NCBI RefSeq assembly: GCF_003351345.1
Contig: NZ_QQTO01000012.1
Span: 186,001-250,000 of the forward strand
From: Allobosea caraganae
GTDB taxonomy: Bacteria; Pseudomonadota; Alphaproteobacteria; Rhizobiales; Beijerinckiaceae
DNA length: 64,000 nt
Direction: 5' to 3'
Shown: in pieces, positions 1-64,000 of the stretch
Position numbering within the stretch: the first letter of the stretch is position 1
Layout: each line of letters opens with the position of its first letter
Position numbers and translations under genes: made by a program
Notes under the pieces: model-generated
What the model was told of the DNA's origin: nothing
What the model saw: only the letters and a program-made list of their open reading frames with translations
The model's database searches: none

Positions 1-34
1 GAGGCTCAGGTCAAGCCCGAGCATGACGCGCGGG

Positions 35-1615
35 TCAGCGCTTCCCGCCCATCATCGAGCCCAACACCCCGCGCAGGATCGCCGTCCCCACCTGCCGGCC
101 GATCGAGGTCGCGGCCGAGCGGGCGGCGGAGGTGATGATCTTCTCGGTCATGCTTTGCGGCAAGGGCCCGCCGCGGCTGCCCGGCCCCGTCTTCGGCCGC
201 GCACCGCCACTGCCGCCGCCGATCGCATCCTCGAGCCAGCCGCCGATCGTGCCCATCAGGCCGCCGCCGCTATCGCCGCCCTCCGTGGAGGCCTCGACCG
301 GCGAGCCGTCGCCGTTCAGGCCCTTGCGCTTCATCAGCTCCTCATAGGCCGAGTCACGATCGATCATCGTGTCGTATTTGCCCTTGAAGCCGGAATTGGT
401 CAGGCACTGCGCCCGCTCCTGCGGCGAGACCGGGCCGACCTGTGCCATGGGCGGGGCGATTTGGGTGCGCTCGACGATGGTCGGCGTGCCCTTGCCTTCC
501 AGCGTCGAGGTCAGCGCCTCGCCGACGGCGAGCTGGGTGATCGCCTCCTCGGTGCTGAACTTGGGGTTCTGGCGAAAAGTCTCGGCGGCGGCGCGCACGG
601 CCTTCTGGTCGCGCGGGGTGAAGGCGCGCAGCGCGTGCTGGACGCGGTTGCCGAGCTGGGCCAGCACGGTATCGGGAATGTCGAGCGGGTTCTGCGTGAC
701 GAAATAGACGCCGACGCCCTTGGAGCGGATCAGCCGCACGACCTGCTCGACCGCGGTCAGCAGCACCTTGGGCGCGCCGTTGAAGAGCAGATGCGCCTCG
801 TCGAAGAAGAAGACCAGCTTCGGCTTGTCGAGATCGCCGACCTCGGGCAGCTGCTCGAACAGCTCCGAGAGCAGCCAGAGCAGGAAGGTGGCGTAGAGCC
901 GCGGGTTCGACATCAGCTTGTCGGCAGCCATGATGTTGACGATGCCGCGCCCGTCGCGGTCGGTGCGCATCAGGTCGCTGATCTCGAGCGCCGGCTCGCC
1001 GAAGAACAGGTCGCCCTTCTGGTTCTCCAGCACGAGCAACGCGCGCTGGATGGTGCCGACCGACTGGGCGGTGACGTTGCCGTATTTGGTGGTCAGCTCC
1101 TGCGCGTTCTCGGCGATGAAGGCGAGGATGGCGCGCAGATCCTTCAGGTCTAGCAGCAGCAGCTTCTGCTCGTCGGCGATGCGGAAGGCGATGTTGAGCA
1201 CGCCCTCCTGCGTGTCGTTGAGGTCGAGCAGGCGCGAGAGCAGCAGCGGTCCCATTTCGGAGATGGTGGCGCGCACCGGGTGGCCCTGCTCGCCGAAGAC
1301 GTCCCAGAACACGGTGGTGAACTGGTCCGGCTCGTACTTGATGCCGAGCTCCTTGGCGCGGGCGACGAAGGGCGGCTTGGAATCGCCGGGCGCCGCGATG
1401 CCGGAGAGATCGCCCTTGATGTCGGCGGCGAAGACCGGGACGCCGTTGCGGGCAAAACCCTCGGCCAGCACCTGCAGGGTCACGGTCTTGCCGGTGCCGG
1501 TCGCGCCGGTGATCAGGCCGTGGCGGTTGGCGAGCTTGAGCAGGAGGTTCTCTTCCTTCCAGCTCTTGCCGATCAGGATCGTGCCGTCATCCGCCAAGGA
1601 AACCGTCTGCGCCAT
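35..1615 (-). CDS. HerA-like ATPase, DUF853/YjgR family
   Basis: The 526-residue protein has a Walker A motif GATGTGKT at residues 37-44 and a Walker B stretch VFFFDEAHLL at about 268-277, typical of the HerA/FtsK-like helicase ATPases grouped as DUF853 (E. coli YjgR). The length matches the family. The C-terminal 90 residues are glycine/serine rich and end in a basic alanine-rich segment. The ATG at 1615 is close to the expected family start. It is divergent from the small gene at 1770 and shares a 154-bp promoter region with it. The molecular role is poorly defined; membership is clear from the motifs, while a DNA-translocase activity is family-level inference. Confidence 0.9.
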   Translation of the reverse strand: MAQTVSLADDGTILIGKSWKEENLLLKLANRHGLITGATGTGKTVTLQVLAEGFARNGVPVFAADIKGDLSGIAAPGDSKPPFVARAKELGIKYEPDQFTTVFWDVFGEQGHPVRATISEMGPLLLSRLLDLNDTQEGVLNIAFRIADEQKLLLLDLKDLRAILAFIAENAQELTTKYGNVTAQSVGTIQRALLVLENQKGDLFFGEPALEISDLMRTDRDGRGIVNIMAADKLMSNPRLYATFLLWLLSELFEQLPEVGDLDKPKLVFFFDEAHLLFNGAPKVLLTAVEQVVRLIRSKGVGVYFVTQNPLDIPDTVLAQLGNRVQHALRAFTPRDQKAVRAAAETFRQNPKFSTEEAITQLAVGEALTSTLEGKGTPTIVERTQIAPPMAQVGPVSPQERAQCLTNSGFKGKYDTMIDRDSAYEELMKRKGLNGDGSPVEASTEGGDSGGGLMGTIGGWLEDAIGGGSGGARPKTGPGSRGGPLPQSMTEKIITSAARSAATSIGRQVGTAILRGVLGSMMGGKR

Positions 1616-1769
1616 GAGAACCGCCTATGCTGTCATCGATTTGCCAGGGGCAAGGGTGTAGCGAAACCGGCCAGCTGGCGGAAGCCCGGACCCGGCTTGA
1701 TTTAGATCGTAAACATGTAAACTATCGCCCGCATCCGCGCCCGGCGCGCCATCAAGAAGGACGAAACCG

Positions 1770-2156
1770 ATGGATGAACTGATCTCCCGCATCATGGCGG
1801 CCTCGGGGCTCGATGACGGCCTTGCCCGCAAGGCGATCGGCATCATCCTCGCCTTCCTGCAAAAAGAAGGCCCGCAAGCCGAGATCGGCCAGCTGATGGC
1901 GGCGCTGCCCGGCGCGCAGGAACTCGCCGACTCGGCCAATGGCGGCAGCGGCGGCCTGATGGGCATGGTCGGCGGGCTCATGGGCGGTGGCGGCGGCGTG
2001 ATGGCGCTCGGCGGCCAGCTGATGAGCGCCGGCCTGTCGATGGGCCAGATCCAGTCGGTCTCGAAGGAGATGTTCGCAGTCGGCCGCGAGAAGGCGGGCG
2101 AGGACGCGATGGGCGCCATCGTCGGCGCGATTCCGGGACTGGGGCAGTTTGTTTGA
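1770..2156 (+). CDS. small glycine/methionine-rich helical protein
   Basis: A 128-residue protein with no signal peptide. The first 55 residues look like two amphipathic helices, followed by a glycine-rich stretch with repeated LMGMVGGLMGGGG-like units and a helical C-terminus ending GAIPGLGQFV. The pattern recalls DUF2267/DUF2780 (YidB-like) small proteins, but I cannot assign it firmly. The ATG at 1770 is preceded by GAAGGACGAAACCG as a plausible ribosome binding site. It is a single-gene unit closed by a strong intrinsic terminator at 2184-2214. Function unknown. Confidence 0.75.
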   Translation: MDELISRIMAASGLDDGLARKAIGIILAFLQKEGPQAEIGQLMAALPGAQELADSANGGSGGLMGMVGGLMGGGGGVMALGGQLMSAGLSMGQIQSVSKEMFAVGREKAGEDAMGAIVGAIPGLGQFV

Positions 2157-2183
2157 GCGGGCAGTGCCCTGGCTCGCCAAATC

Positions 2184-2214
2184 AAAGCCGCCCGAAATGG
2201 GCGGCTTTTCTATT
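2184..2214 (+). terminator. rho-independent terminator
   Basis: A 10-bp perfect stem (AAAGCCGCCC / GGGCGGCTTT) with a 5-base GAAAT loop is followed by TCTATTA. It lies 28 bases after the stop of the small gene ending at 2156. The best intrinsic terminator seen in the window. Confidence 0.85.
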
Positions 2215-2240
2215 AGGCAGAGCAGTTTCCGCAGCTCTCG

Positions 2241-2326
2241 CCGTCATTGCGAGCGCAGCGAAGCAACCCAGGGGGACTGGGCGGAGCGAGACCTCCTGGG
2301 TTGCTTCGCTGCGCTCGCAATGACGG
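2241..2326. repeat. palindromic repeat family B (CGTCATTGCGAG type), copy 1
   Basis: The left arm starts CCGTCATTGCGAGCGCAGCG and the right arm is its reverse complement ending at 2326. The whole 86 bp folds into one long hairpin, lying between a terminator and the convergent acetyltransferase gene. Other copies are at 48009-48096 and 51724-51805. Confidence 0.85.
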
Positions 2327-2353
2327 TGGGGATCGTCGCGCTCAGATTATCCC

Positions 2354-2884
2354 TTATCCGCGCTCTTTGTAATCAGCCCTCGTGAAACAATACGATTTCA
2401 GCAACGCGCCGTCGTGCCTGATGTCACCGACAAATCTCATGCCGATTTTCTCTGCAACCCGGACAGATGCGAGATTGCCCGGATTGATATCGGCAACGAT
2501 TTCAGGCAGTCCAATTTTATCAAAGGAGTGCCTGACAAAAGGCAACGCCGCCTCTGTTGCATACCCCTTCCCCCAAGCCAGCCTGTTCAAACGCCAACCG
2601 ATCTCGACTTTTGGCCCGATGCCATCGTAGGGAATCAATAATACCCATCCAAGAAATTGCTTCGAATCAGTTTTGTTGAAGATGGACCAGTAACCAAGCC
2701 CATCTCCGAAATTCACCTGTATCCGATCCCTGAGAAAGCGTTCATGACTGGCTGAATCGCCCCATGGTACCGCGATATGCTTTATGACTTCGGGATCGCG
2801 GTCCATAGCCAAGCAGGCGTCGAAATCCGACATGGTCCGTGGTCGGATCGACAGACGCTCGGTCTCGAAGGCCGGCAACATCAT
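2354..2884 (-). CDS. GNAT-family N-acetyltransferase (RimJ/RimL-like)
   Basis: About 176 residues with the acetyltransferase_3 layout: an N-terminal LETERLxIRP-like segment (here FETERLSIRP), a central EIGWRLNRLAWGKGYATEAA block containing the acetyl-CoA binding loop (GKGYATEA), and NPGNLASVRVAEKIGM near the C-terminus. I chose the ATG at 2884 because GGGGAGAG lies just upstream and the open frame before it has no family similarity. Related enzymes acetylate ribosomal protein N-termini or small amines; the substrate cannot be told. It is convergent with the small gene at 1770. Confidence 0.85.
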   Translation of the reverse strand: MMLPAFETERLSIRPRTMSDFDACLAMDRDPEVIKHIAVPWGDSASHERFLRDRIQVNFGDGLGYWSIFNKTDSKQFLGWVLLIPYDGIGPKVEIGWRLNRLAWGKGYATEAALPFVRHSFDKIGLPEIVADINPGNLASVRVAEKIGMRFVGDIRHDGALLKSYCFTRADYKERG

Positions 2885-3096
2885 TGGCTCTCCCCGAGGA
2901 CGAGTATCGCCGTCACGGCGCTTCGTCCGCAAGAGGTCGAGAGCTGCCTGCCCGACAGGTCTCCGGCTTGTCTTTCTGGTGCGGCCTCGCGTTTGCGCAC
3001 GCCCCTTAAGACGAACTAGGGATGGCGGTGCGTTCGCGCGCATGGCAATCAGCGTCTCGCGACTGCACAATGGCCGAAAGAGGAGCGTCAGCGCGC

Positions 3097-5091
3097 ATGG
3101 GTTCCGCCTCGGCATCCGATCTTCCCTATCTCGACGCCTTTCCGCAGCCGGACTTGGGCCATTGGCGCGCCGCCGTCGAGAAGGTGCTGAAGGGCGCGGA
3201 TTTCGAGAAGCGCCTCGTCGGCAGGACCGCCGACGGCATCCGCATCGAGCCGCTCTACCCCGCCGCGACACCGGCACAGCGGCCGAGCCGGGCCGAAACG
3301 GGGCGCTGGCACGTCACCGCCAGGCTCGATCATCCCGATCCCGCCGAGGCGCAGACGCTGGCGCTGGCCGATCTCGAAGGCGGCGCGGATTCGCTGGCGC
3401 TGAGCTTTGCCGGCGCGCGCGCCGCTCGCGGCTACGGCCTCGTCGCGGATGATGTCGCGGCACTCGACGCCGCGCTCGACGGCGTGATGCTCGACCTGAT
3501 CCGGGTGCGGCTCGACCCCACGCCAGAGGGCCGCATCAACGCGCTGCTGCTCGCCGCCCTGATCGAAAAGCGCGGCCTTGCGCCCGCGACCACCACGATC
3601 GATTTCGGGCTCGACCCGATCGGCACTCTCGCCAGCACCGGCGATCTCTCTGCCTCGTGGGCCGAGGTCGGCCGCCGCCTCGCGGAAACCATTGCGGCGC
3701 TGAAGACGCGCGGCTTCATCGGCCCCTTCATCACGGTCGACAGCCGCCCCTATCACGAGGCCGGGGCCAGCGAGGCGCAGGAGCTCGGCGCCGCCATGGC
3801 GACGGCCATCGCCTATCTGCGCGCACTCGAAGCCAACGGCATGGCGCTCGCCGAGGCGCGCGACGCCATCTCCTTCACGCTCGTCGCGGATACCGACGAG
3901 TTCCTGACCATCGCAAAATTCCGCGCTGCGCGCCTGCTCTGGCAGCGCGTGCAGGAGGCCTGCGGGCTCGAACCCAAGCCGATGGCGCTGCATGCCGAGA
4001 CGGCCTGGCGCTCGCTGACCAGACGCGATCCCTGGGTCAACCTGCTGCGCGCGACGATCGCGACCTTCTCGGCCGGGATCGGCGGGGCGGATTCGCTGAC
4101 CGTCCTGCCCTTCACCGCGGCGCTCGGCCTGCCCGACGCCTTCGCCCGCCGCAGCGCCCGCAACACCCAGCTCGTGCTGCTGGAAGAGGCCAGTCTCTGG
4201 CGCGTCGCCGACCCTGCCGCCGGCGCAGGCGGCTTCGAGGCCTTGACCAAAGCGCTTTGCGAGCAGGGCTGGAGCAAGCTGCAGGACCTGGAGCGCGAGA
4301 CCGCCGACGGCCTGACCGGCATCGTCGCCGCGCTGGTCAACGGCCATGTCCCGGCCGGCCTCGCCCGCCAGCGCGAGGCGCGCGCCAAAGCCATCGCCAC
4401 CCGTCGCGAGCCGATCACCGGCACGAGCGAGTTCCCCAATCTGACAGAAGCGCCGGTCAGCGTTCTCGACGTCGCGTCGGTGCAGCGCGCGAAGCTGAGG
4501 GGAAGCGCCAAGGCCAGCGAGCAGAAGCAGGCCGATCTCATCGGCCGGCTCGCACAAGGCGGGACGCGCGCCGAGGCCTTGGTCATGCCGGAGCCCGGCA
4601 TCAAGACCGAGGCGCTCCCCTCCGTCCGGCTCGCCGAGCCGTTCGAAGCCCTGCGCGGTAAGGCCGATGCAGCCACGGTCAAACATGGCCAACGCCCGCA
4701 GGTCTTCCTGGCAACGCTCGGCCCGATCGCCGATTTCACCGCCCGCGCCGGCTTTGCCCGCAACCTGCTCGAGGCTGGCGGATTGGCCGCACCGAGCCAT
4801 GACGGCTTTGCCAAGGATGGCGCAACCGACATCGCCGCGCTCGTCGGGGCCTACAAGGCGTCCGGGGCAAAGCTCGCCTGCTTGTGCGGCTCGGATGCCG
4901 GCTATGCCGCGGAGGGCGTCGCAGCCGCACAAGCGCTTGCCGCGGCAGGCGCGACGATCTGGCTCGCCGGCAAGCCCGGCGATCTCGAAGCCGCGCTGAA
5001 CAATGCCGGGGTGACCTCGTTCATCCAGGCGGGAGGCGACGCGGTCGCCGCACTGCAGGCCGCATTTGTCGCACGCGAATTGCACGAATAG
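3097..5091 (+). CDS. mutA: methylmalonyl-CoA mutase small (beta) subunit
   Basis: The 664-residue protein has the mutase TIM-barrel domain (about residues 1-500) and a degenerate C-terminal B12-fold domain lacking the DxHxxG cobalamin motif, as expected for the non-catalytic small subunit. It pairs with mutB to convert methylmalonyl-CoA to succinyl-CoA in propionyl-CoA assimilation. The ATG at 3097 is preferred over in-frame starts at 3022 and 3070 because AGAGGAG lies 11 bases upstream. Unusually, mutB does not follow directly: a toxin-antitoxin pair and thiD separate the subunits by about 1.45 kb. Confidence 0.92.
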   Translation: MGSASASDLPYLDAFPQPDLGHWRAAVEKVLKGADFEKRLVGRTADGIRIEPLYPAATPAQRPSRAETGRWHVTARLDHPDPAEAQTLALADLEGGADSLALSFAGARAARGYGLVADDVAALDAALDGVMLDLIRVRLDPTPEGRINALLLAALIEKRGLAPATTTIDFGLDPIGTLASTGDLSASWAEVGRRLAETIAALKTRGFIGPFITVDSRPYHEAGASEAQELGAAMATAIAYLRALEANGMALAEARDAISFTLVADTDEFLTIAKFRAARLLWQRVQEACGLEPKPMALHAETAWRSLTRRDPWVNLLRATIATFSAGIGGADSLTVLPFTAALGLPDAFARRSARNTQLVLLEEASLWRVADPAAGAGGFEALTKALCEQGWSKLQDLERETADGLTGIVAALVNGHVPAGLARQREARAKAIATRREPITGTSEFPNLTEAPVSVLDVASVQRAKLRGSAKASEQKQADLIGRLAQGGTRAEALVMPEPGIKTEALPSVRLAEPFEALRGKADAATVKHGQRPQVFLATLGPIADFTARAGFARNLLEAGGLAAPSHDGFAKDGATDIAALVGAYKASGAKLACLCGSDAGYAAEGVAAAQALAAAGATIWLAGKPGDLEAALNNAGVTSFIQAGGDAVAALQAAFVARELHE

Positions 5092-5092
5092 C

Positions 5093-5102
5093 GCAAATTT
5101 GC
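5093..5102. promoter_or_regulatory. small palindrome at start of TA pair
   Basis: A perfect 10-bp palindrome GCAAATTTGC sits between the mutA stop and the toxin ATG at 5104, inside a locally AT-rich stretch. A candidate autoregulatory operator for the TA pair; position is the only support. Confidence 0.3.
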
Positions 5103-5103
5103 T

Positions 5104-5439
5104 ATGAGCATCGAAAAGCAATGGGTGGTTCAAGCGCTGAACCACATCGTCGAGCAGGAGCTTGCGGCACTGCCTCCAGATATTCGGGCGCGGTTTGCCC
5201 GCTTCACTCAGGTGATCCGGGAGGATGGCCTCCATGCCTTACCGTTCGGTTGGGTCAAGCCTCTCGGCGACAAACTCTGGGAATTCAGGCTAACCGGACG
5301 CGATGGCATTGCACGAGCGATCTACATCGCCGCCAGCGGGCGGCGCGTCGTCATCGTGCGGGCCTTTATCAAGAAAACCGAGAAGACGCCAAAACGCGAA
5401 CTCGATCTGGCCCGCGAACGCGCGAAGGACGTGACATGA
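5104..5439 (+). CDS. RelE/HigB-type toxin, phage Gp49-like (DUF891)
   Basis: The 111-residue protein is rich in basic residues and has the Gp49-like/HigB pattern: an N-terminal helix pair, LHALPFGWVKPLGDKLWEFR, then RAIYIAASGRRVVIVRAFIKKTEKTP as the core strands, with a C-terminal KRELDLARERAKD helix. Such toxins are ribosome-dependent mRNA interferases. Its stop overlaps the antitoxin ATG (ATGA at 5436-5439), the toxin-first order of higBA. It lies 12 bases after mutA and in the same direction, so it may be read with the mutase genes or from its own promoter in the mutA tail. Confidence 0.85.
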   Translation: MSIEKQWVVQALNHIVEQELAALPPDIRARFARFTQVIREDGLHALPFGWVKPLGDKLWEFRLTGRDGIARAIYIAASGRRVVIVRAFIKKTEKTPKRELDLARERAKDVT

Positions 5440-5717
5440 GGGATATTCGCGAATGGCTCGCTGAGCAGATGCAGGACCCCGAGTTCAAGCGCGAATACGA
5501 CGCGCTTGAAGAGGAATTCGCCCTGCTCACCTCCCTGATCCGCGCCCGCACACGGGCCGGCCTCACGCAGGAAGAACTGGCAGACCGCATGGGAACGACG
5601 CAATCCGTGATCGCCCGGCTCGAAAGCGGCCGGGGCAAGCCCTCAACGCGCACCCTTGAGCGCTATGCCAAGGCGACGGGCACGAAGCTGCGCATCACGC
5701 TGGAAGCCGCCGAGTGA
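5436..5717 (+). CDS. XRE-family antitoxin (HigA-like)
   Basis: The 93-residue protein carries a helix-turn-helix of the Cro/CI type in its C-terminal half ([24 protein letters not shown]). It starts at the ATG of the ATGA overlap with the toxin and ends four bases into the GTG start of thiD. Translational coupling with both neighbours is therefore likely. Expected to neutralise the toxin and repress the pair's promoter. The tight overlap with thiD is odd for a mobile TA pair and suggests the insertion has been integrated into the operon. Confidence 0.85.
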
Positions 5718-6547
5718 CGAGCACGCACCCCATCGCCCTCACCATCGCCGGCTCGGATTCGAGCGGCGGCGCCGGCATCCAGGCCGATCTCAAGACCTTT
5801 GCGGCGCATCAGGTCTATGGCGCCAGCGTCATCGTCGCGCTGACGGCGCAGAACACGATGGGCGTGACCGCCATCCACGCCGCGCCGGCCGATTTCGTCA
5901 CACAGCAGATCGATGCGGTCTTCTCCGATCTCGACGTCGCCGCGGTGAAGATCGGCATGCTCGCCACGGTCGACGTCATCAGGACGGTGGCCGCCGGGCT
6001 GAAGCGCCACAAGGCCCGCAACATCGTGCTCGACCCGGTGATGGTCGCGGCCTCGGGCTCGCGGCTGCTGGAGGAGAATGCGGTCGAGGCGATCAGGACC
6101 GAGCTCTTCCCGCTGGCGACCCTGATCACGCCGAACCTGCCGGAGGCCGCCGCCCTCCTCGGCACCAGCATGGCCGAGACCGACGATGCCATAGACGAGC
6201 AGGCGGAGAAGCTCATGGCACTCGGCGCGGCGAACGTCCTGATCAAGGGCGGCCACGGCACCGGCGACACCAGCACCGACCTTCTGCTGCTCGCGGGCGG
6301 CGCGCGCCAGCGCTTCAGCGCGCCGCGCTACCAGACGCGCAACACCCATGGCACCGGCTGCACCTTGTCCTCGGCCATCGCGGCCGGCCTCGCCAAGGGC
6401 CTCGATCTGCCCGAGGCGGTCGGGCATGCGAAGACCTACATCACGGCTGCGATTGCCGCCGCCGATCAGGTTCCGGTTGGCCACGGCCACGGACCGGTGC
6501 ATCATTTCCACCATTGGTGGGACAGGAGCGACGGGAGCAAGCCATGA
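5714..6547 (+). CDS. thiD: hydroxymethylpyrimidine/phosphomethylpyrimidine kinase
   Basis: The 277-residue ribokinase-fold protein has the ThiD signature [17 protein letters not shown] at about residues 13-29 and the catalytic GTGC at 213-216 with the anion-hole segment after it. It phosphorylates HMP and HMP-P in thiamine synthesis and salvage. The start is GTG at 5714, overlapping the antitoxin stop. The C-terminus has an unusual histidine-rich tail ([14 protein letters not shown]), a possible metal-binding appendage. It overlaps the mutB ATG by four bases, so it is coupled to a B12-dependent mutase gene without an obvious metabolic link. Confidence 0.93.
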
Positions 6548-8709
6548 CCGCGATCCCGGATTTCACGACGCTGGCCTTCGATGCTGGCAGCTCTGCGAGC
6601 GCCGCACCGTCAGCAGCAGGCGAGCCGTGGTTGACGCCGGAAGGCATCCCGGTGAAGCCGCTCTACACGGCCGCGGACCGCGACGGCCTGCCCTTCGTCG
6701 ATAGCCTGCCCGGCATCGCGCCTTATCTGCGCGGTCCCTACCCGACCATGTACGTCAACCAGCCCTGGACGATCCGGCAGTACGCCGGCTTCTCCACGGC
6801 CGAGGATTCGAACGCCTTCTACCGGCGCAACCTCGCCGCGGGACAGAAGGGCCTCTCCGTCGCCTTCGACCTCGCCACCCATCGCGGCTATGACAGCGAT
6901 CATCCGCGCGTCGGCGGCGATGTCGGCATGGCCGGGGTCGCGATCGACTCGATCTACGACATGCGCACGCTGTTCTCCGGCATCCCGCTCGACCAGATGA
7001 GCGTCTCGATGACGATGAACGGCGCGGTGCTGCCGGTGCTGGCGCTCTACATCGTCGCGGCGGAAGAACAGGGCGTACCGGCGGCAAAACTCTCGGGGAC
7101 CATCCAGAACGACATCCTCAAGGAGTTCATGGTCCGCAACACCTATATCTATCCGCCCACGCCCTCGATGCGGATCATCGGCGACATCTTCGCCTATACC
7201 TCGGCCAACATGCCGAAATTCAACTCGATCTCGATCTCCGGCTACCACATGCAGGAGGCCGGGGCGACGCAGGACCTCGAGCTCGGCTACACGCTCGCCG
7301 ATGGCGTCGAGTATATCCGCGCCGGCCAGCGCGCGGGCCTGGGCGTCGACGTCTTCGCACCGCGGCTCTCGTTCTTCTGGGCCATCGGCATGAACTTCTT
7401 TATGGAGGTGGCGAAGCTCAGGGCGGCCCGGCTGATCTGGGCGAAGCTGGTCAAGGATTTCGGCGCACAGAACGAGAAATCCCTGCCCCTGCGCACGCAT
7501 TGCCAGACCTCCGGCTGGTCGCTGACGGCGCAGGACGTGTTCAACAACGTGCCGCGCACCATGATCGAGGCGATGGCGGCAACGCAAGGGCACACCCAGT
7601 CGCTGCACACCAACGCGCTCGACGAGGCGCTGGCACTGCCGACCGACTTCTCCGCCCGCATCGCCCGCAACACCCAGATCCTGCTGCAGCAGGAGAGCGG
7701 CACAACGCGGATCATCGATCCCTGGGGCGGCTCCTATTATGTCGAACGCCTCACGGCCGAGTTGGCAGCCAAAGCCTGGGCGCATATCACCGAAGTCGAA
7801 GCGCTCGGCGGCATGGCCAAGGCGATCGAGGCCGGCATCCCGAAGCTGCGCATCGAGGAGGCCGCCGCCAAGACCCAGGCCCGCATCGACGGCAACCAGC
7901 AGGCGATCGTCGGCGTCAACATCTTCAAGCCGACGAACGAGGCCTCGATCGACGTGCTCAAGGTCGACAATGCCTCGGTGCGCAGCCAGCAGCTCGACAA
8001 GCTGCGGCGCCTCAGGGCCGAGCGCGTTGAGGCCGATGTCCAGGCCGCGCTGACGGCGCTGACCAATGGTGCGGCCGGCGACGCCAACCTGCTCGATCTC
8101 GCGGTGAAGGCGGCGCGGGCCAAGGCCACGGTCGGCGAGATCTCGCTGGCGATGGAAAAGGTCTTCGGACGCCACCGGGCCGAGATCAAGGCGATCTCCG
8201 GCGTCTACAAGCGGGAGGTCGGCACGATGAACCCGGCAGTCACACGCGTGCAGATGATGACGCAAGCGTTCGAGGAGGCCGATGGGCGCCGCCCGCGCAT
8301 CCTCGTCGCCAAGATGGGCCAGGACGGGCATGACCGCGGCCAGAAGGTCATCGCCTCCGCCTTCGCCGATCTCGGCTTCGACGTCGATATCGGGCCACTC
8401 TTCGCGACACCGGACGAGGCGGCGCGGCAGGCGGTGGAGAACGACGTCCACATCGTCGGCGTCTCCTCGCTCGCAGCGGGCCATCTGACACTGGTGCCGG
8501 AGCTGAAGGGTGCGCTGGCCAAGGCTGGCCGCCCCGACATCATGATCGTTGTCGGCGGCGTGATCCCGCCGCAGGATTTCGAGGCCCTGATCGAAGCCGG
8601 CGCGAGCGCGATCTTCCCGCCGGGCACGGTCATCGCCGACGCAGCGGAGAAGCTGCTGGAGGACCTGAACGCCCGGCTGGGCTATGTGCAGCGGACGGCG
8701 GCGGAGTGA
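6544..8709 (+). CDS. mutB: methylmalonyl-CoA mutase large (alpha) subunit
   Basis: A 721-residue catalytic subunit. Its substrate barrel is at about residues 1-560, and a C-terminal cobalamin domain carries the B12 motif DGHDRG at 594-599 with the lower-ligand His596. Length matches the family. It starts at ATG 6544 within the thiD stop (ATGA). Its last nine codons and stop lie in a 27-bp sequence repeated at 9516-9542, downstream of the MntA/HepT pair. MeaB, the mutase-protecting GTPase, is about 11 kb away at 20015. Confidence 0.96.
8681..8707 (+). repeat. 27-bp direct repeat, left copy (3' end of mutB)
   Basis: Contains the 20-base core GCAGCGGACGGCGGCGGAGT, identical at 9523-9542; over 27 bp the two copies differ at two positions. 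The copies bracket the MntA/HepT module like attachment sites or a target duplication. Confidence 0.75.
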
Positions 8710-8754
8710 TGTGGTAGGCTTGCCGCGAGAATTTCGATCGTCGGTTGCCTTGCC

Positions 8755-9051
8755 ATGTTGAGCCAGGATGAACTCAAGCGACGCATTCTGACCATGCGGC
8801 CGGAATTGCGGGCGCGTGGCGTCAGCCACATGGCGCTCTTCGGCTCGCGCGCGCGCGGCGATGCGCGAGATGACAGCGACGTCGACCTGATGATCGATGT
8901 CGATAATCCGCGCTTTTCATTGATCGATCTCGTCGGCGTCGAGCAAGATTTGTCGGAGCATCTCGGGCTGCCGGTGCAGGTCACCATGCGCCGGAGCCTG
9001 TCCGAGAGGCTGGCGCGGGCCACGCGGAACGAGCGCATCGAGCTGTTCTGA
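8755..9051 (+). CDS. MntA-type nucleotidyltransferase antitoxin
   Basis: A 98-residue minimal nucleotidyltransferase. It has the GSRARGDARDDSDVDL signature (GS at 30-31, DxD at 42-44) that defines the MNT fold. In MntA/HepT modules this protein AMPylates and inactivates the HepT RNase. It starts at ATG 8755, 45 bases after mutB, and its stop overlaps the hepT-like ATG by one base (TGATG at 9049-9053). The module is flanked by the direct repeat at 8681-8707 and 9516-9542. Confidence 0.88.
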   Translation: MLSQDELKRRILTMRPELRARGVSHMALFGSRARGDARDDSDVDLMIDVDNPRFSLIDLVGVEQDLSEHLGLPVQVTMRRSLSERLARATRNERIELF

Positions 9052-9401
9052 TGACTGCGACGTTCGGAGATCGCGTCACCCACATCAAGGAAGCGATCGG
9101 CAATATCCGCCTGCTGCGCAGCCGCGCCGCGGATGAGAAAATCAAGAACGACCCGGTTTTGCGGGCGGCGCTGGAGCGCTTCTTCGAGATCATCAGCGAA
9201 GCGAGCCGTTACGTCCCCGAGGAGCGGCGATTGGCCTACCCGCATATTCCGTGGAAGCAGATCGCGGGTATCGGCAACTTCTTGCGCCACGCCTATGACG
9301 GCATCGACATCGACGTGCTGATCAATGCGGCGGGCGCCGATCTGGATTTGCTCGAATGCGCCATCGACGACATGACGGCGGGTGAAGGTCCCCAAACTTA
9401 G
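9051..9401 (+). CDS. HepT-like protein (DUF86)
   Basis: The 116-residue all-helical protein follows the nucleotidyltransferase with a one-base overlap, the standard layout of MNT/HEPN toxin-antitoxin pairs. The C-terminal HxY of the HEPN motif Rx4-6HxY is present as H80-A-Y82, but the arginine expected at 75 is glycine, with an arginine at 79 instead. It may belong to a subfamily with a shifted arginine or have altered nuclease activity. The family is clear; catalytic competence is not. Confidence 0.85.
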   Translation: MTATFGDRVTHIKEAIGNIRLLRSRAADEKIKNDPVLRAALERFFEIISEASRYVPEERRLAYPHIPWKQIAGIGNFLRHAYDGIDIDVLINAAGADLDLLECAIDDMTAGEGPQT

Positions 9402-9464
9402 AGCCTCGGACCGAAAAGTGGAATCCGGCTTTCGAAAAAATCGGATGCAATAACAAAGGCCTAG
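9400..9464. repeat. palindromic repeat family A (CCGAAAAGTGG type), copy 1
   Basis: It reads TTAGAGCCTCGGACCGAAAAG... and closes with a TCGGATG arm. The motif of a fixed-length element with CCGAAAAGTGG / ACCGGTT-type centre is widespread in Hyphomicrobiales. It begins right at the stop of the HepT-like gene. Other copies: 19961-20013, 55344-55396 and a degenerate half at 38022-38053. Confidence 0.65.
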
Positions 9465-9501
9465 ATCGCCACTTTGCGTCCGGTAGGACGCACGGCGATC
9501 T
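9463..9501. repeat. 39-bp inverted repeat
   Basis: The arms AGATCGCC / GGCGATCT and inner arms GCGTCC / GGACGC around GGTA make a near-complete hairpin. It abuts the family A repeat and could terminate the MntA/HepT transcript. Confidence 0.6.
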
Positions 9502-9515
9502 AAGACGCCGGCCAA

Positions 9516-9542
9516 GCCATGCGCAGCGGACGGCGGCGGAGT
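9516..9542 (+). repeat. 27-bp direct repeat, right copy
   Basis: Second copy of the mutB 3' end. Read in the mutB frame it gives AQRTAAE followed by TAG, so the copy keeps the same C-terminal codons and a stop. Confidence 0.75.
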
Positions 9543-9565
9543 AGCCGCCGTCGCGCAGGATGGGC

Positions 9566-9835
9566 TCAGCGCCAGCCGTAGCGCTCGCGCATGACCGGCG
9601 GCGGGGCGCGGAAGCCGTAGCCGTCATTGTAGCGGCGCCACTGGCGCTGGCCCCAATAGCCATGGGACACGGGCGGCGGCGGTGGGCGGAAGCCGTAGGC
9701 GGGGCGCTGATAGCCGTAGCCGTAGCGGCCGTCATAGGCCTCGGACGAGCCGGCGAAGCTGAGCGTGGCCAGCCCGAGCGCGGCGGCGCCGATGGCGAGC
9801 TTGGCCAGACGGTGGGTGGCGGAGATGCGGAACAT
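9566..9835 (-). CDS. small secreted Tyr/Gly/Pro-rich protein
   Basis: An 89-residue protein with an N-terminal signal peptide (basic start, hydrophobic core LAIGAAALGLATLSFAG, likely cleavage after SSEA). The mature part is rich in Tyr, Gly, Pro and Arg, with PPPPP and FRAPPP stretches. Small proteins of this type are common in Hyphomicrobiales and unassigned. A role in the envelope is inference. The upstream stretch (9836-9933) contains only an inverted repeat GCCGGGAGCATCCCGGC and the end of the pot operon. Confidence 0.7.
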   Translation of the reverse strand: MFRISATHRLAKLAIGAAALGLATLSFAGSSEAYDGRYGYGYQRPAYGFRPPPPPVSHGYWGQRQWRRYNDGYGFRAPPPVMRERYGWR

Positions 9836-9933
9836 GGTTCCCGTCCTGTTGCTGGGCCGGGAGCATCCCGGCCTGGCAAGGACATTCGCATCACGGCGCT
9901 GAACGGGACTTGAGGGCGACGTTCAGCCCTGGT

Positions 9934-10722
9934 TTATCGATCGCTCAATTGCTCCCGCTTCATCAGCAGCGAAGCCGAGATCACCACGACTGCCGCCGTG
10001 ACGATCATGATGGTGCAGGCGGCGTTGATCTCCGGCGTGACGCCACGCTTCACCGCCGAATAGAGCCGGATCGGCAAGGTCGCTGCGCCCGAGCCACCGG
10101 CAAAGGTCGCGACGACGAGGTCGTCGAGCGAGAGCGCGAAGGCCAGCATCCAGGCGGCGGCGATGGCAGGCCAGATCAGCGGCAGGGTCACGGTCCAGAA
10201 GGTGACGAAGGGCGTCGCACCGAGGTCCTGCGCCGCCTCCTCCAGCGAGCGGTCGAAGCCCATCAGCCGCGATTGCACGACGATGCAGGCGAAGCCGAGG
10301 CCGAAGGTGGCGTGCGCGGCGGCGATGGTCCAGAAGCCGCGTTCGACATCCAGGGCGATGAAGAGCAGCAGCAGCGACAGGCCGGTGATCACCTCCGGCA
10401 TCACCAGCGGCGCCAGCACCATGCCGGAAAACAAGGTACGCCCGCGGAAGGCGCCGTAGCGCGTCAGCGCCAAGGCGGCGAGCGTGCCGAGCGCGGTCGC
10501 CGCCGTCGCCGAGACCAGCGCCAGTCGCAGGCTGGTCCAGGCGGCGTCGAGCAGCGCCTCGTTGCCCATCAACGCGCCATACCAATGCGTGGAGAAGCCG
10601 CCCCAGACCGCGACCAGCCGCGAGGCATTGAAGGAATAGGCGACCAGCACCAGGATCGGCAGGTAGAGGAAGGCGAAGCCAAAGACGAGCGCCAGGATCA
10701 GGCCGGGACCGAGCCGCTTCAT
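9934..10722 (-). CDS. potI: putrescine ABC transporter permease
   Basis: A 262-residue inner-membrane permease with about six hydrophobic segments and the EAA loop (SLEEAAQDLGATPFVTFWTVTLP) that contacts the ATPase. Size and position match PotI/PotC. It starts at ATG 10722, overlapping the potH stop by four bases. Last gene of the four-gene operon potF-potG-potH-potI on the minus strand. Substrate is inferred from the binding protein. Confidence 0.92.
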   Translation of the reverse strand: MKRLGPGLILALVFGFAFLYLPILVLVAYSFNASRLVAVWGGFSTHWYGALMGNEALLDAAWTSLRLALVSATAATALGTLAALALTRYGAFRGRTLFSGMVLAPLVMPEVITGLSLLLLFIALDVERGFWTIAAAHATFGLGFACIVVQSRLMGFDRSLEEAAQDLGATPFVTFWTVTLPLIWPAIAAAWMLAFALSLDDLVVATFAGGSGAATLPIRLYSAVKRGVTPEINAACTIMIVTAAVVVISASLLMKREQLSDR

Positions 10723-11630
10723 GCCGCCCTCTCCCGCGCCACACGCGCCCGCTGCAACAGCACCAGCGGCAACACCAGCACGACGAGCAGCGCGATCGCG
10801 ATCGCCGAAGCCAGCGGCCAGTCACGGTTCGAGAAGACCTCGTTCCAGATCACGCCGCCGATCATCAGCGTATCCGGACCGCCGAGCAGGTCGGGAATGA
10901 CGAACTCGCTGACGCAGGGAATGAAGACCAGCGCCGCGCCAGCGAGGATTCCCGGCAGCGACAAGGGCAGCGTCACGGTCAGGAAGGCGGTGAGCGGCGT
11001 CGCGCCGAGATCGGCCGCGGCCTCCAGCAGCGAGCGGTCGAATTTCTGCAAGCTGGCGAAGAGCGGCAACACCATGAAAGGCAGGTAGGAGTAGACCATG
11101 CCGATCAGCACGGCCGCCTCGGTGTTGAGCAGGCGCAGCGGCTCATCCGTGAGACCGAGCCCCATCAGCAGCTTGTCGAGCGGCCCCTCGGGCCCAAGGA
11201 TGCCCATCCAGGCGTAGACGCGGATCAGGAACGAGGTCCAGAACGGCAATACGACGAAGACGAGCAGCGCGCCCTGCCAGCGCTTCGGCGCCACCGCCAT
11301 GGCGTACGCCAGCGGATAGCCGATCAGGAGCGCGAAGAGCGTGGTCAGCGCGGCGATGCGCAGCGAGTAGAGATAGCTCGCGCCATAGAGCGAGTCGCCG
11401 GAGAGCACGTCGTCGAGCAGCGTCTTGAAGTTGCCGAGGTCGAGCCCCGACAGGAACTCGCCGAGCTTCGAAAAGCCCTCGAAATGCGGCTGGTAGGGCG
11501 GCACGGCGCTCGCCACCTCCGAGAGCGCGATGCGCAGCACGATCGCGAAGGGCGCCAGGAAGAACAGCATCAGCCAGAGATAGGGCAAGGCGACGACGAG
11601 GCGCCTTGCCGTCGCGCCGCGCCCGCTCAT
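10719..11630 (-). CDS. potH: putrescine ABC transporter permease
   Basis: A 303-residue membrane permease of the PotB/PotH type. It has an N-terminal transmembrane helix, a periplasmic loop, then five more helices and the EAA motif (SLLEAAADLGATPLTAFLTVTLP). It forms the channel heterodimer with PotI. The ATG at 11630 overlaps the potG stop by four bases, and its own stop overlaps potI, so the operon is translationally coupled. Confidence 0.92.
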   Translation of the reverse strand: MSGRGATARRLVVALPYLWLMLFFLAPFAIVLRIALSEVASAVPPYQPHFEGFSKLGEFLSGLDLGNFKTLLDDVLSGDSLYGASYLYSLRIAALTTLFALLIGYPLAYAMAVAPKRWQGALLVFVVLPFWTSFLIRVYAWMGILGPEGPLDKLLMGLGLTDEPLRLLNTEAAVLIGMVYSYLPFMVLPLFASLQKFDRSLLEAAADLGATPLTAFLTVTLPLSLPGILAGAALVFIPCVSEFVIPDLLGGPDTLMIGGVIWNEVFSNRDWPLASAIAIALLVVLVLPLVLLQRARVARERAA

Positions 11631-12814
11631 GGCGGCAGCACCAGCCCGGCCTCGACATCCCAGGAGAGCCAGACCTTGTCCTCCCAGGCGAAAGGCCGGG
11701 CGATCCGCCGGGTGCGGTTGGCGAGCGCGACCTTGAGCAATTGCCCGCCCTCGCCGCCGACCATGACCTGCACCATGGTGAAATCGCCGAGATAGCCGAT
11801 GTCCCAGATCTCGCCCGCGACCTTGTTGACGCCCTGCCCCGGCTCGTCATGCGAGAGCGTGATCTTCTCGGGGCGCAGGCCGACGAAGATCGCCTCGCCC
11901 GGCTTCAGCGACGGCGCCTCCTCGTCGAGTTCGACCGTGCCGGCTGTGGCGCTCTCGACCGTGACGAGATCGCCCGCGACCGAGGCGACGCGCCCCTCGA
12001 TGATATTGATGTCGCCAACGAACTCCGCGACGTAGCGCGTCGCCGGCGCCTCATAGATCACGTCGGGCGGGCCGATCTGGACGAGCTTGCCATGGGACAT
12101 CACCGCCATGCGGTCGGCCATGGTCATCGCTTCGTCCTGGTCGTGGGTGACGACCATGAAGGTGAGGCCGAGCTCGCTTTGCAGGTCCATCAGCTCGAAC
12201 TGGGTCGCTTCGCGCAGCTTGCGGTCGAGCGCCGCCATCGGCTCGTCGAGCAGCAGGAGCTTGGGCCGCTTGGCGAGCGAGCGGGCGAGTGCGACGCGCT
12301 GGCGCTGACCGCCGGAGAGCTGGTCCGGCCGGCGCTTGCCGAGCCCATCGAGCTTCACCAGCGCCAGCATTTCCTCGACCCGCCGGGTGATCTCGGGCTT
12401 GGGCAAGCCCTCGCGCCTGAGGCCATAGGCGACGTTGTCGGCGACGCTGAGATGCGGGAACAGCGCGTAGGACTGGAACATCATGTTGATAGGCCGCCGA
12501 TGCGGCGGGACCTTGGTGATGTCGACGCCGTCGAGCAGGATCTCGCCGGCATCCGGCGTCTCGAACCCGGCCAGCATGCGCATAAGCGTGGTCTTGCCGC
12601 AGCCTGACGGCCCGAGCAGTGCGAAGAACTCGCGCGGGTAGAGCGAAAGCGAGAGATCATCGACCGCTGTCACGTTGCCGAAGCGCTTCACGACATTGCG
12701 GAAGCTGACTAGCGGCTTGGCCGCCGGATCGTTCCAGGGCTGGAAGGCGCGGCGCACGCTGCCCGGCGAGGCCTTGCGCGCCGGCACCGCCCCCGTCCGC
12801 GCCGCCTCGCTCAC
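11627..12814 (-). CDS. potG: putrescine ABC transporter ATP-binding protein
   Basis: An ABC ATPase with Walker A GPSGCGKTT, signature LSGGQRQR, Walker B LLLLDEPMAALD and a C-terminal TOBE-type regulatory domain, matching PotA/PotG in length. Two GTG starts are possible. I chose 12814 because it forms the GTGA overlap with the potF stop, the same arrangement as the other junctions; a start at 12838 would add eight residues. It energises import with PotH and PotI. Confidence 0.92.
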   Translation of the reverse strand: MSEAARTGAVPARKASPGSVRRAFQPWNDPAAKPLVSFRNVVKRFGNVTAVDDLSLSLYPREFFALLGPSGCGKTTLMRMLAGFETPDAGEILLDGVDITKVPPHRRPINMMFQSYALFPHLSVADNVAYGLRREGLPKPEITRRVEEMLALVKLDGLGKRRPDQLSGGQRQRVALARSLAKRPKLLLLDEPMAALDRKLREATQFELMDLQSELGLTFMVVTHDQDEAMTMADRMAVMSHGKLVQIGPPDVIYEAPATRYVAEFVGDINIIEGRVASVAGDLVTVESATAGTVELDEEAPSLKPGEAIFVGLRPEKITLSHDEPGQGVNKVAGEIWDIGYLGDFTMVQVMVGGEGGQLLKVALANRTRRIARPFAWEDKVWLSWDVEAGLVLPP

Positions 12815-13926
12815 TTGCCCGTCTTCACGCGCGTCCACAGCCGGTTCACCAGCCTCTGCGTCTTCTGGTCATAGGGCGTGATCGTATAGAGCCGGCTCAT
12901 CACCGCATCCGGCGGATAGATGCCGGGATTGTCGCGCACGGCGGCCGAGAGCAGCGGCTTCGAGGCGATGTTGCCGTTGGCGTACTGGATGAAGTCCGAG
13001 TTCTTCGCCGCCATGGCCGGCCGGTTGACGAAGTCGATGAACTGCAGGGCCGCATCGGGATTAGCCGCGTCCTTCGGGATGACGAAGGAATCGAACCACA
13101 TCAGCGCGCCCTCCTTCGGGATGGAATAGGCGATCTCGACCTTGTTCTTGGCCTCCTCGGCGCGCTTCTTGGCCTGGAGTATGTCGCCGGAATAGCCGAC
13201 CGCGAGGCAGATATCGCCGTTGGCGAGCGCGTTGATGTATTCCGACGAGTGAAACTTCTGGATGTTCGGCCGCATCTTGCGCAGCAGCTCGGCCGCCTTG
13301 TTGAGGTCGGCCTCGTTCTTCGAGTCAGGGTTCAGGCCGAGATAGCGCAGCGCCGCCGGGAACATCTCCTCGACCGCGTCGAGCACGTGCACGCCGCAAT
13401 TCGAGAGCTTCTTCAGCTTCTCGGCATCGAACAGGATGCTCCAGGAATCGATCACCGCGTCGGGGCCGAGCCGCTCCTTGATCTTGGCGACGTTGTAGCC
13501 GATCCCGGTGGTGCCCCACATGTAGTTCACGGCGTATTTGTTGCCGGGATCGTACTTGGCTAGGCGCTGCTGGATCTCGGGCCAGGCGTTCTTGAGGTTG
13601 GGCACCTTGGCGGCGTCGATCGGCGCGTAGAGGCCAAGCGGGATATGGCGCGGCAGGAAGGAGGCGGTGACGACGATCAGGTCGTAGCCGGTCTTGCCGG
13701 CGAGCAGCTTGGTCTCGACAGTCTCCATCTGGTCGAACGTGTCGTAGACGACGGTAATGCCGGTCTCCTTCTTGAAGGCGTCGAGCACCTCCGGATCGAC
13801 ATAGTCGGACCAGTTGTAGATGCGCAGTTCCTTGTTCTGCGCCTCAGCCGGTGCTCCCACGATCAAAGCCCACCCCAGCGCCGCGGCCGCAGCCAGGCCC
13901 TTCAAGCCTCGTCCAACCCTAGCCAA
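12811..13926 (-). CDS. potF: putrescine-binding periplasmic protein
   Basis: A spermidine/putrescine-binding protein with the family start KELRIYNWSDYVDPEVLDAF directly after a signal peptide ending APAEA. I chose the TTG at 13926: GGAGGGG lies just upstream, it gives a compact signal peptide (ARVGRGLKGLAAAAALGWALIVGAPAEA) and 371 residues, close to the 370 of E. coli PotF. A GTG at 14001 would add a charged 25-residue extension. First gene of potFGHI. Confidence 0.9.
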   Translation of the reverse strand: MARVGRGLKGLAAAAALGWALIVGAPAEAQNKELRIYNWSDYVDPEVLDAFKKETGITVVYDTFDQMETVETKLLAGKTGYDLIVVTASFLPRHIPLGLYAPIDAAKVPNLKNAWPEIQQRLAKYDPGNKYAVNYMWGTTGIGYNVAKIKERLGPDAVIDSWSILFDAEKLKKLSNCGVHVLDAVEEMFPAALRYLGLNPDSKNEADLNKAAELLRKMRPNIQKFHSSEYINALANGDICLAVGYSGDILQAKKRAEEAKNKVEIAYSIPKEGALMWFDSFVIPKDAANPDAALQFIDFVNRPAMAAKNSDFIQYANGNIASKPLLSAAVRDNPGIYPPDAVMSRLYTITPYDQKTQRLVNRLWTRVKTGK

Positions 13927-14069
13927 TCTGCCCCTCCACCGAAGACCCTGAGTCTGCCGCAGCGGCGGCACGCTATCAGCTTGCCCGGTAGCCTCAACCA
14001 CCTTTTCGTGAAGCGCGGGCCGGCGCCGCCACCTTGCGATGCAACAAGCCGGCCAGATATCCTGCCGCG

Positions 14070-14807
14070 ATGCGCCACGCCCGCCGTTTCCTGCTGCTGT
14101 TCTCGCTGTTCTTCCTGCTGCCGGTCGCGACCCATGCGGCGTGGTGGTACTGGCAGCCGCTTGCGCCGGACTGGCGTCGGGCCGACTGGTCGAGCGCGCA
14201 TTTGCTGCCTGCCGCCACGATCGAGCCGGAGGCCACGATCCACGTCTTCGCGGCCCGCGTCGGGCGCTGGCGCGGCATCTTCGCGCATCATTCCTGGGTG
14301 GTGGTGAAGGAGGCCAATGCCACGGCCTATACGCGCTTCGACGTGGTCGGCTGGGGCAACCCGGTGCGCGTCAACCATCGCGAGGCGGATGGGCGCTGGT
14401 TCGGCAACGTGCCGGAGCTGGTCGCGCAGGTGAAGGGACCGGCTGCCGAAGCGCTGATCCCGCGCATCCGCGCTGCGGTGAAGAGCTATTCCTATAACAG
14501 CTACGGCACCTATTCGGCCTGGCCGGGGCCGAACTCGAACAGCTTCGTCCAGCACGTCCTGGCCGAGGTGCCGGAACTGCACCGCGCCCTGCCGCCGACC
14601 GCGATCGGCAAGGACTGGCGCGATGACGGGCTCTTCGCCGGGCTGACGCCGAGCCGCACCGGCATCCAGGCCTCGCTCTTCGGCGTGGCCGGCGTGACGC
14701 TCGGCTGGGTCGAGGGCGTCGAGATCAACCTGCTCGGGCTGGTCGCCGGGCTCGACATCCGCGAGCCGGCGCTGAAGCTGCCGGGCTGGGGGCGGGTGGG
14801 AATCTAG
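14070..14807 (+). CDS. DUF3750 domain membrane-anchored protein
   Basis: A 245-residue protein. An N-terminal hydrophobic anchor (FLLLFSLFFLLPVATHA) is followed by a conserved region with HSWVVVKE, SYNSYGTYSAWPGPNSNSF and a glycine-rich C-terminus, the pattern of DUF3750. The NSNSF segment and nearby histidines resemble a hydrolase-like site, but no function is established. The ATG at 14070 is preferred over 14034 because it places the hydrophobic core correctly. Divergent from potF. Confidence 0.82.
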   Translation: MRHARRFLLLFSLFFLLPVATHAAWWYWQPLAPDWRRADWSSAHLLPAATIEPEATIHVFAARVGRWRGIFAHHSWVVVKEANATAYTRFDVVGWGNPVRVNHREADGRWFGNVPELVAQVKGPAAEALIPRIRAAVKSYSYNSYGTYSAWPGPNSNSFVQHVLAEVPELHRALPPTAIGKDWRDDGLFAGLTPSRTGIQASLFGVAGVTLGWVEGVEINLLGLVAGLDIREPALKLPGWGRVGI

Positions 14808-14810
14808 GGA

Positions 14811-15209
14811 TCACGGGCCGCGCCGAACCCCCTTGAGGCGACGCTCGGCGGAGGCCAATTTCACGAGGGTTGCGACCTTTGTCATGGTTGCCCGACTCAA
14901 GCTGCCAATGGCGGTCGGCGACGCTAGGTCGAAGAGCTCGTCGGACGCGGCAACGTTGTATTCGTCCACGATCAGCCAGGTCGGAAAATCCAGTCCCGTA
15001 CGCCTGCATTCGAATTGGCCGATCGGCAACGAGAGGCGATCGGATCCCGGCTGCTTGCTCGTCAGAGGAAAGAGATAAAGCAGAGCCGGATTGCTCGGCG
15101 TGCGGACAACGAGGCAGACCGGCCTGTCTTTTCGGCCACTCTCCTCGCCGTCCTCGACCTGATGCGACCAGAGATAGTAGAAGCGCAGGATATCTCCCTG
15201 CTCAAACAT
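14811..15209 (-). CDS. PemK/MazF-like toxin candidate
   Basis: A 132-residue protein. Near the N-terminus it has FEQGDILRFYYLW and GRKDRPVCLVV, resembling the GD(I/V) ... RPxxVV core of MazF/PemK endoribonucleases. The next strands, LLYLFPLTSKQP and TWLIVDEYNV, also fit that fold. Its ATG overlaps the end of the Phd-like antitoxin gene by eight bases in antitoxin-toxin order. Similarity to characterised MazF is weak, so the toxin assignment rests on context plus a partial motif. Confidence 0.65.
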   Translation of the reverse strand: MFEQGDILRFYYLWSHQVEDGEESGRKDRPVCLVVRTPSNPALLYLFPLTSKQPGSDRLSLPIGQFECRRTGLDFPTWLIVDEYNVAASDELFDLASPTAIGSLSRATMTKVATLVKLASAERRLKGVRRGP

Positions 15210-15444
15210 CGTCTTTAGCGTCCAGGATCGCGTCGATTCCCTTCATCAGGCCGGCATGAATATCGTCCGGCGCATTCTCGATCGTGTAAGCCTGCGTCTT
15301 TCCAACCAATCGCCGGTAAAGCTCGGCGTTGATGATCACCAACTTTTCCTTGCCGTGCTTGGTCAGGGCGACCGGCTCGATCATGGCGGCATCCATCACC
15401 GCGCCGGAGAGCCGGTTCAGATCGGAAAATCGAAACTGCTTCAT
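15202..15444 (-). CDS. Phd/YefM-type antitoxin
   Basis: An 80-residue protein starting at ATG 15444 (GGGGTC upstream). It has the Phd/YefM-like layout: FRFSDLNRLSGAVMDAAMIEPVALTKHGKEKLVIINAELYRRL, an N-terminal DNA-binding fold followed by an acidic tail that would bind the toxin. The frame extends upstream to 15507 but that part crosses the palindrome. It overlaps the PemK-like gene and follows a perfect 28-bp palindrome, which fits an autoregulated module. Confidence 0.85.
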   Translation of the reverse strand: MKQFRFSDLNRLSGAVMDAAMIEPVALTKHGKEKLVIINAELYRRLVGKTQAYTIENAPDDIHAGLMKGIDAILDAKDDV

Positions 15445-15462
15445 GGCCGACCCCAATGCTAA

Positions 15463-15490
15463 ATTACGTATTATACGTATAATACGTAAT
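15463..15490. promoter_or_regulatory. 28-bp perfect palindrome, probable TA operator
   Basis: A perfect AT-rich palindrome with three ACGT cores spaced nine bases apart, 18 bp upstream of the antitoxin ATG. AT-rich sequence of this kind is striking in this GC-rich DNA. It probably contains the promoter and the Phd-type binding site. Confidence 0.75.
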
Positions 15491-15529
15491 GCCTTGCAAT
15501 CAAGCAAGGGGCAATCGCGACGAAAGCCC

Positions 15530-16813
15530 TCACACCGCGTCGAAGGCCTGCGCCAGATCCGAGATCAGATCCTCGATGTTCTCGATCCCCACCGAAATCC
15601 GGATCAGCGCATCCGTCAGCCCGATCTCCTCGCGCAGCTCGCGCGCCACGCCGGAATGGGTCATTGCGGCGGGATGCGAGACCAGCGTCTCGGTGCCGCC
15701 GAGGCTGACCGCGAGCTTCATGATCTGGAGGTTGTCGAGCACCGCGAAAGCCTCCTTCTCGCCGCCCTTGACGTCGAAGGAGAAGGTCGAGCCCGGCGCC
15801 GTGCACTGCCGGTCGAAGACGGGCTTACGCGGGTCGCCATCCTTGAGGTCGCCGAGATAGTGCAGCTTGGCGACCTTGGGGTGGCCGGCGAGATAGTCCG
15901 CCACCAAGCGCGCGTTCTCGTTGGCGCGGCTCATGCGGATGTCGAGCGTCTCGAGCGAGCGCATCAGCATCCAGCAGGAATTCGGGTCGAGCTGCGTGCC
16001 GAGCGAGCTGCGCCAGCCCTTGACCTGCTTGACCAGAGCGTCCTTGCCGCTGATCGAGCCGCCGACGAGGTCGCTATGGCCGCCGACATATTTGGTCAGC
16101 GAGAGCAGCGAGAGATCGGCGCCGTGCTTCAGCGGCTTCTGGAATTTCGGGCCGAGCATGGTGTTGTCGACCACGACCGGCGGGCGATGGCCCTGCGACT
16201 TCTCCAGCTCATCGGCGATTGCGGCGCAGGCGACGAGATCGACGAGGCCGTTGGTCGGGTTGGCCGGCGTCTCGACCAGGATCATGCCGACCCGGCCCTT
16301 GGCGGCGGCGGCCTTGGCGGTCTCGCGCATCTGCGCGATGTCGACGCCGTCGGTGAAGCCGAAGGGCGTGACGCCAAAGGCGCCCATCTGGTTCTTCAGC
16401 AGCGTCTCGGTGCCGCCATAGAGCGGGCGGCTATGGATCACGGTGTCGCCGGGGCGCAGGAAGGCGAAGCAGGTCGTGGCGATCGCGGCCATGCCGCTGG
16501 CGAAGACGGCGCAGCGCTCGGCCTCGTCCCAGATCGCGAGGCGATCCTCCAGGATCTCCATGTTGGGGTGGTTGAAGCGCGAATAGACCAGGCCCGACTT
16601 CTCGCCCGGCTTGAGCTGGCGGCGGCCGGAGGTCAGGTCGAAGAAGTCCTTGCCCTGCTGGGCGTTCTCGAAGACGAAGGTCGAGGTCAGGAATACCGGC
16701 GGCTTGAGCGAGCCCTCCGACATGGCCGGCGAGTAGCCGTAGCCCATCATCAGCGTCTCGGGATGCAGCTTGCGATTGGCGATGCGGTCCTTGTGGTAGT
16801 TGTCCTCGCTCAT
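15530..16813 (-). CDS. methionine gamma-lyase / cystathionine gamma-synthase-type PLP enzyme
   Basis: A 427-residue Cys/Met-metabolism PLP enzyme. The PLP lysine is K241 in SLTKYVGGHSD, preceded by VVVDNTMLGP and the substrate segment YSRFNHPN. The size and the divergent AsnC-type regulator fit the alphaproteobacterial methionine gamma-lyase-like group, which would release methanethiol, ammonia and 2-oxobutyrate. Cystathionine gamma-synthase or O-acetylhomoserine sulfhydrylase cannot be excluded from sequence alone. No SAM riboswitch was seen in the 150-bp leader. Confidence 0.88.
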   Translation of the reverse strand: MSEDNYHKDRIANRKLHPETLMMGYGYSPAMSEGSLKPPVFLTSTFVFENAQQGKDFFDLTSGRRQLKPGEKSGLVYSRFNHPNMEILEDRLAIWDEAERCAVFASGMAAIATTCFAFLRPGDTVIHSRPLYGGTETLLKNQMGAFGVTPFGFTDGVDIAQMRETAKAAAAKGRVGMILVETPANPTNGLVDLVACAAIADELEKSQGHRPPVVVDNTMLGPKFQKPLKHGADLSLLSLTKYVGGHSDLVGGSISGKDALVKQVKGWRSSLGTQLDPNSCWMLMRSLETLDIRMSRANENARLVADYLAGHPKVAKLHYLGDLKDGDPRKPVFDRQCTAPGSTFSFDVKGGEKEAFAVLDNLQIMKLAVSLGGTETLVSHPAAMTHSGVARELREEIGLTDALIRISVGIENIEDLISDLAQAFDAV

Positions 16814-16964
16814 CGCGATCTCCCCTTTGCCTGCTCTTGCCCCGCCTGGAAGGCGCTGGACGACAGGTTAGGCCGATCCCGACGGCATTGCATGACCGAT
16901 CACGATCGTCGTAGAGGCTCGTTGTGCAGCTTTCTGCTCAAACGCCCGCACTGAGGAGCAGCCT

Positions 16965-17423
16965 ATGCTCGATACGACCGACCGCCGCATGCTCGCCCTC
17001 CTGCAGGAGGATGGCCGCATCACCAACCAGGACCTGTCGCAGAAGATCGGGCTGTCGCCGACGCCCTGCCTGCGCCGGCTGAAGCGCCTGGAGGAGAGCG
17101 GCGTGATCCAGGGCTATTCGGCGATCGTCGACCCCAAGGCCTATGGCCTGCCCTTCAGCGTCTTCGTCTCGATCCGGCTGTCTCAGCAGACGCAGGACAA
17201 CATCGCCGAGTTCGAGAAGGCGGTCGAAAGCTGGAACGAGGTGGCCGAGTGCTACCTGATGACCGGCTCGCAGGACTACCTGCTGCGCGTGCTGACCGAC
17301 GGGATCGAGGGCTATGAGCGCTTCCTGAAGCAGAAGATCACGCGGCTGAAATGCATCCAGTCGGTCGAGTCGAACTTCGCCCTCGGCACGATCAAGAAGC
17401 GCATCGGCCTGCCGCCGATCTGA
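16965..17423 (+). CDS. Lrp/AsnC-family regulator
   Basis: A 152-residue regulator with an N-terminal winged helix (LQEDGRITNQDLSQKIGLSPTPCLRRLKRLEESG) and a C-terminal RAM effector domain (SVFVSIRLSQ ... TGSQDYLLRV). It is divergent from the PLP lyase across a 151-bp intergenic region and very likely controls it in response to an amino acid. It starts at ATG 16965 behind GAGGAG. Confidence 0.92.
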   Translation: MLDTTDRRMLALLQEDGRITNQDLSQKIGLSPTPCLRRLKRLEESGVIQGYSAIVDPKAYGLPFSVFVSIRLSQQTQDNIAEFEKAVESWNEVAECYLMTGSQDYLLRVLTDGIEGYERFLKQKITRLKCIQSVESNFALGTIKKRIGLPPI

Positions 17424-17441
17424 CCAACGCCAGAATACCTC

Positions 17442-17491
17442 AGCCCTCATCCTGAGGAGCCGCTTTGGCGGCGTCTCGAAGGATGAGGGCT
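17442..17491. repeat. palindromic repeat family C, solo copy 1
   Basis: A 50-bp hairpin AGCCCTCATCCTGAGGAGC...AAGGATGAGGGCT lies between the converging AsnC-type and DUF900 genes, where it may act as a two-way terminator. It matches the copy at 56355-56403 and half of the dimer inside xdhA. Confidence 0.85.
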
Positions 17492-17525
17492 GTGGCTCCA
17501 GTATGAGGGCGTGGTTCCAGTGGCC

Positions 17526-18518
17526 CTAACCGCCGGCGCGCTCGACCGCCCGCGCCACGACCTGCGTGACGCCGCTATTCGACAGGAACAGGCTGTGCCG
17601 CAGCACGCTCCAGCCGCGGCCCGAGGTGTCGGCGACGCGGACGCCGAGCGCTTCCAGCCGCGAGCGCTCGGCCGAACCGGCGCGCGCGATGCCGCCGGCG
17701 ATGCGCGAGGAGATCGCCAGCGCCCGGTCGCCGGGATCGACGATCAGGGTCATGCGCTGCGCCAGCGAGCCGAGCTTGGTCACCGTCTGCTCGAAGGCGT
17801 CGATGTCGACATCGGGCGAGGCGAGCACGATGGCGCCGAGATGGGCGGCGACCTCCGGCGTATCCCTGAGCTCCCGCAGCGCCTCCAGCGTCAGGAACGA
17901 GCCCATCGAATGGGCGACGAGGTGGATGCGGCCTACGGTCGGGTTCGCAGCCAGCGCCCGCAGCGTCTGCACGAGGCCATCGCGCGACCAGAGCGCGCTT
18001 TCGCGATCATAGCCGTAGCCCCAGAGGCTGGCGCTCGACGGCCAGGTGAAGAGCGCCGTGCGGCCCTGGAAATGCAGCGCGTGCGAGAGCTGTCCGGCAT
18101 TGGTCGCGGCGGATTCGAAGGTCTCGTTGAAGCCGTGGATGTAGAGCAGCACGTCGCGGCCGGTGACCGCCTCGGCAAAGCGCTGCGCCGGACTGCTCGA
18201 CGTCTCCTTGACCATTCCGAGCACGGCCCAGTCGCCACTCACGGTCGAGGCTACCTGGCCGACGATGCCGCGCCCGGGCGGCGACAGGCGCATCTCGGCG
18301 AAGGTCAGGCCGGAGCCGCGCTCCGAACCGAAGAAGGGGCTGCGGTCGCCGACGGGCTTGCGCGTCGTCGCGACCAGTAGGATCGGCTCCTTGCCGAGCG
18401 CCGAGGCATCGGCCCGGGTCGGTTCCTCGAAGGGCGAGACGGCAGCCTCGGTCTGCGCGCAGGCGGCGAGCGCGAGCGACATCAGCGGGGCGAGCAGGAC
18501 AAAGCGACGGGACGGCAT
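17526..18518 (-). CDS. DUF900 alpha/beta hydrolase lipoprotein
   Basis: The 330-residue protein has a lipoprotein signal with lipobox LAAC near residue 19. The alpha/beta hydrolase core has DVLLYIHGFNETFE as oxyanion region and HSMG as nucleophile elbow (LVAHSMGSFLTLEAL). This is the DUF900 pattern of esterase/lipase-like proteins. It is followed about 140 bp upstream by a second DUF900 lipoprotein of similar plan, so the two look like a tandem duplication. Substrate unknown. Confidence 0.85.
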   Translation of the reverse strand: MPSRRFVLLAPLMSLALAACAQTEAAVSPFEEPTRADASALGKEPILLVATTRKPVGDRSPFFGSERGSGLTFAEMRLSPPGRGIVGQVASTVSGDWAVLGMVKETSSSPAQRFAEAVTGRDVLLYIHGFNETFESAATNAGQLSHALHFQGRTALFTWPSSASLWGYGYDRESALWSRDGLVQTLRALAANPTVGRIHLVAHSMGSFLTLEALRELRDTPEVAAHLGAIVLASPDVDIDAFEQTVTKLGSLAQRMTLIVDPGDRALAISSRIAGGIARAGSAERSRLEALGVRVADTSGRGWSVLRHSLFLSNSGVTQVVARAVERAGG

Positions 18519-18612
18519 TGGGTGCGGGATTCGGATCGGAATGAGGAACTGCCCTTAAGGCGGGCGCAACGCGGCCAGAATGCGGCACCGGCAAAGCAAA
18601 TTTACGAAGCCC

Positions 18613-18642
18613 GGCGAGCGTGTCCTGGCGGCAACGCTCGCC
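18613..18642 (-). terminator. hairpin after DUF900 gene
   Basis: A 9-bp stem GGCGAGCGT / ACGCTCGCC lies 18 bases past the stop of the upstream DUF900 gene. There is no clear T-tract, so it may only be a weak or rho-assisted terminator. Confidence 0.3.
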
Positions 18643-18659
18643 GCTGCCGGCAGAGCGCG

Positions 18660-19826
18660 CTATTTGACGCCGCCGACGATCGCGGCAGGCGCGGTCACGA
18701 CCAGTTCCATCGTGCCGCCGACGGTCCCCATCACGCCGCCGGCGATGTCGCCGAGCCGGTCGCCGAAGCCCGGCCCGCGCGTCGCGATCCCCCTGTCGGC
18801 CTGGAGACGCTTGCCGATCAGCGCGACCACCTTGGGCGAGGCGGCGAACTTGCCGTGGTTGAGCGAATCGCTGGTCGAGACGTCGGACAGGTCGATCAGG
18901 TCGACGCCGAGCTTCTCGAGGTCGGCGATGTCCTGCTTGTCGTTGGCGGAGAGCGCGCCGAGGCGGATCTTGCCGCCGGCGAAGCGGCGCGAGAAGTCGA
19001 GCGCGCGGTCATCGGCCGAGACGAAGACCGTGACCGGGCGCTTGATCGTGCGCATCTGCATCTTGAACACGTCGAGATCGACGTCGGGCGCCGCCAGCAT
19101 GACGTTGCGCAGCTTGCCGCCGAAGCTGCCATCGCCGCGGATCGCCGCCTGGCGCAAGGTCTCCAGCGTCAGCAGCGTCCCCATCGAATGCGCCAGGATG
19201 TCCATCCTGCCGGCGCCGATATCCTTCGAGATCGCCCTGAGGTTCATCTCGAGGAAGTCGCGCGAGTAGAAGGTGCTCTCGCGGTCATAGGGATAGGCGA
19301 GCAGTTCGGCGCGCGACGGCCAGGTGAACAGCACCGGCACGCCCTTGAAGCCGGAATCGTAGACGATCTGGGCGAAGCGATAGGCGGCGTCGGCGAAATT
19401 GGTGTTGTAGCCGTGGACGAAGACGAGCACGTCGCGCTCATTCGCCGGGCGCCGCGCCACGTCCCTGCGGACATCGGCCAGGATGACCGGGGGCTCCATG
19501 CGCTGAACCGAGCTCACGGCGAAATGCTTGGCCGGGTTGGCGCTGCTATAGCTGTCCGGCAGCTCGAGCTCGCCGGATTTGTGGCCGCGCGGGACGGTGA
19601 TGTCGACCTTGGCGAAGGACAGCTTGAGCCCGCGCTCGCCGGTGAAATATTGCGGCTCATCGGCCGGGTCGCGCGTGGTCGCGACGTAGATGGTGACCTT
19701 GCCCTCGACCTCGTCGGAGGTGATCGTGCTGAGCGCCAAGGTTCGCGGCGGCCCACCGCAAGCGCCAAGCGCGAGCGGGGCCAGCAACGCCATCACCAAA
19801 CGAAACTGAAACGCCGTGCGCCACAT
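18660..19826 (-). CDS. DUF900 alpha/beta hydrolase lipoprotein (paralogue)
   Basis: About 388 residues. The signal peptide FQFRLVMALLAPLALGACGG ends in lipobox LGAC. The DUF900 core has DVLVFVHGYNTNFA and the nucleophile elbow AHSMG (ILAHSMGTLLTLETL), followed by APDVDLDVF as the acid strand. The TTG at 19862 would put eleven residues before the signal, so the ATG at 19826 is preferred. Paralogue of the gene at 17526; order and direction suggest tandem duplication and divergence. Confidence 0.85.
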   Translation of the reverse strand: MWRTAFQFRLVMALLAPLALGACGGPPRTLALSTITSDEVEGKVTIYVATTRDPADEPQYFTGERGLKLSFAKVDITVPRGHKSGELELPDSYSSANPAKHFAVSSVQRMEPPVILADVRRDVARRPANERDVLVFVHGYNTNFADAAYRFAQIVYDSGFKGVPVLFTWPSRAELLAYPYDRESTFYSRDFLEMNLRAISKDIGAGRMDILAHSMGTLLTLETLRQAAIRGDGSFGGKLRNVMLAAPDVDLDVFKMQMRTIKRPVTVFVSADDRALDFSRRFAGGKIRLGALSANDKQDIADLEKLGVDLIDLSDVSTSDSLNHGKFAASPKVVALIGKRLQADRGIATRGPGFGDRLGDIAGGVMGTVGGTMELVVTAPAAIVGGVK

Positions 19827-19960
19827 GGAGTATCTCGTCTCACCTAAGAAGACGATGTTCAAGAGGCTGGCGTGACACAGTCATGACGCAATCGCCCTCC
19901 CTGCGCCTTCCGCACAGGCGCAAGGCTTGCTAGATCACGTCGTGATCGTCGCCAAAAAGT

Positions 19961-20013
19961 TAGAGCATGGCTTACGCGAAAAACCGGTTCCCACTTTTTC
20001 GCACCATGCTCTA
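19961..20013. repeat. palindromic repeat family A, copy 2
   Basis: Perfect 10-bp arms TAGAGCATGG / CCATGCTCTA flank ACGCGAAAAACCGGTTCCCAC. The element ends one base before the possible GTG start of meaB at 20015. Confidence 0.85.
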
Positions 20014-20023
20014 GGTGCCGGGG

Positions 20024-20998
20024 ATGGTCGATGTCAGCGCCCTTGGCGATGCGATTCTCAACGGGGACCGGGCCGCGCTGGCCCGCGCCATCACGCTGGC
20101 CGAGTCGCGCCGGGCCGACCACCGCGAGCAGGCGCGGGCGCTGATCCAGAGGTTGCTGCCGAAGACCGGCGGCGCGATCCGCGTCGGCATCACCGGCGTC
20201 CCCGGCGTCGGCAAATCGACCACGATCGACGCGCTCGGCACCTATCTCACCAGCCTCGGCCACAAGGTCGCGGTGCTGGCGGTCGATCCCTCCTCCAGCC
20301 GCAGCGGCGGCTCGATCCTCGGCGACAAGACCCGGATGGCGCGGCTCGCGGTCGATCCGAACGCCTATATCCGGCCCTCGCCCTCCTCCGGCACGTTAGG
20401 GGGCGTCGCAGCCAAGACGCGCGAGACCATGCTGCTGTGCGAGGCCGCGGGGTTCGACGTCATCCTGGTCGAGACCGTCGGCGTCGGCCAGTCCGAGACG
20501 GCAGTGGCCGACCTCACCGACTTCTTCCTGGTGCTGATGCTGCCCAATGCCGGCGACGAGCTGCAGGGCATCAAGAAGGGCATCATCGAGCTCGCCGACA
20601 TGATCGCGGTCAACAAGGCCGATGGGGACGGCGCGATCGCGGCGCGGGCGGCAGCGGCGCAGTATCAGGCGGCGCTGCACATCCTCGCGCCGGCCTCCAT
20701 GGTGTGGTCGGTGCCGGTCGTGACCATCTCGGGCCTGACCGGGGATGGGCTCGACGGGCTCTGGGCCAAGATCAGGGATCATCGCACCCGACACGAGACC
20801 AACGGGCTGATCACCAAGAAGCGCCGCAGGCAGGATGTCAAATGGATGTGGGCGATGGTCGAGGACAGGCTGCAGGCCCGCTTGCGGCACGATCCGGCGC
20901 TGAAGGCGCGGATACCGGCGCTGGAGGCGGCTGTCGGAGCCGGCGAGATGGCGCCGACAGCCGCAGCCGACGAGATCGCTGGGGCGCTCGGGCTTTGA
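20024..20998 (+). CDS. meaB: methylmalonyl-CoA mutase-associated GTPase
   Basis: A G3E-type GTPase of the MeaB/ArgK family with Walker [10 protein letters not shown] (about residues 58-66 from the ATG), switch region [18 protein letters not shown] and the base-recognition motif NKAD. It gates cofactor loading and protects the adenosylcobalamin mutase from inactivation. Starts are GTG 20015 or ATG 20024; the GTG is immediately after a repeat element and the ATG is slightly favoured. It lies 11 kb from mutB, outside the mutase operon. Confidence 0.93.
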
Positions 20999-21022
20999 GC
21001 GGCGGGCTATGAGGAGGATGCG

Positions 21023-21640
21023 TTGAGCGTGGATATCCTGGTCACCGGCTTCGGCCCCTTCCCGCATGTCCGGATCAATCCGACGACCGCGCTCGCCCGG
21101 CAGGTGGCGCGGCGGCTGAACGCCTCGTTCAGGGCCGAGGCGCTGGTGCTGGAGACCAGCTATGCGGGCGGGCTGCCGACCCTGCGCAAGCACCTCACGG
21201 AGACCCGTCCGAAGGCCGTGCTGATGCTCGGGCTGGCGGCGCGGGCGCGCTTCATCCGGGTCGAGTTGTTCGCACGCGGACGTTCGAGCCGGCTGCATGT
21301 CGATGCAACGGGCAAGATTCCGGCCGGCAGCGGCGCCGGCGCCCTGCCCGCCCGCACCACCGCCAACCCGGAAGGCGCGCTCGCATCCCTGCGGCGGCAG
21401 GGTCTGCACGTGCGGCTCTCGCCGAGCGCCGGCCGCTATCTCTGCGATGCCAGCTACGCAGTGAGCCTGGCCACGGCCGGGCGCGAGGGCGTGCCGGTGC
21501 TGTTCGTCCACGTGCCATGGCTGCGGCCAGGGCCAGGGCGCAAGCCGAAGGGCAAGGTCGCGGCGTTCCGGCCTGCTACGCCGGCGCTTGTGGCTGCACT
21601 GGCAGAGATCGGCGCCGCCATGGCCCGCGCCGGCCGTTAG
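21023..21640 (+). CDS. pcp: pyrrolidone-carboxylate peptidase (pyroglutamyl peptidase I)
   Basis: A 205-residue cytoplasmic cysteine peptidase of family C15 that removes N-terminal pyroglutamate. The catalytic triad is visible as E81 (RVELFARG), C141 (GRYLCDASYAVS) and H163 (VLFVHVPWL), in the usual spacing. The start is TTG at 21023 behind a strong GAGGAGG. It follows meaB by 24 bases and may share its transcript. Confidence 0.88.
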   Translation: MSVDILVTGFGPFPHVRINPTTALARQVARRLNASFRAEALVLETSYAGGLPTLRKHLTETRPKAVLMLGLAARARFIRVELFARGRSSRLHVDATGKIPAGSGAGALPARTTANPEGALASLRRQGLHVRLSPSAGRYLCDASYAVSLATAGREGVPVLFVHVPWLRPGPGRKPKGKVAAFRPATPALVAALAEIGAAMARAGR

Positions 21641-21707
21641 CCGTCTCGCAACGGCACAGGCCGGCCCGGCACGCCATTTGAAGCGTCGCGACCTCACGGA
21701 GGTCACC

Positions 21708-23084
21708 ATGGATGTTTCGCGGCGCTCGCTGCTGGCGACGGCTCTTTTTGGCACAGGCGCGCTGATCGGCGGCCCGGCCTGGGCGCAGGCAGCGAAGACC
21801 GCGGCCGCGCTGCCGCTCGGCTCGTTCGGACTGGAGGCCAGCCATTTCGGCCTGCGCCCCGGCGCAACCGACGACCAGTCGAAGCTGTTGCAGAACGCCC
21901 TGCTCGAAGCGGCCAAGCGCAGCGCGCCGCTGATCGTGGCGCCCGGCCGCTATCGCATCGCCAATGTCGTCCTGCCCGAAGGCGCACGGCTGATCGGCGT
22001 GCCCGGCGCGACGCAGTTCGTCGCGGCGCAGGCCGGGCCGCTGCTGGTCGGCCGCCGGATCAAACGCGCGGCGGTGAGCGGGATCGGGCTCGACGGGCTC
22101 GACATCCGCACCAGCCAGCGCGACGGGCTGCTCTCCGCGGACGAGGTTTTGGACTTCGCTCTGAGCGAATGCGACTTCGCCAATGCCGGCTCGGTCGGCC
22201 TGATCCTGAATCGCACGGCCGGCCGCATCGAGACCAACCATTTCCGCTCGATGCGCGAATCCGCCCTGTTCTCGCTCGACTCGCGCGGGCTTTCGATCGA
22301 GGGCAACCAGGTCGAGGATTGCGGCAATAACGGCATCCAGCTCTGGCGCAGCCAGGCCGGCGACGAGCAGTCGCTGATCCGCGGCAACCGGCTCAACCGC
22401 ATCCGCTCCGATGCCGGCGGCGACGGGCCAAACGGCAACGGCATCAGCCTGTTCAAGGCCGGCGGCGTGATCATCGAGGGCAACACGCTGCGCGACTGCG
22501 CGCTCACCTTCATCCGCAACAATTCCGGCTCGGGCGTGCAGATCATCGGCAACCAGGGCCGGCGCTGCGGCGAGACGGCGCTCTATTCGGAGTTCGCCTT
22601 CGAGGGCGCGATCATCAGCAACAACCTGGTCGAGGACTGCGCTCAGGGCGCCAACATCACCAATCTCGACCATGGCGGGCGGCTCTCGGTCTTCGCCAAC
22701 AACATCATCCGCAACGCCCAGAAGGGCTTTGCGCCGAAGGGCAAGGAGCTGGTCGGCGGCATGGGCGTTCATGTCGAGGCCGAGGCTGCGATCACCGGCA
22801 ACGTCATCGAGGGCGCCAGCGATATCGGCATCTCGCTCGGCTGGTCCTGGGGCATGCGCAACCTTGTCTGCACCGGCAACATGGTGCGCAAGACCGGGAT
22901 CGGCATTTCGGTCTCGGTGGTGCCGAAGGAGCGCAACGCGCTGATCGCCAACAACATCATCGCCGACGCCAAGCTCGGCGCCGTGCTCGGCACCGAATAC
23001 GGCAAGATCGTCACCGGTGACCTGACCCAGGGCCCCGACAAGCGCGCGGCCGGAATCAGGGTCGAGAACAACGCGGTGGGTTAG
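21708..23084 (+). CDS. Tat-exported repetitive protein, TIGR03808 family
   Basis: A 458-residue protein. Its twin-arginine signal (MDVSRRSLLATALFG ... AWAQA) is followed by many GN/NN-rich short repeats such as IEGNQVEDCGNNGIQLW and ITGNVIEGASDIGISLG. These predict a right-handed parallel beta-helix like pectin-lyase folds. The length and signal fit TIGR03808. The ATG at 21708 has ACGGAGGTC upstream. Exact role unknown; a carbohydrate-active or cell-surface role is inference. Confidence 0.88.
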   Translation: MDVSRRSLLATALFGTGALIGGPAWAQAAKTAAALPLGSFGLEASHFGLRPGATDDQSKLLQNALLEAAKRSAPLIVAPGRYRIANVVLPEGARLIGVPGATQFVAAQAGPLLVGRRIKRAAVSGIGLDGLDIRTSQRDGLLSADEVLDFALSECDFANAGSVGLILNRTAGRIETNHFRSMRESALFSLDSRGLSIEGNQVEDCGNNGIQLWRSQAGDEQSLIRGNRLNRIRSDAGGDGPNGNGISLFKAGGVIIEGNTLRDCALTFIRNNSGSGVQIIGNQGRRCGETALYSEFAFEGAIISNNLVEDCAQGANITNLDHGGRLSVFANNIIRNAQKGFAPKGKELVGGMGVHVEAEAAITGNVIEGASDIGISLGWSWGMRNLVCTGNMVRKTGIGISVSVVPKERNALIANNIIADAKLGAVLGTEYGKIVTGDLTQGPDKRAAGIRVENNAVG

Positions 23085-23085
23085 T

Positions 23086-23700
23086 TCAATCGTCGCTCGG
23101 GCCGCTCCAGCCGGGCAGGTAATCGGCGGCTTGAGTCTTGGCCTCGGCGATGGCGCGGTCGAGCGCCTTGTCGAAATCGCGCTTGATCGCGGCGGGCTTG
23201 ATCCGCCGGCGCAGGAAATCGGCCCAGAGGAACTCGCTGAACGGTGTCGTGTCCTTGGCGAAGCCGCCGGCCCGCCTCAAGGCGCCGGCGAGCGAGCGGT
23301 AGGGATCGTCGACCATGTCGCTGATCGAGTTCGGCAGGTCCTCGTAGCTGCGCCGCCGGCCCTTCGCGTCGAACGGGTGCATCCAGCCGCGGCTGTCGAG
23401 GTAGATCCAGAAGGCCTCCCTGTCGAGGCGGCTGAGATCGCTGACGACCGTGGTCAGCACATGCTTCTCGCCTTCGAGATGCAGCGCCAAAGCGAGATGG
23501 TGGTGGTCGATCAGGTAGGGCCGCCCCTTCGGCCCGAGCACGACCGGGATCATGTGGCGGCCGAGATATTCCGATTCCTTCTGGGCGCTCTCGTCGCGCC
23601 AATGGGCGCGCTTGTCAGCGACTTCGCGCATGCCGACGGAGATCTGCGTCGGGCGCAATTCGGTGATGGCGGTGGGCTTGAGGAGAGGCTCGCGGGACAT
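23086..23700 (-). CDS. ParB-like protein (ParBc_2)
   Basis: A 204-residue protein with the ParBc_2-type nuclease-like core: TEL(R/H)PTQISVGMREV, then PVVLGPKGRPYLIDHHHLALAL. The HHH triad is typical. It is not a chromosomal ParB (no HTH, no parA partner, no parS). Convergent with the TIGR03808 gene and overlapping its end by no bases; about 40 bp from the SulP gene in the same direction. The function of this family is not established. Confidence 0.8.
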   Translation of the reverse strand: MSREPLLKPTAITELRPTQISVGMREVADKRAHWRDESAQKESEYLGRHMIPVVLGPKGRPYLIDHHHLALALHLEGEKHVLTTVVSDLSRLDREAFWIYLDSRGWMHPFDAKGRRRSYEDLPNSISDMVDDPYRSLAGALRRAGGFAKDTTPFSEFLWADFLRRRIKPAAIKRDFDKALDRAIAEAKTQAADYLPGWSGPSDD

Positions 23701-23738
23701 CGGCGCAGCGACCTTTCAGGCGCAGTCGGGAGCGGGTT

Positions 23739-25442
23739 TCATGGCTTGCCCGCCTCGGTTGGCAGCGTCGCACGCAAGGCGATGACCGCCTCCTCGACGC
23801 TGTGGAAGAGATGGTCGGGGCCGATCTCGGCCATGATGCCGAGCCGCTGCAGCGCCGCGCGGGCGCGCACCGATTCCAGCCGGGCGACGGCGAAGGCGAC
23901 GCCCTGCGCCCGGCAGCCGCGGACGACGTCGCCCAGCGCCTGGGCGGCGGTGTAGTCGATCGCGGCGACGCCGCTGGCCTCGAGCACGAGGATGGCGGGG
24001 CGCCGGCTTTCGAGCAGCGCCAGCATGGCCTGCCGGAAGCTGTTGGCGTTGGCGAAGAGCAGCGGCGCCTGGAAGCCGACGACGAGCACGTCCGGCACCG
24101 GCTCCAGCGGCCTGCCCTGCTCCGGCGGCCACCAGATCGTCGTGCCGGCGATCTTGCCGAACTCGATCGGCCGGCTGCGCGTCGTCATCCAGACGCCGTG
24201 CAGCAGCGAGATGCCGATGCCGATGGCGACGCCGGCCTCGATCGGCAGCAGGACGATGCCGAGCGCGGTCAGCACGATCAGCGCGAATTCGGCCGGGGCC
24301 TGGCGGGCGATGGCGAGGATCGTCCCGAGTCGGAAGATGCGCTGGGCGACGAAGAGCAGCACGCCCGCCAGCGCCGCCTGCGGCACCTTGGCCAGCAGCG
24401 AGCCGCCGGCGAGCGCGAGCGCCAGGATGATCGCCGCGGCGAGCAGCGCGCCGCGCTGCGTGCTGCCGCCGGTCTCGGAGACCACAGCCGTGCGCGGCGG
24501 GCTGGCATTGACCGGGAAGGCGCCGGCGAGCCCCGCGAAGAGGTTGGCCGCGCCGAGGCCGAGGAAGTCGCGGTCGACGTTGGCATCGCCGCCATCGGGA
24601 TCGCGGAAGGAGCGGCTGACGGCAGCGCCCTGCATCATCACGATCAGGCAGAGCACCAGCGCCAGCGGCAGCAATTGGCGGATCACGCCCCAGTCGAGCG
24701 CGAAGCCGGGAAGCCGCGGCACCGCTGCCGGCAACGCGCCGAGCACGGCGACGCCGCGCGCCTCCAGATTGAAGAGCGGGACCGCGACCGTCGCCAACGC
24801 GAGCGCGATCAGCGCGCCGGGCAGGCGCGCCGAAATGCGCTCGCAGACCAGCATGATCACGAGGACGCCGAGGCCGATTGCGGTCGAGATGGGGTTGATC
24901 GCACCGGCATGGGCGTAAATCGCCTGCAACTGCCCGACGACCTCGTGCCCGCCGCCGGGAACGCCGAACAGGCCGGGCAATTGCGACACGAGGATGTGAA
25001 GGGAGATGCCGGCCAGAAAGCCGGTGACGACCGGCGTCGAGAGCAAGTCGGCAACCCAGCCGAGCCGCAGCAGGCCGCCGATCACCAGCAACGCGCCGAC
25101 GAACAGAGCCAGCAGCGGCGCGGTCGTTCCTAGGTTCACGCCGCTCGCGGCAAGCGTCGCCAGCGCCCCGGCGAAGATCGGCGTGATCGTCGAATCCGCG
25201 CCCGCCGTCAGCAGGCGGCTGGCGCCGAACAGGGCGAAGCCGATGGTGGCGGCGACGAAGGCGAGGAAGCCGAGCTGCGGCTCAAAGCCGCCGAGCCGCG
25301 CCGTCGCCATCTGCTCGGGAATGGTGATCGCCGCCAGGGTCAGCCCGGCGACGATGTCGCGGCTAAGTCCGTCTCTGCGCAGCATCCCGCCTAGGGCGGG
25401 TTTCATGGTCGCGCGGGCGGGCGGCTCCATCGGCATGTCCAT
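23739..25442 (-). CDS. SulP-family anion transporter with STAS domain
   Basis: A 567-residue inner-membrane protein with about 12-14 hydrophobic segments and the SulP core (AAITIPEQMATARLGG near the start, SRSFRDPDGGDANVDRDFLGLGAANL in the middle). A cytoplasmic STAS domain begins around residue 430 (PDVLVVGFQAPLLFANANSF ... LEASGVAAIDYTAAQ). Substrate may be sulfate, bicarbonate or a dicarboxylate. The ATG at 25442 follows a plausible GGGA site. It is downstream of, and in the same direction as, the asparaginase gene. Confidence 0.88.
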   Translation of the reverse strand: MDMPMEPPARATMKPALGGMLRRDGLSRDIVAGLTLAAITIPEQMATARLGGFEPQLGFLAFVAATIGFALFGASRLLTAGADSTITPIFAGALATLAASGVNLGTTAPLLALFVGALLVIGGLLRLGWVADLLSTPVVTGFLAGISLHILVSQLPGLFGVPGGGHEVVGQLQAIYAHAGAINPISTAIGLGVLVIMLVCERISARLPGALIALALATVAVPLFNLEARGVAVLGALPAAVPRLPGFALDWGVIRQLLPLALVLCLIVMMQGAAVSRSFRDPDGGDANVDRDFLGLGAANLFAGLAGAFPVNASPPRTAVVSETGGSTQRGALLAAAIILALALAGGSLLAKVPQAALAGVLLFVAQRIFRLGTILAIARQAPAEFALIVLTALGIVLLPIEAGVAIGIGISLLHGVWMTTRSRPIEFGKIAGTTIWWPPEQGRPLEPVPDVLVVGFQAPLLFANANSFRQAMLALLESRRPAILVLEASGVAAIDYTAAQALGDVVRGCRAQGVAFAVARLESVRARAALQRLGIMAEIGPDHLFHSVEEAVIALRATLPTEAGKP

Positions 25443-25537
25443 CGTCCCGAGGCAAACCGATAGCCGGCTCAAGCCTCAGCGCCATGAGGGACGCCAATTC
25501 ATGACCGATTCAAGGCCGGAGTCACCCCGTGAGGGGC

Positions 25538-26536
25538 TCAGAACTGAGCCGCGCGCACCCGGCCCACCTCGATGCCGTTCCAGTTCTTCAGCAGGCTCTC
25601 GCGCATCGGCGTGAATTCGGCCGCCTCCATCCCGCTCATCGGCAGAAGGCGCGCGATCAGTTCGGCCATCGCGACCTCGGCGGCACGGCCGGCGCCGTCA
25701 TCGCATTTCAGCGCGATGCCAAGCCCGAGTTCGGGGATCGCGCCGCAATAGACGCCTTCCGCCCCGGTCTTGATGAAGATGCGCTCGCCGAACAGGCCCA
25801 TCACGCGGGTGTCGAAGCGGCCGGTGCCGGCGACCATGAAGGGATGCGCCGCGACGGCCTTGCGGATGCGGGCCGCAGCCTCCGCCCGCTTCGGGCCAAG
25901 GCCCTGCCCCGTGCCCAGACGAGCGAAGCCGCGCGCCAGCGCGGTCAATGGCACGGCATAGCTCGGGATCGAGCAGCCATCGGTGCCCATGTGGTCGGAC
26001 GAGTGCCTGGCGCCGGTCACCTCCTCCAGCGCGGCGCGCACGGCCTGCTGCACGGCATGGCCGGGTTTCACGTAGCCGGTGGGGTCCTCGTCAAGCCCGC
26101 AGGCGAGACAGACGAAGCCGGCATGCTTGCCCGAGCAGTTGTTGTTGAGCGCGCTCGGCTCCTGTCCGTCCCGAGCCATGGCGCGGGCGGCGGCCTCGTT
26201 CATCGGCCAATGCGCGCCGCATTCGAGGCAGCCGGCGTCGCGGCCGGCCTTCCGGAGCATGCCGAGCGAGGTTTCGGCATGGAGCGGCTCGCCGGAATGC
26301 GAGGAGACGGCGAGCGCGATCTCGGGCTCGGTCAAGCCATAATGGTCGGCCGCGCCGCTCTCCAGCAGCGGCAGGCCCTGGATCGCCTTCACCGCCGAGC
26401 GCGGGAAGACGGGCCGCTCGACATCGCCAAGCGAGAGCACCACGCCGCCATCGGCATCGAGCACGATCACGGAACCGCGATGGCGCGATTCGACCGTGTT
26501 TCCGCGGGTCACCTCGGCGAGTACGGGATTGTCCAT
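25538..26536 (-). CDS. asparaginase, Rhizobium-type (AnsA II family)
   Basis: A 332-residue protein of the PF06089 family, unrelated to the E. coli enzymes. Residues matching the Rhizobium etli ReAV active and metal site are present: S47 and K50 in PRSAVK, S79 in SSHSGE, and C134, K137 and C188 (NCSGKHAG, DGCSIP), consistently one residue earlier than in ReAV. It would hydrolyse asparagine to aspartate and ammonia. Divergent from the hydrolase at 26683. Confidence 0.9.
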   Translation of the reverse strand: MDNPVLAEVTRGNTVESRHRGSVIVLDADGGVVLSLGDVERPVFPRSAVKAIQGLPLLESGAADHYGLTEPEIALAVSSHSGEPLHAETSLGMLRKAGRDAGCLECGAHWPMNEAAARAMARDGQEPSALNNNCSGKHAGFVCLACGLDEDPTGYVKPGHAVQQAVRAALEEVTGARHSSDHMGTDGCSIPSYAVPLTALARGFARLGTGQGLGPKRAEAAARIRKAVAAHPFMVAGTGRFDTRVMGLFGERIFIKTGAEGVYCGAIPELGLGIALKCDDGAGRAAEVAMAELIARLLPMSGMEAAEFTPMRESLLKNWNGIEVGRVRAAQF

Positions 26537-26682
26537 GATGGTCTCCGGGATTGGCCAGTGCCTGCCATGAGCGTGCGGCGCGCGGCCTTGTGGCGTTTGC
26601 GGCTCGACCTGTCAAAAGCCGTGGCGCAAACTGGCGGCGCCTGTCATCAACGACGCCGATCAATAGCGCAGACCGAGCCCGC

Positions 26683-27507
26683 ATGCAGCCCGACTACGAA
26701 ACCGAGTACAATAACCGCGCCCGGGTGCCGGAGCATCCCGGCATCATCGCCGGCTGGGCGGCCGACGCGGCGGCCTATCGCGCCAGCGCCTTCTGCGAGC
26801 TCGGCATCTCCTACGGCCCGAGCGCGCGGCAATATTACGACCTGTTCAAGCCGCAGGTCACGAAGGGTGACGCTCTGGTCCTGCTCATCCATGGCGGCTA
26901 CTGGCAAGCGCTCGATCCCTCCTTCGGCTCGCATTGGGCGCGCGGCGCCAATCTGCGCGGCGTGCCGGTCGCGGTCGCCGGCTATGACCTCTGCCCGCAG
27001 GTCGAGCTCGGCCACATCGTCTGGGAGATGCAGCAGGCGGCCGCGGCGTTGTGGCGGCAATACAACCTGCCGATCGTCGCAGCCGGGCATTCCGCCGGCG
27101 GCCAGCTCGCCGCCTGCCTGCTCGCGACCGACTGGAAGAACGTCGATCCCGACCTGCCCGACCAGCTGGTACGGGCGGCCTATGGCATCTCCGGCCTCTA
27201 CAACCTGAAGCCTCTGACCGAGACCAGCCTGAACAAGGCGCTCGGCCTGACCATGGAATCGGCCGAGCGCGAGAGCCCGCTGTTCTGGCCGGCGCCATCG
27301 GGGCTGACGATGGACGCCGTCGTCGGCGGCGCCGAGAGCGACGAGTACCTGAAGCAGAGCCGCCGCCTCACCGATGTCTGGGGGCTGGAGGGCGTCAGGA
27401 CGCGCTACGAGGAGATCGACGGCGCCAACCACTTCACCGTGCTCGCCGGCCTGCCCGATCCCGAGAGTGCGATGAGCCGGCGCCTCGCCGAACTCGCAGG
27501 CGCTTGA
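26683..27507 (+). CDS. alpha/beta hydrolase, arylformamidase/esterase-like
   Basis: A 274-residue alpha/beta hydrolase with HGGYW at 70-74 as oxyanion motif, nucleophile S137 in GHSAGG, and late GANHFTV with the catalytic histidine. The HGGxW motif is typical of kynurenine-formamidase-like and BD-FAE-type esterases. No tryptophan-catabolism neighbours are present, so the substrate is open. The ATG at 26683 is the first in frame that leaves no extra N-terminal extension. Divergent from asparaginase. Confidence 0.85.
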   Translation: MQPDYETEYNNRARVPEHPGIIAGWAADAAAYRASAFCELGISYGPSARQYYDLFKPQVTKGDALVLLIHGGYWQALDPSFGSHWARGANLRGVPVAVAGYDLCPQVELGHIVWEMQQAAAALWRQYNLPIVAAGHSAGGQLAACLLATDWKNVDPDLPDQLVRAAYGISGLYNLKPLTETSLNKALGLTMESAERESPLFWPAPSGLTMDAVVGGAESDEYLKQSRRLTDVWGLEGVRTRYEEIDGANHFTVLAGLPDPESAMSRRLAELAGA

Positions 27508-27557
27508 TCTTCCCGCCGGAGCCTCTATCCAAGGGCGCAGGATATTCGGAGCGCGCG

Positions 27558-27794
27558 ATGCAGACCTTCTTCGTCGAGATCAAATGCAAGCTCGGCAAGA
27601 CCTATGAGGTCGCCAGCGAACTCGCCGACCGCGAGATCGCCTCGGAAATCTACTCGACCGCCGGCAATTACGACATCCTGGCCAAGTTCCATGTCGCGGC
27701 CGACGTCGATATCGGCCATTTCGTCGCGCAGAAGGTGCAGTCGATCCCCGAGATCGCCGACACGCACACGATCATCACGTTCAAGGCGTTCTGA
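27558..27794 (+). CDS. stand-alone RAM-domain Lrp/AsnC protein
   Basis: A 78-residue protein consisting only of the RAM (ligand-binding) domain of Lrp/AsnC regulators: TFFVEIKCKLGKTYEVASEL ... YSTAGNYDILAKFHVAADVD ... THTIITFKAF. There is no helix-turn-helix. Such proteins are thought to bind amino acids or mix with full-length Lrp proteins. It follows the hydrolase by 50 bases. Confidence 0.88.
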   Translation: MQTFFVEIKCKLGKTYEVASELADREIASEIYSTAGNYDILAKFHVAADVDIGHFVAQKVQSIPEIADTHTIITFKAF

Positions 27795-27833
27795 ACAGGC
27801 GCCAACCCAAGACAGCCGGCAAGGGACCGTTGC

Positions 27834-28193
27834 TCAAGCCGCGGCCAGGTCGAGTTCGGCCGAAATCCGGCTCCAGGGCACGCTGATGAGGCCAGCCTGG
27901 TCGCGCTCGATCAGCCCAGCCTCGATGAGCGCCGTCACGTCCGAATGGACGGCCTTGTAGTCGCGGCCGAGGGCAGCCGCGAGCGCGCGGATCGAGCTCG
28001 CTCCGCGCTGCCGCAAGCTCCGCAGCAACGCCCAGCGGTTGTGGGTCATCGTCCTGAGTAGCAGGTCGAGCCCATCGAAGCTCAGATGAGCCTCGCTCAG
28101 CTCGCGCTCGCCGGCATCGAGGCGCCGCGCCAGATCGGCTGCGCGGCGAAAGAACTCACCGGTGTCTTCGACATGGATCTTCAGCTCACGCAT
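27834..28193 (-). CDS. TumA-type antitoxin / HVO_A0114-like DNA-binding protein
   Basis: A 119-residue protein with a C-terminal winged helix-turn-helix (RGASSIRALAAALGRDYKAVHSDVTALIEAGLIERDQ) and LDLLLRTMTHNRWALLRSL, the signature of the HVO_A0114 family. It follows the TumE-like gene with an eight-base overlap (start ATG 28193, GAGGGAG upstream). Expected to be the antitoxin and autorepressor. Confidence 0.82.
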   Translation of the reverse strand: MRELKIHVEDTGEFFRRAADLARRLDAGERELSEAHLSFDGLDLLLRTMTHNRWALLRSLRQRGASSIRALAAALGRDYKAVHSDVTALIEAGLIERDQAGLISVPWSRISAELDLAAA

Positions 28194-28476
28194 CGCCGCC
28201 ACGCTCCCTCGCCACGTCCCGCTCGAAATCGGCGATCAGCTTTTCCATGCTGACGAACCGGTAGGGCTCCTCGCGCTCGCGCAGGTGCCGATGATCGCCT
28301 TTGCCTGCCTCGTTGTCATAGGCAACGATGCGCTCGCCGGGCCTCCCGTAGAACAGCGAGTATTTCAGCCCGTGAGGCCGCTCGACGGTTGCCCCGGGAA
28401 GCCGCCAGACACGCATTTCGATAATGCTGCCATCGGCGAGGATCCGCTTGAGTCTCACCAATGGCGCCGCAGACAT
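28186..28476 (-). CDS. TumE-family toxin (DUF6516)
   Basis: A 96-residue protein. The core IEMRVWRLPGATVERPHGLKYSLFYGRPGERIVAYDNEAGKGDHRH has the HxLKYxLxYxxxGxRxVxYDNExGKGDHRH pattern I know from TumE/DUF6516 toxins, an RNase candidate through its conserved YDNE and GDHRH. It overlaps the downstream antitoxin gene. Toxin-first order. Confidence 0.82.
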   Translation of the reverse strand: MSAAPLVRLKRILADGSIIEMRVWRLPGATVERPHGLKYSLFYGRPGERIVAYDNEAGKGDHRHLREREEPYRFVSMEKLIADFERDVARERGGDA

Positions 28477-28678
28477 ATGTTCTCTCTAACATAGATCGAG
28501 CGCTCGTACCACCCAGACTTCAGCAAGCCAACCGCCCCAATGCTCAGCACTGCCAGCCGGCGAGCAGCATGCGCACCAAGGAATTGTTCCGTCACGGAAG
28601 CTTGACGAGCCCCCCCTTTCCGCGCGACCTCGCTTGCCGGAAGAGCGCGCGAGCGCCACGGAGTCGGGGAAGCCAGCA

Positions 28679-30973
28679 ATGAAAAGCACGTTGTCGTCGG
28701 ATCTGCGCTCGGGCGCGCTGGTCTATCACCGCACCCCCCGCCCCGGTAAGATCGAGATCCAGGCCACCAAGCCGCTCGGCAACCAGCGCGACCTCGCGCT
28801 CGCCTATTCGCCCGGCGTCGCCGCCGCCTGCGAGGCGATCGTCGACGACCCGTCCGAGGCGGCCGAGCTGACCGCGCGCCAGAACCTCGTCGCCGTCATC
28901 ACCAACGGCACCGCCGTGCTCGGGCTCGGCGACATCGGCCCGCTCGCCTCGAAGCCGGTGATGGAGGGCAAGGCCGTCCTCTTCAAGAAATTCGCCGGGA
29001 TCGACTGCTTCGACATCGAGGTCGACCAGAAGAACATCGAGAAATTCGTCGAGGTCGTCGCCGCGCTCGAGCCGACCTTCGGCGGCATCAACCTCGAGGA
29101 CATCAAGGGCCCGGAATGCTTCGAGATCGAGGAGCAGCTCAAGGCCCGGATGAACATCCCGGTCTTCCATGACGACCAGCACGGCACCGCGATCATCGTC
29201 AGCGCCGCGATCCTGAACGGGCTCGACCTTGCCGGAAAGAAGATCGGCGAGGTCAAGATCGTCGTCTCCGGCGCCGGCGCCGCCGCGCTCGCCTGCCTCA
29301 ACCTGCTGGTCGAGCTCGGCGTCAACCGCGGCAACATCTGGGTCACCGACATCGAGGGCGTGGTCTACAAGGGCCGCACCGCCCTGATGGACCGCTGGAA
29401 GGAGGCCTTCGCGCAGGAGACGCAGGCGCGCACGCTGAACGACGTCATCGACGGCGCCGACATCTTCCTCGGCCTCTCCGCCGCCGGCGTGCTGAAGCCC
29501 GAGATGGCCAAGCGCATGGGGCCGAAGCCGCTGATCATGGCGCTCGCCAACCCCAACCCCGAGATCACGCCGGAGGATGCGCTGGCGGCGCGGCCGGACG
29601 CGATGATCTGCACCGGGCGCTCCGACTATCCGAACCAGGTCAACAACGTCCTGTGCTTCCCCTACATCTTCCGCGGCGCGCTCGACGTGCAGGCGACGAC
29701 GATCAACGAGGCGATGAAGCTCGCCGCCGTCCGCGCCATCGCGGCGCTGGCGCGCGAGGCGACCTCCGACATCGCGGCACGCGCCTATGGCGGGGAATCC
29801 ACGACATTCGGGGCGACCTCGCTGATCCCGAACCCGTTCGACCCGCGCCTGATCCTGCGCATCGCGCCGGCCGTCGCCGAAGCGGCGATGCTGACCGGCG
29901 TCGCGCGCAAGCCGCTGATCGACGTCGAGGCCTATCGCGAGAACCTGTCGCGCTTCGTCTTCCGCTCCGGCTTCATCATGAAGCCGCTCTTCGCCCAGGC
30001 GAAGGCCGACCCCAAGCGCGTGATCTACGCCGAGGGCGAGGATGAGCGCGTGCTGCGCGCGGCCCAGGTCGCGCTCGAAGAGGGCCTGGCGGTGCCGATC
30101 CTGATCGGCCGCCCGAGCGTGATCGAGAGCCGGGTCAAACGCTTCGGCCTGACGATCCGGCCGGGCGTCGACTGCGAGCTGATCAACCCCGAGGACGACC
30201 CGCGCTACCGCGACTACGTCCAGACCTATCTCGAGATCGCCGGGCGGCGCGGCGTCACGCCCGAGGCGGCGCGCTCGCTGGTACGCACCAACAACACCGT
30301 GATCGCGGCGCTGGCCCTGGCGCGCGGCGAGGCCGACGCGATGATCACCGGGCTCGAAGGCCGCTTCATGTCCCGCCTCAGGCACATCAAGGACATCATC
30401 GGCCTCGAGCCCGGCGTACGCGACATCTCGGCGATGACGCTGATCATCACCAACAAGGGCGCCTTCTTCCTCGCCGACACGCATGTGAAGCACGATCCGA
30501 CGGCCGAGGAGATCGCCGACATGACCGTGCTGGCGGCGAGCCACGTCGCGCGCTTCGGCATCGAGCCCAAGATCGCGCTGCTCTCGCATTCCGATTTCGG
30601 CGCGGCCGACACGCCCTCCGCGCTGAAGATGCGCAAGGCGGCCTGCCTGATCCAGGAGCGCGCGCCCGAACTCGAATGCGACGGCGAGATGGAGGCCGAC
30701 ACCGCGCTGGTCGAGATGATCCGCGAGCGCGTGCTGCCGTCGTCGCGCCTCAAGGGCGTGGCGAACGTGCTGATCTTCCCGAACCTCGACGCCGCCAACA
30801 TCGCCTACCAGTTCGCCAAGGTGCTGGCCGACGCGCTGCCGGTCGGGCCGATCCTGATCGGCGCCGCCAAGCCCGCCCATATCCTCACCGGCAACGTCAC
30901 GGCGCGCGGCGTGGTCAACATGACGGCGGTCGCGGTGGTCGAGGCGCAGGAGCGCGCGGCGAAGAAGGCCTAG
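28679..30973 (+). CDS. maeB: NADP-type malic enzyme with phosphotransacetylase domain
   Basis: A 764-residue fusion. The N-terminal malic enzyme (about 1-430) contains [12 protein letters not shown], the metal/malate segment [10 protein letters not shown] and the Rossmann GAGAAALAC. The C-terminal part (about 440-764) is a phosphotransacetylase-like domain typical of Rhizobium/E. coli MaeB. It converts malate to pyruvate with CO2 release. The start is ATG 28679, about 200 bp downstream of the divergent TumE gene. Probably NADP-dependent from the family. Confidence 0.93.
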
Positions 30974-30999
30974 CACCCGCGAGATTGCGACGCCGATTT

Positions 31000-31034
31000 G
31001 CCTGCGCGGCCTTGCCCTTGGGGCACGCGCAGGC
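31000..31034. terminator. hairpin after maeB
   Basis: Arms GCCTGCGCG / CGCGCAGGC enclose a 17-base loop, 27 bases after the maeB stop and followed by CAAAAG. Candidate terminator; no clear T-tract. Confidence 0.35.
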
Positions 31035-31078
31035 CAAAAGCAGCGGCAAGCGTCCGTGACGCGCAAGGGGAGAAGGAC

Positions 31079-32203
31079 ATGCTTGCCGCCCTGCGGCTCG
31101 TTGCGAGGTCGGCCGGCCTCTGCTTCGTCATCCTTGGCCTCGTCACCCTCGGCGCCGGCCTCGCCGCCGCGCAGGAGCCGTTGCGGCAGGAGGACACCTT
31201 CCTCCGCATCAGGCTCGACCAGCGCGACGTCCGGCTGGAGGCGCTGATCGTCAGGCCCGAGGGCGCGCAGGGACGCCTGCCGCTGGTCCTGATCACCCAC
31301 GGGAAATCGTCGAGCAGCATCAGCATGGGCGACCTGCGGGCGTCGAGCTATGCCACGGTGGCGCGCGACTTCGCCCGCCGCGGCTGGCTCGCGGCGGTGG
31401 TGATGCGGCGTGGCTTCGGCCAGTCCGACGGGCCCTACCCGTCCTCGACCTCCTGCGCGAACCTCAACCTCGCGCCGGTGTTCAACTCCGACGCCGACGA
31501 GCTCGAAGCGGCGCTCCAGGCCCTGCAGAAGCGCGACGACGTCGACCCGGCCCGCGCCATCGCCATCGGCGAATCCGCCGGCGGGGCGGCCGTGCTGGCG
31601 CTCGCCAGGAAGAAGCCGCCCGGGCTGCGCGGCATCATCAACATCGCCGGCGGCCTCAGCATCGACAATTGCGTCGACAAGAGCCGCGACGCGCTCGTCG
31701 AGGTGGTGAAGGGTTTCCAGCAGCCGGGCGCGGCGCCGCAGCTCTGGATCTACGCCAGGAACGACGAGCTGTTTCCGCCCGGCCTTGTCGACCGCATGCG
31801 CAGCGCGGCGCTGGACGCGGGCGGCAATGTCCGGTTCGTCGAGCTGCCGGAGACCAAGCCGCGCGGCCATCTGATCTTCCGCCATAGCCAGGCTCGCCTG
31901 GCCTGGCTGCGCGAGATGGACGCCTCGCTGCGGGCCTGGCAATTGCCGACCTGGTCTCCGGCGCAAGCGCGCCAGCATTTCGCCAAGCTTGGGTTGACCA
32001 CGCGCGCCGACGTATTCGAGCGCTATTTCGCCGCGCCCGGCGAGAAGGCGATGGCGCTCAGCCGCTCGAACAAGCAATTCCGCTTCTGGTATGGCGCCGA
32101 CACGCTCGACCGCGCCAGGACGGGCGCCCTGAGCGATTGCGGCAAAACCTGGCGGGACTGCGTCGTCGCCTTCGAGAACGACCGGCTGGTGCTGCCCGAG
32201 TGA
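31079..32203 (+). CDS. secreted alpha/beta hydrolase (dienelactone hydrolase-like)
   Basis: About 374 residues. A signal peptide ends AGLAAA, then a hydrolase core: LVLITHGKSSS, nucleophile in GESAGG, acid in YARNDELFPP and histidine in RGHLIF. The ATG at 31079 follows AAGGGGAGAAGG. It is probably periplasmic. It follows maeB by about 100 bp but no substrate link is evident. Confidence 0.82.
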   Translation: MLAALRLVARSAGLCFVILGLVTLGAGLAAAQEPLRQEDTFLRIRLDQRDVRLEALIVRPEGAQGRLPLVLITHGKSSSSISMGDLRASSYATVARDFARRGWLAAVVMRRGFGQSDGPYPSSTSCANLNLAPVFNSDADELEAALQALQKRDDVDPARAIAIGESAGGAAVLALARKKPPGLRGIINIAGGLSIDNCVDKSRDALVEVVKGFQQPGAAPQLWIYARNDELFPPGLVDRMRSAALDAGGNVRFVELPETKPRGHLIFRHSQARLAWLREMDASLRAWQLPTWSPAQARQHFAKLGLTTRADVFERYFAAPGEKAMALSRSNKQFRFWYGADTLDRARTGALSDCGKTWRDCVVAFENDRLVLPE

Positions 32204-32374
32204 GGCAATCTCCGGTTGAGGCGCCGGCATTGCAGGTTGAACACCAGCCGCAAGACTATACAGGCTAGTTTTCCCTCCCGAGCTTTCAGCCTTGGCAGGC
32301 GGCGAATCGCGCGCTCTACTCTCCCACGGTCATGTCAGGAACGGGCGGGCCATCTGCCCAAGGGGAGTTTCGCC

Positions 32375-33976
32375 ATGCTCGCGATCACGCGCCGCGCCGC
32401 GCCCTTGGCGCTGGCAGCCCTGCTCGCCCTCGCGACGGCGACCTCGGCCTTCGCCGAGATCGTGTTCAACCGCGGCAATGACTCCGACCCGGAGACGCTC
32501 GACCCGCACAAGACCTCGACCGTCTCGGAGGCGCATCTGCTGCGCGACCTGTTCGAGGGCCTCGTCATCCACGACATGAAGGGCGAGGTCGTGCCCGGCG
32601 TCGCCGAGAGCTGGACGATGAGCCCGGACGGCAAGACCTATACGTTCAAGCTGCGCGCCAACGCCAAATGGTCGAATGGCGACCCGGTCCTCGCCTCGGA
32701 CTTCGTCTTTTCGCTGCGGCGGATGATCAATCCGGAGACCGGCGCGAAATACGCCAACATCCTCTATCCCGTCCTCAACGCCGAGAAGATCAACAAGGCG
32801 GCCGACAACAAGCGGCTGGAGGACCTCGGCGTCTCGGCAATCGACGAGCGCACCGTCGAGATCAAGCTGGAGCGGCCGACGCCGTATTTCCTTGAGCTGC
32901 TGACGCACCAGACCGGCCTGCCGGTGCACCCGGCCTCGGTGCAGAAATTCGGCAGCGAGTTCATCAAGCCGGAGAACTGGGTCTCGAACGGCGCCTATGT
33001 GCTGAAGGAGTTCGTGCCGAACTCGCACATCAAGCTGGCGAAGAGCCCGGCCTTCCACGACGCCGCCAACGTCAAGATCGACACGGTGATCTACTACCCG
33101 ACGCCCGATCTCGCCTCGGCCGTGCGCCGCTTCCAGGCCGGCGAGCTGCACATGACGAGCGACATCCCGGCCGACCAGGTCAAGCAGCTGCGCGAAAAGT
33201 TCGGCGACCAGGTCAAGGTCGCGCCCTATCTCGGCACCTATTTCCTGATCATCAACTCGTCGAAGAAGCCCTTCGACGACATCCGCGTGCGCCAGGCGCT
33301 CTCGATGGTGATCGACCGCGAATTCCTGGCCGACGAAATCTGGGGTGGCACGATGCTGCCGGCCTATGGCGTGATCCCGCCCAATATCGGCAATTACGGC
33401 ATGGCGGCGGAAGCCGATTTCAAGAACGCCTCGCCGCTGGAGCGCGAGGACAGGGCGAAGCAGCTGCTGGCCGATGCCGGCTTCGGCCCGGGCGTGCCGC
33501 TCAGGGTCCAACTGCGCTACAACACCACCGACAATAACCGCCGCACCGTGATCGCCATCGCCGAGCAGTGGAAGGCGATCGGCGTCGAGACCAGCTTCAT
33601 CAACACCGACGGCAAGACGCATTTCGCCTTCCTGCGCGACGGCGGCGATTTCGACATCGCGCGCTACGGCTGGATCGGCGATTATTCCGACCCGCAGAAC
33701 TTCCTCTTCCTGTTCCAGAGCGACAATACCGGCTTCAACTCCGGCAAGTACAACAACCCGACCTTCGATGCGCTGATGCGGCAGGCGGCCGACGAGGTCG
33801 ACCTCGCCAAGCGCGCCGCGATCCTGCGCGAGGCCGACAGCATCCTCGCCATCGAGGTGCCATGGATCCCGCTGATGTTCTATTCCTCGAAGAACCTGGT
33901 CTCGCCGAAGCTGGTCGGCTTCCAGCAGAACCTGCGCGGCGCGCTGCCGACGCGGTTCCTGAGCCTGAAGCCATAG
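32375..33976 (+). CDS. oligopeptide ABC transporter substrate-binding protein
   Basis: A 533-residue periplasmic binding protein of the OppA/DppA (SBP_bac_5) class. The signal peptide ends TSAFAE, followed by NRGNDSDPETLDPHKTS and the hallmark YTFKLRANAKWSNGDP. Start ATG 32375 behind AAGGGGAG. First gene of a four-gene importer with two permeases and a fused double ATPase, followed by a D-amino-acid aminotransferase. It may import peptides such as murein peptides. Confidence 0.9.
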   Translation: MLAITRRAAPLALAALLALATATSAFAEIVFNRGNDSDPETLDPHKTSTVSEAHLLRDLFEGLVIHDMKGEVVPGVAESWTMSPDGKTYTFKLRANAKWSNGDPVLASDFVFSLRRMINPETGAKYANILYPVLNAEKINKAADNKRLEDLGVSAIDERTVEIKLERPTPYFLELLTHQTGLPVHPASVQKFGSEFIKPENWVSNGAYVLKEFVPNSHIKLAKSPAFHDAANVKIDTVIYYPTPDLASAVRRFQAGELHMTSDIPADQVKQLREKFGDQVKVAPYLGTYFLIINSSKKPFDDIRVRQALSMVIDREFLADEIWGGTMLPAYGVIPPNIGNYGMAAEADFKNASPLEREDRAKQLLADAGFGPGVPLRVQLRYNTTDNNRRTVIAIAEQWKAIGVETSFINTDGKTHFAFLRDGGDFDIARYGWIGDYSDPQNFLFLFQSDNTGFNSGKYNNPTFDALMRQAADEVDLAKRAAILREADSILAIEVPWIPLMFYSSKNLVSPKLVGFQQNLRGALPTRFLSLKP

Positions 33977-33993
33977 CCATCACCGCGCCGCCC

Positions 33994-34087
33994 TCCCGGC
34001 CGGAGTGAAGCGCAGTGCCGGGATCCATCGTAGAATGCATCGCCCTGCGATGGATTCCGGGTTGCCCTTCGGCCGCCCGGGATGACG
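33994..34087. repeat. palindromic repeat family E (CGTCATCCCGGG type)
   Basis: An inverted repeat between the binding protein and the permease. Arms TCCCGG...CCGGGATGACG enclose a second pair GGATCCATCG / CGATGGATTCC. Lies 18 bases after the binding-protein stop and could attenuate transcription into the permeases. Confidence 0.7.
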
Positions 34088-34107
34088 CGCGAGGGTGAGA
34101 GAACCCC

Positions 34108-35028
34108 ATGCTTCCCTTCATCCTCCGCCGCCTGCTGACCGCGATCCCGACGCTGCTCGTGGTGGTGACGTTGTCGTTCTTCCTGATGCGCGTCGCACCG
34201 GGCGGGCCGTTCGACCTCGAGCAGCCGCTGGAGGCCAAGGTGATGGCGAACCTGCGCCGCATCTACCAGCTCGACCAGCCGCTCTACACGCAATACCTGA
34301 CCTATCTCGGCGCGCTGCTCCGCGGCGATTTCGGCCCGTCCTTCTACTTCCGCGACTTCACCATCGCCGAGCTGTTCAGGCAGGGCCTGCCGGTCTCGAT
34401 GCGGCTCGGCGCCTCGGCGCTGCTGCTGGCGCTCGCCATCGGCGGGCCGCTCGGCGTGCTCGCCGCCTTCCGCCAGAACCAGGGCGCCGACTATGCCGTG
34501 ATGGGCTTCGCCACGGCCGGCATCACCATCCCGAATTTCGTCGTGGCGCCGGTGCTGCAGATCGTCTTCGGCCTGACGCTGGCCTGGCTCCCCGTCGCCG
34601 GCTGGAACGATGGCGCGGTGCGCAACACCATCCTGCCGATCGTGACGCTGGCCCTGCCGCAGATCGCCGTGATCGCGCGGATGACGCGGGCCTCGATGAT
34701 CGAGACCTTGCGCGCCAACCATATCCGCACCTTGCGGGCGCAGGGGCTCCCGGCCACGACCATCGCACTGCACGCGCTGCGCGGCGCAGCCCTGCCGGTC
34801 GTGTCCTATCTCGGGCCGGCGGCGGCGGCGCTGCTGACCGGCTCGGTCGTGGTCGAGAACATCTTCGCCATTCCCGGCATCGGCCGCTATTTCGTCGAGG
34901 GCGCGCTCAACCGCGACTACACGCTGGTGATGGGCACGGTCGTCGTGGTCGCGATCTTCGTGCTCGCCTTCAACCTGGTCGTCGACCTCATCTATGCGCT
35001 GCTCGACCCGCGCGTCAGGCTGGGCTGA
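34108..35028 (+). CDS. peptide ABC transporter permease, OppB type
   Basis: A 306-residue membrane permease with an N-terminal transmembrane helix, a short periplasmic loop and five further helices, and the EAA-like segment RAQGLPATTIALHALRGAALPVV. Matches OppB/DppB. Ends four bases before the next gene. Confidence 0.92.
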   Translation: MLPFILRRLLTAIPTLLVVVTLSFFLMRVAPGGPFDLEQPLEAKVMANLRRIYQLDQPLYTQYLTYLGALLRGDFGPSFYFRDFTIAELFRQGLPVSMRLGASALLLALAIGGPLGVLAAFRQNQGADYAVMGFATAGITIPNFVVAPVLQIVFGLTLAWLPVAGWNDGAVRNTILPIVTLALPQIAVIARMTRASMIETLRANHIRTLRAQGLPATTIALHALRGAALPVVSYLGPAAAALLTGSVVVENIFAIPGIGRYFVEGALNRDYTLVMGTVVVVAIFVLAFNLVVDLIYALLDPRVRLG

Positions 35029-35031
35029 GCG

Positions 35032-36153
35032 ATGAGCGACCAGGCCCTCGCCTCCCCGCCCATTGCCGGCCGCTCACTCTGGCAGGACGCAGCCACGAGG
35101 CTGCAGCGCAACCGCGCGGCGATGGCGAGCCTGATCGTGCTCGGCCTGATCGCGCTCGCCTGCCTGATCGGGCCGTGGCTGACCGGCCATGCCTATGACC
35201 ACGCCTATCAGGACTATGTCCGCACGCCGGCGAGCTTCGAGAGCCGCCCGACGGCTGAGGCCATCCCGGCCGCCGTCCAGCGCGTCGCAGCCCGCATTCG
35301 CGCGACGCCAAGCGATATTGCGGTCAATGGCGACACCGTGCGGCTGACCCTGTCCGCGCCGCGGCCGATCGACCAGCGCCTGCTGGTCTATTTCGATCGC
35401 TCCGACATGTTCGGCACACCCAAAATTCTCGCCACCGCCGAGGACGGCCGCAGGCTTTCGCTGGAGGTCCCGGTCGAGCACCTTCGCTTCCTGTTCGGTA
35501 CCGACGGCAATGGCCGCGACCTGCTCACCCGCACCCTGATCGCGGGCCGCGTCTCGCTCGCCATCGGCCTGCTCGCGACCGGGGTCGCGCTCGTCATCGG
35601 CGTCGTCTACGGCGCGGCGGCGGGCTATCTCGGCGGACGTATCGACATGCTGATGATGCGCATCGTCGACGTACTCTACGCCCTGCCCTTCATCTTCTTC
35701 GTCATCCTGCTCGTCGTGTTCTTCGGCCGGAACTTCGTCCTGATGTTTTTGGCCGTGGGCGCGATCGAATGGCTCGACATGGCCCGCATCGTCCGCGGCC
35801 AGACGCTCTCGATCAAGCGGCAGGACTACGTGCTGGCGGCCGAGGCGCTCGGCGTCCCGACGCGGGACATCCTCACGCGCCACATCATCCCCAACACGCT
35901 CGGGCCGGTGATCATCTATGTCACGCTGCTGGTGCCCAAGGTCATCCTGCTGGAGAGCTTCCTGTCCTTCCTCGGGCTCGGCGTGCAGGAGCCGATGACG
36001 AGCTGGGGCGTGCTGATCTCGGACGGGGCGAGAGCCATTGAGGGCGCAGCGTGGATGCTGGCCTTTCCGGCTGCTTTCCTGGTGACGACGCTGTTTGCGC
36101 TGAATTTTTTGGGCGACGGCCTGCGCGATGCGCTCGATCCAAGGGATCGCTGA
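35032..36153 (+). CDS. peptide ABC transporter permease, OppC type, with enlarged periplasmic loop
   Basis: A 373-residue permease of the OppC/DppC class. After the first membrane segment there is an unusually long soluble insert (about residues 55-155, including TVRLTLSAPRPIDQRLLVYFDR) before the canonical LFGTDGNGRDLLTRTLIAGRVSLAIG and the EAA loop (AAEALGVPTRDILTRHIIPNT). Standard OppC lacks much of this insert. It may contact the binding protein. Confidence 0.9.
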   Translation: MSDQALASPPIAGRSLWQDAATRLQRNRAAMASLIVLGLIALACLIGPWLTGHAYDHAYQDYVRTPASFESRPTAEAIPAAVQRVAARIRATPSDIAVNGDTVRLTLSAPRPIDQRLLVYFDRSDMFGTPKILATAEDGRRLSLEVPVEHLRFLFGTDGNGRDLLTRTLIAGRVSLAIGLLATGVALVIGVVYGAAAGYLGGRIDMLMMRIVDVLYALPFIFFVILLVVFFGRNFVLMFLAVGAIEWLDMARIVRGQTLSIKRQDYVLAAEALGVPTRDILTRHIIPNTLGPVIIYVTLLVPKVILLESFLSFLGLGVQEPMTSWGVLISDGARAIEGAAWMLAFPAAFLVTTLFALNFLGDGLRDALDPRDR

Positions 36154-36190
36154 GGTGGGAAGCAATCGTATCCGAGAAGGGCGCGGGATC

Positions 36191-36212
36191 CCCTCTCCCG
36201 TGTGGGAGAGGG
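36191..36212. repeat. family D half element
   Basis: A CCCTCTCCCGTGTGGGAGAGGG hairpin core followed by TTCCCCGCGC, between the OppC- and OppDF-type genes. A short, probably degenerate member of the family at 37843-37990 and 51642-51886. Confidence 0.6.
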
Positions 36213-36246
36213 TTCCCCGCGCCTCGGCCTCACAAGGTGGCGTCTG

Positions 36247-37881
36247 ATGGCAGACGCCATCCTCGCCGTCCGAGACCTGCGCGTCCGCTTCCGCACCAAT
36301 GACGGCATGGTCGAGGCCGTCAGCGGCATCGATCTCGACATCAACCCCGGCGAGTTCGTCGCCATCGTCGGCGAATCCGGCTCCGGCAAGAGCCAGAGCG
36401 TCATGGCCGCGATGGGGCTGCTCGCCAGCAATGGCGAGGCCACCGGCTCGGTGCGCTATCGCGGCACGGAGCTGCTCGGGCTGAAACCGGCCGCGCTCAA
36501 CGCCTATCGCGGCCGCAAGCTCGCGATGATCTTCCAGGAGCCGATGACCTCGCTCGATCCGCTGTTCAGGATCGGCACGCAGATCGCGGCGCCCCTGCGC
36601 AGGCACCAGGGCCTGTCGCGGCAAGCGGCGCGGGCCCGGGCGCTGGAACTGCTGAAGCTCGTCCAAATTCCTCGCCCCGAAGCACGGCTCGACGCCTATC
36701 CACACGAGCTTTCCGGCGGCCAGCGCCAGCGGGTGATGATCGCGATGGCGCTGGCCAACGACCCGGACATCCTGATTGCCGACGAGCCGACCACGGCGCT
36801 CGACGTCACCATCGAAGCCGACATCCTCAACCTGATCGCCGACCTCCGGCAGCGGCTCGGCATGGCCGTGATCCTGATCAGCCACGACCTCGGACTGGTC
36901 CGGAGATATGCCGAGCGCGTCTATGTGATGAAGGATGGCGAGGTCGTCGAGAGCGGCCCGGCAGAGACGCTCTTCGCTGCCCCTGCCCACCCCTATACCC
37001 AGCAGCTCGTCGCTGCCGAGCCCGAGGGTCGCAAGCCGCCGGTGCCGCCCTATGCGCCGGTGCTGCTCGATGCCAAAAACATCCGCGTCTCGTTCGATCT
37101 TTCGCGTGGAATCTTCCGGCGCGAGCACTTCGTCCTGCATGCGGTCGACGGCGTCGACCTGACGCTCCGGCGCGGCCAGACCATCGGCATCGTCGGCGAA
37201 TCCGGCTCGGGCAAATCGACGCTCGGCCGGGCGCTGCTGAAGCTGATGCCCTCCACCGGTACGATCCGCTTCGAGGACCGGGCACTGGAGCCGCTCGACC
37301 GCGCCGCGATGCGGCCGCTGCGGCGCAGCCTGCAGGCGGTGTTCCAGGACCCTTACGGCTCGCTCTCGCCGCGCATGACGGTGGGCGAGATCGTCGGCGA
37401 GGGGCTGCTGGTGCACGCGCCACAGCTCAACCGAGCCGAGCGCGACCGGCGCGCTGCCGAGGCGCTTGCCGAGGTCTCGCTCGACCCGGCCTTGCGCAAC
37501 CGCTACCCGCACGAGTTCTCCGGCGGCCAGCGCCAGCGCATCGCGATCGCGCGCGCCATGATCCTGAACCCGGCGCTGGTCGTGCTGGACGAGCCGACCT
37601 CGGCGCTCGACCGCACCGTGCAGAAGAGCATCGTCGCGCTGCTCAAGGACATGCAGACGCGGCACGCGCTGTCCTATCTCTTCATCAGCCACGACCTCGC
37701 CGTGGTCCGCGCCATGGCAGATACGCTGATGGTGATGAAGGATGGGCGCGTGATCGAAGGTGGGCCGACGGAGGCGATCTTTGAGGCGCCGCGCGAGGCC
37801 TATACGCGCCGACTGCTCGCGGCTTCGATCAAGGAGGTGCGGGAGCCCTCTCCTGTAAGGAGAGGGTTGGGTGAGGTGTAG
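36247..37881 (+). CDS. peptide ABC transporter fused ATPase (OppDF type)
   Basis: A 544-residue double ATPase with two nucleotide-binding domains: Walker A at 42-49 and 317-324 (GESGSGKS both), and two LSGGQRQR / FSGGQRQR signatures. Start ATG 36247. The last 12 codons ([13 protein letters not shown]) and stop come from a palindromic repeat, so the C-terminus has been remade by the element. It drives import with the two permeases. Confidence 0.92.
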
Positions 37882-37990
37882 GCCGTTTGACGCCGCAGCC
37901 GTGACCTGACCGCCGTCCCCGCCGGGTTTCACTGGTGCTCTGGCCGACACCTCACCCTGCCCTCTCCTTACAGGAGAGGGTTCCCCGCGC
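37843..37990. repeat. palindromic repeat family D, complete copy
   Basis: Outer hairpins CCCTCTCCTGTAAGGAGAGGG and CCCTCTCCTTACAGGAGAGGG face each other across GGTGAGGTGTAGGCC / GGCC(G)ACACCTCACC arms; the 148-bp element starts inside the OppDF-type gene and supplies its stop. Confidence 0.85.
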
Positions 37991-38021
37991 CCTCGCGTGT
38001 TGAACTGCTCACCCGCGCCGA

Positions 38022-38053
38022 CGTTGGTTCCACGTTAAGCCGCCATGCTCTAG
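38022..38053. repeat. degenerate half of repeat family A
   Basis: GGTTCCAC ... CCATGCTCTAG resembles the right half of the 19961-20013 element. Lies about 30 bp before the aminotransferase start. Confidence 0.4.
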
Positions 38054-38085
38054 GAAGGTGTGTTCCCCATGAAGAGACCGCACCG

Positions 38086-38943
38086 ATGAGCCGCACCGTC
38101 TACGTCAATGGCGCCTATCTCCCCGAGGAAGACGCCAAGATCTCGATCTTCGACCGCAGCTTCATCTTCGGCGACGGCATCTACGAGGTTTCGGCCGTGA
38201 TCGGCGGCAAGCTGGTCGATTGCGAGGCGCATCTGGCCCGGCTGGAGCGCTCCTGCGGCGAGATCAGGCTCGCCCTGCCCTGGTCGAAGGCCGAGCTGGT
38301 CGCGGTCCACGAGGAGCTGATCAAGCGCAACTCGCTCGACGAGGGCGGCATCTACCTGCAGGTCTCGCGCGGCGCCGCCGATCGCGACTTCGCCTTCCCG
38401 ACTGACGCGACGCCGACGCTGGTGATGTTCACGCAGGAGCGCAACATGAGCAGCGCGCCGGCGGCCAAGACCGGCATCAAGGTCGTCTCCTGCCCGGACC
38501 TGCGCTGGGCCAGGCGCGACATCAAGAGCGTCAACCTGCTCGGGCCGGTGCTCGCCAAGCAGTTCGCCGCCGAGAGCGGCGCGCAGGAGGCCTGGCTGGT
38601 GGAGGACGGCGTCGTCACCGAAGGCGCCTCCTCGACCGCCTGGATCGTCAAGGGCAAGACGCTGATCTCGCGCCCGCTCTCCAACAAGGTCCTGCCCGGC
38701 ATCACCCGCAAGGCGGTGCTGGCCTATATCGGCGAGACCGATTTCACCTTCGAGGAACGAACCTTCACGCTGGACGAGGCGCTCGACGCCGAGGAGGTCT
38801 TCATCACCTCCGCGACCAGCCTGGTGATGCCGGTGGTGCAGATCGACGGCCACACCATCCATAACGGTGCGCCCGGCCCGACGGCGATCAGGCTGCGCGA
38901 GATCTATCTCGACTTCGCCAAGAAGGGCGGCGCGCTGGGCTAG
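38086..38943 (+). CDS. dat: D-amino-acid aminotransferase
   Basis: A 285-residue class IV PLP aminotransferase. The PLP lysine is K147 (RRDIKSVNLL), with the family motifs FIFGDGIYE near the N-terminus and EGASSTAW. It interconverts D-alanine and D-glutamate with 2-oxo acids. It lies downstream of the peptide importer, which may supply D-amino-acid-containing peptides. Its stop overlaps that of the converging guanine deaminase gene. Confidence 0.88.
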   Translation: MSRTVYVNGAYLPEEDAKISIFDRSFIFGDGIYEVSAVIGGKLVDCEAHLARLERSCGEIRLALPWSKAELVAVHEELIKRNSLDEGGIYLQVSRGAADRDFAFPTDATPTLVMFTQERNMSSAPAAKTGIKVVSCPDLRWARRDIKSVNLLGPVLAKQFAAESGAQEAWLVEDGVVTEGASSTAWIVKGKTLISRPLSNKVLPGITRKAVLAYIGETDFTFEERTFTLDEALDAEEVFITSATSLVMPVVQIDGHTIHNGAPGPTAIRLREIYLDFAKKGGALG

Positions 38944-40244
38944 GCGCCCGCGCGCTCTCCCGCGACATAAGTCGCCACGACATTGCGCTCGTCGCCAAGC
39001 GTGACGAGCACAAAGAGCTCCTCCGCCAGGTCGCGCGCCGTCTCCAGCCGGTGCGCCATCACCCGCGTCGCGGCGGGGTCGAGCACGACGACATCCGCCT
39101 CCGTCCCCGGCTCCAGCGTGCCGATCAGGTGGTCGAGCCCGAGCGCGACGGCGTTGCCGCGGGTGATCGCATGCAGCGAGCCGAAGGCCGAGAGCGACTG
39201 CCCCTGCAATTGCAGGATCTTGTAGGCCTCGGCCATGGTCCGCAGCATCGAATAGCTGGTGCCGCCGCCGATATCGGTGGCGACGGCGACGCGCACGCAT
39301 TCGCGCTTGGCGCGGGCCCAGTCGAACAGGCCGGAGCCAAGGAACAGGTTCGAGGTCGGGCAGAACACCGCGACTGCGCCGGCCTCGGCGAAGGCACGCC
39401 ACTCGTGCTTGGTGTTGTGAATGCAATGGCCCATCAGGCTCTTGGCGCCGAGCAGGCCGAAATCCTGGTAGATGCCGGTATAATCGTCGGAATCGGGGTA
39501 AAGCTCACGGGCGAAGGCGATCTCGGCCTGGTTCTCGTTGATGTGGGTCTGGACGTAGCAATCGGGATGCTCGGCCGCGAGCTGGCCGGAGAGCCGCATC
39601 TGCTCCGGCGTCGAGGTCACGGCGAAGCGCGGCGTGATCGCGTAGAGCTGGCGGCCCCGGCCGTGCCAGCGCTCGATCAGCGCCTTGCTGTCGGCATAGC
39701 CAGTTTCGGCCGTGTCGGTCAGCGCCGCCGGGGCGTTGCGGTCCATCATCACCTTGCCGGCGATCATGCGGGTGTTGCGGCGCTCGGATTCGGCGAAGAA
39801 GGCCTCGGCCGATTGCGGATGGACCGAGCAATAGACCGCCGCGGTCGTGGTGCCGCTCGCCAGCAGCTCGTCGAGCAGGAAGCGCGTCAGCTTTTCGGGA
39901 TGACCCTGCTGGGCCAGCTTCTGCTCCTCGACGAAGGTGTATTTGTTCAGCCACTCCATCAGCTGCGCGCCATAGGAGGCGATCACCTGGGTCTGCGGCA
40001 TGTGCAGATGGGCGTCGATGAAGCCGGGCATGATCAGGTGCGGGCGATGATCGACGATCTCGGTGCCCGCCGGCAGCGTCGGCAGCAACTCGGCCGCTTC
40101 GCCAGTTGCCTGGATCATCCCGCCGGACAACACCAGCAAACCATCCTCGACATAGCGATGCGCCGCCTCGCCGGCCGTTTCCGGATCATCGACGAACCAG
40201 AGCAATCTGCCGCGAAGGGCGCGAATGGTGGCTTTCTCGGTCAC
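38940..40244 (-). CDS. guaD: guanine deaminase
   Basis: A 434-residue amidohydrolase that converts guanine to xanthine. Metal-binding HxH at H79/H81 (FIDAHLHMPQ), plus QTHINEN, GHCIHN and VATDIGGGTSYSM supply the other ligands and acid. Divergent from xdhA across about 113 bp with two inverted repeats, so both may be controlled by purine. The stop overlaps that of dat by four bases on the other strand. Confidence 0.94.
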   Translation of the reverse strand: MTEKATIRALRGRLLWFVDDPETAGEAAHRYVEDGLLVLSGGMIQATGEAAELLPTLPAGTEIVDHRPHLIMPGFIDAHLHMPQTQVIASYGAQLMEWLNKYTFVEEQKLAQQGHPEKLTRFLLDELLASGTTTAAVYCSVHPQSAEAFFAESERRNTRMIAGKVMMDRNAPAALTDTAETGYADSKALIERWHGRGRQLYAITPRFAVTSTPEQMRLSGQLAAEHPDCYVQTHINENQAEIAFARELYPDSDDYTGIYQDFGLLGAKSLMGHCIHNTKHEWRAFAEAGAVAVFCPTSNLFLGSGLFDWARAKRECVRVAVATDIGGGTSYSMLRTMAEAYKILQLQGQSLSAFGSLHAITRGNAVALGLDHLIGTLEPGTEADVVVLDPAATRVMAHRLETARDLAEELFVLVTLGDERNVVATYVAGERAGA

Positions 40245-40294
40245 GGGCGCGGCTCCGGCTTAAATCGAGGTCATATCTGCACTAAATCAAAGCT

Positions 40295-40332
40295 TTCGGC
40301 CAAGCGCCGAACATGCCTAATCTGCAGGCATG
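40295..40332. promoter_or_regulatory. two inverted repeats between guaD and xdhA
   Basis: Arms CATGCCT / AGGCATG with a 7-base spacer (40312-40332), and next to it TTCGG / CCGAA with a 7-base spacer (40295-40311). Candidate operator for a purine-responsive regulator of both divergent units; no regulator gene is seen nearby. Confidence 0.45.
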
Positions 40333-40357
40333 ACATCGTTTCAGCGGTCAAGCCGCC

Positions 40358-41959
40358 ATGCGTGAGAGATTGCGCTTCTATTTCGGCGACAAGCTGGTCG
40401 AGATCGCGGCCTGCGATCCGACGCTGACGCTGCTCGACTGGCTGCGGCTGGAACGGCGCAAGACCGGCAGCAAGGAAGGCTGCGCCGAGGGCGATTGCGG
40501 CGCCTGCACCGTCGTGATCGGCCGGCTCGACCAGGGCCGGCTGCGCTACGAGGCGATCAACGCCTGCATCCGCTTCCTGCCGACGCTGGACGGCTGCCAT
40601 CTGCTCACGGTGGAGCACCTGAAGGCCGAGAACGGCGCGCTGCATCCGGTGCAGCAGGCGCTGGTCGATTGCCACGGCTCGCAATGCGGCTTCTGCACGC
40701 CGGGCTTCGTGATGTCGCTGTTTGCGCTCTGGCTGAACGAGCCGAACCCGAGCGTGGCTCGGATCGAGGACGCGCTGGCGGGCAATCTCTGCCGCTGCAC
40801 CGGCTATGAGCCGATCATCCAGGCGGCGCAGCGCCTCTACGAGCGGACGAACCGCCGGGGCGACCCCTTCGCGCTGAAGGCCTCGGCGATGACGGAGCGG
40901 CTGCGCGATCTGGCAGACGGCGAGACGCTTTCGCTCGGCGACGGCACGCGCCGCTTCTTCGCGCCTGCGACAGTCGGCGCCCTGGCCGATCTCGTCAGCG
41001 CTCACCCGCAGGCCGTGCTGGTCGCGGGAGCGACCGATGTCGGGCTCTGGGTCACCAAGGGCATGCAGCAGCCGGACGCCGTGATCTATCTCGGCCGGCT
41101 CGACGAGTTGCGCGGCATCTCCGACGAGGGCGGCCATCTGCGCCTCGGCGCGATGGTCAACCATATCGACACCCGCACGGCGCTGGCCGCGCTCTCTCCG
41201 CAGCTCGACGAGTTGATGCGGCGCTTCGGCGGTGAGCAGGTGCGCAATGCCGGCACGATCGGTGGCAACATCGCCAATGGCTCGCCGATCGGCGACCTGC
41301 CGCCGGCCCTGATCGCGCTCGGCGCGACGCTGGTATTGGTGCGAAAAACGCCCTCCAGCCCTCATCCTGAGGAGCCGCGTAGCGGCGTCTCGAAGGATGT
41401 TCCAGAGGCCACTGGAGCATCCTTCGAGACGCGCTCTGCGAGCGCTCCTCAGGATGAGGGCTCGGGTGGGATCGAGCGTAGGAAAATCCTCCTCGAAAGC
41501 TTCTTCCTCGACTATCGCAAGCAGGACCGGAAACCGGGCGAATTCGTCGAGGCCGTGCTGGTGCCGAAGCTGCCGGGCGATGCGCTGTTCCACATCTCAA
41601 AAATCTCGAAGCGCTTCGACGAGGATATCTCGGCGCTATGCGGCGCCTTCCTGCTGCGGCGGGATACGAGCGGAAAAATCAGCGAGGCGCGGCTCGCCTA
41701 TGGCGGCATGGCCGGCATTCCGAAGCGCGCGGCGGCAACTGAGGCGGCGCTGATCGGGCGCGACTGGGACGAGGCTGCGGTATCGGCCGCCATCGCCGCC
41801 CTGCCCCAGGATTTCACGCCGCTGACCGACATGCGCGCCTCGGCCGGCTACCGGCTCAAGGTCGCCGGCAACCTGCTCAGGCGCTTCCTGATCGAAACCA
41901 CGGAACCAGCGGTCGAGACCCGCGTCGCCGGCCTGCTCGCGGAGGCCGCCCATGGCTGA
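40358..41959 (+). CDS. xdhA: xanthine dehydrogenase small subunit (FeS/FAD), with in-frame repeat insertion
   Basis: The 533-residue subunit has two [2Fe-2S] domains: CAEGDCGAC with the nearby cysteine, and GSQCGFCTPGF / GNLCRCTGY. The FAD domain follows (VLVAGATDVGLW). Around residues 334-369 the sequence SSPHPEEPRSGVSKD ... SAPQDEG is encoded by the 106-bp repeat at 41357-41462, inserted between the LVLVRK strand and the LLESFFLDYRK segment. The frame stays open. Its stop overlaps the xdhB start by eight bases. It shuttles electrons from the XdhB Mo site to NAD. Confidence 0.93.
   Translation: MRERLRFYFGDKLVEIAACDPTLTLLDWLRLERRKTGSKEGCAEGDCGACTVVIGRLDQGRLRYEAINACIRFLPTLDGCHLLTVEHLKAENGALHPVQQALVDCHGSQCGFCTPGFVMSLFALWLNEPNPSVARIEDALAGNLCRCTGYEPIIQAAQRLYERTNRRGDPFALKASAMTERLRDLADGETLSLGDGTRRFFAPATVGALADLVSAHPQAVLVAGATDVGLWVTKGMQQPDAVIYLGRLDELRGISDEGGHLRLGAMVNHIDTRTALAALSPQLDELMRRFGGEQVRNAGTIGGNIANGSPIGDLPPALIALGATLVLVRKTPSSPHPEEPRSGVSKDVPEATGASFETRSASAPQDEGSGGIERRKILLESFFLDYRKQDRKPGEFVEAVLVPKLPGDALFHISKISKRFDEDISALCGAFLLRRDTSGKISEARLAYGGMAGIPKRAAATEAALIGRDWDEAAVSAAIAALPQDFTPLTDMRASAGYRLKVAGNLLRRFLIETTEPAVETRVAGLLAEAAHG
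41357..41462. repeat. palindromic repeat family C, inverted dimer inside xdhA
   Basis: Perfect 19-bp ends AGCCCTCATCCTGAGGAGC / GCTCCTCAGGATGAGGGCT enclose a second inverted pair (GTCTCGAAGGATG / CATCCTTCGAGAC). Two family C units facing each other, in the coding frame of xdhA. Confidence 0.92.
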
Positions 41960-44294
41960 CGCTCGCAAGCGGCTGGAGATGGAAACACGGCGCGGCCCGA
42001 TCGGCAGCGCCAGCCCACACGACTCGGCTGCCAAGCAGGTCGCGGGCGAAGCCATCTATATCGATGATATCGCCGAGCCCGCCGGGCTGGTCCATGCCTG
42101 CCTCGGCCTCGCCCAGATCGCGCATGGCAGGCTGATCTCGCTCGACCTCGCGCCCGTGCGCGCGGCTTCTGGCGTGCTCGCGGTGCTGACGGCGGAGGAT
42201 ATTCCCGGCGCCAACGACATCTCCTCGACCCATCGCCATGACGAGCCAGTCTTCGCGACGGAAACGATCCTGCATCACGGCCAGCCGCTCTTCGCGGTGG
42301 TGGCCGTGACGCGCGATCAGGCACGGCGGGCGGCGATGCTGGCGAAAGCCGTCTACGAGGAGGCCAAGCCCAATCTGGACGTCGCCGCGGCGCGCGCTGC
42401 CGGCGGCGATCTCGTCACCGATCCGCTCAAGCTCGAACGCGGCGATGTCGCGGGCGCGCTTGCCGCCAGCCCGCGCCGGCTGAAGGGCTCGATGGCGATC
42501 GGCGGGCAGGACCATTTCTACCTGGAAGGCCAGATCGCACTCGCCATCCCCGGCGAGGACGAGGACATGCTGGTGCATTCCTCGACCCAGCATCCGAGCG
42601 AGGTCCAGCACATGGTCGCCGCCGTGCTTGGCGTCGGCTCGCATGCGGTGACGATCGAGGTCCGGCGCATGGGCGGCGGCTTCGGCGGCAAGGAGACACA
42701 ATCCAATCTCTTCGCCGTCGTCGCGGCGCTCGCGGCCCGCAAGCTGAAGCGGCCGGTCAAGCTCAGGCCCGACCGCGACGACGACATGGTGATCACCGGC
42801 AAGCGCCACGACTTCGTCTGCGACTACGAGATTGGCTTCGACGACGCGGGCCATATCCTGGCGGTCGATGCGGTCTATGCGGCGCGCTGCGGCTGGAACG
42901 CCGACCTCTCCGGCCCGGTCACGGACCGCGCCTTGTTCCACATGGATAATTGCTATTTCTACCCGGCGGTAAGAGGCCGCTCCGAGCCGCTGCGCACGCA
43001 TACCGTCTCGAACACCGCCTTCCGCGGCTTCGGCGGGCCGCAGGGCATGGTCGGGGCCGAGCGCTTCATCGAGGAGGTCGCCTATGCGACCGGGCTCGAC
43101 CCGCTCGAGGTGCGCAAGCGCAATCTCTATGGCGATGCGGGCCGGGACGTCACGCCCTATCACCAGCAGGTCGAGGACAACATCGCCGGCCATGTCATCG
43201 CCGAACTGGAGCGCAGTTGCGATTACCGGGCCCGGCAGGCAGCGATCCGCGAGGTCAACCGCACGAGCAAGGTGATCAAGCGGGGCATCGCGCTGACGCC
43301 GGTCAAGTTCGGCATCTCCTTCACCGCGACCTGGTACAATCAGGCGGGAGCGCTGGTGCATGTCTATACCGACGGCACGGTCATGCTGAACCATGGCGGC
43401 ACCGAGATGGGCCAGGGGCTCTACATCAAGGTGGCGCAGGTCGTGGCGCACTCGTTCGGCATCCCTCTCGACCAGGTCAAGATCACGGCGACCACGACCG
43501 GCAAGGTGCCGAACACCTCGGCCACCGCGGCCTCCTCCGGCTCCGACCTCAACGGCATGGCGGCGCTCGACGCCTGCGAGACGATCAAGCAGCGGCTGAC
43601 CGCCTTCGCCGCCGAACGCTGGCAGGTAGCGCCGGAAGCCGTCGCGTTCCTGCCCGGCTGCGTCAGGATCGGCGCGCAGGAGATGAGCTTCGCCGAGCTC
43701 GTGGCCGCCGCCTATATGGGCCGCGTCCAGCTCTCGGCGACCGGCTTCTACGCGACGCCAAAAATCCATTGGGACCGCAAGGCCGGGCGCGGCCATCCGT
43801 TCTACTATTTCGCCTATGGGGCGGCGGCAGCCGAGGTCGCGATCGATACGCTGACCGGCGAGTACAAGGTCGAGCGCGTCGACATCCTGCATGATTGCGG
43901 CACGTCGCTGAACCCGGCGATCGACAAGGGCCAGATCGAGGGCGGCTTCATCCAGGGCATGGGCTGGCTCACGACCGAGGAACTGGTCTGGGACGAGAAG
44001 GGCCGGCTGCGCACCCACGCGCCCTCGACCTACAAGATTCCCGTCGCCTCCGACCGGCCCCGCATCTTCAACGTCGCATTGCTGGAGAACGCGCCGAACC
44101 GCGAGCCGACGATCCACCGCTCCAAGGCGGTCGGCGAGCCGCCGCTGATGCTGGCGATCAGCGTGCTGCACGCGCTCTCGGATGCGGTGGCGAGCGTGGG
44201 GGACTATCGAGTGTGCCCGAGGCTGGACGCTCCGGCGACGCCGGAGCGGGTGCTGGATGCGGTCGAGCGGGTGCGGGCGGAGGCGGCGCCATGA
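41952..44294 (+). CDS. xdhB: xanthine dehydrogenase large (molybdopterin) subunit
   Basis: A 780-residue molybdenum subunit. It has the glycine-rich GGGFGGKE Moco loop, FRGFGGPQGM, and the late motif VGEPPLMLAISV carrying the catalytic glutamate. It oxidises xanthine to urate. The ATG at 41952 overlaps xdhA by eight bases and its stop overlaps the xdhC ATG by four. Confidence 0.95.
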   Translation: MADARKRLEMETRRGPIGSASPHDSAAKQVAGEAIYIDDIAEPAGLVHACLGLAQIAHGRLISLDLAPVRAASGVLAVLTAEDIPGANDISSTHRHDEPVFATETILHHGQPLFAVVAVTRDQARRAAMLAKAVYEEAKPNLDVAAARAAGGDLVTDPLKLERGDVAGALAASPRRLKGSMAIGGQDHFYLEGQIALAIPGEDEDMLVHSSTQHPSEVQHMVAAVLGVGSHAVTIEVRRMGGGFGGKETQSNLFAVVAALAARKLKRPVKLRPDRDDDMVITGKRHDFVCDYEIGFDDAGHILAVDAVYAARCGWNADLSGPVTDRALFHMDNCYFYPAVRGRSEPLRTHTVSNTAFRGFGGPQGMVGAERFIEEVAYATGLDPLEVRKRNLYGDAGRDVTPYHQQVEDNIAGHVIAELERSCDYRARQAAIREVNRTSKVIKRGIALTPVKFGISFTATWYNQAGALVHVYTDGTVMLNHGGTEMGQGLYIKVAQVVAHSFGIPLDQVKITATTTGKVPNTSATAASSGSDLNGMAALDACETIKQRLTAFAAERWQVAPEAVAFLPGCVRIGAQEMSFAELVAAAYMGRVQLSATGFYATPKIHWDRKAGRGHPFYYFAYGAAAAEVAIDTLTGEYKVERVDILHDCGTSLNPAIDKGQIEGGFIQGMGWLTTEELVWDEKGRLRTHAPSTYKIPVASDRPRIFNVALLENAPNREPTIHRSKAVGEPPLMLAISVLHALSDAVASVGDYRVCPRLDAPATPERVLDAVERVRAEAAP

Positions 44295-45142
44295 CCTCCC
44301 TCTCCGCCTTCCTCGACATGCATCTTTCCGAAGGCGCGATCCTCGTCCGCATCGAGACGGCCGAGGGTTCGACTCCGCGCGAGGCCGGCGCGACCATGAT
44401 CGTCATGGCAAAAGCCAGCGCCGGCACGATTGGCGGCGGGCAGCTCGAATTCCACTGCCTCGACATCGCCCGCGAGATGCTGGCGAGCGGCAAGGCTGCG
44501 CGAATTCTCGACATCCCGCTCGGCCCGCAAATGGGCCAGTGCTGCGGCGGGCGGGTTCGCGTCACGTTGGAGCAGGCGACACCAGTCCATGTCGAGAGCC
44601 TGCGCGCCGCCGAGGCGGAACATCAGGCGGCGCGGCCCGCCGTGCTGATTTTCGGTGCGGGCCATACCGGCCGGGCGCTGGCGGAGACGCTGGCGCGCCT
44701 GCCCTTCGCCGTGACCCTGATCGACGATCGCGACGATCAGATGGACGGGCTGCCGGCCGGGATCGCCTGCCTCCGGCTCGACGACCCCGCCGAGATGATC
44801 AACGACGCCCCGCGCGGCGCGGCCTTCATCATCCTCACCCATAGCCACGCGCTCGACTATCGCCTGGCCGAGGCCGCATTGCTGCGCTCCGACGCCGCTT
44901 ATGTCGGCATGATCGGCTCGGCGACCAAGCGCGCCCGCTTCGCCGCGAGCTTCCGGCGGCGTCATCCGGCGAGCCCCGCGCTCGCCGGCCTGACCTGCCC
45001 GATCGGCGGGGACGATGTGGACGACAAGCGGCCCGAGGTCATCGCCGCCTTGACGGCGGCCGAGCTGGTGCGTTGCTTGCTTGCCCATAGGCAGGCGTCC
45101 GAACTGGACCGAAAACGATCAGGGAGGAAGGGCTGGGGATGA
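44291..45142 (+). CDS. xdhC: xanthine dehydrogenase accessory protein
   Basis: A 283-residue Moco sulfuration/insertion chaperone. The N-terminal XdhC region contains GSTPREAGATM and GGGQLEFHCL; the Rossmann part has LIFGAGHTGRAL. ATG at 44291 overlaps the xdhB stop. The stop overlaps the ABC ATPase ATG by four bases, so the transporter is coupled to the enzyme. Confidence 0.93.
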   Translation: MTSLSAFLDMHLSEGAILVRIETAEGSTPREAGATMIVMAKASAGTIGGGQLEFHCLDIAREMLASGKAARILDIPLGPQMGQCCGGRVRVTLEQATPVHVESLRAAEAEHQAARPAVLIFGAGHTGRALAETLARLPFAVTLIDDRDDQMDGLPAGIACLRLDDPAEMINDAPRGAAFIILTHSHALDYRLAEAALLRSDAAYVGMIGSATKRARFAASFRRRHPASPALAGLTCPIGGDDVDDKRPEVIAALTAAELVRCLLAHRQASELDRKRSGRKGWG

Positions 45143-46704
45143 CGGCGTCGCCGCGTGACAGGACGGATGCGCCGCCGCGTCTGGCGCTGTCGCACATCTC
45201 CAAGAGCTTTCCGGGCGTGAAGGCGAACGAGGATATCAGCCTCAGCGTTCGGCCGGGCGAGATCCACGCCCTGCTCGGCGAGAACGGTGCCGGCAAATCG
45301 ACCCTGGTCAAGATCATCTACGGCGTGCAGCAGGCCGATGCCGGCACCATCGCCTGGAATGGCGACATCGTCTCGATCCCCTCGCCCAAGGCGGCGCGAC
45401 GGCTCGGCATCGGCATGGTCTTCCAGCATTTCTCGCTGTTCGACGCGATGACCGTGATCGAGAACATCGCGCTGGGGCTCGACGAGGCGGTCGACCGCGA
45501 CGAATTGAAGGCGCGCGTCGCCAAGGTGCTGGAGAGCTATTCGCTGCCGCTCGATCCCGAGCGCGAGGTCCACACGCTCTCGGTCGGCGAGCGCCAGCGC
45601 ATCGAGATCGTGCGCTGCCTGCTGCAGAAGCCCAAGCTGCTGATCATGGACGAGCCGACCTCGGTGCTGACGCCGCAGGAGGTCGAACGGCTGTTCGAGA
45701 CGCTCCGGCAGATCGCCTCCGAGGGCTGCTCGATCCTCTACATCAGCCACAAGCTGCATGAGATCAAAGCCCTGTGCGACACCGCCACGATCCTGCGCGG
45801 CGGCAAGGTGGTCGCGGCCTGCGATCCGAAGGTCGAGACGACCCGGCGCATGGCCGAGCTGATGATCGGCGCCGACCTGAAGCAGATCGAGGGCGCCCAT
45901 GGCGGCAAGGTGGGGAGTTCCCGCCTAACCGCCTCCAGCCTTTCGATGCCGGGCGAGCCGCCCTTCGGCACCAATCTGAAAGAGGTCTCCTTCGAGGCGC
46001 GGGCGGGCGAGATCCTCGGCATCGCGGGTGTCGCCGGCAATGGCCAGGCCGAATTGCTGACGGCTCTCTCGGGCGAGCGGCTGGCAGCGAGCCCGGCCAT
46101 GATCCAGCTCGACGGCAAGCCGGTCGGATGCGCCGGAGCCGGCCAGCGCCGCGCCGCCGGCCTCGCCTGCGTGCCCGAGGAGCGCAACGGCCATGCCGCG
46201 GTGCCCGATTTCTCGCTGGCCGAGAACGCCGTGCTGACGGCGCGCTACCGGCTGCCGCTGGCGCCGCAGGGCTTCATCCGGCTCGGCGCCGTCAGGCGTT
46301 TCGCCCAGGCCGTGATCGGGCGCTTCGACGTGCGCACCACCGGCCCGGCCGCGCCGGCGCGTGCGCTCTCGGGCGGCAATCTGCAGAAGTTCATCATGGG
46401 CCGCGAGATCGGCCAGGAGCCGGGCGTGCTCGTCGTCTCGCAGCCGACCTGGGGCGTCGACGCCGGCGCCGCGGCCGCGATCAGGCAGGCGCTGGTCGAT
46501 CTGGCGGCGCGGGGCTCGGCCGTCGTGGTGATCTCGCAGGATCTCGACGAATTGCTCGAGCTGGCCGACCGGCTTTGCGTCATCAACGAAGGCAGGCTCT
46601 CGGCGCCGCGCGCCGTCGCCGACCTCAAGATCGAGGAGATCGGCCTGATGATGGGCGGCATCCATGGTGCCGGCCAGGCGGCGGAGGTGGCAGCCCATGC
46701 ATAA
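45139..46704 (+). CDS. BMP-type nucleoside/purine ABC transporter ATPase
   Basis: A 521-residue double ABC ATPase of the RbsA/NupA type. The first domain has GENGAGKST and LSVGERQRIEIVR; the second has LSGGNLQKFIMGRE and a poorer Walker A, as is usual for this class. It works with the two permeases and the BMP binding protein. Immediately downstream of xdhC, pointing to uptake of a purine base or nucleoside. ATG overlaps xdhC. Confidence 0.9.
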   Translation: MTASPRDRTDAPPRLALSHISKSFPGVKANEDISLSVRPGEIHALLGENGAGKSTLVKIIYGVQQADAGTIAWNGDIVSIPSPKAARRLGIGMVFQHFSLFDAMTVIENIALGLDEAVDRDELKARVAKVLESYSLPLDPEREVHTLSVGERQRIEIVRCLLQKPKLLIMDEPTSVLTPQEVERLFETLRQIASEGCSILYISHKLHEIKALCDTATILRGGKVVAACDPKVETTRRMAELMIGADLKQIEGAHGGKVGSSRLTASSLSMPGEPPFGTNLKEVSFEARAGEILGIAGVAGNGQAELLTALSGERLAASPAMIQLDGKPVGCAGAGQRRAAGLACVPEERNGHAAVPDFSLAENAVLTARYRLPLAPQGFIRLGAVRRFAQAVIGRFDVRTTGPAAPARALSGGNLQKFIMGREIGQEPGVLVVSQPTWGVDAGAAAAIRQALVDLAARGSAVVVISQDLDELLELADRLCVINEGRLSAPRAVADLKIEEIGLMMGGIHGAGQAAEVAAHA

Positions 46705-46731
46705 CTCTTCAGCCAAGCAGGCAGAGACGCC

Positions 46732-46896
46732 GGGAACCCCTCCCCCTTGTGGGGAGGGGCAGGGGTGGGGGGCGAAAAGTCGGAGCGACCGGCTGAGAAT
46801 TTCCGCCGTTTCGTTGATACAAGTAGCACCGCACCCAGTCGCTCGCCCCCCATCCCCCTACCCTTCCCCACAAGGGGGAAGGGTGGAGCCATTCCC
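46732..46896. repeat. family D-like palindromic repeat
   Basis: Arms GGGAACCCCTCCCCCTTGTG and CACAAGGGGGAAGGGTGGAG flank a GGGGTGGGGGGCGA / TCGCCCCCCATCCCC inner pair. Separates the ATPase from its first permease; 215 bp between the genes is otherwise empty. Confidence 0.75.
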
Positions 46897-46919
46897 CCCA
46901 GAGTCGCGCGGAGGCGCCC

Positions 46920-47984
46920 GTGCTTGAATGGCGCCGCCGCCGCGAGCCGAGCAAGGCGATGCTCTATCTGAGCCCGCTGATCGCGATCGCGCTGACCATG
47001 CTTACTGGCACGATCGTCTTCACCGCCATGGGCTATGACGGCCTGACTGCCGTCTACGACTTCTTCCTGCTGCCGCTGCTCGAGCCGCAGCGCTGGCCCG
47101 ATCTCGGCGTCAAGGCCGCGCCGCTGGTGATGATCGCGCTCGGCCTCGCCATCGGCTTCCGCGCCAATGTCTGGAACATCGGCGCCGAGGGCCAGTATGT
47201 CATGGGCGCCATCGCCGGCACCGGCGTCGCGCTCGCGACCTACGACATGACCGGCTGGTGGATCCTGCCCGCGATGGCGCTGGCCGGCGTGCTCGGCGGC
47301 ATGGCCTGGGCGGCGATCCCGGCGCTGCTGCGCACGAAGCTCCAGGTCAGCGAGATCCTGACCAGCCTGATGCTGACCTATGTCGCGATCCAGGCGCTGT
47401 ATTATCTCGTACGCGGCCCGTGGAAGGACCCGGACGGCTTCAACTTCCCGCAGACGCGGATGTTCACGCCCGACCAGACCCTGCCGGCCATGACCGAGGG
47501 CTCGCTCGTCCATCTCGGCATCCCGCTGGCGCTGGTCATCGCCGTCATCGCCTGGCTGGTGATGGAGAAGACGACGGCCGGCTTCGCCGTGAAGGTCGTC
47601 GGCCTGGCGCCGGCAGCGGCGCGCCATGGCGGCTTCAGCGCCGAGCGCACGACCTGGCTGACGCTGCTGACCGGCGGCGGGCTCGCGGGGCTCGCAGGGC
47701 TGTTCGAGGCTGCCGGCCCCTTCGGCCAGCTCACGCCGCAATTCCCGGTCGGTTACGGCTTCACCGCGATCATCGTCGCCTTCCTCGGCCGGCTGCACCC
47801 GCTCGGCATCGTCTTCGGCGGCATCGTGCTGGCCGCGACCTATGTCGGCGGCGAGGTGGCGCAGACGACGGTGAAGCTGCCGCAGGCCGCGACCGGCATG
47901 TTCCAGGCGCTGCTGCTGTTCTTCCTGCTCGCGACCAACGTGCTGATCACCTACCGGATCGGCCTGAAGGCGAGGCCGGCATGA
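46920..47984 (+). CDS. BMP-type ABC transporter permease 1
   Basis: A 354-residue inner-membrane permease of the BPD_transp_2 class (NupP/YufP-like). It has about ten hydrophobic segments and FRANVWNIGAEGQYVMGAI, the family hallmark. Starts at GTG 46920, right after the repeat element. Pairs with the permease at 48124. Confidence 0.9.
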   Translation: MLEWRRRREPSKAMLYLSPLIAIALTMLTGTIVFTAMGYDGLTAVYDFFLLPLLEPQRWPDLGVKAAPLVMIALGLAIGFRANVWNIGAEGQYVMGAIAGTGVALATYDMTGWWILPAMALAGVLGGMAWAAIPALLRTKLQVSEILTSLMLTYVAIQALYYLVRGPWKDPDGFNFPQTRMFTPDQTLPAMTEGSLVHLGIPLALVIAVIAWLVMEKTTAGFAVKVVGLAPAAARHGGFSAERTTWLTLLTGGGLAGLAGLFEAAGPFGQLTPQFPVGYGFTAIIVAFLGRLHPLGIVFGGIVLAATYVGGEVAQTTVKLPQAATGMFQALLLFFLLATNVLITYRIGLKARPA

Positions 47985-48008
47985 GGAGGAGGCAGCGCCA
48001 TACCCTCC

Positions 48009-48096
48009 CCGTCATTGCGAGCGCAGCGAAGCAATCCAGGGGCCTCACGCACTCCCTCTGGATTGCTTCGTCGGCTGCGCCTCCTCGCAATGACGG
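48009..48096. repeat. palindromic repeat family B, copy 2
   Basis: CCGTCATTGCGAGCGCAGCG ... TCGCAATGACGG between the two permease genes. The right arm is imperfect (an extra TCGGCTGCGCCTC), so the hairpin is partly degenerate. Confidence 0.85.
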
Positions 48097-48123
48097 ATTG
48101 GCCTCCCCGGAGAGGGAAACGCC

Positions 48124-49047
48124 ATGAGCGACACGATCCTCGTCTCGATCATCATGACGCTGGTCGCGGCCTCGACGCCGATATTGCTGGCGGCGCTGGG
48201 CGAGCTCGTCGTCGAGAAGTCGGGCGTGCTCAACCTCGGCGTCGAGGGCATGATGCTGACCGGCGCGGTCGCCGGCTTCGCCGTGTCCCTGACCACCGGC
48301 AGCCTGGCTCTCGGGCTCGTCGCCGCCGTGCTGGCCGGCATTGCCACGGCGATGGTCTTCGCCGTGCTGACGCTGAGCCTGACCGCCAACCAGGTCGCGA
48401 CCGGGCTGGCGCTGACCATCTTCGGCATCGGCGCCTCGTCGCTGATCGGCGCCGGCTTCGTCGGCCGCACGATCACGCGGCTCGGGCCAATCTTCCCGGC
48501 GGCGCTGTCGGAGCATCCCGGGCTGCGGGCGATCTTCGGCCACGACATCGTCGTCTATCTCTCGCTCGCGCTGGTCGCCGGCGTCAGCTGGTTCCTGCGC
48601 AGCACGCGGCCGGGCCTGATCCTGCGCGCGGTAGGCGAGAACGACGCTTCGGCCCATGCGATCGGCTACCCCGTCATCGCCATCCGCTATGGTGCGATCG
48701 CCTTCGGCGGGGCGCTGGCAGGCCTGGGCGGCGCCTATTTCTCGCTGGCGCTGACGCCGATGTGGGCGGACAGGCTGACCGCCGGCCGCGGCTGGATCGC
48801 GCTCGCGCTCGTCGTCTTCGCCGCCTGGAAGCCGGGCCGGCTGCTGCTCGGTGCCTATCTCTTCGGCGCGGTGATGACCTTCGAATTGCAGGCCAAGGCG
48901 GCCGGCATCAGCTGGCTCGCGCCGGAGGTGCTGGCCATGGCCCCCTACCTTGCGACGATTGCGGTTCTGACCATGATGTCGCTAGGACGGAAGACCGGTC
49001 GGCTCGATGCGCCGGCCTGCCTCGGCAAACCTTTCTCGGCGTCGTGA
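48124..49047 (+). CDS. BMP-type ABC transporter permease 2
   Basis: A 307-residue permease (NupQ/YufQ-like) with VEKSGVLNLGVEGMMLTGAV, the class hallmark. ATG at 48124 behind GGAGAGGG. Followed after 25 bases by the binding-protein gene. Confidence 0.9.
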   Translation: MSDTILVSIIMTLVAASTPILLAALGELVVEKSGVLNLGVEGMMLTGAVAGFAVSLTTGSLALGLVAAVLAGIATAMVFAVLTLSLTANQVATGLALTIFGIGASSLIGAGFVGRTITRLGPIFPAALSEHPGLRAIFGHDIVVYLSLALVAGVSWFLRSTRPGLILRAVGENDASAHAIGYPVIAIRYGAIAFGGALAGLGGAYFSLALTPMWADRLTAGRGWIALALVVFAAWKPGRLLLGAYLFGAVMTFELQAKAAGISWLAPEVLAMAPYLATIAVLTMMSLGRKTGRLDAPACLGKPFSAS

Positions 49048-49072
49048 CGCCCAACCACAACGGGGACCGCAA

Positions 49073-50155
49073 ATGACCAGCATCATCACCCGCCGCAGGT
49101 TCAATTTCGGCGCTGCCGCCGCTGCCGCGACCACGCCGCTGCTCGGGCACTCCGCCTCGGCGCAGGCGCCTGTCGGCATCGGCTTCATCTATGTCGGCCC
49201 CGTCGGCGACCATGGCTGGACCTGGACGCATGACCAGGGCCGCAAGGCGCTGGAGGCGCATTTCGGCAGCAAGATCAAGACGAGCTTCCTCGAGAACGTC
49301 GCCGAGGGCCCGGATGCGGCGCGCGCCATCCGCCAGCTCGCGCAGGCCGGCAACCAGATCATCTTCACGACCTCGTTCGGCTTCATGAACCCGACCATCC
49401 AGGTCGCCAAGCAGTTCCCGAAGCTGAAGTTCGAGCACGCCACCGGCTATCAGCGCACTGAGAATGTCGCGACCTATAATGCCCGCTTCTACGAGGGCCG
49501 CGCCGTGATCGGCACCATCGCCGGCCACATGTCCAAGAGCGGCCAGGCCGGCTACATCGCCTCCTTCCCGATTCCGGAGGTGGTGATGGGCATCAACGCC
49601 TTCACGCTCGCCGCCCGCAAGGTGAACCCGAACTTCAAGACCAAGGTGATCTGGGCCTCGACCTGGTACGACCCGGCCAAGGAGGCCGACGCCGCCAAGG
49701 CGCTGATCGACCAGGGCGCCGACATGATCACCCAGCACACCGACTCCGCCGCTGCCCTGCAGGCGGCGGAGCAGCGCGGCGTCTTCGCCTTCGGCCAGGC
49801 CTCGGACATGAGCTCCTTCGCCCCCAAGGCGCATCTCTCGGCGATCGTCGACGACTGGTCGGGCTATTACATCAAGCGCGTCCAGGAGGTGATCGACGAC
49901 AAGTGGAAGTCGGGCGACGTCTGGGGCGGCATCAAGGACGGCTTCGTCAAGCTCGCGCCCTATAACGCGGCGGTGACGCCGGCGGCGCGCGCCGCGGCGG
50001 ATGCGGTCAAGGACGGCATCGTCTCCGGCAAGCTCCACCCGTTCACCGGCGAGCTCAAGGACCAGAAGGGCGTGGTGCGCGTCAAGGCGGGCGAGACCGC
50101 GCCGGACGAGGTGCTGGCCAAGATGGATTGGTACATCGACGGCGTGCAGGCGTAA
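49073..50155 (+). CDS. BMP-family substrate-binding protein
   Basis: A 360-residue BMP/PnrA-type lipoprotein-like binding protein. Twin-arginine-like signal (TRRRFNFGAAAAAA) then IGFIYVGPVGDHGWTWTHDQG as the first strand. It would bind purine nucleosides or bases and feed the ATPase/permeases above. Last gene of the purine island. Confidence 0.9.
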   Translation: MTSIITRRRFNFGAAAAAATTPLLGHSASAQAPVGIGFIYVGPVGDHGWTWTHDQGRKALEAHFGSKIKTSFLENVAEGPDAARAIRQLAQAGNQIIFTTSFGFMNPTIQVAKQFPKLKFEHATGYQRTENVATYNARFYEGRAVIGTIAGHMSKSGQAGYIASFPIPEVVMGINAFTLAARKVNPNFKTKVIWASTWYDPAKEADAAKALIDQGADMITQHTDSAAALQAAEQRGVFAFGQASDMSSFAPKAHLSAIVDDWSGYYIKRVQEVIDDKWKSGDVWGGIKDGFVKLAPYNAAVTPAARAAADAVKDGIVSGKLHPFTGELKDQKGVVRVKAGETAPDEVLAKMDWYIDGVQA

Positions 50156-50159
50156 GGCG

Positions 50160-50328
50160 TCATCCCGTGCGCGCTGCGGCGCGAAGTGCCGCTGCGCAGA
50201 CACGGGACCGCATGACGAGAAGGCGCCCTTTCTGAACGGTCCCCGGAAGGGGCGCCCTATTCTGAGGACGGTCCCGCATCTGCGCAGCAGCATTGCATGC
50301 TGCGGCGCGTGCGGGATGACAGAGGGCA
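50160..50328. repeat. inverted dimer of GTCATCCCG-type repeats
   Basis: The 302-bp gap between the BMP protein and the Liv operon holds two facing GTCATCCCG...GCGCTGCGG-type units (left end 50160, right end ending CGGGATGAC at about 50322) and a GGGCGCC-rich middle. No gene seen. Confidence 0.65.
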
Positions 50329-50355
50329 AAATTCCTCTCTCCGAACCCCTTGCAG

Positions 50356-50376
50356 ATATTTTAAGCTTGAAACAAT
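50356..50376. promoter_or_regulatory. palindromic operator-like site upstream of Liv operon
   Basis: A 21-bp site with core TTTTAAGCTTGAAA, in a locally AT-rich stretch 82 bases before the binding-protein start. It matches the site at 57683-57703 at 20 of 21 positions. The near-palindrome around AAGCTT resembles operators of MarR-type regulators. Confidence 0.65.
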
Positions 50377-50457
50377 ATGCCTTCGTCGCGTGATGGAGAG
50401 GGTGAGGGTCCCCTGTCGCGCAGTCGCTTTCTCGCTCGTCCCGGGAGGACATCGGAC

Positions 50458-51630
50458 ATGACACTCAAATACGCATTGTCGCTCAGTGCGGGCCTGCTCG
50501 CGCTCGGGATTGCCGGCGCGCAGGCGCAGGAGCCGCTGAAGATCGGCGTCGTCAGCGTTCTCACCGGGCCGCAGGCGGCGCTCGGCCAGCAGGTGCGCGA
50601 CGGCTTCCAGCTCTCGGTCGACCAGCTCGGCGGCAAGTTCGGAGGACGGCCGGTGCAGATCACCGTGATCGACGACGAGCTCAAGCCCGACGTCGCCGTC
50701 AGCAAGGTCCGCAGCTATATCGAGAGCGGCAAGGTCGACTTCGTCGTCGGGCCGGTCTTCTCCAACATCCTCGGCGCCATCGCCAAGCCGGTGCTCGATT
50801 CCGGCGCCTTCCTGATCAGCCCGAATGCCGGCCCGTCGACGCTTGCCGGCAAGGCCTGCAACCAGAACTTCTTCGTGACCTCGTACCAGAACGACCAGGT
50901 CCACGAAGTGCTCGGCAAGTATGCGCAGGACCAAGGCTTCAAGAAAGCCTACATCATGGCGCCGAACTACCAGGCGGGTAAGGACTCGCTCGCCGGCTTC
51001 AAGAACTATTTCAAGGGTGAAATAGTCGACGAGGTCTATGTCCCGCTGACCCAGCTCGACTTCTCGGCCGAGCTCGCCAAGATCGCCGCCGCCAAGCCCG
51101 ACGTCGTGTTCGCCTTCATGCCGGGCGGGCTCGGCGTCAACCTGGTCAAGCAATGGTCGCAGGCCGGCCTGACCGGCAAGATCCCGTTCCTCTCCGCGTT
51201 CACGGTCGATGAATCGACCCTCCCGGCGCAGCAGGATGCGGCTATCGGCCTGTTCGGCGGCATGACCTGGGCGCCCAACATGGACAACCCGCAGACGAAG
51301 AAGTTCGTCGCGGACTACGAGGCCGCCTACAAGATCGTGCCCGGCTCCTATGCCCAGCAGGCCTACGACGCCGGCCTGCTGATCGACTCGGCGCTGAAGG
51401 CGACGAAGGGCGACACCTCCGACAAGGACAAGCTGCGCGCCGCGATCAAGAAGGCCGACTTCACCTCGCTGCGCGGCAAGTTCAAGTTCAACACCAACGG
51501 CTTCCCGATCCAGGACTTCTACCTGGTCAAGGTCGCCAAGCGGCCGGACGGCAAGTTCCAGACCGAGATCGCCCAGAAGGTGTTTTCGGACTACGCCGAC
51601 CCGCACGCGAAGGATTGCGGCCTCAAGTAA
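50458..51630 (+). CDS. livK: Liv-type ABC transporter substrate-binding protein
   Basis: A 390-residue periplasmic protein (Peripla_BP_6) with signal peptide ending AQAQ and the start PLKIGVVSVLTGPQAALGQQV. This class binds branched-chain amino acids or aromatic acids. ATG at 50458. Shares an upstream palindrome with the flavin monooxygenase, which argues for an aromatic-type substrate. First gene of the Liv operon. Confidence 0.88.
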   Translation: MTLKYALSLSAGLLALGIAGAQAQEPLKIGVVSVLTGPQAALGQQVRDGFQLSVDQLGGKFGGRPVQITVIDDELKPDVAVSKVRSYIESGKVDFVVGPVFSNILGAIAKPVLDSGAFLISPNAGPSTLAGKACNQNFFVTSYQNDQVHEVLGKYAQDQGFKKAYIMAPNYQAGKDSLAGFKNYFKGEIVDEVYVPLTQLDFSAELAKIAAAKPDVVFAFMPGGLGVNLVKQWSQAGLTGKIPFLSAFTVDESTLPAQQDAAIGLFGGMTWAPNMDNPQTKKFVADYEAAYKIVPGSYAQQAYDAGLLIDSALKATKGDTSDKDKLRAAIKKADFTSLRGKFKFNTNGFPIQDFYLVKVAKRPDGKFQTEIAQKVFSDYADPHAKDCGLK

Positions 51631-51641
51631 GGCAACCGAAC

Positions 51642-51886
51642 CGCGGGGAACCCCTCTCCTGTAAGGAGAGGGGCAGGGGTGAGGTGTAGGCCGTTGGACG
51701 GTTGAGCGGCGACCTGACCGCCGCCGTGATTGCGAGCGTAGCGAAGCAATCCAGACTGTTCCGCTTGGCGGCCCCTGGATTGCTTCGCTGCGCTCGCAAT
51801 GACGGAGAGAGCACTCGGTTCAGCCTCGCTGGTGTTCTGGCCTACACCTCACCCTGCCCTCTCCTTACAGGAGAGGGTTCCCCGCG
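51642..51886. repeat. family D repeat interrupted by family B repeat
   Basis: Outer arms CGCGGGGAACCCCTCTCCTG ... CAGGAGAGGGTTCCCCGCG make a family D element. An 82-bp family B copy (51724-51805) sits in its middle, after GACCTGACCGCCG, where the uninterrupted copy at 37843-37990 has other sequence. Confidence 0.88.
51724..51805. repeat. palindromic repeat family B, copy 3 (nested)
   Basis: CCGTGATTGCGAGCGTAGCG ... CGCTCGCAATGACGG, inserted inside the family D element. Slightly degenerate left arm (TGATT for CATT). Confidence 0.85.
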
Positions 51887-51912
51887 CTCATCCGGCAACG
51901 CCAACTCAAGCC

Positions 51913-52839
51913 ATGACCACCAGCCTCCTCATCGTCCAGATCCTGAACGGGCTCCAGCTCGGCATCCTGCTGTTTCTGGTGGCGGCGGGGCTGACGCTGG
52001 TCTTCGGCGTGATGGACTTCATCAACCTGGCGCATGGCGTGCAGTACATGCTCGGCGCCTATCTCGCCGTGACCTTCGTCGGGCTGACCGGGAGCTTCGG
52101 GCTCGGCCTGGCGCTGGCATTGGCGGCGGCGCTGGTGATCGGGCTGGCGCTGGAATTCCTCGTCTTCCGACACCTCTACGAACGAGACCATCTCGACCAG
52201 GTGCTGGCGACCTTCGGGCTGATCCTGCTGCTGAACCAGGGCGTCAAGATCGTCTGGGGCGCCGCCCCCCTCTCCGTCCCGGTGCCCGCGTTCCTCTCCG
52301 GCTCGGTGCAGCTGATGGATGGCATCCTCTACCCCGTCTACCGCTTCGCGCTGATCGGCGCAGGGCTCGGGGTCGGCGGGCTGCTCTGGTTCATCGTCGA
52401 GAAGACCCGCACCGGCATGCTGCTGCGCGCCGGCGCCTCGAATGCGGCGATGGTCTCGGCGCTCGGCGTCGACATCCGCCAGCTCTTCATGATCGTCTTC
52501 GCCTTCGGCACGATGCTGGCGGGCTTCGCTGGGGCGATGGCGGCGCCGATCCTCTCGGTCGAGCCCGGCATGGGCGACACCGTGCTGATCCTCGCCTTCG
52601 TCGTCATCGTGGTTGGCGGCATCGGCTCGATCCGCGGCGCCTTCGTCGGCGCGCTGATCGTCGGCCTCGTCGACACGCTCGGCCGCTCCTTCATGAACGA
52701 CCTGCTGCGCCTGTTCATGAGCGCACCCTCGGCGCGGGCAACCGGCGCGGCCCTGTCCTCGATGCTGATCTACCTGGTGATGGCGATCGTGCTGTTCGTG
52801 CGGCCGGAAGGGCTGTTGCCCTCCAAGGGCCGGACATGA
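51913..52839 (+). CDS. livH: Liv-type ABC permease (LivH)
   Basis: A 308-residue inner-membrane permease with about eight hydrophobic segments and LTLVFGVMDFINLAHG, the LivH hallmark. ATG at 51913, right after a repeat. Overlaps the livM start by four bases (ATGA). Confidence 0.92.
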   Translation: MTTSLLIVQILNGLQLGILLFLVAAGLTLVFGVMDFINLAHGVQYMLGAYLAVTFVGLTGSFGLGLALALAAALVIGLALEFLVFRHLYERDHLDQVLATFGLILLLNQGVKIVWGAAPLSVPVPAFLSGSVQLMDGILYPVYRFALIGAGLGVGGLLWFIVEKTRTGMLLRAGASNAAMVSALGVDIRQLFMIVFAFGTMLAGFAGAMAAPILSVEPGMGDTVLILAFVVIVVGGIGSIRGAFVGALIVGLVDTLGRSFMNDLLRLFMSAPSARATGAALSSMLIYLVMAIVLFVRPEGLLPSKGRT

Positions 52840-53891
52840 GCACGGCCGGCGCCATCGCCGAGACGCCGGCGGTCGCGACGCCGCTGCCGAAGCGCCGCCC
52901 CGTCATCGCGCTCGTGCTGTTCGTCCTGCTGGCGCTGATCCCGGTTGCGACCGCGCTCGGCCTGCCCTCGCATTGGCTCTCCCTGGTGACGCGGGCGATG
53001 ATCTTCGCCATCGCGGCGCTCTCGCTCGATCTCATCCTCGGCGTCGGCGGGCTGGTCTCGTTCGGCCATGCCGCCTTCATCGGCATCGGCGCCTACGTGA
53101 CCGGGATCATGATCACCGAGGGCAGGCCGGAGGCGCTGCTCGCCCTGCCCTTGATCCTCGTCGCCTGCGCCGTCTTCGCGGCGGTCACCGGCGCGGTCTC
53201 GCTGCGCACGCGCGGCGTCGCCTTCATCATGATCACGCTCGCCTTCGGCCAGATGGGCTTCTTCCTGGCGCAGGCGCTCTCGGCCTATGGCGGCGATGAC
53301 GGCCTGACGCTGGCCGAGCGCAGCACGGTGCTGGGCTTCGACGTCTTCGCCAATCGCACCCGCTTCTTCTACATCGTGCTGGCCGCGCTCGCCGGCTGCT
53401 ACGCGCTGGTCAGCATCATCGTCGCCTCGCGCTTCGGGCGGGTGCTCAGGGCCTCGCGCGAGAACGCCACCCGCGTCACCGTGACCGGCTATGACGTCGG
53501 CCGCGTCAGGCTGATCGCCTATGTGATCAGCGGCATGATCGCGGGGCTCTCCGGCTTCTTCCTCGCCAACCAGACCGAGTTCGTCAGCCCGGCCTTCATG
53601 TCCTGGCAGCGCTCGGGCGAGCTGATCTTCATGGTCGTGCTCGGCGGCACCGGCTCGCTGCACGGCGCGGTCATCGGCGCGCTTGCCTATCTCTTCACCG
53701 AAGAAATCCTGTCCGGCCTAGGCGAATACTGGCGCGGCATCTTTGGAACATATCTGCTATTCGGCTTTGATCTGCGTATCGCCGCAGAACACTGGAAGGC
53801 GATCTTCGGGCCGCTGATCGTGCTCTTCGTGCTGTTCACGCGCGGCGGCATCGTCGGCATCATCAGCAAGCTCGGCCGGCGTCATGACTGA
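52836..53891 (+). CDS. livM: Liv-type ABC permease (LivM)
   Basis: A 351-residue permease with ALSLDLILGVGGLVSFGHAAFIGIGAY, the LivM hallmark. It overlaps livG by eight bases. Together with LivH it forms the membrane channel. Confidence 0.92.
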   Translation: MSTAGAIAETPAVATPLPKRRPVIALVLFVLLALIPVATALGLPSHWLSLVTRAMIFAIAALSLDLILGVGGLVSFGHAAFIGIGAYVTGIMITEGRPEALLALPLILVACAVFAAVTGAVSLRTRGVAFIMITLAFGQMGFFLAQALSAYGGDDGLTLAERSTVLGFDVFANRTRFFYIVLAALAGCYALVSIIVASRFGRVLRASRENATRVTVTGYDVGRVRLIAYVISGMIAGLSGFFLANQTEFVSPAFMSWQRSGELIFMVVLGGTGSLHGAVIGALAYLFTEEILSGLGEYWRGIFGTYLLFGFDLRIAAEHWKAIFGPLIVLFVLFTRGGIVGIISKLGRRHD

Positions 53892-54633
53892 GCCGGTCCT
53901 CGTCCTCGATGGCGTCCAGAAGTCCTTCGGCGCGCTGAAGGTGACCGATGGCGTCAGCCTCGCAGTTGCGCCCGGCGAGTTGCACGCGCTGATCGGCCCC
54001 AATGGCGCCGGCAAGACCACGCTCGTCCACCAGATCTCCGGCATGCTCCGGCCCGATACCGGCACGGTTCGCTTCCGCGGCCACGACATCACCACGCTCT
54101 CGCCGGAGAAGCGGGCACGTGCGGGGCTTGCCCGCACCTTCCAGATCACCTCGACCATCGCCTCTCTGTCGGTGCTGGAGAACGTGGCGCTGAGCGTGCA
54201 GGCGCGCGCAGCGCATCCGCTCGCCCTCTTCCGCAACGCCGCGCGCGACGAGCGCCTGAACGGTCCGGCCTGGGCGGCGATCGAGGCCGTCGGTCTGGCG
54301 GAGCGCGCCCATGTCCCGGCCGGCCGCCTCTCGCATGGCGAAAAGCGCGCGCTCGAGATCGCCATGGCGCTGACGCTGGAGCCGGCTGCGATCCTGCTCG
54401 ACGAGCCGCTTGCAGGCGTCGGCCGCGAGGAAGGCGAGCGGCTGATCTCGCTGCTGAAGAGCCTGAAGGGCCGCTACGCCATGTTGCTTGTCGAGCACGA
54501 CATGGAGGCGGTCTTCGCGCTCGCCGACAAGGTCAGCGTGCTCGTCTATGGCCGCGTCATCGCCTCGGGCGACCCCGCTGTCGTCCGCGCCGATCCGGCG
54601 GTGCGCGAAGCCTATCTCGGCGAGGAGGGCTGA
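53884..54633 (+). CDS. livG: Liv-type ABC ATPase (LivG)
   Basis: A 249-residue ATPase with Walker A GPNGAGKTT and signature LSHGEKRALEIAMAL, Walker B AAILLDEPLAG. Overlaps the livM end; livF follows two bases later. Confidence 0.92.
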   Translation: MTEPVLVLDGVQKSFGALKVTDGVSLAVAPGELHALIGPNGAGKTTLVHQISGMLRPDTGTVRFRGHDITTLSPEKRARAGLARTFQITSTIASLSVLENVALSVQARAAHPLALFRNAARDERLNGPAWAAIEAVGLAERAHVPAGRLSHGEKRALEIAMALTLEPAAILLDEPLAGVGREEGERLISLLKSLKGRYAMLLVEHDMEAVFALADKVSVLVYGRVIASGDPAVVRADPAVREAYLGEEG

Positions 54634-54634
54634 G

Positions 54635-55333
54635 ATGCTCGTCGTCGAGAACCTCGATGCCGGCTATGGCGAGGCGCAGATCCTGTTCGGGGTCGGCCTC
54701 ACCATCAACGAGGGCGAGGTCGTCACCCTGCTCGGCCGCAACGGCATGGGCAAGACCACGACGATCCGCGCCATCATGGGGCTGATCCATCCCAAGGCCG
54801 GCCGCGTCAGCGTCGCCGGCCAGGATCTCACCGGCGCGGCACCGTTCAAGATCGCGCAGGCTGGCATCGGGCTGGTGCCGGAGGGGCGCCAGATCTTCCC
54901 GACGCTCAGCGTCGAGGAGAACCTGATCGCCACCGCCGCCAGCCGCTTCGGCCGGAAGCGCTGGGACATCGAGCGCATCTACGCCTTCTTCCCGCGCCTG
55001 AAGGAGCGGCGCACCAATCGCGGCAACCAACTCTCCGGCGGCGAGCAGCAGATGCTCGCGATCGGCCGCGCGCTGATGACCAATCCAAAACTCGTCATTC
55101 TCGACGAGGCGACCGAGGGGCTCGCGCCGATCATCCGGCAGGAGATCTGGTCCTGCCTCGCGGCGCTCAAGGCCGAGGGCGAGTCGATCCTCGTCATCGA
55201 CAAGAATGTCGACGCCCTGGCCAAGATCGCCGATCGTCATATCGTGCTGGAGAAGGGCCGCGTCGTCTGGCGCGGCTCCAGCGACGACCTGCGCAGCGAC
55301 AGCGCGGTCAAGGACCGCTTCCTGCATCTGTAA
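54635..55333 (+). CDS. livF: Liv-type ABC ATPase (LivF)
   Basis: A 232-residue ATPase with GRNGMGKTT and LSGGEQQMLAIGRAL. ATG at 54635, one base after the livG stop. Last transporter gene before the cupin gene. Confidence 0.92.
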   Translation: MLVVENLDAGYGEAQILFGVGLTINEGEVVTLLGRNGMGKTTTIRAIMGLIHPKAGRVSVAGQDLTGAAPFKIAQAGIGLVPEGRQIFPTLSVEENLIATAASRFGRKRWDIERIYAFFPRLKERRTNRGNQLSGGEQQMLAIGRALMTNPKLVILDEATEGLAPIIRQEIWSCLAALKAEGESILVIDKNVDALAKIADRHIVLEKGRVVWRGSSDDLRSDSAVKDRFLHL

Positions 55334-55343
55334 CTTTTTGTTT

Positions 55344-55396
55344 TAACGCATTTTCTTCACGCGAACCGGTATCCACTTCGCTCGAAAATGCTCTTA
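55344..55396. repeat. palindromic repeat family A, copy 3
   Basis: TAACGCATTTTCTTCACGCG ... CGCTCGAAAATGCTCTTA around an AACCGGTATCCAC centre. Lies between livF and the cupin gene, ending 12 bases before the cupin ATG. Confidence 0.75.
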
Positions 55397-55407
55397 GGAG
55401 AACCATC

Positions 55408-55869
55408 ATGATGAAGCCGCTGACCGCCGGCGTGACCAAGGCCAATCAGGGGATCGACGGCATCTCCTGGAACATCCTGGGCCAGACCTATGTGCCGAAG
55501 ACGCTGAGCGCCGACAGCTTCTCCTGGCACGCGACCTTCCCGCCCGGCACCTTCGTGCCGCCGCATATCCACCCGACGCAGGACGAGTTCATCTACCTGC
55601 TGGAGGGAAGGCTCGACCTCGTGCTCGACGGCGAGGAATCGCACGCGACCGCCGGAGACCTGATCCGCCTGCCCCGCAACGTCCCGCACGGGCTCTTCAA
55701 CAAGAGCGATGCAACCGTGAAGTGCCTGTTCTGGGTTGCGCCGACCGGACGGCTCTACGACCTGTTCTGGGCGATCCATTCGATGCCGGAGCAGAACCCG
55801 GCCGAGGTCGTGGCGCTGTCGGCTAAGTACGAGATCGACTTTCTGCCGCCACCGCCCGACGGTGCGTGA
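55408..55869 (+). CDS. cupin-domain protein
   Basis: A 153-residue single-cupin protein. The metal site reads HPTQDEFIYLLEG (preceded by PPHIH) and the second motif AGDLIRLPRNVPHG with the last histidine. Downstream of the Liv operon in the same direction, so it probably acts on the imported compound, for example as a dioxygenase or isomerase; this is inference. Confidence 0.85.
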   Translation: MMKPLTAGVTKANQGIDGISWNILGQTYVPKTLSADSFSWHATFPPGTFVPPHIHPTQDEFIYLLEGRLDLVLDGEESHATAGDLIRLPRNVPHGLFNKSDATVKCLFWVAPTGRLYDLFWAIHSMPEQNPAEVVALSAKYEIDFLPPPPDGA

Positions 55870-55879
55870 TGCGTTAAGG

Positions 55880-55894
55880 TTAAGCCAAGGTTAA
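55880..55894 (+). promoter_or_regulatory. CtrA-type box
   Basis: An exact TTAA-N7-TTAA site (TTAAGCCAAGGTTAA), with another TTAA just before it at 55874, 87 bp upstream of the PilZ gene start. This matches the alphaproteobacterial CtrA full site. Confidence 0.55.
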
Positions 55895-55980
55895 GGCTGC
55901 AATCGCCCCGTCGTTGGGCGATAAGCGCGCATAGGTTGCATGACGCAGAGATCGCGCAGCCGAAGCGGGGGCCTCCTTTC

Positions 55981-56346
55981 ATGACGACCGAACGCCGCAA
56001 GATGCCGCGCCAGCGCACGCTGCTGGGCGGCCGTATCGTCTTCAACCAGCGCCGCGCGACGCTCGACTGCGTCGTGCGCAACTTCTCGGATGCCGGCGCC
56101 TTGATCCTGCTCTCCGACGCCGTCGCCCTGCCCTCCGCCTTCGATCTGGAGATCGACCACAAGCAGCGCTCCTATGGCGCGCGCATCCGCTGGCGCAATG
56201 GCGAGCGCATCGGCCTCGTCTTCGCAGATCAGGCCGCGACTGACGCGGAGATCGTGCCGCTCGACATCGCCCGGCGCCTCAGGATGTGCGAGCAGAACAA
56301 CGCTCAGCTCAAGGCGCGCATCGCGCAGCTGAGCCAGGCCGGCTGA
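55981..56346 (+). CDS. PilZ-domain protein
   Basis: A 121-residue PilZ protein. The c-di-GMP motif is visible as RKMPR (RxxxR) and NFSDAG ((D/N)xSxxG), in the usual order. It has a C-terminal helix. ATG at 55981; a CtrA-type site is upstream. Probably a c-di-GMP effector for motility or surface behaviour. Confidence 0.88.
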   Translation: MTTERRKMPRQRTLLGGRIVFNQRRATLDCVVRNFSDAGALILLSDAVALPSAFDLEIDHKQRSYGARIRWRNGERIGLVFADQAATDAEIVPLDIARRLRMCEQNNAQLKARIAQLSQAG

Positions 56347-56354
56347 TTGTCCCC

Positions 56355-56403
56355 AGCCCTCATCCTGAGGAGCCGCGGAGCGGCGTCTCGAAGGATGAGG
56401 GCT
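56355..56403. repeat. palindromic repeat family C, solo copy 2
   Basis: AGCCCTCATCCTGAGGAGC ... AAGGATGAGGGCT between the converging PilZ and monooxygenase genes. Confidence 0.85.
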
Positions 56404-56420
56404 GTGGTTCCGATAAGCGC

Positions 56421-57665
56421 TCAGCGCTTCCTGGCCAATTGCTCCGGCGCGAAGCCGGCCTTGCCCGCATAGGATTTCACGATCGCCTCGCGCCTGGCGT
56501 AGCTCATCACCCGCTCGACATCGTCGAAGCCGTTTGGCGCCAGCGCCTCGACCGCGTCGATGACCCGCTCCGGCCCGCCGACACGGTTCATCGCGACGAT
56601 CTCGGCCGTCGCCGGCAGGCGTTCCGCTTCATAGGCCGCGAGTGCCTGGCGCGGATGCTCGGCGCGTACCAGCGCGTCGGCGAGCGCGCGGGCATCGAGG
56701 ATCGCCTGCGAGGCGCCGTTCGAGCCGACCGGATACATCGGATGGGCGGCATCGCCGAGCAGGGTGACGCGGCCATGGGTCCAGCGCGGCAGCGGGTCGC
56801 GGTCGCACATCGGATAGTCCCAGAAGCCGGGCGAGGCCTGGATCAGGGCGAGGATGTCGATGCCAGGCACGGTGAAGCGGCGCGCATAGGGCAGCACGTC
56901 CTCGAGCCGGCCGGGCTTCGACCAGGCCTCCTTCGGCGGCGGCTTGGCCGGGTCGCCGGTGCGGATGTTGACCACCCAGTTGGTCAGGCGCGTGCCGGGC
57001 CTGGAGCCGGCCGCGATCGGGTAGAGCACCAGCTTGCCGGCCATGCCGCCGGCGATGATCATGCTCTCGCCATCGAGGAAAACCGGCCAGTCGCAGGCGC
57101 CGCGCCACATCTGCACGCCATTCCAGCGCGGCGAGCCCTGGTTCGGGAAATAATGGCCGCGTACGGTCGAGTGGATGCCGTCGGCGGCGATGAGCACATC
57201 GGCGCGAGCCGTCTCGCCCGCCTCGCCGCGACGGGAATCGGCGAAATAGGCGGTGACGCCGCCCTCGTCCTGCATGAAGCCCTGCAGGCGGCGCCCCGTG
57301 CGCAGCGCGTCAGCGCCGAGCCGCTCGACCACCGCGTCGCGGATCACGCCCTGCAACCTGCCGCGATGGATCGAGAATTGCGGCACCGGCGCGCCGGCAT
57401 GCAAGCCCCGCGGCTCGCGCCAGACGGTTTGGCCGAAACGGTTCATGTAGATGAGTTCACGGGTGCGGATCGCGACCGCGTCGAGCGCCGGCAGCAGGCC
57501 GAGTTCCGCCAGTTCCCTGATCGCGTGCGGCAAGGTGTTGATGCCGACGCCGACCTCGCGGATCTCGCTCGACTGCTCGTAGACCGTGGCGGCGATCCCG
57601 CGCGCATGCAGCATCAGCGCCAGCGTCAGCCCGCCGATCCCGCCCCCTGCGATGACAACCTGCAT
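56421..57665 (-). CDS. FAD-dependent monooxygenase (aromatic hydroxylase class)
   Basis: A 414-residue class A flavoprotein monooxygenase. The N-terminal GxGxxG is seen as AGGGIGGLTLAL, the DG-motif as ADVLIAADGIHSTVR, and the GD motif as LLGDAAHPMYPVGSNGASQ. It resembles salicylate/3-hydroxybenzoate hydroxylase-type and PhzS-like enzymes. A palindrome identical at 20 of 21 positions to the one before livK lies 18 bases upstream of its start, so it is probably co-regulated with the Liv operon. The substrate is unknown. Confidence 0.88.
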   Translation of the reverse strand: MQVVIAGGGIGGLTLALMLHARGIAATVYEQSSEIREVGVGINTLPHAIRELAELGLLPALDAVAIRTRELIYMNRFGQTVWREPRGLHAGAPVPQFSIHRGRLQGVIRDAVVERLGADALRTGRRLQGFMQDEGGVTAYFADSRRGEAGETARADVLIAADGIHSTVRGHYFPNQGSPRWNGVQMWRGACDWPVFLDGESMIIAGGMAGKLVLYPIAAGSRPGTRLTNWVVNIRTGDPAKPPPKEAWSKPGRLEDVLPYARRFTVPGIDILALIQASPGFWDYPMCDRDPLPRWTHGRVTLLGDAAHPMYPVGSNGASQAILDARALADALVRAEHPRQALAAYEAERLPATAEIVAMNRVGGPERVIDAVEALAPNGFDDVERVMSYARREAIVKSYAGKAGFAPEQLARKR

Positions 57666-57682
57666 GCGTCTCGACCCCCGAT

Positions 57683-57703
57683 ATATTTTAAGCTTGAAAT
57701 AAT
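57683..57703. promoter_or_regulatory. palindromic operator-like site upstream of flavin monooxygenase
   Basis: Same 21-bp site as at 50356-50376 (one mismatch), core TTTTAAGCTTGAAA. It lies 18-38 bases upstream of the monooxygenase ATG on the minus strand, where a repressor would block transcription. Confidence 0.65.
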
Positions 57704-57787
57704 AGGCGGAGGCTTGTCAATCGCCTCTTGGGCCGCCGTTTAACCCTCAATTGCATGGGAACGAAGCGGATTGCTGTGCGTATCTAG

Positions 57788-57818
57788 GGCCGATGCCACC
57801 GTTTTTTTGGCGTCGGCC
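57788..57818. repeat. 11-bp inverted repeat upstream of HU
   Basis: Arms GGCCGATGCCA / TGGCGTCGGCC with one mismatch around CCGTTTTTT; the 274-bp gap between the monooxygenase and HU also holds a GCCAC/GTGGC pair. May be a leader structure or an operator. Confidence 0.4.
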
Positions 57819-57939
57819 ATGTCAATCGGCGCTTTCGCGTGTAACGGAGTCGTGACCGCCACTGATTCGTGGCCGGTCGCGCACAGGCTCTGCCCGGCGC
57901 GAGGCCTGTCCAACACCCGCGTTCTTCAGGAGAATCAAA

Positions 57940-58212
57940 ATGACCAAGAACGAACTGATCGCCGCCATCGCCGACGAGACCGGCAAGACCAAGACCGACG
58001 TCAGCGCCATCCTGGGCTCGCTCGCCACCGTCGTCGCCAAGACGCTGAAGTCGGGCGGCGAAGTCACCCTCGGCGGCGTCGGCAAGCTGGCTGCCGCCAA
58101 GCGCGAGGCCCGCGAGGCCCGCAACCCGTCGACCGGCGCCACGATCAAGGTTCCCGCCAAGACCGTCGTCAAGTTCAAGGTCACCAAGGACCTCGCCGAC
58201 GCGGTCGCCTGA
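57940..58212 (+). CDS. HU-family DNA-binding protein
   Basis: A 90-residue HU protein. It has the N-terminal MTKNELIAAIADETG helix pair, GGVGKLAAAKREAREARNPSTG and IKVPAKTVVKFK. ATG at 57940 behind AGGAGA. The beta-arm shows the RNP motif (RNPSTG) expected of an HU protein. Probably the housekeeping HU subunit. Confidence 0.95.
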   Translation: MTKNELIAAIADETGKTKTDVSAILGSLATVVAKTLKSGGEVTLGGVGKLAAAKREAREARNPSTGATIKVPAKTVVKFKVTKDLADAVA

Positions 58213-58295
58213 CCACCGGCAATGCCTGGAAGCAGCACCTCGCCCACAAGGCAGGTGCTGCTTGACCCCGCCCCCGCCATCCGCACAGTGGGGCG

Positions 58296-59471
58296 ATGTT
58301 CCTTAGGCTCTTCACCGACCTGCGCGCCGCCAAGGTTCCCGTCACGCTGCGGGAGTATCTGGCGCTGCTGGAAGGAGTGGAGGCCGATCTCGCCGAGCAC
58401 CGCGTCGACGAGTTCTACTACCTCGCCCGCACCTGCCTGGTGAAGGACGAGCGCCATCTCGACAAGTTCGACCAGGTCTTCGCCCAGGTGTTCAAGGGCA
58501 TGGAGACGCTGCAGCAGGCGATCGAACAGGCCGGCATTCCCGAGGAATGGCTGCGCAAGCTCGCCGAGAAGTACCTCACCGACGAAGAGAAGTCGCAGAT
58601 CGAGGCGATGGGCTGGGAGAAGCTCTGGGAGACGCTGAAGCAGCGGCTCGACGAGCAGAAGGGCCGGCACCAGGGCGGCTCGAAATGGATCGGCACCGCC
58701 GGCACCTCGCCCTATGGCGCCTATGGCTACAATCCCGAGGGCGTGCGCATCGGCCAGGACAAGAACCGCAACTTCCGGGCGGTGAAGGTCTGGGACAAGC
58801 GCGAGTTCAAGGATTTCGACGACACGCGCGAGCTCGGCGTGCGCAACCTGCGCATCGCCTTGCGGCGGCTGCGGCGCTTCGCCCGCACCGGCGCGGCCGA
58901 GGAGCTCGACCTCGACAACACGATCTCCGAGACGGCCAGGCACGGCTATCTCGACGTCAAGCTCAGGCCGGAGCGCCGCAACGCCGTCAAGGTCCTGCTC
59001 TTCCTCGATGTCGGCGGCTCGATGGACTGGCATGTCGAGCTGGCCGAGGAGCTGTTCTCGGCAGCGCGGGCCGAGTTCAAGCATTTCGAGCATTTCTACT
59101 TCCATAACTGCCCGTATGAGCGGGTCTGGCGCGAGAACCGGCGCCGGCACGACCAGGTCATCCCGACCTGGGATATCCTGCGGACCTATCCGGCCGACTA
59201 CCGCGTCGTCTTCGTCGGCGACGCCTCGATGAGCCCCTACGAGGTCGCGATGCCCGGCGGCTCGGTGGAGCACTGGAACGAGGAGGCCGGCGAGGTCTGG
59301 ATGAGGCGGCTGACCGAGCGCTTCCAGAAATCGGTCTGGCTCAACCCGGTCGAGCAGAAGCTCTGGGGCTACACCCAGTCGATCCGCCAGATCGGGGGGC
59401 TGATGAACGGCCGGATGTTCCCGCTGACGCTGGACGGGCTCGACGGCGCGATGAAGGCGCTGGCGCGCTGA
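58296..59471 (+). CDS. CoxE-like VWA-domain protein
   Basis: A 391-residue protein whose C-terminal von Willebrand A domain has a modified MIDAS motif D238-V-G-G-S242 (DVGGS in place of DxSxS), as in CoxE-like proteins. Such proteins usually accompany a MoxR ATPase, but none is seen nearby. The N-terminal half is helical. It follows HU by 83 bases. Metal-dependent protein-assembly function is inferred from the family. Confidence 0.85.
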   Translation: MFLRLFTDLRAAKVPVTLREYLALLEGVEADLAEHRVDEFYYLARTCLVKDERHLDKFDQVFAQVFKGMETLQQAIEQAGIPEEWLRKLAEKYLTDEEKSQIEAMGWEKLWETLKQRLDEQKGRHQGGSKWIGTAGTSPYGAYGYNPEGVRIGQDKNRNFRAVKVWDKREFKDFDDTRELGVRNLRIALRRLRRFARTGAAEELDLDNTISETARHGYLDVKLRPERRNAVKVLLFLDVGGSMDWHVELAEELFSAARAEFKHFEHFYFHNCPYERVWRENRRRHDQVIPTWDILRTYPADYRVVFVGDASMSPYEVAMPGGSVEHWNEEAGEVWMRRLTERFQKSVWLNPVEQKLWGYTQSIRQIGGLMNGRMFPLTLDGLDGAMKALAR

Positions 59472-59502
59472 CAAAGCCCGGCCGAGCCGCTATGGCTCGG
59501 CC

Positions 59503-60099
59503 ATGAACAGCCCGGACACCGACACGCCACCGCCCTTCTGGCACCAGCGCCCGCGGCCCGTCGGCTTCGTGATCGCCTATCGGATCAAGGGCGACGAGCT
59601 GGAGATCGACTCGACCCGCAAGGTCGACAGGGTCAAGCTCGCCGCGATCGAGCAGGTGCGCTTCACCTTCGCGCCGAGCAACATCTCGTCGAAGGGCTTC
59701 AAGACGCAGCTGCGGCTCGGCAATGGCGGGAAGGTCAGCTTCGGCAACCTGTCCTGGCGCTCGGTCACCGAGATCGAGCGCGACGATGCCGGCTACCGCG
59801 CCTTCGTCGAGGCGCTCGCGGCGGCGATTGCGCAGGCCAATCCGCGCGCCCGCTTCGTCGCCGGCAAGCCGAGATGGCTCTGGCTGACGCTCGCCATCGT
59901 CAGCGGGCTTCTGCTCGTCATACTGGGGGTCTTCACGGCGCGCGCCTTCCTGCAAGGCGCTGCGCCGGCCGGCTGGCTCGGCATCGCGCTGGCAGCGGCC
60001 TCGGTCTGGCAGGTCTGGCCGATGGTCAGGCTCAACCGGCCGCAGGAGTTGCGGACGGGGGAAGTGCCGGACGATCTGGTGCCGCGGCCTTCTACCTGA
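59503..60099 (+). CDS. conserved membrane protein, two C-terminal TM segments
   Basis: A 198-residue protein with a soluble, basic N-terminal half and two transmembrane segments near its C-terminus (WLTLAIVSGLLLVILGVF and WLGIALAAASVWQVWPMV). No recognisable catalytic motif. It follows the VWA gene by about 30 bases, suggesting co-transcription. Function unknown. Confidence 0.75.
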   Translation: MNSPDTDTPPPFWHQRPRPVGFVIAYRIKGDELEIDSTRKVDRVKLAAIEQVRFTFAPSNISSKGFKTQLRLGNGGKVSFGNLSWRSVTEIERDDAGYRAFVEALAAAIAQANPRARFVAGKPRWLWLTLAIVSGLLLVILGVFTARAFLQGAAPAGWLGIALAAASVWQVWPMVRLNRPQELRTGEVPDDLVPRPST

Positions 60100-60107
60100 G
60101 CGGCGTC

Positions 60108-60536
60108 TCAGCCGCTGCGCACCACCAGCACCGAGCATTTCGCTCGGCGCACGATGGTCGAGGCGTTGGAGCCGATGACGTAGGCGAGCATGCCGGGCTC
60201 ATGCGAGCCGATCACGATCAGGTCGGTGCCGCTCGCCTCGGCCTCGGCCAGGACCTCGCCATAGACCGAACCGACCAGGACCTTGGCCGAGACCCGCTCG
60301 GGCGGCAGCGCGACGCCAGCCGCGATCTCGGCGAGCTTGGCCTCGGCCTCGCTCTGCTGCTCGGTGTCGAATTCGGCCGGGACGAATTCCATGTAGGTGA
60401 TCGGCACCAGCGAGCGGACATAGATCAGCCGGACCGTGCCGCCGGAGGTTTCCGCGAAGGAGACCGCCGCGGTGATGGCAGGGGCCGCGAGATCGGCCTC
60501 GGCGAGATCGACGGGAACCAGAATCGATTTGTACAT
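60108..60536 (-). CDS. universal stress protein (UspA family)
   Basis: A 142-residue single-domain Usp. Start MYKSILVPVD, and the nucleotide-binding motif GSHEP(G)MLAYVIGSNASTIVRRA near the C-terminus (G-2x-G-9x-G(S/T) type). Convergent with the membrane protein at 59503. Stress-related ATP-binding role by family. Confidence 0.9.
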   Translation of the reverse strand: MYKSILVPVDLAEADLAAPAITAAVSFAETSGGTVRLIYVRSLVPITYMEFVPAEFDTEQQSEAEAKLAEIAAGVALPPERVSAKVLVGSVYGEVLAEAEASGTDLIVIGSHEPGMLAYVIGSNASTIVRRAKCSVLVVRSG

Positions 60537-60764
60537 CGCATCCTCCGGCTGTGGGCTTGGTCACGTCCCGCTATGCCGCGTCCCGTCTTCAGTCCCTGCG
60601 GCTGGCCTCCGTCATACCACAAATGGCTCCCGGCCGCGCCGCTGCATGGTCGCCATGATCTGCCGGAATTGACGCAGGTGGCCCCCTGCCTAAAACTGGT
60701 GCAATACAACGCCAATGACGTGGCCGCGGCCTGCGGCCTCCTTCCATCTCCGTTCGGTAGTTCA

Positions 60765-62003
60765 ATGACAGCAGCCTCGCCTGCCTCCCCTGCCTCGAAA
60801 GGGCTGCTGCACTCGCCTGCCGTCTTCCTGATGGTGCTGGCCTTCGTCAACTGGCTCGGCTTCGCCAGCTGGACCGCGCTGCTGAACAATTTCGCCAAAG
60901 AGGCCGCCGGCTTCACCGGGCAATATATCGGCATCCTGCAATCGGTCCGCGAGATCCCCGGCTTCCTGGCCTTCACCGCGATCATCCTGTTCTGGTTCAT
61001 GCGCGAGCAGATGCTGGCCTATGTCAGCCTGATCACGCTCGGCATCGGCGTCGCGATCACCGGCTACTTCCCCACCCTCGGCGGCCTGCTGCTGACGACG
61101 ACGGTGATGTCGCTGGGCTTCCACTACTACGAGACCGCGCAGCAGGCGCTGCAGCTGCAATTGCTGCCCAAGGCGGAGGCGCCGCGGCTGCTCGGCAGGA
61201 TCGCGGGCGCCTCGGCGGCGGCGCAGCTCATCGCCTTCGGCTCGATCGCGCTGATCTGGAAGCTGTTCCAGCCGGGCTACATCACGATCTTCGTCGTCGC
61301 CGGCCTCGTGACGATCGCGCTGACGCTGGCGACCTGGCTCACCTTCCCGCGCTTCCAGGGCACCGTGCCGCAAAACAAGGGCTTCGTGCTGCGCAAGCGC
61401 TACTGGCTCTACTACGCGCTCACCTTCATGTCGGGCGCGCGCCGGCAGATCTTCATGGCCTTCGGCGGCTTCCTGCTGGTCGAGCGCTTCGGCTACGACG
61501 TCTCCGCCACCGCGACGCTGCTGCTCGCGACCTACGGCATCAACACCTTCGTCGGCCCGATGCTCGGCCGGCTCGTCGGCACGGTCGGCGAGCGGGCTAC
61601 GATCCAGATGGAGAACATCTCGCTGATCGCCGTCTTCGTCGGCTACGCGCTGGCGAGCCATGGCCATTTCGCCGGCTGGGGCGTCTTCGTCGCCGGCGCG
61701 CTCTTCATCGTCGATGGCGTGTTCTTCACGCTGACGCTGGCGCAGCGCACCTATTTCCAGAAGATCGCCGACCCGGCCGACATCGCGCCGACCTCGGCGG
61801 TGGCCTTCACCATCAACCACATCGCGGCAGTGTTCCTGCCGGTCACCTTCGGGCTGCTCTGGATCCGCGATCCGGCGATCGTCTTCTATATCGGGGCGGC
61901 GGTGGCGACGGTCTCGCTCAGCCTCGCCTTCCTGGTGCCGCGCCATCCCGTGCCGGGACAGGAGACCGTGCTGTCGCCTGCCCTGCCGGTCGCCGCAGAA
62001 TAG
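60765..62003 (+). CDS. MFS transporter
   Basis: A 412-residue protein with about 12 hydrophobic segments, organised as two six-helix halves joined by a loop (near residue 200). No substrate motif stands out. ATG at 60765. Convergent with the ferredoxin gene. The 230-bp upstream gap shows nothing recognisable. General permease; substrate unknown. Confidence 0.85.
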   Translation: MTAASPASPASKGLLHSPAVFLMVLAFVNWLGFASWTALLNNFAKEAAGFTGQYIGILQSVREIPGFLAFTAIILFWFMREQMLAYVSLITLGIGVAITGYFPTLGGLLLTTTVMSLGFHYYETAQQALQLQLLPKAEAPRLLGRIAGASAAAQLIAFGSIALIWKLFQPGYITIFVVAGLVTIALTLATWLTFPRFQGTVPQNKGFVLRKRYWLYYALTFMSGARRQIFMAFGGFLLVERFGYDVSATATLLLATYGINTFVGPMLGRLVGTVGERATIQMENISLIAVFVGYALASHGHFAGWGVFVAGALFIVDGVFFTLTLAQRTYFQKIADPADIAPTSAVAFTINHIAAVFLPVTFGLLWIRDPAIVFYIGAAVATVSLSLAFLVPRHPVPGQETVLSPALPVAAE

Positions 62004-62005
62004 GC

Positions 62006-62326
62006 TTACCCCTGGCGCGCCGGCGTGCGCACGGTGAGCCCGTCGAGGTCGTCGCGGACCCTGATCTGGCAGGAGAGGCGCGAGTTCGGGCGGACGTCGA
62101 AGGCGAAGTCGAGCATGTCCTCCTCCATCGATTCCGGCTCGCCCGTCTTCGCGGTCCAGGCCTCGTCGACATAGACATGGCAGGTGGCGCAGGCGCAGGC
62201 GCCGCCGCATTCGGCCTCGATGCCGGGAATGCCATTGCGCACGGCAGTCTCCATCACGGTGGAGCCGGTCTCACCCTCGACGGTGCGGCTCTCCCCGAGG
62301 GCGTCGATATAGGTGATCTTCGGCAT
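62006..62326 (-). CDS. adrenodoxin-type [2Fe-2S] ferredoxin
   Basis: A 106-residue ferredoxin with cluster ligands C40-x5-C46-x2-C49 and C86 (LSCQI), the putidaredoxin/FdVI spacing. A further cysteine, C44, lies between the first two ligands. Start chosen at ATG 62326 because GGAG is six bases upstream; ATG 62329 is immediately before. Electron carrier for monooxygenases or FeS biogenesis. Confidence 0.92.
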
Positions 62327-62565
62327 CATGAACTCCGCGGACCGATGGCCGGCATCGCTTAGAGGATGCATGCGGAAAGGGGAACGCCCTTTCCGTCCGG
62401 TCAGGCTCGAATTTTTCGAATGAGACGCGGTCTACGCTCGGAGCCCGTTTGAGACTTCGCCGGCGTGAGCCGGCTGGCGTGGCTGTCGAGAACCGGAGCG
62501 GAGCGACATTGGTCCGTGAGCGCCGGAAGCGCAGACGGCCGCGCCGGTAGAAGTCGCCAATGGGC

Positions 62566-62904
62566 TCAGGCGGCCAGGTCGAACTGGGAGATCACAGCCC
62601 TGGCCTCGGCGGCGGCGAGCGCCAGCGCGTCCATGGCGCATTCGGTGCGGCCGGCATCGTTGGCGGCGAGCTGGCGCTCGATCGCGTCGGCGGCCTCCGC
62701 GACCTGCCAGGCGCCGATCGCCTGCGCCGCGCCCTTCAGCGTGTGGGCGGCGTCGATCCGCGTGCGGGCATCGCTGCCGGCATGGATGGTGCGCAGGTGG
62801 CGGACGCATTGCTGCGCGAAAAGCGCGAGCAGCTCACGTTCGAGGGCGTGGTCGCCGCCGGTCTGGCGGGCGAGATGGGCGAGATCGATGGGACTCTGGG
62901 ACAT
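62566..62904 (-). CDS. Hpt (histidine phosphotransfer) protein
   Basis: A 112-residue helical Hpt domain with phosphoacceptor H54 in AAHTLKGAAQAIGA. No kinase or response regulator in the window, so it is an orphan phosphorelay module. ATG at 62904. Lies next to a polar-growth candidate gene with about 280 bp between their starts. Confidence 0.85.
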   Translation of the reverse strand: MSQSPIDLAHLARQTGGDHALERELLALFAQQCVRHLRTIHAGSDARTRIDAAHTLKGAAQAIGAWQVAEAADAIERQLAANDAGRTECAMDALALAAAEARAVISQFDLAA

Positions 62905-63183
62905 GGCGGGGCTCGATAAGCAAGATCGACACAAAAGTCACGCGGGCTTGTGGAGTAGCCCGTCGGCGCTAACAGCCGCCTTCATGGTGAACGAGGCGTT
63001 AACGACGTTTGTGAATCGACCACTCAAATGGGTTTCCATTGGACAGTCGCTCCACTACCCTTCGAAATGGTAAATGATGGGCGCAATGTCCCTTTTCCAG
63101 GCGAAAGTCAGAGGCGGCTTTCGGCTTGAAATGGGGATGATTGGCGGCGTCCATCATGTGAGTAGCGTTGCGAGGCGGCAATC

Positions 63184-64000
63184 ATGACCCGGCAGAACAA
63201 GCTCCAGGATCCGACCGAGGCGGCCATGTCCGCGATCGAAGAGGCTCTGAGGCTCGACCAGCCCAAGGTAGAGGCCGACGCCTCCCCGGCCTCGGAGCTC
63301 AAGCTCCCCTCCGCGGCCGAGGGCGATCTCAAGCTCGAGCTACCCCGCGTCGAGCAGCCGGCGCCCAGGCCCGAAGCCGAGGCGCCGCGGGCGCCCGCCC
63401 CCCGCGCCGCCATCGCCCCCGACACCAGCCGCGTCGCCAATGACGACCGCCGCGATTCGAGCTCGCTCGTCCAGGCCTTCTCGGTTCGCCCCTCCTCCCG
63501 CCCCTATTGGCTCGCCGCGCTCGCGTCGCTCGTCTGGCTCGGCGGCGCCGGCTTCGTGCTGGTCAGCCGCTTCGGCTCCTTCGCCAACGGCGTGCCGGAG
63601 GGCATGGCCGGGTTCGGCCCGGGCGAGTGGACGCTGCTGTCGCTCGCCGTCGGCACGCCGGTGGTCTTCTTCTTCGTGCTCGCGGCGCTGTATCGACGCA
63701 CCCAGGAGATGCGTCTGGTCGCGCGCGCCATGACCGAGGTCGCGCTGCGGCTCGCCGAGCCGGAGGTGGTCGGCGCCGATTCGATTCTTTCGCTGAGCCA
63801 GACCATCCGCCGCGAGGTCGCGGCGATGGGCGACGGCATCGAGCGCGCCGTGGCGCGCGCCGGCGAGCTCGAGACGATCGTGCGCGGCGAGATCGCCACG
63901 CTGGAGCGCGCCTATGCCGATAACGAGATCCGGCTGCGCTCGCTGATCGACGAGCTCGTCACCCAGCGCGAATCCGTCGTCGGCAATGCCGAGCGGGTGA
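63184..64000 (+). CDS. large membrane coiled-coil protein, N-terminal part (GPR/RgsE-like candidate)
   Basis: The first 272 codons of a gene that runs off the right edge. Residues 1-105 are acidic/proline-rich, two transmembrane segments follow (about 108-130 and 149-169), then a charged heptad-like region (GDGIERAVARAGELETIVRGE...) that reads as a long coiled coil. This plan matches the apolipoprotein-like growth pole ring proteins of Hyphomicrobiales (Agrobacterium GPR, Sinorhizobium RgsE). Identification from the visible part is tentative. Confidence 0.6.
   Translation, partial: MTRQNKLQDPTEAAMSAIEEALRLDQPKVEADASPASELKLPSAAEGDLKLELPRVEQPAPRPEAEAPRAPAPRAAIAPDTSRVANDDRRDSSSLVQAFSVRPSSRPYWLAALASLVWLGGAGFVLVSRFGSFANGVPEGMAGFGPGEWTLLSLAVGTPVVFFFVLAALYRRTQEMRLVARAMTEVALRLAEPEVVGADSILSLSQTIRREVAAMGDGIERAVARAGELETIVRGEIATLERAYADNEIRLRSLIDELVTQRESVVGNAERV

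Follow-up and report, generated by a model that had tools for sequence, protein, structure and literature searches.

A repetitive extragenic palindrome (REP)-type repeat has probably inserted into an exposed beta-turn in the FAD domain of XdhA, the small subunit of xanthine dehydrogenase, in Allobosea caraganae, where it would be translated with the enzyme, and this turn appears to tolerate in-frame insertions and to have taken them up more than once. The repeat lies in the window, the whole stretch of 64,000 nucleotides that was analysed (contig NZ_QQTO01000012.1 of assembly GCF_003351345.1, positions 186,001 to 250,000). The host genome is referred to as G000, and the repeat as family C. In-frame insertion of REPs is already known; what is unusual is that one turn of one enzyme repeatedly houses them within one genus, and from two families, C and H, that are otherwise extragenic. 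The xdhA case itself is a confirmed, functional-looking in-frame REP insertion.

The palindrome and its family

The earlier note placed a 106-bp palindrome with perfect ends in frame inside xdhA, and both points are borne out: the 19-nt outer arms are 100% complementary, and the xdhA reading frame (533 aa including the insert) is uninterrupted across the palindrome (Table 1). Its size estimate holds for the 106 bp and falls short for the residues added (given as about 36), since XdhA is 41 aa longer than insert-free relatives (533 vs 492), because 17 nt of extra sequence come on top of the palindrome; without the 106-bp element the turn would still have 17 nt more than the turn of 10 residues found elsewhere. 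The two solo hairpins between genes that were said to carry the same sequence, at 17442 and 56355, were both recovered.

Table 1. Coordinates of xdhA, the inserted palindrome and related features in the window
Feature	Position	Strand	Evidence or remark
xdhA, xanthine dehydrogenase small subunit (2Fe-2S + FAD domains)	40358..41959	+	TIGR02963 equivalog; PDB 2w3r/1jro
Residues KTPS, from strand end (LVLVR) to repeat	41345..41356	+	
106-bp dimer of the family C palindromic repeat (inverted pair of hairpins), read in frame	41357..41462	.	arms, end-motif copies, RNA fold, open ORF
Outer arm, 19 nt	41357..41375	+	perfect complement of 41444-41462
Inner inverted repeat, 24-nt arms	41385..41432	+	arms 41385-41408 / 41409-41432, 92% complementary
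Outer arm, 19 nt	41444..41462	+	
Right flank of insert (GGIERR)	41463..41482	+	resembles congeners' 14-residue insert-free turn
xdhB, molybdopterin-binding subunit, intact	41952..44294	+	TIGR02965 1319.7 bits
Family C solo hairpin (monomer form)	17442..17491	.	no in-frame read-through (coding test)
Family C solo hairpin (monomer form)	56355..56403	.	no in-frame read-through (coding test)

A 16-nt end motif of family C occurs four times in the window with zero mismatches (17445, 41360, 41444 on the minus strand, and 56358) and six times with up to three mismatches, against 1.03 expected, a count that none of 100 shuffles attained. With up to one mismatch there are 179 matches in the 6.17-Mb genome and none for the reversed control; on this sequence evidence family C is a high-copy REP-type repeat. 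Sixty loci were fetched from G000 and yielded 56 copies with both ends, made up of 52 dimers (100-139 bp) and four single hairpins (48-54 bp). The single hairpins could come from dimers by deletion between AGGATG repeats, and the xdhA insert of another species, G020 (L042), has the single-hairpin form (51 nt). The hairpin tips of the G000 copies (L001-L030) vary widely and stay self-complementary (CGC-GTA-GCG, GAGC-TTTA-GCTC, GGGC-TGTA-GCCC), as if rewritten through hairpin-templated copying. Folded as RNA, the 106-nt palindrome gives a single hairpin of -92.3 kcal/mol (z -13.55; none of 200 shuffles equally stable), in which both family C heads pair with the opposite ends.

The XdhA protein

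XdhA scores 630 bits against TIGR02963 (xanthine_xdhA, cut-off 467) in a match split into two stretches, and the PDB homologue 2w3r aligns to residues 14-329 and 371-519 with nothing in between. The insert sits where it had been described, in the FAD domain, with a core strand before it and the LLESFF segment after it. In an AlphaFold2 model built from a 40-row alignment (mean pLDDT 84.8), two segments fall below a pLDDT of 50: residues 336-369, on the beta-turn that joins strands 324-330 and 372-378, and C-terminal residues 523-533. A Foldseek search with this model ranks the Rhodobacter capsulatus enzyme first (2w3r/1jro, TM by target 0.91/0.93). The insert is thus predicted to form a disordered loop on an otherwise intact fold, and the suggestion that the subunit may still fold is probably correct; XdhB is intact, as had been stated.

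Outside the turn, dN/dS of xdhA is 0.226 between G000 and its sister G024. Over 14 hand-chosen pairs it ranges from 0.098 to 0.263 in the nine pairs with at least one insert carrier, versus 0.113 to 0.207 in the five carrier-free pairs, and by these ratios the gene is still under purifying selection. With an intact predicted fold and purifying selection, xdhA has the look of a functional gene; the simplest reading of the insert, from the model, is a floppy loop that is tolerated.

Distribution of the inserts

Each species of the genus was represented by one genome, and an xdhA match was found in 66 of 67 genomes; the copy in G032 is truncated where its contig stops, so that 65 genes are complete. 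The alignment of close relatives that the earlier note proposed reveals that the A. caraganae insert is no one-off: 16 of the 65 carry an in-frame insert at the same FAD-domain turn, between the strand ending in LVL and LE.FF, and 49 have none. Seven inserts belong to family C (G000, G003, G002, G031, G018, G014 and G020) and nine to a second family, H, whose peptide is RHCEERSDEAIQ or a variant of it (G038, G057, G011, G010, G051, G063, G005, G004 and G023). The elements are 51-124 nt long, and the occupied turns exceed the plain turn by 23 to 46 residues.

All 16 inserts are a multiple of three in length and free of stops. This regularity bears on whether the peptide reaches the finished enzyme at all. 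A near-perfect 106-nt hairpin could in principle be a good RNase III substrate or a bypass signal, and the insert might then be removed from the mRNA or the polypeptide, or skipped by the ribosome; such a loss is very improbable, since it would demand neither frame nor absence of stops, yet every insert keeps both.

Repeats in general can confuse assemblies, and the insert might be an assembly error or xdhA a pseudogene. This is improbable in the extreme: the turn is occupied in 16 genomes, in two of which (G014 and G063) it was found on two contigs each, and a dead gene does not fit the intact xdhA and xdhB frames or the purifying selection on xdhA.

The plain turn is 10 residues long, the length also found in R. 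capsulatus. Among 58 genus genes that could be parsed it has 10 residues in 21, 14 in 19 and 15 in two, and holds an insert in 16; seven divergent genes have a 10-residue turn by eye, which brings the genes with an outgroup-type turn to 28 of the 49 without an insert. Two of the 14-residue turns, in G049 (L075) and G046 (L085), stand beside those of the family C carriers G014 and G018 and show A-K-A-x-P and D-G residues.

A homologous segment of the same length in distant genera, which had been named as the observation that would speak against an insertion, was absent. Eighty more distant alphaproteobacterial XdhA loci among the matches listed (46-58% identity, several from MAGs, placed outside the genus by title and identity) were considered; all 77 that parsed have the plain 27-residue spacing, and one of the three unparsed loci (L149) has a plain turn by eye. 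Under other genus codes of the same order, the turn is plain at all 11 loci read (10 by script, L278 by eye). These come from an order-wide scan with a match in 142 of 249 genomes, which alone is no proof that inserts are absent, because second pieces of the match mostly fall below the E-value cut.

Read-through of other copies

The coding test required an open, coding-like frame on both sides of a copy. In G000, one of 70 family C copies is read through, namely the one in xdhA, and none of 42 family H copies; the search of the genome for family C inside other coding sequences, also proposed earlier, gave xdhA alone among the copies tested. The corresponding figures are one of 32 family C copies in G002 and one of 27 family H copies in G005, again both in xdhA, so that 171 tested copies in three genomes give three in-frame read-throughs, all in xdhA. 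Random positions passed the test far more often, at 1448/2335 (G000), 1022/1334 (G002) and 1114/1307 (G005), or 62-85%. The G000 control, drawn from family C loci, gave its 62% at the 120-nt setting, and 1104/2361, 1532/2355 and 1573/2352 at the other settings; in G002 and G005 the test pooled two settings. Tested copies of families C and H other than those in xdhA keep out of coding frames.

The family C copies tested in G000 came from 100 exact matches listed of the 179, in contig order, with their neighbours and the window; the later part of contig C38, contigs C39-C42 beyond the window and one-mismatch matches lay mostly outside. A few further intragenic copies could exist, because the coding test misses some coding sequence and covers part of the copies. 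If the test is relaxed to ask for coding-like flanks in any frame of one strand, L206 passes too, as does the solo hairpin at 17442, the latter lying between the same-strand ORFs 16965-17423 and 17511-18380. A peptide scan of G000 produced 129 matches. Several fall in long open frames, one of which, at C42:136331 (603 aa), was outside the tested set. Long open frames were discarded as evidence of coding, as those at C22:281097 (498 aa, L201) and C12:6982 (599 aa, L193) fail the coding test.

One turn, two families, 16 of 65 genomes, a very stable hairpin, and no in-frame read-through outside xdhA among the 171 tested copies are what would be expected if the inserts were kept as beneficial, with the mRNA hairpin or the added loop altering xdhA-xdhB expression, stability or activity. 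Such a benefit is improbable: 49 of 65 genomes manage without an insert, the sequence, length and family of the inserts vary, dN/dS is similar with and without them, and the loop is predicted to be disordered.

Tolerance is the simplest cause. A REP-type repeat of family C would have entered the exposed turn and be translated as part of the enzyme; the turn would tolerate a disordered excursion, allowing frame-keeping insertions to survive there, and insertions elsewhere in genes would be purged. Mere tolerance does not account for the lack of inserts in other variable parts of XdhA; the length before the turn varies by five residues (58 genes), yet no insert is found there. A more tentative reading is that the turn may be a recurrent docking site for REPs, at which elements of two families arrive, are lost with short scars left behind and are replaced, because they prefer the site as a DNA target or because selection rewards their presence there. 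If true, the turn would be a natural experiment in extragenic repeats turning into protein.

Two properties of the target site were examined. Within 15 nt on either side of the 16 inserts, a search for target-site duplication saw none, the longest shared string averaging 3.12 versus 3.10 after permutation (162 of 300 permutations as high). An intrinsic hairpin at the empty turn was rejected as the attractant: in 21 short-turn genes a median of 0.57 of windows were at least as stable, and the turn is not special.

History of the inserts

In an XdhA tree computed with the turn left out, carriers are spread across the branches. Parsimony counts 14 changes between the states none, C and H on the best tree and 13-15 across 1000 bootstrap trees; a minimum of 11 remains if all but the well-supported branches are collapsed into soft polytomies. 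These changes may mix gain, loss and allele exchange. Within the set of carriers, neither the C nor the H label shows clear clustering (66 and 81 of 500 label shuffles were equally low).

A rival account has one old insertion per family: the C and H alleles of xdhA would each have arisen once and been handed on by descent and by recombination between congeners, with loss and allele exchange producing the scatter. Several observations lean this way. In all seven family C inserts the junction spacing is nearly common (17-20 nt extra) and the right flanks are alike, a pattern better explained by a single C insertion that spread through descent or recombination than by repeated random hits. The family H inserts of G038, G057, G051 and G005 differ from one another by only 0.011-0.046, the first two and the last two being in different clades; this near-identity is not decisive, because resident copies in G000 reach 0.046-0.057. 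The left 60 bp of the H carrier G010 are closest to those of three other H carriers (0.967). Insert-free turns of 14-15 residues (21 of the 58 parsed), such as those of G046 and G049, could be scars of a lost insert, as their residues suggest.

A single insertion per family is nevertheless unlikely. Loss would repeatedly have to restore the 10-residue outgroup turn seen in 28 of 49 insert-free genes. The H inserts of G010, G004 and G023 lie at distances of 0.18-0.29 from other normal-length H inserts (0.32-0.39 from the lengthened insert of G063). The sister gene of the G000 xdhA (100/97) belongs to G024 and is without an insert; G024 has four C end-motif matches versus 147 in G000, and across the four genomes that share a clade with G000 C ends are nearly missing (0, 0, 1 and 4 matches). 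A recombination tract carrying the insert was also sought and rejected, since on either side the gene most similar over the adjoining 60 bp has no insert for 10 of the 13 carriers compared, the left side of G010 excepted. By distance, C inserts are about as near to their closest resident copies as to one another, and H inserts are partly one lineage.

We therefore favour more than one insertion into the tolerant turn, with C and H arriving separately and the H inserts of G010, G004 and G023 probably doing so as well; loss and allele exchange between congeners would then produce the remaining scatter. C carriers are richer in C matches (p 0.0027) and H carriers in H matches (p 0.0055), versus cross-family controls of 0.086 and 0.32, all with the xdhA copy counted in and without phylogenetic correction; a sign test of the same link on independent pairs was not significant, with too few informative pairs.

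Comparison with known repeats

REPs of the CGTC superfamily are defined, in the available part of PMC3733652, by a head (CGTC, TGTC or CCTC) outside the stem pairing, A/T at the first two stem positions, a stem of 8-9 bp, a loop of 4-5 nt and a short unpaired CCA tail, and they occur mostly as head-to-head dimers; some Bradyrhizobium repeats have other loop sizes. Families C and H share the head as a motif (CCTC and CGTC, respectively), which is unpaired at best in the C monomer, and by eye the A/T stem start (ATCCT...AGGAT in C, ATTGC...GCAAT in H). In H, GCAAT is followed by CCAG, whereas in C, AGGAT is followed by GNTCCAG, with the CCA shifted by three bases. Their hairpins look longer than 8-9 bp and bulged, with variable tips in C. 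The G000 copies of family C are mainly dimers (52/56), with the heads outermost. Family C is a likely CCTC-tagged relative of the CGTC superfamily.

CGTC REPs are described in the same source as mostly intergenic, at times in frame in genes, and chiefly alphaproteobacterial, with no transposase gene found associated with them. C and H are likewise mostly intergenic; here two families share one loop of one gene in many species. The claim that no counterpart was established in this order does not stand, as PMC3733652 has, in the part available, CGTC REPs in Bradyrhizobium, which should belong to the same order as the window's host, and intragenic REPs in several bacteria. It also mentions recB of Xanthomonas campestris and X. 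oryzae, in which differing REPs occupy roughly one position; that case concerns two species, and xdhA two families in 16 of 65 genomes.

The likeness to Rickettsia palindromic elements (RPEs) is closer than the earlier note supposed, since RPE-4 and RPE-6 are assigned to the CGTC superfamily, the head motif of which C and H carry, in the accessible text of PMC3733652; this kinship follows that paper's classification. RPEs, as far as PMC2229807 was available, are 105-146 bp long, form a long stem-loop and have open frames that join in frame with those of conserved enzymes, as here, where the insertion is in a conserved protein gene and in frame in 16 of 16 cases. They are known from 19 reading frames according to the accessible account, whereas the tested C and H copies are read through in xdhA only. 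For a Rickettsia guanylate kinase that contains an RPE, PMC2229807, in the portion available, reports translation and enzyme activity, together with an altered substrate affinity.

A literature search found no report of a recurrent landing loop used by two repeat families, none of five insert peptide strings, and none joining xanthine dehydrogenase, repetitive extragenic palindromes and insertion; in the accessible text of PMC3733652, the supplementary gene list aside, the terms xanthine and xdhA are absent. REPs are named as extragenic, and their movement and function are unsettled, above all for the CGTC kind. A turn with alignable codons on both sides lets occupied sites be compared with vacant ones and shows junctions and perhaps losses, all of which are rare for intergenic copies, and the carriers form a ready set of natural enzyme variants for asking whether repeat-born peptides are neutral.

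REPINs are inverted REP pairs dispersed through a genome and tied to RAYT transposases. Family C likewise forms inverted pairs, but G000 has no match to the Y1 (RAYT-type) transposase family PF01797, and a RAYT transposase was rejected as the mover of the repeats there. PF01797 is present in six of 67 genus genomes. The Y1 transposases L267-L270 include those of G005, G051, G063 and G048; these four genomes make up one xdhA clade, and three of them are H carriers.

Repeats related to family C may extend to another genus, as a 2.8-Mb plasmid record of Methylobacterium bullatum (NZ_LR743510.1) holds 30 family C-like places (best identity 76.6%). The window, for which the earlier note names family C only, holds family H as well: the H end motif (12-mer, up to one mismatch) forms three inverted pairs there, at 2242-2325, 48010-48095 and 51725-51804. 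In G009 the H end motif occurs in direct orientation about 90-120 bp apart, in runs at C1:64602-64802, 794400-794848 and 985699-985903 and at C8:179046-179375; the matches listed for other genomes are mostly isolated.
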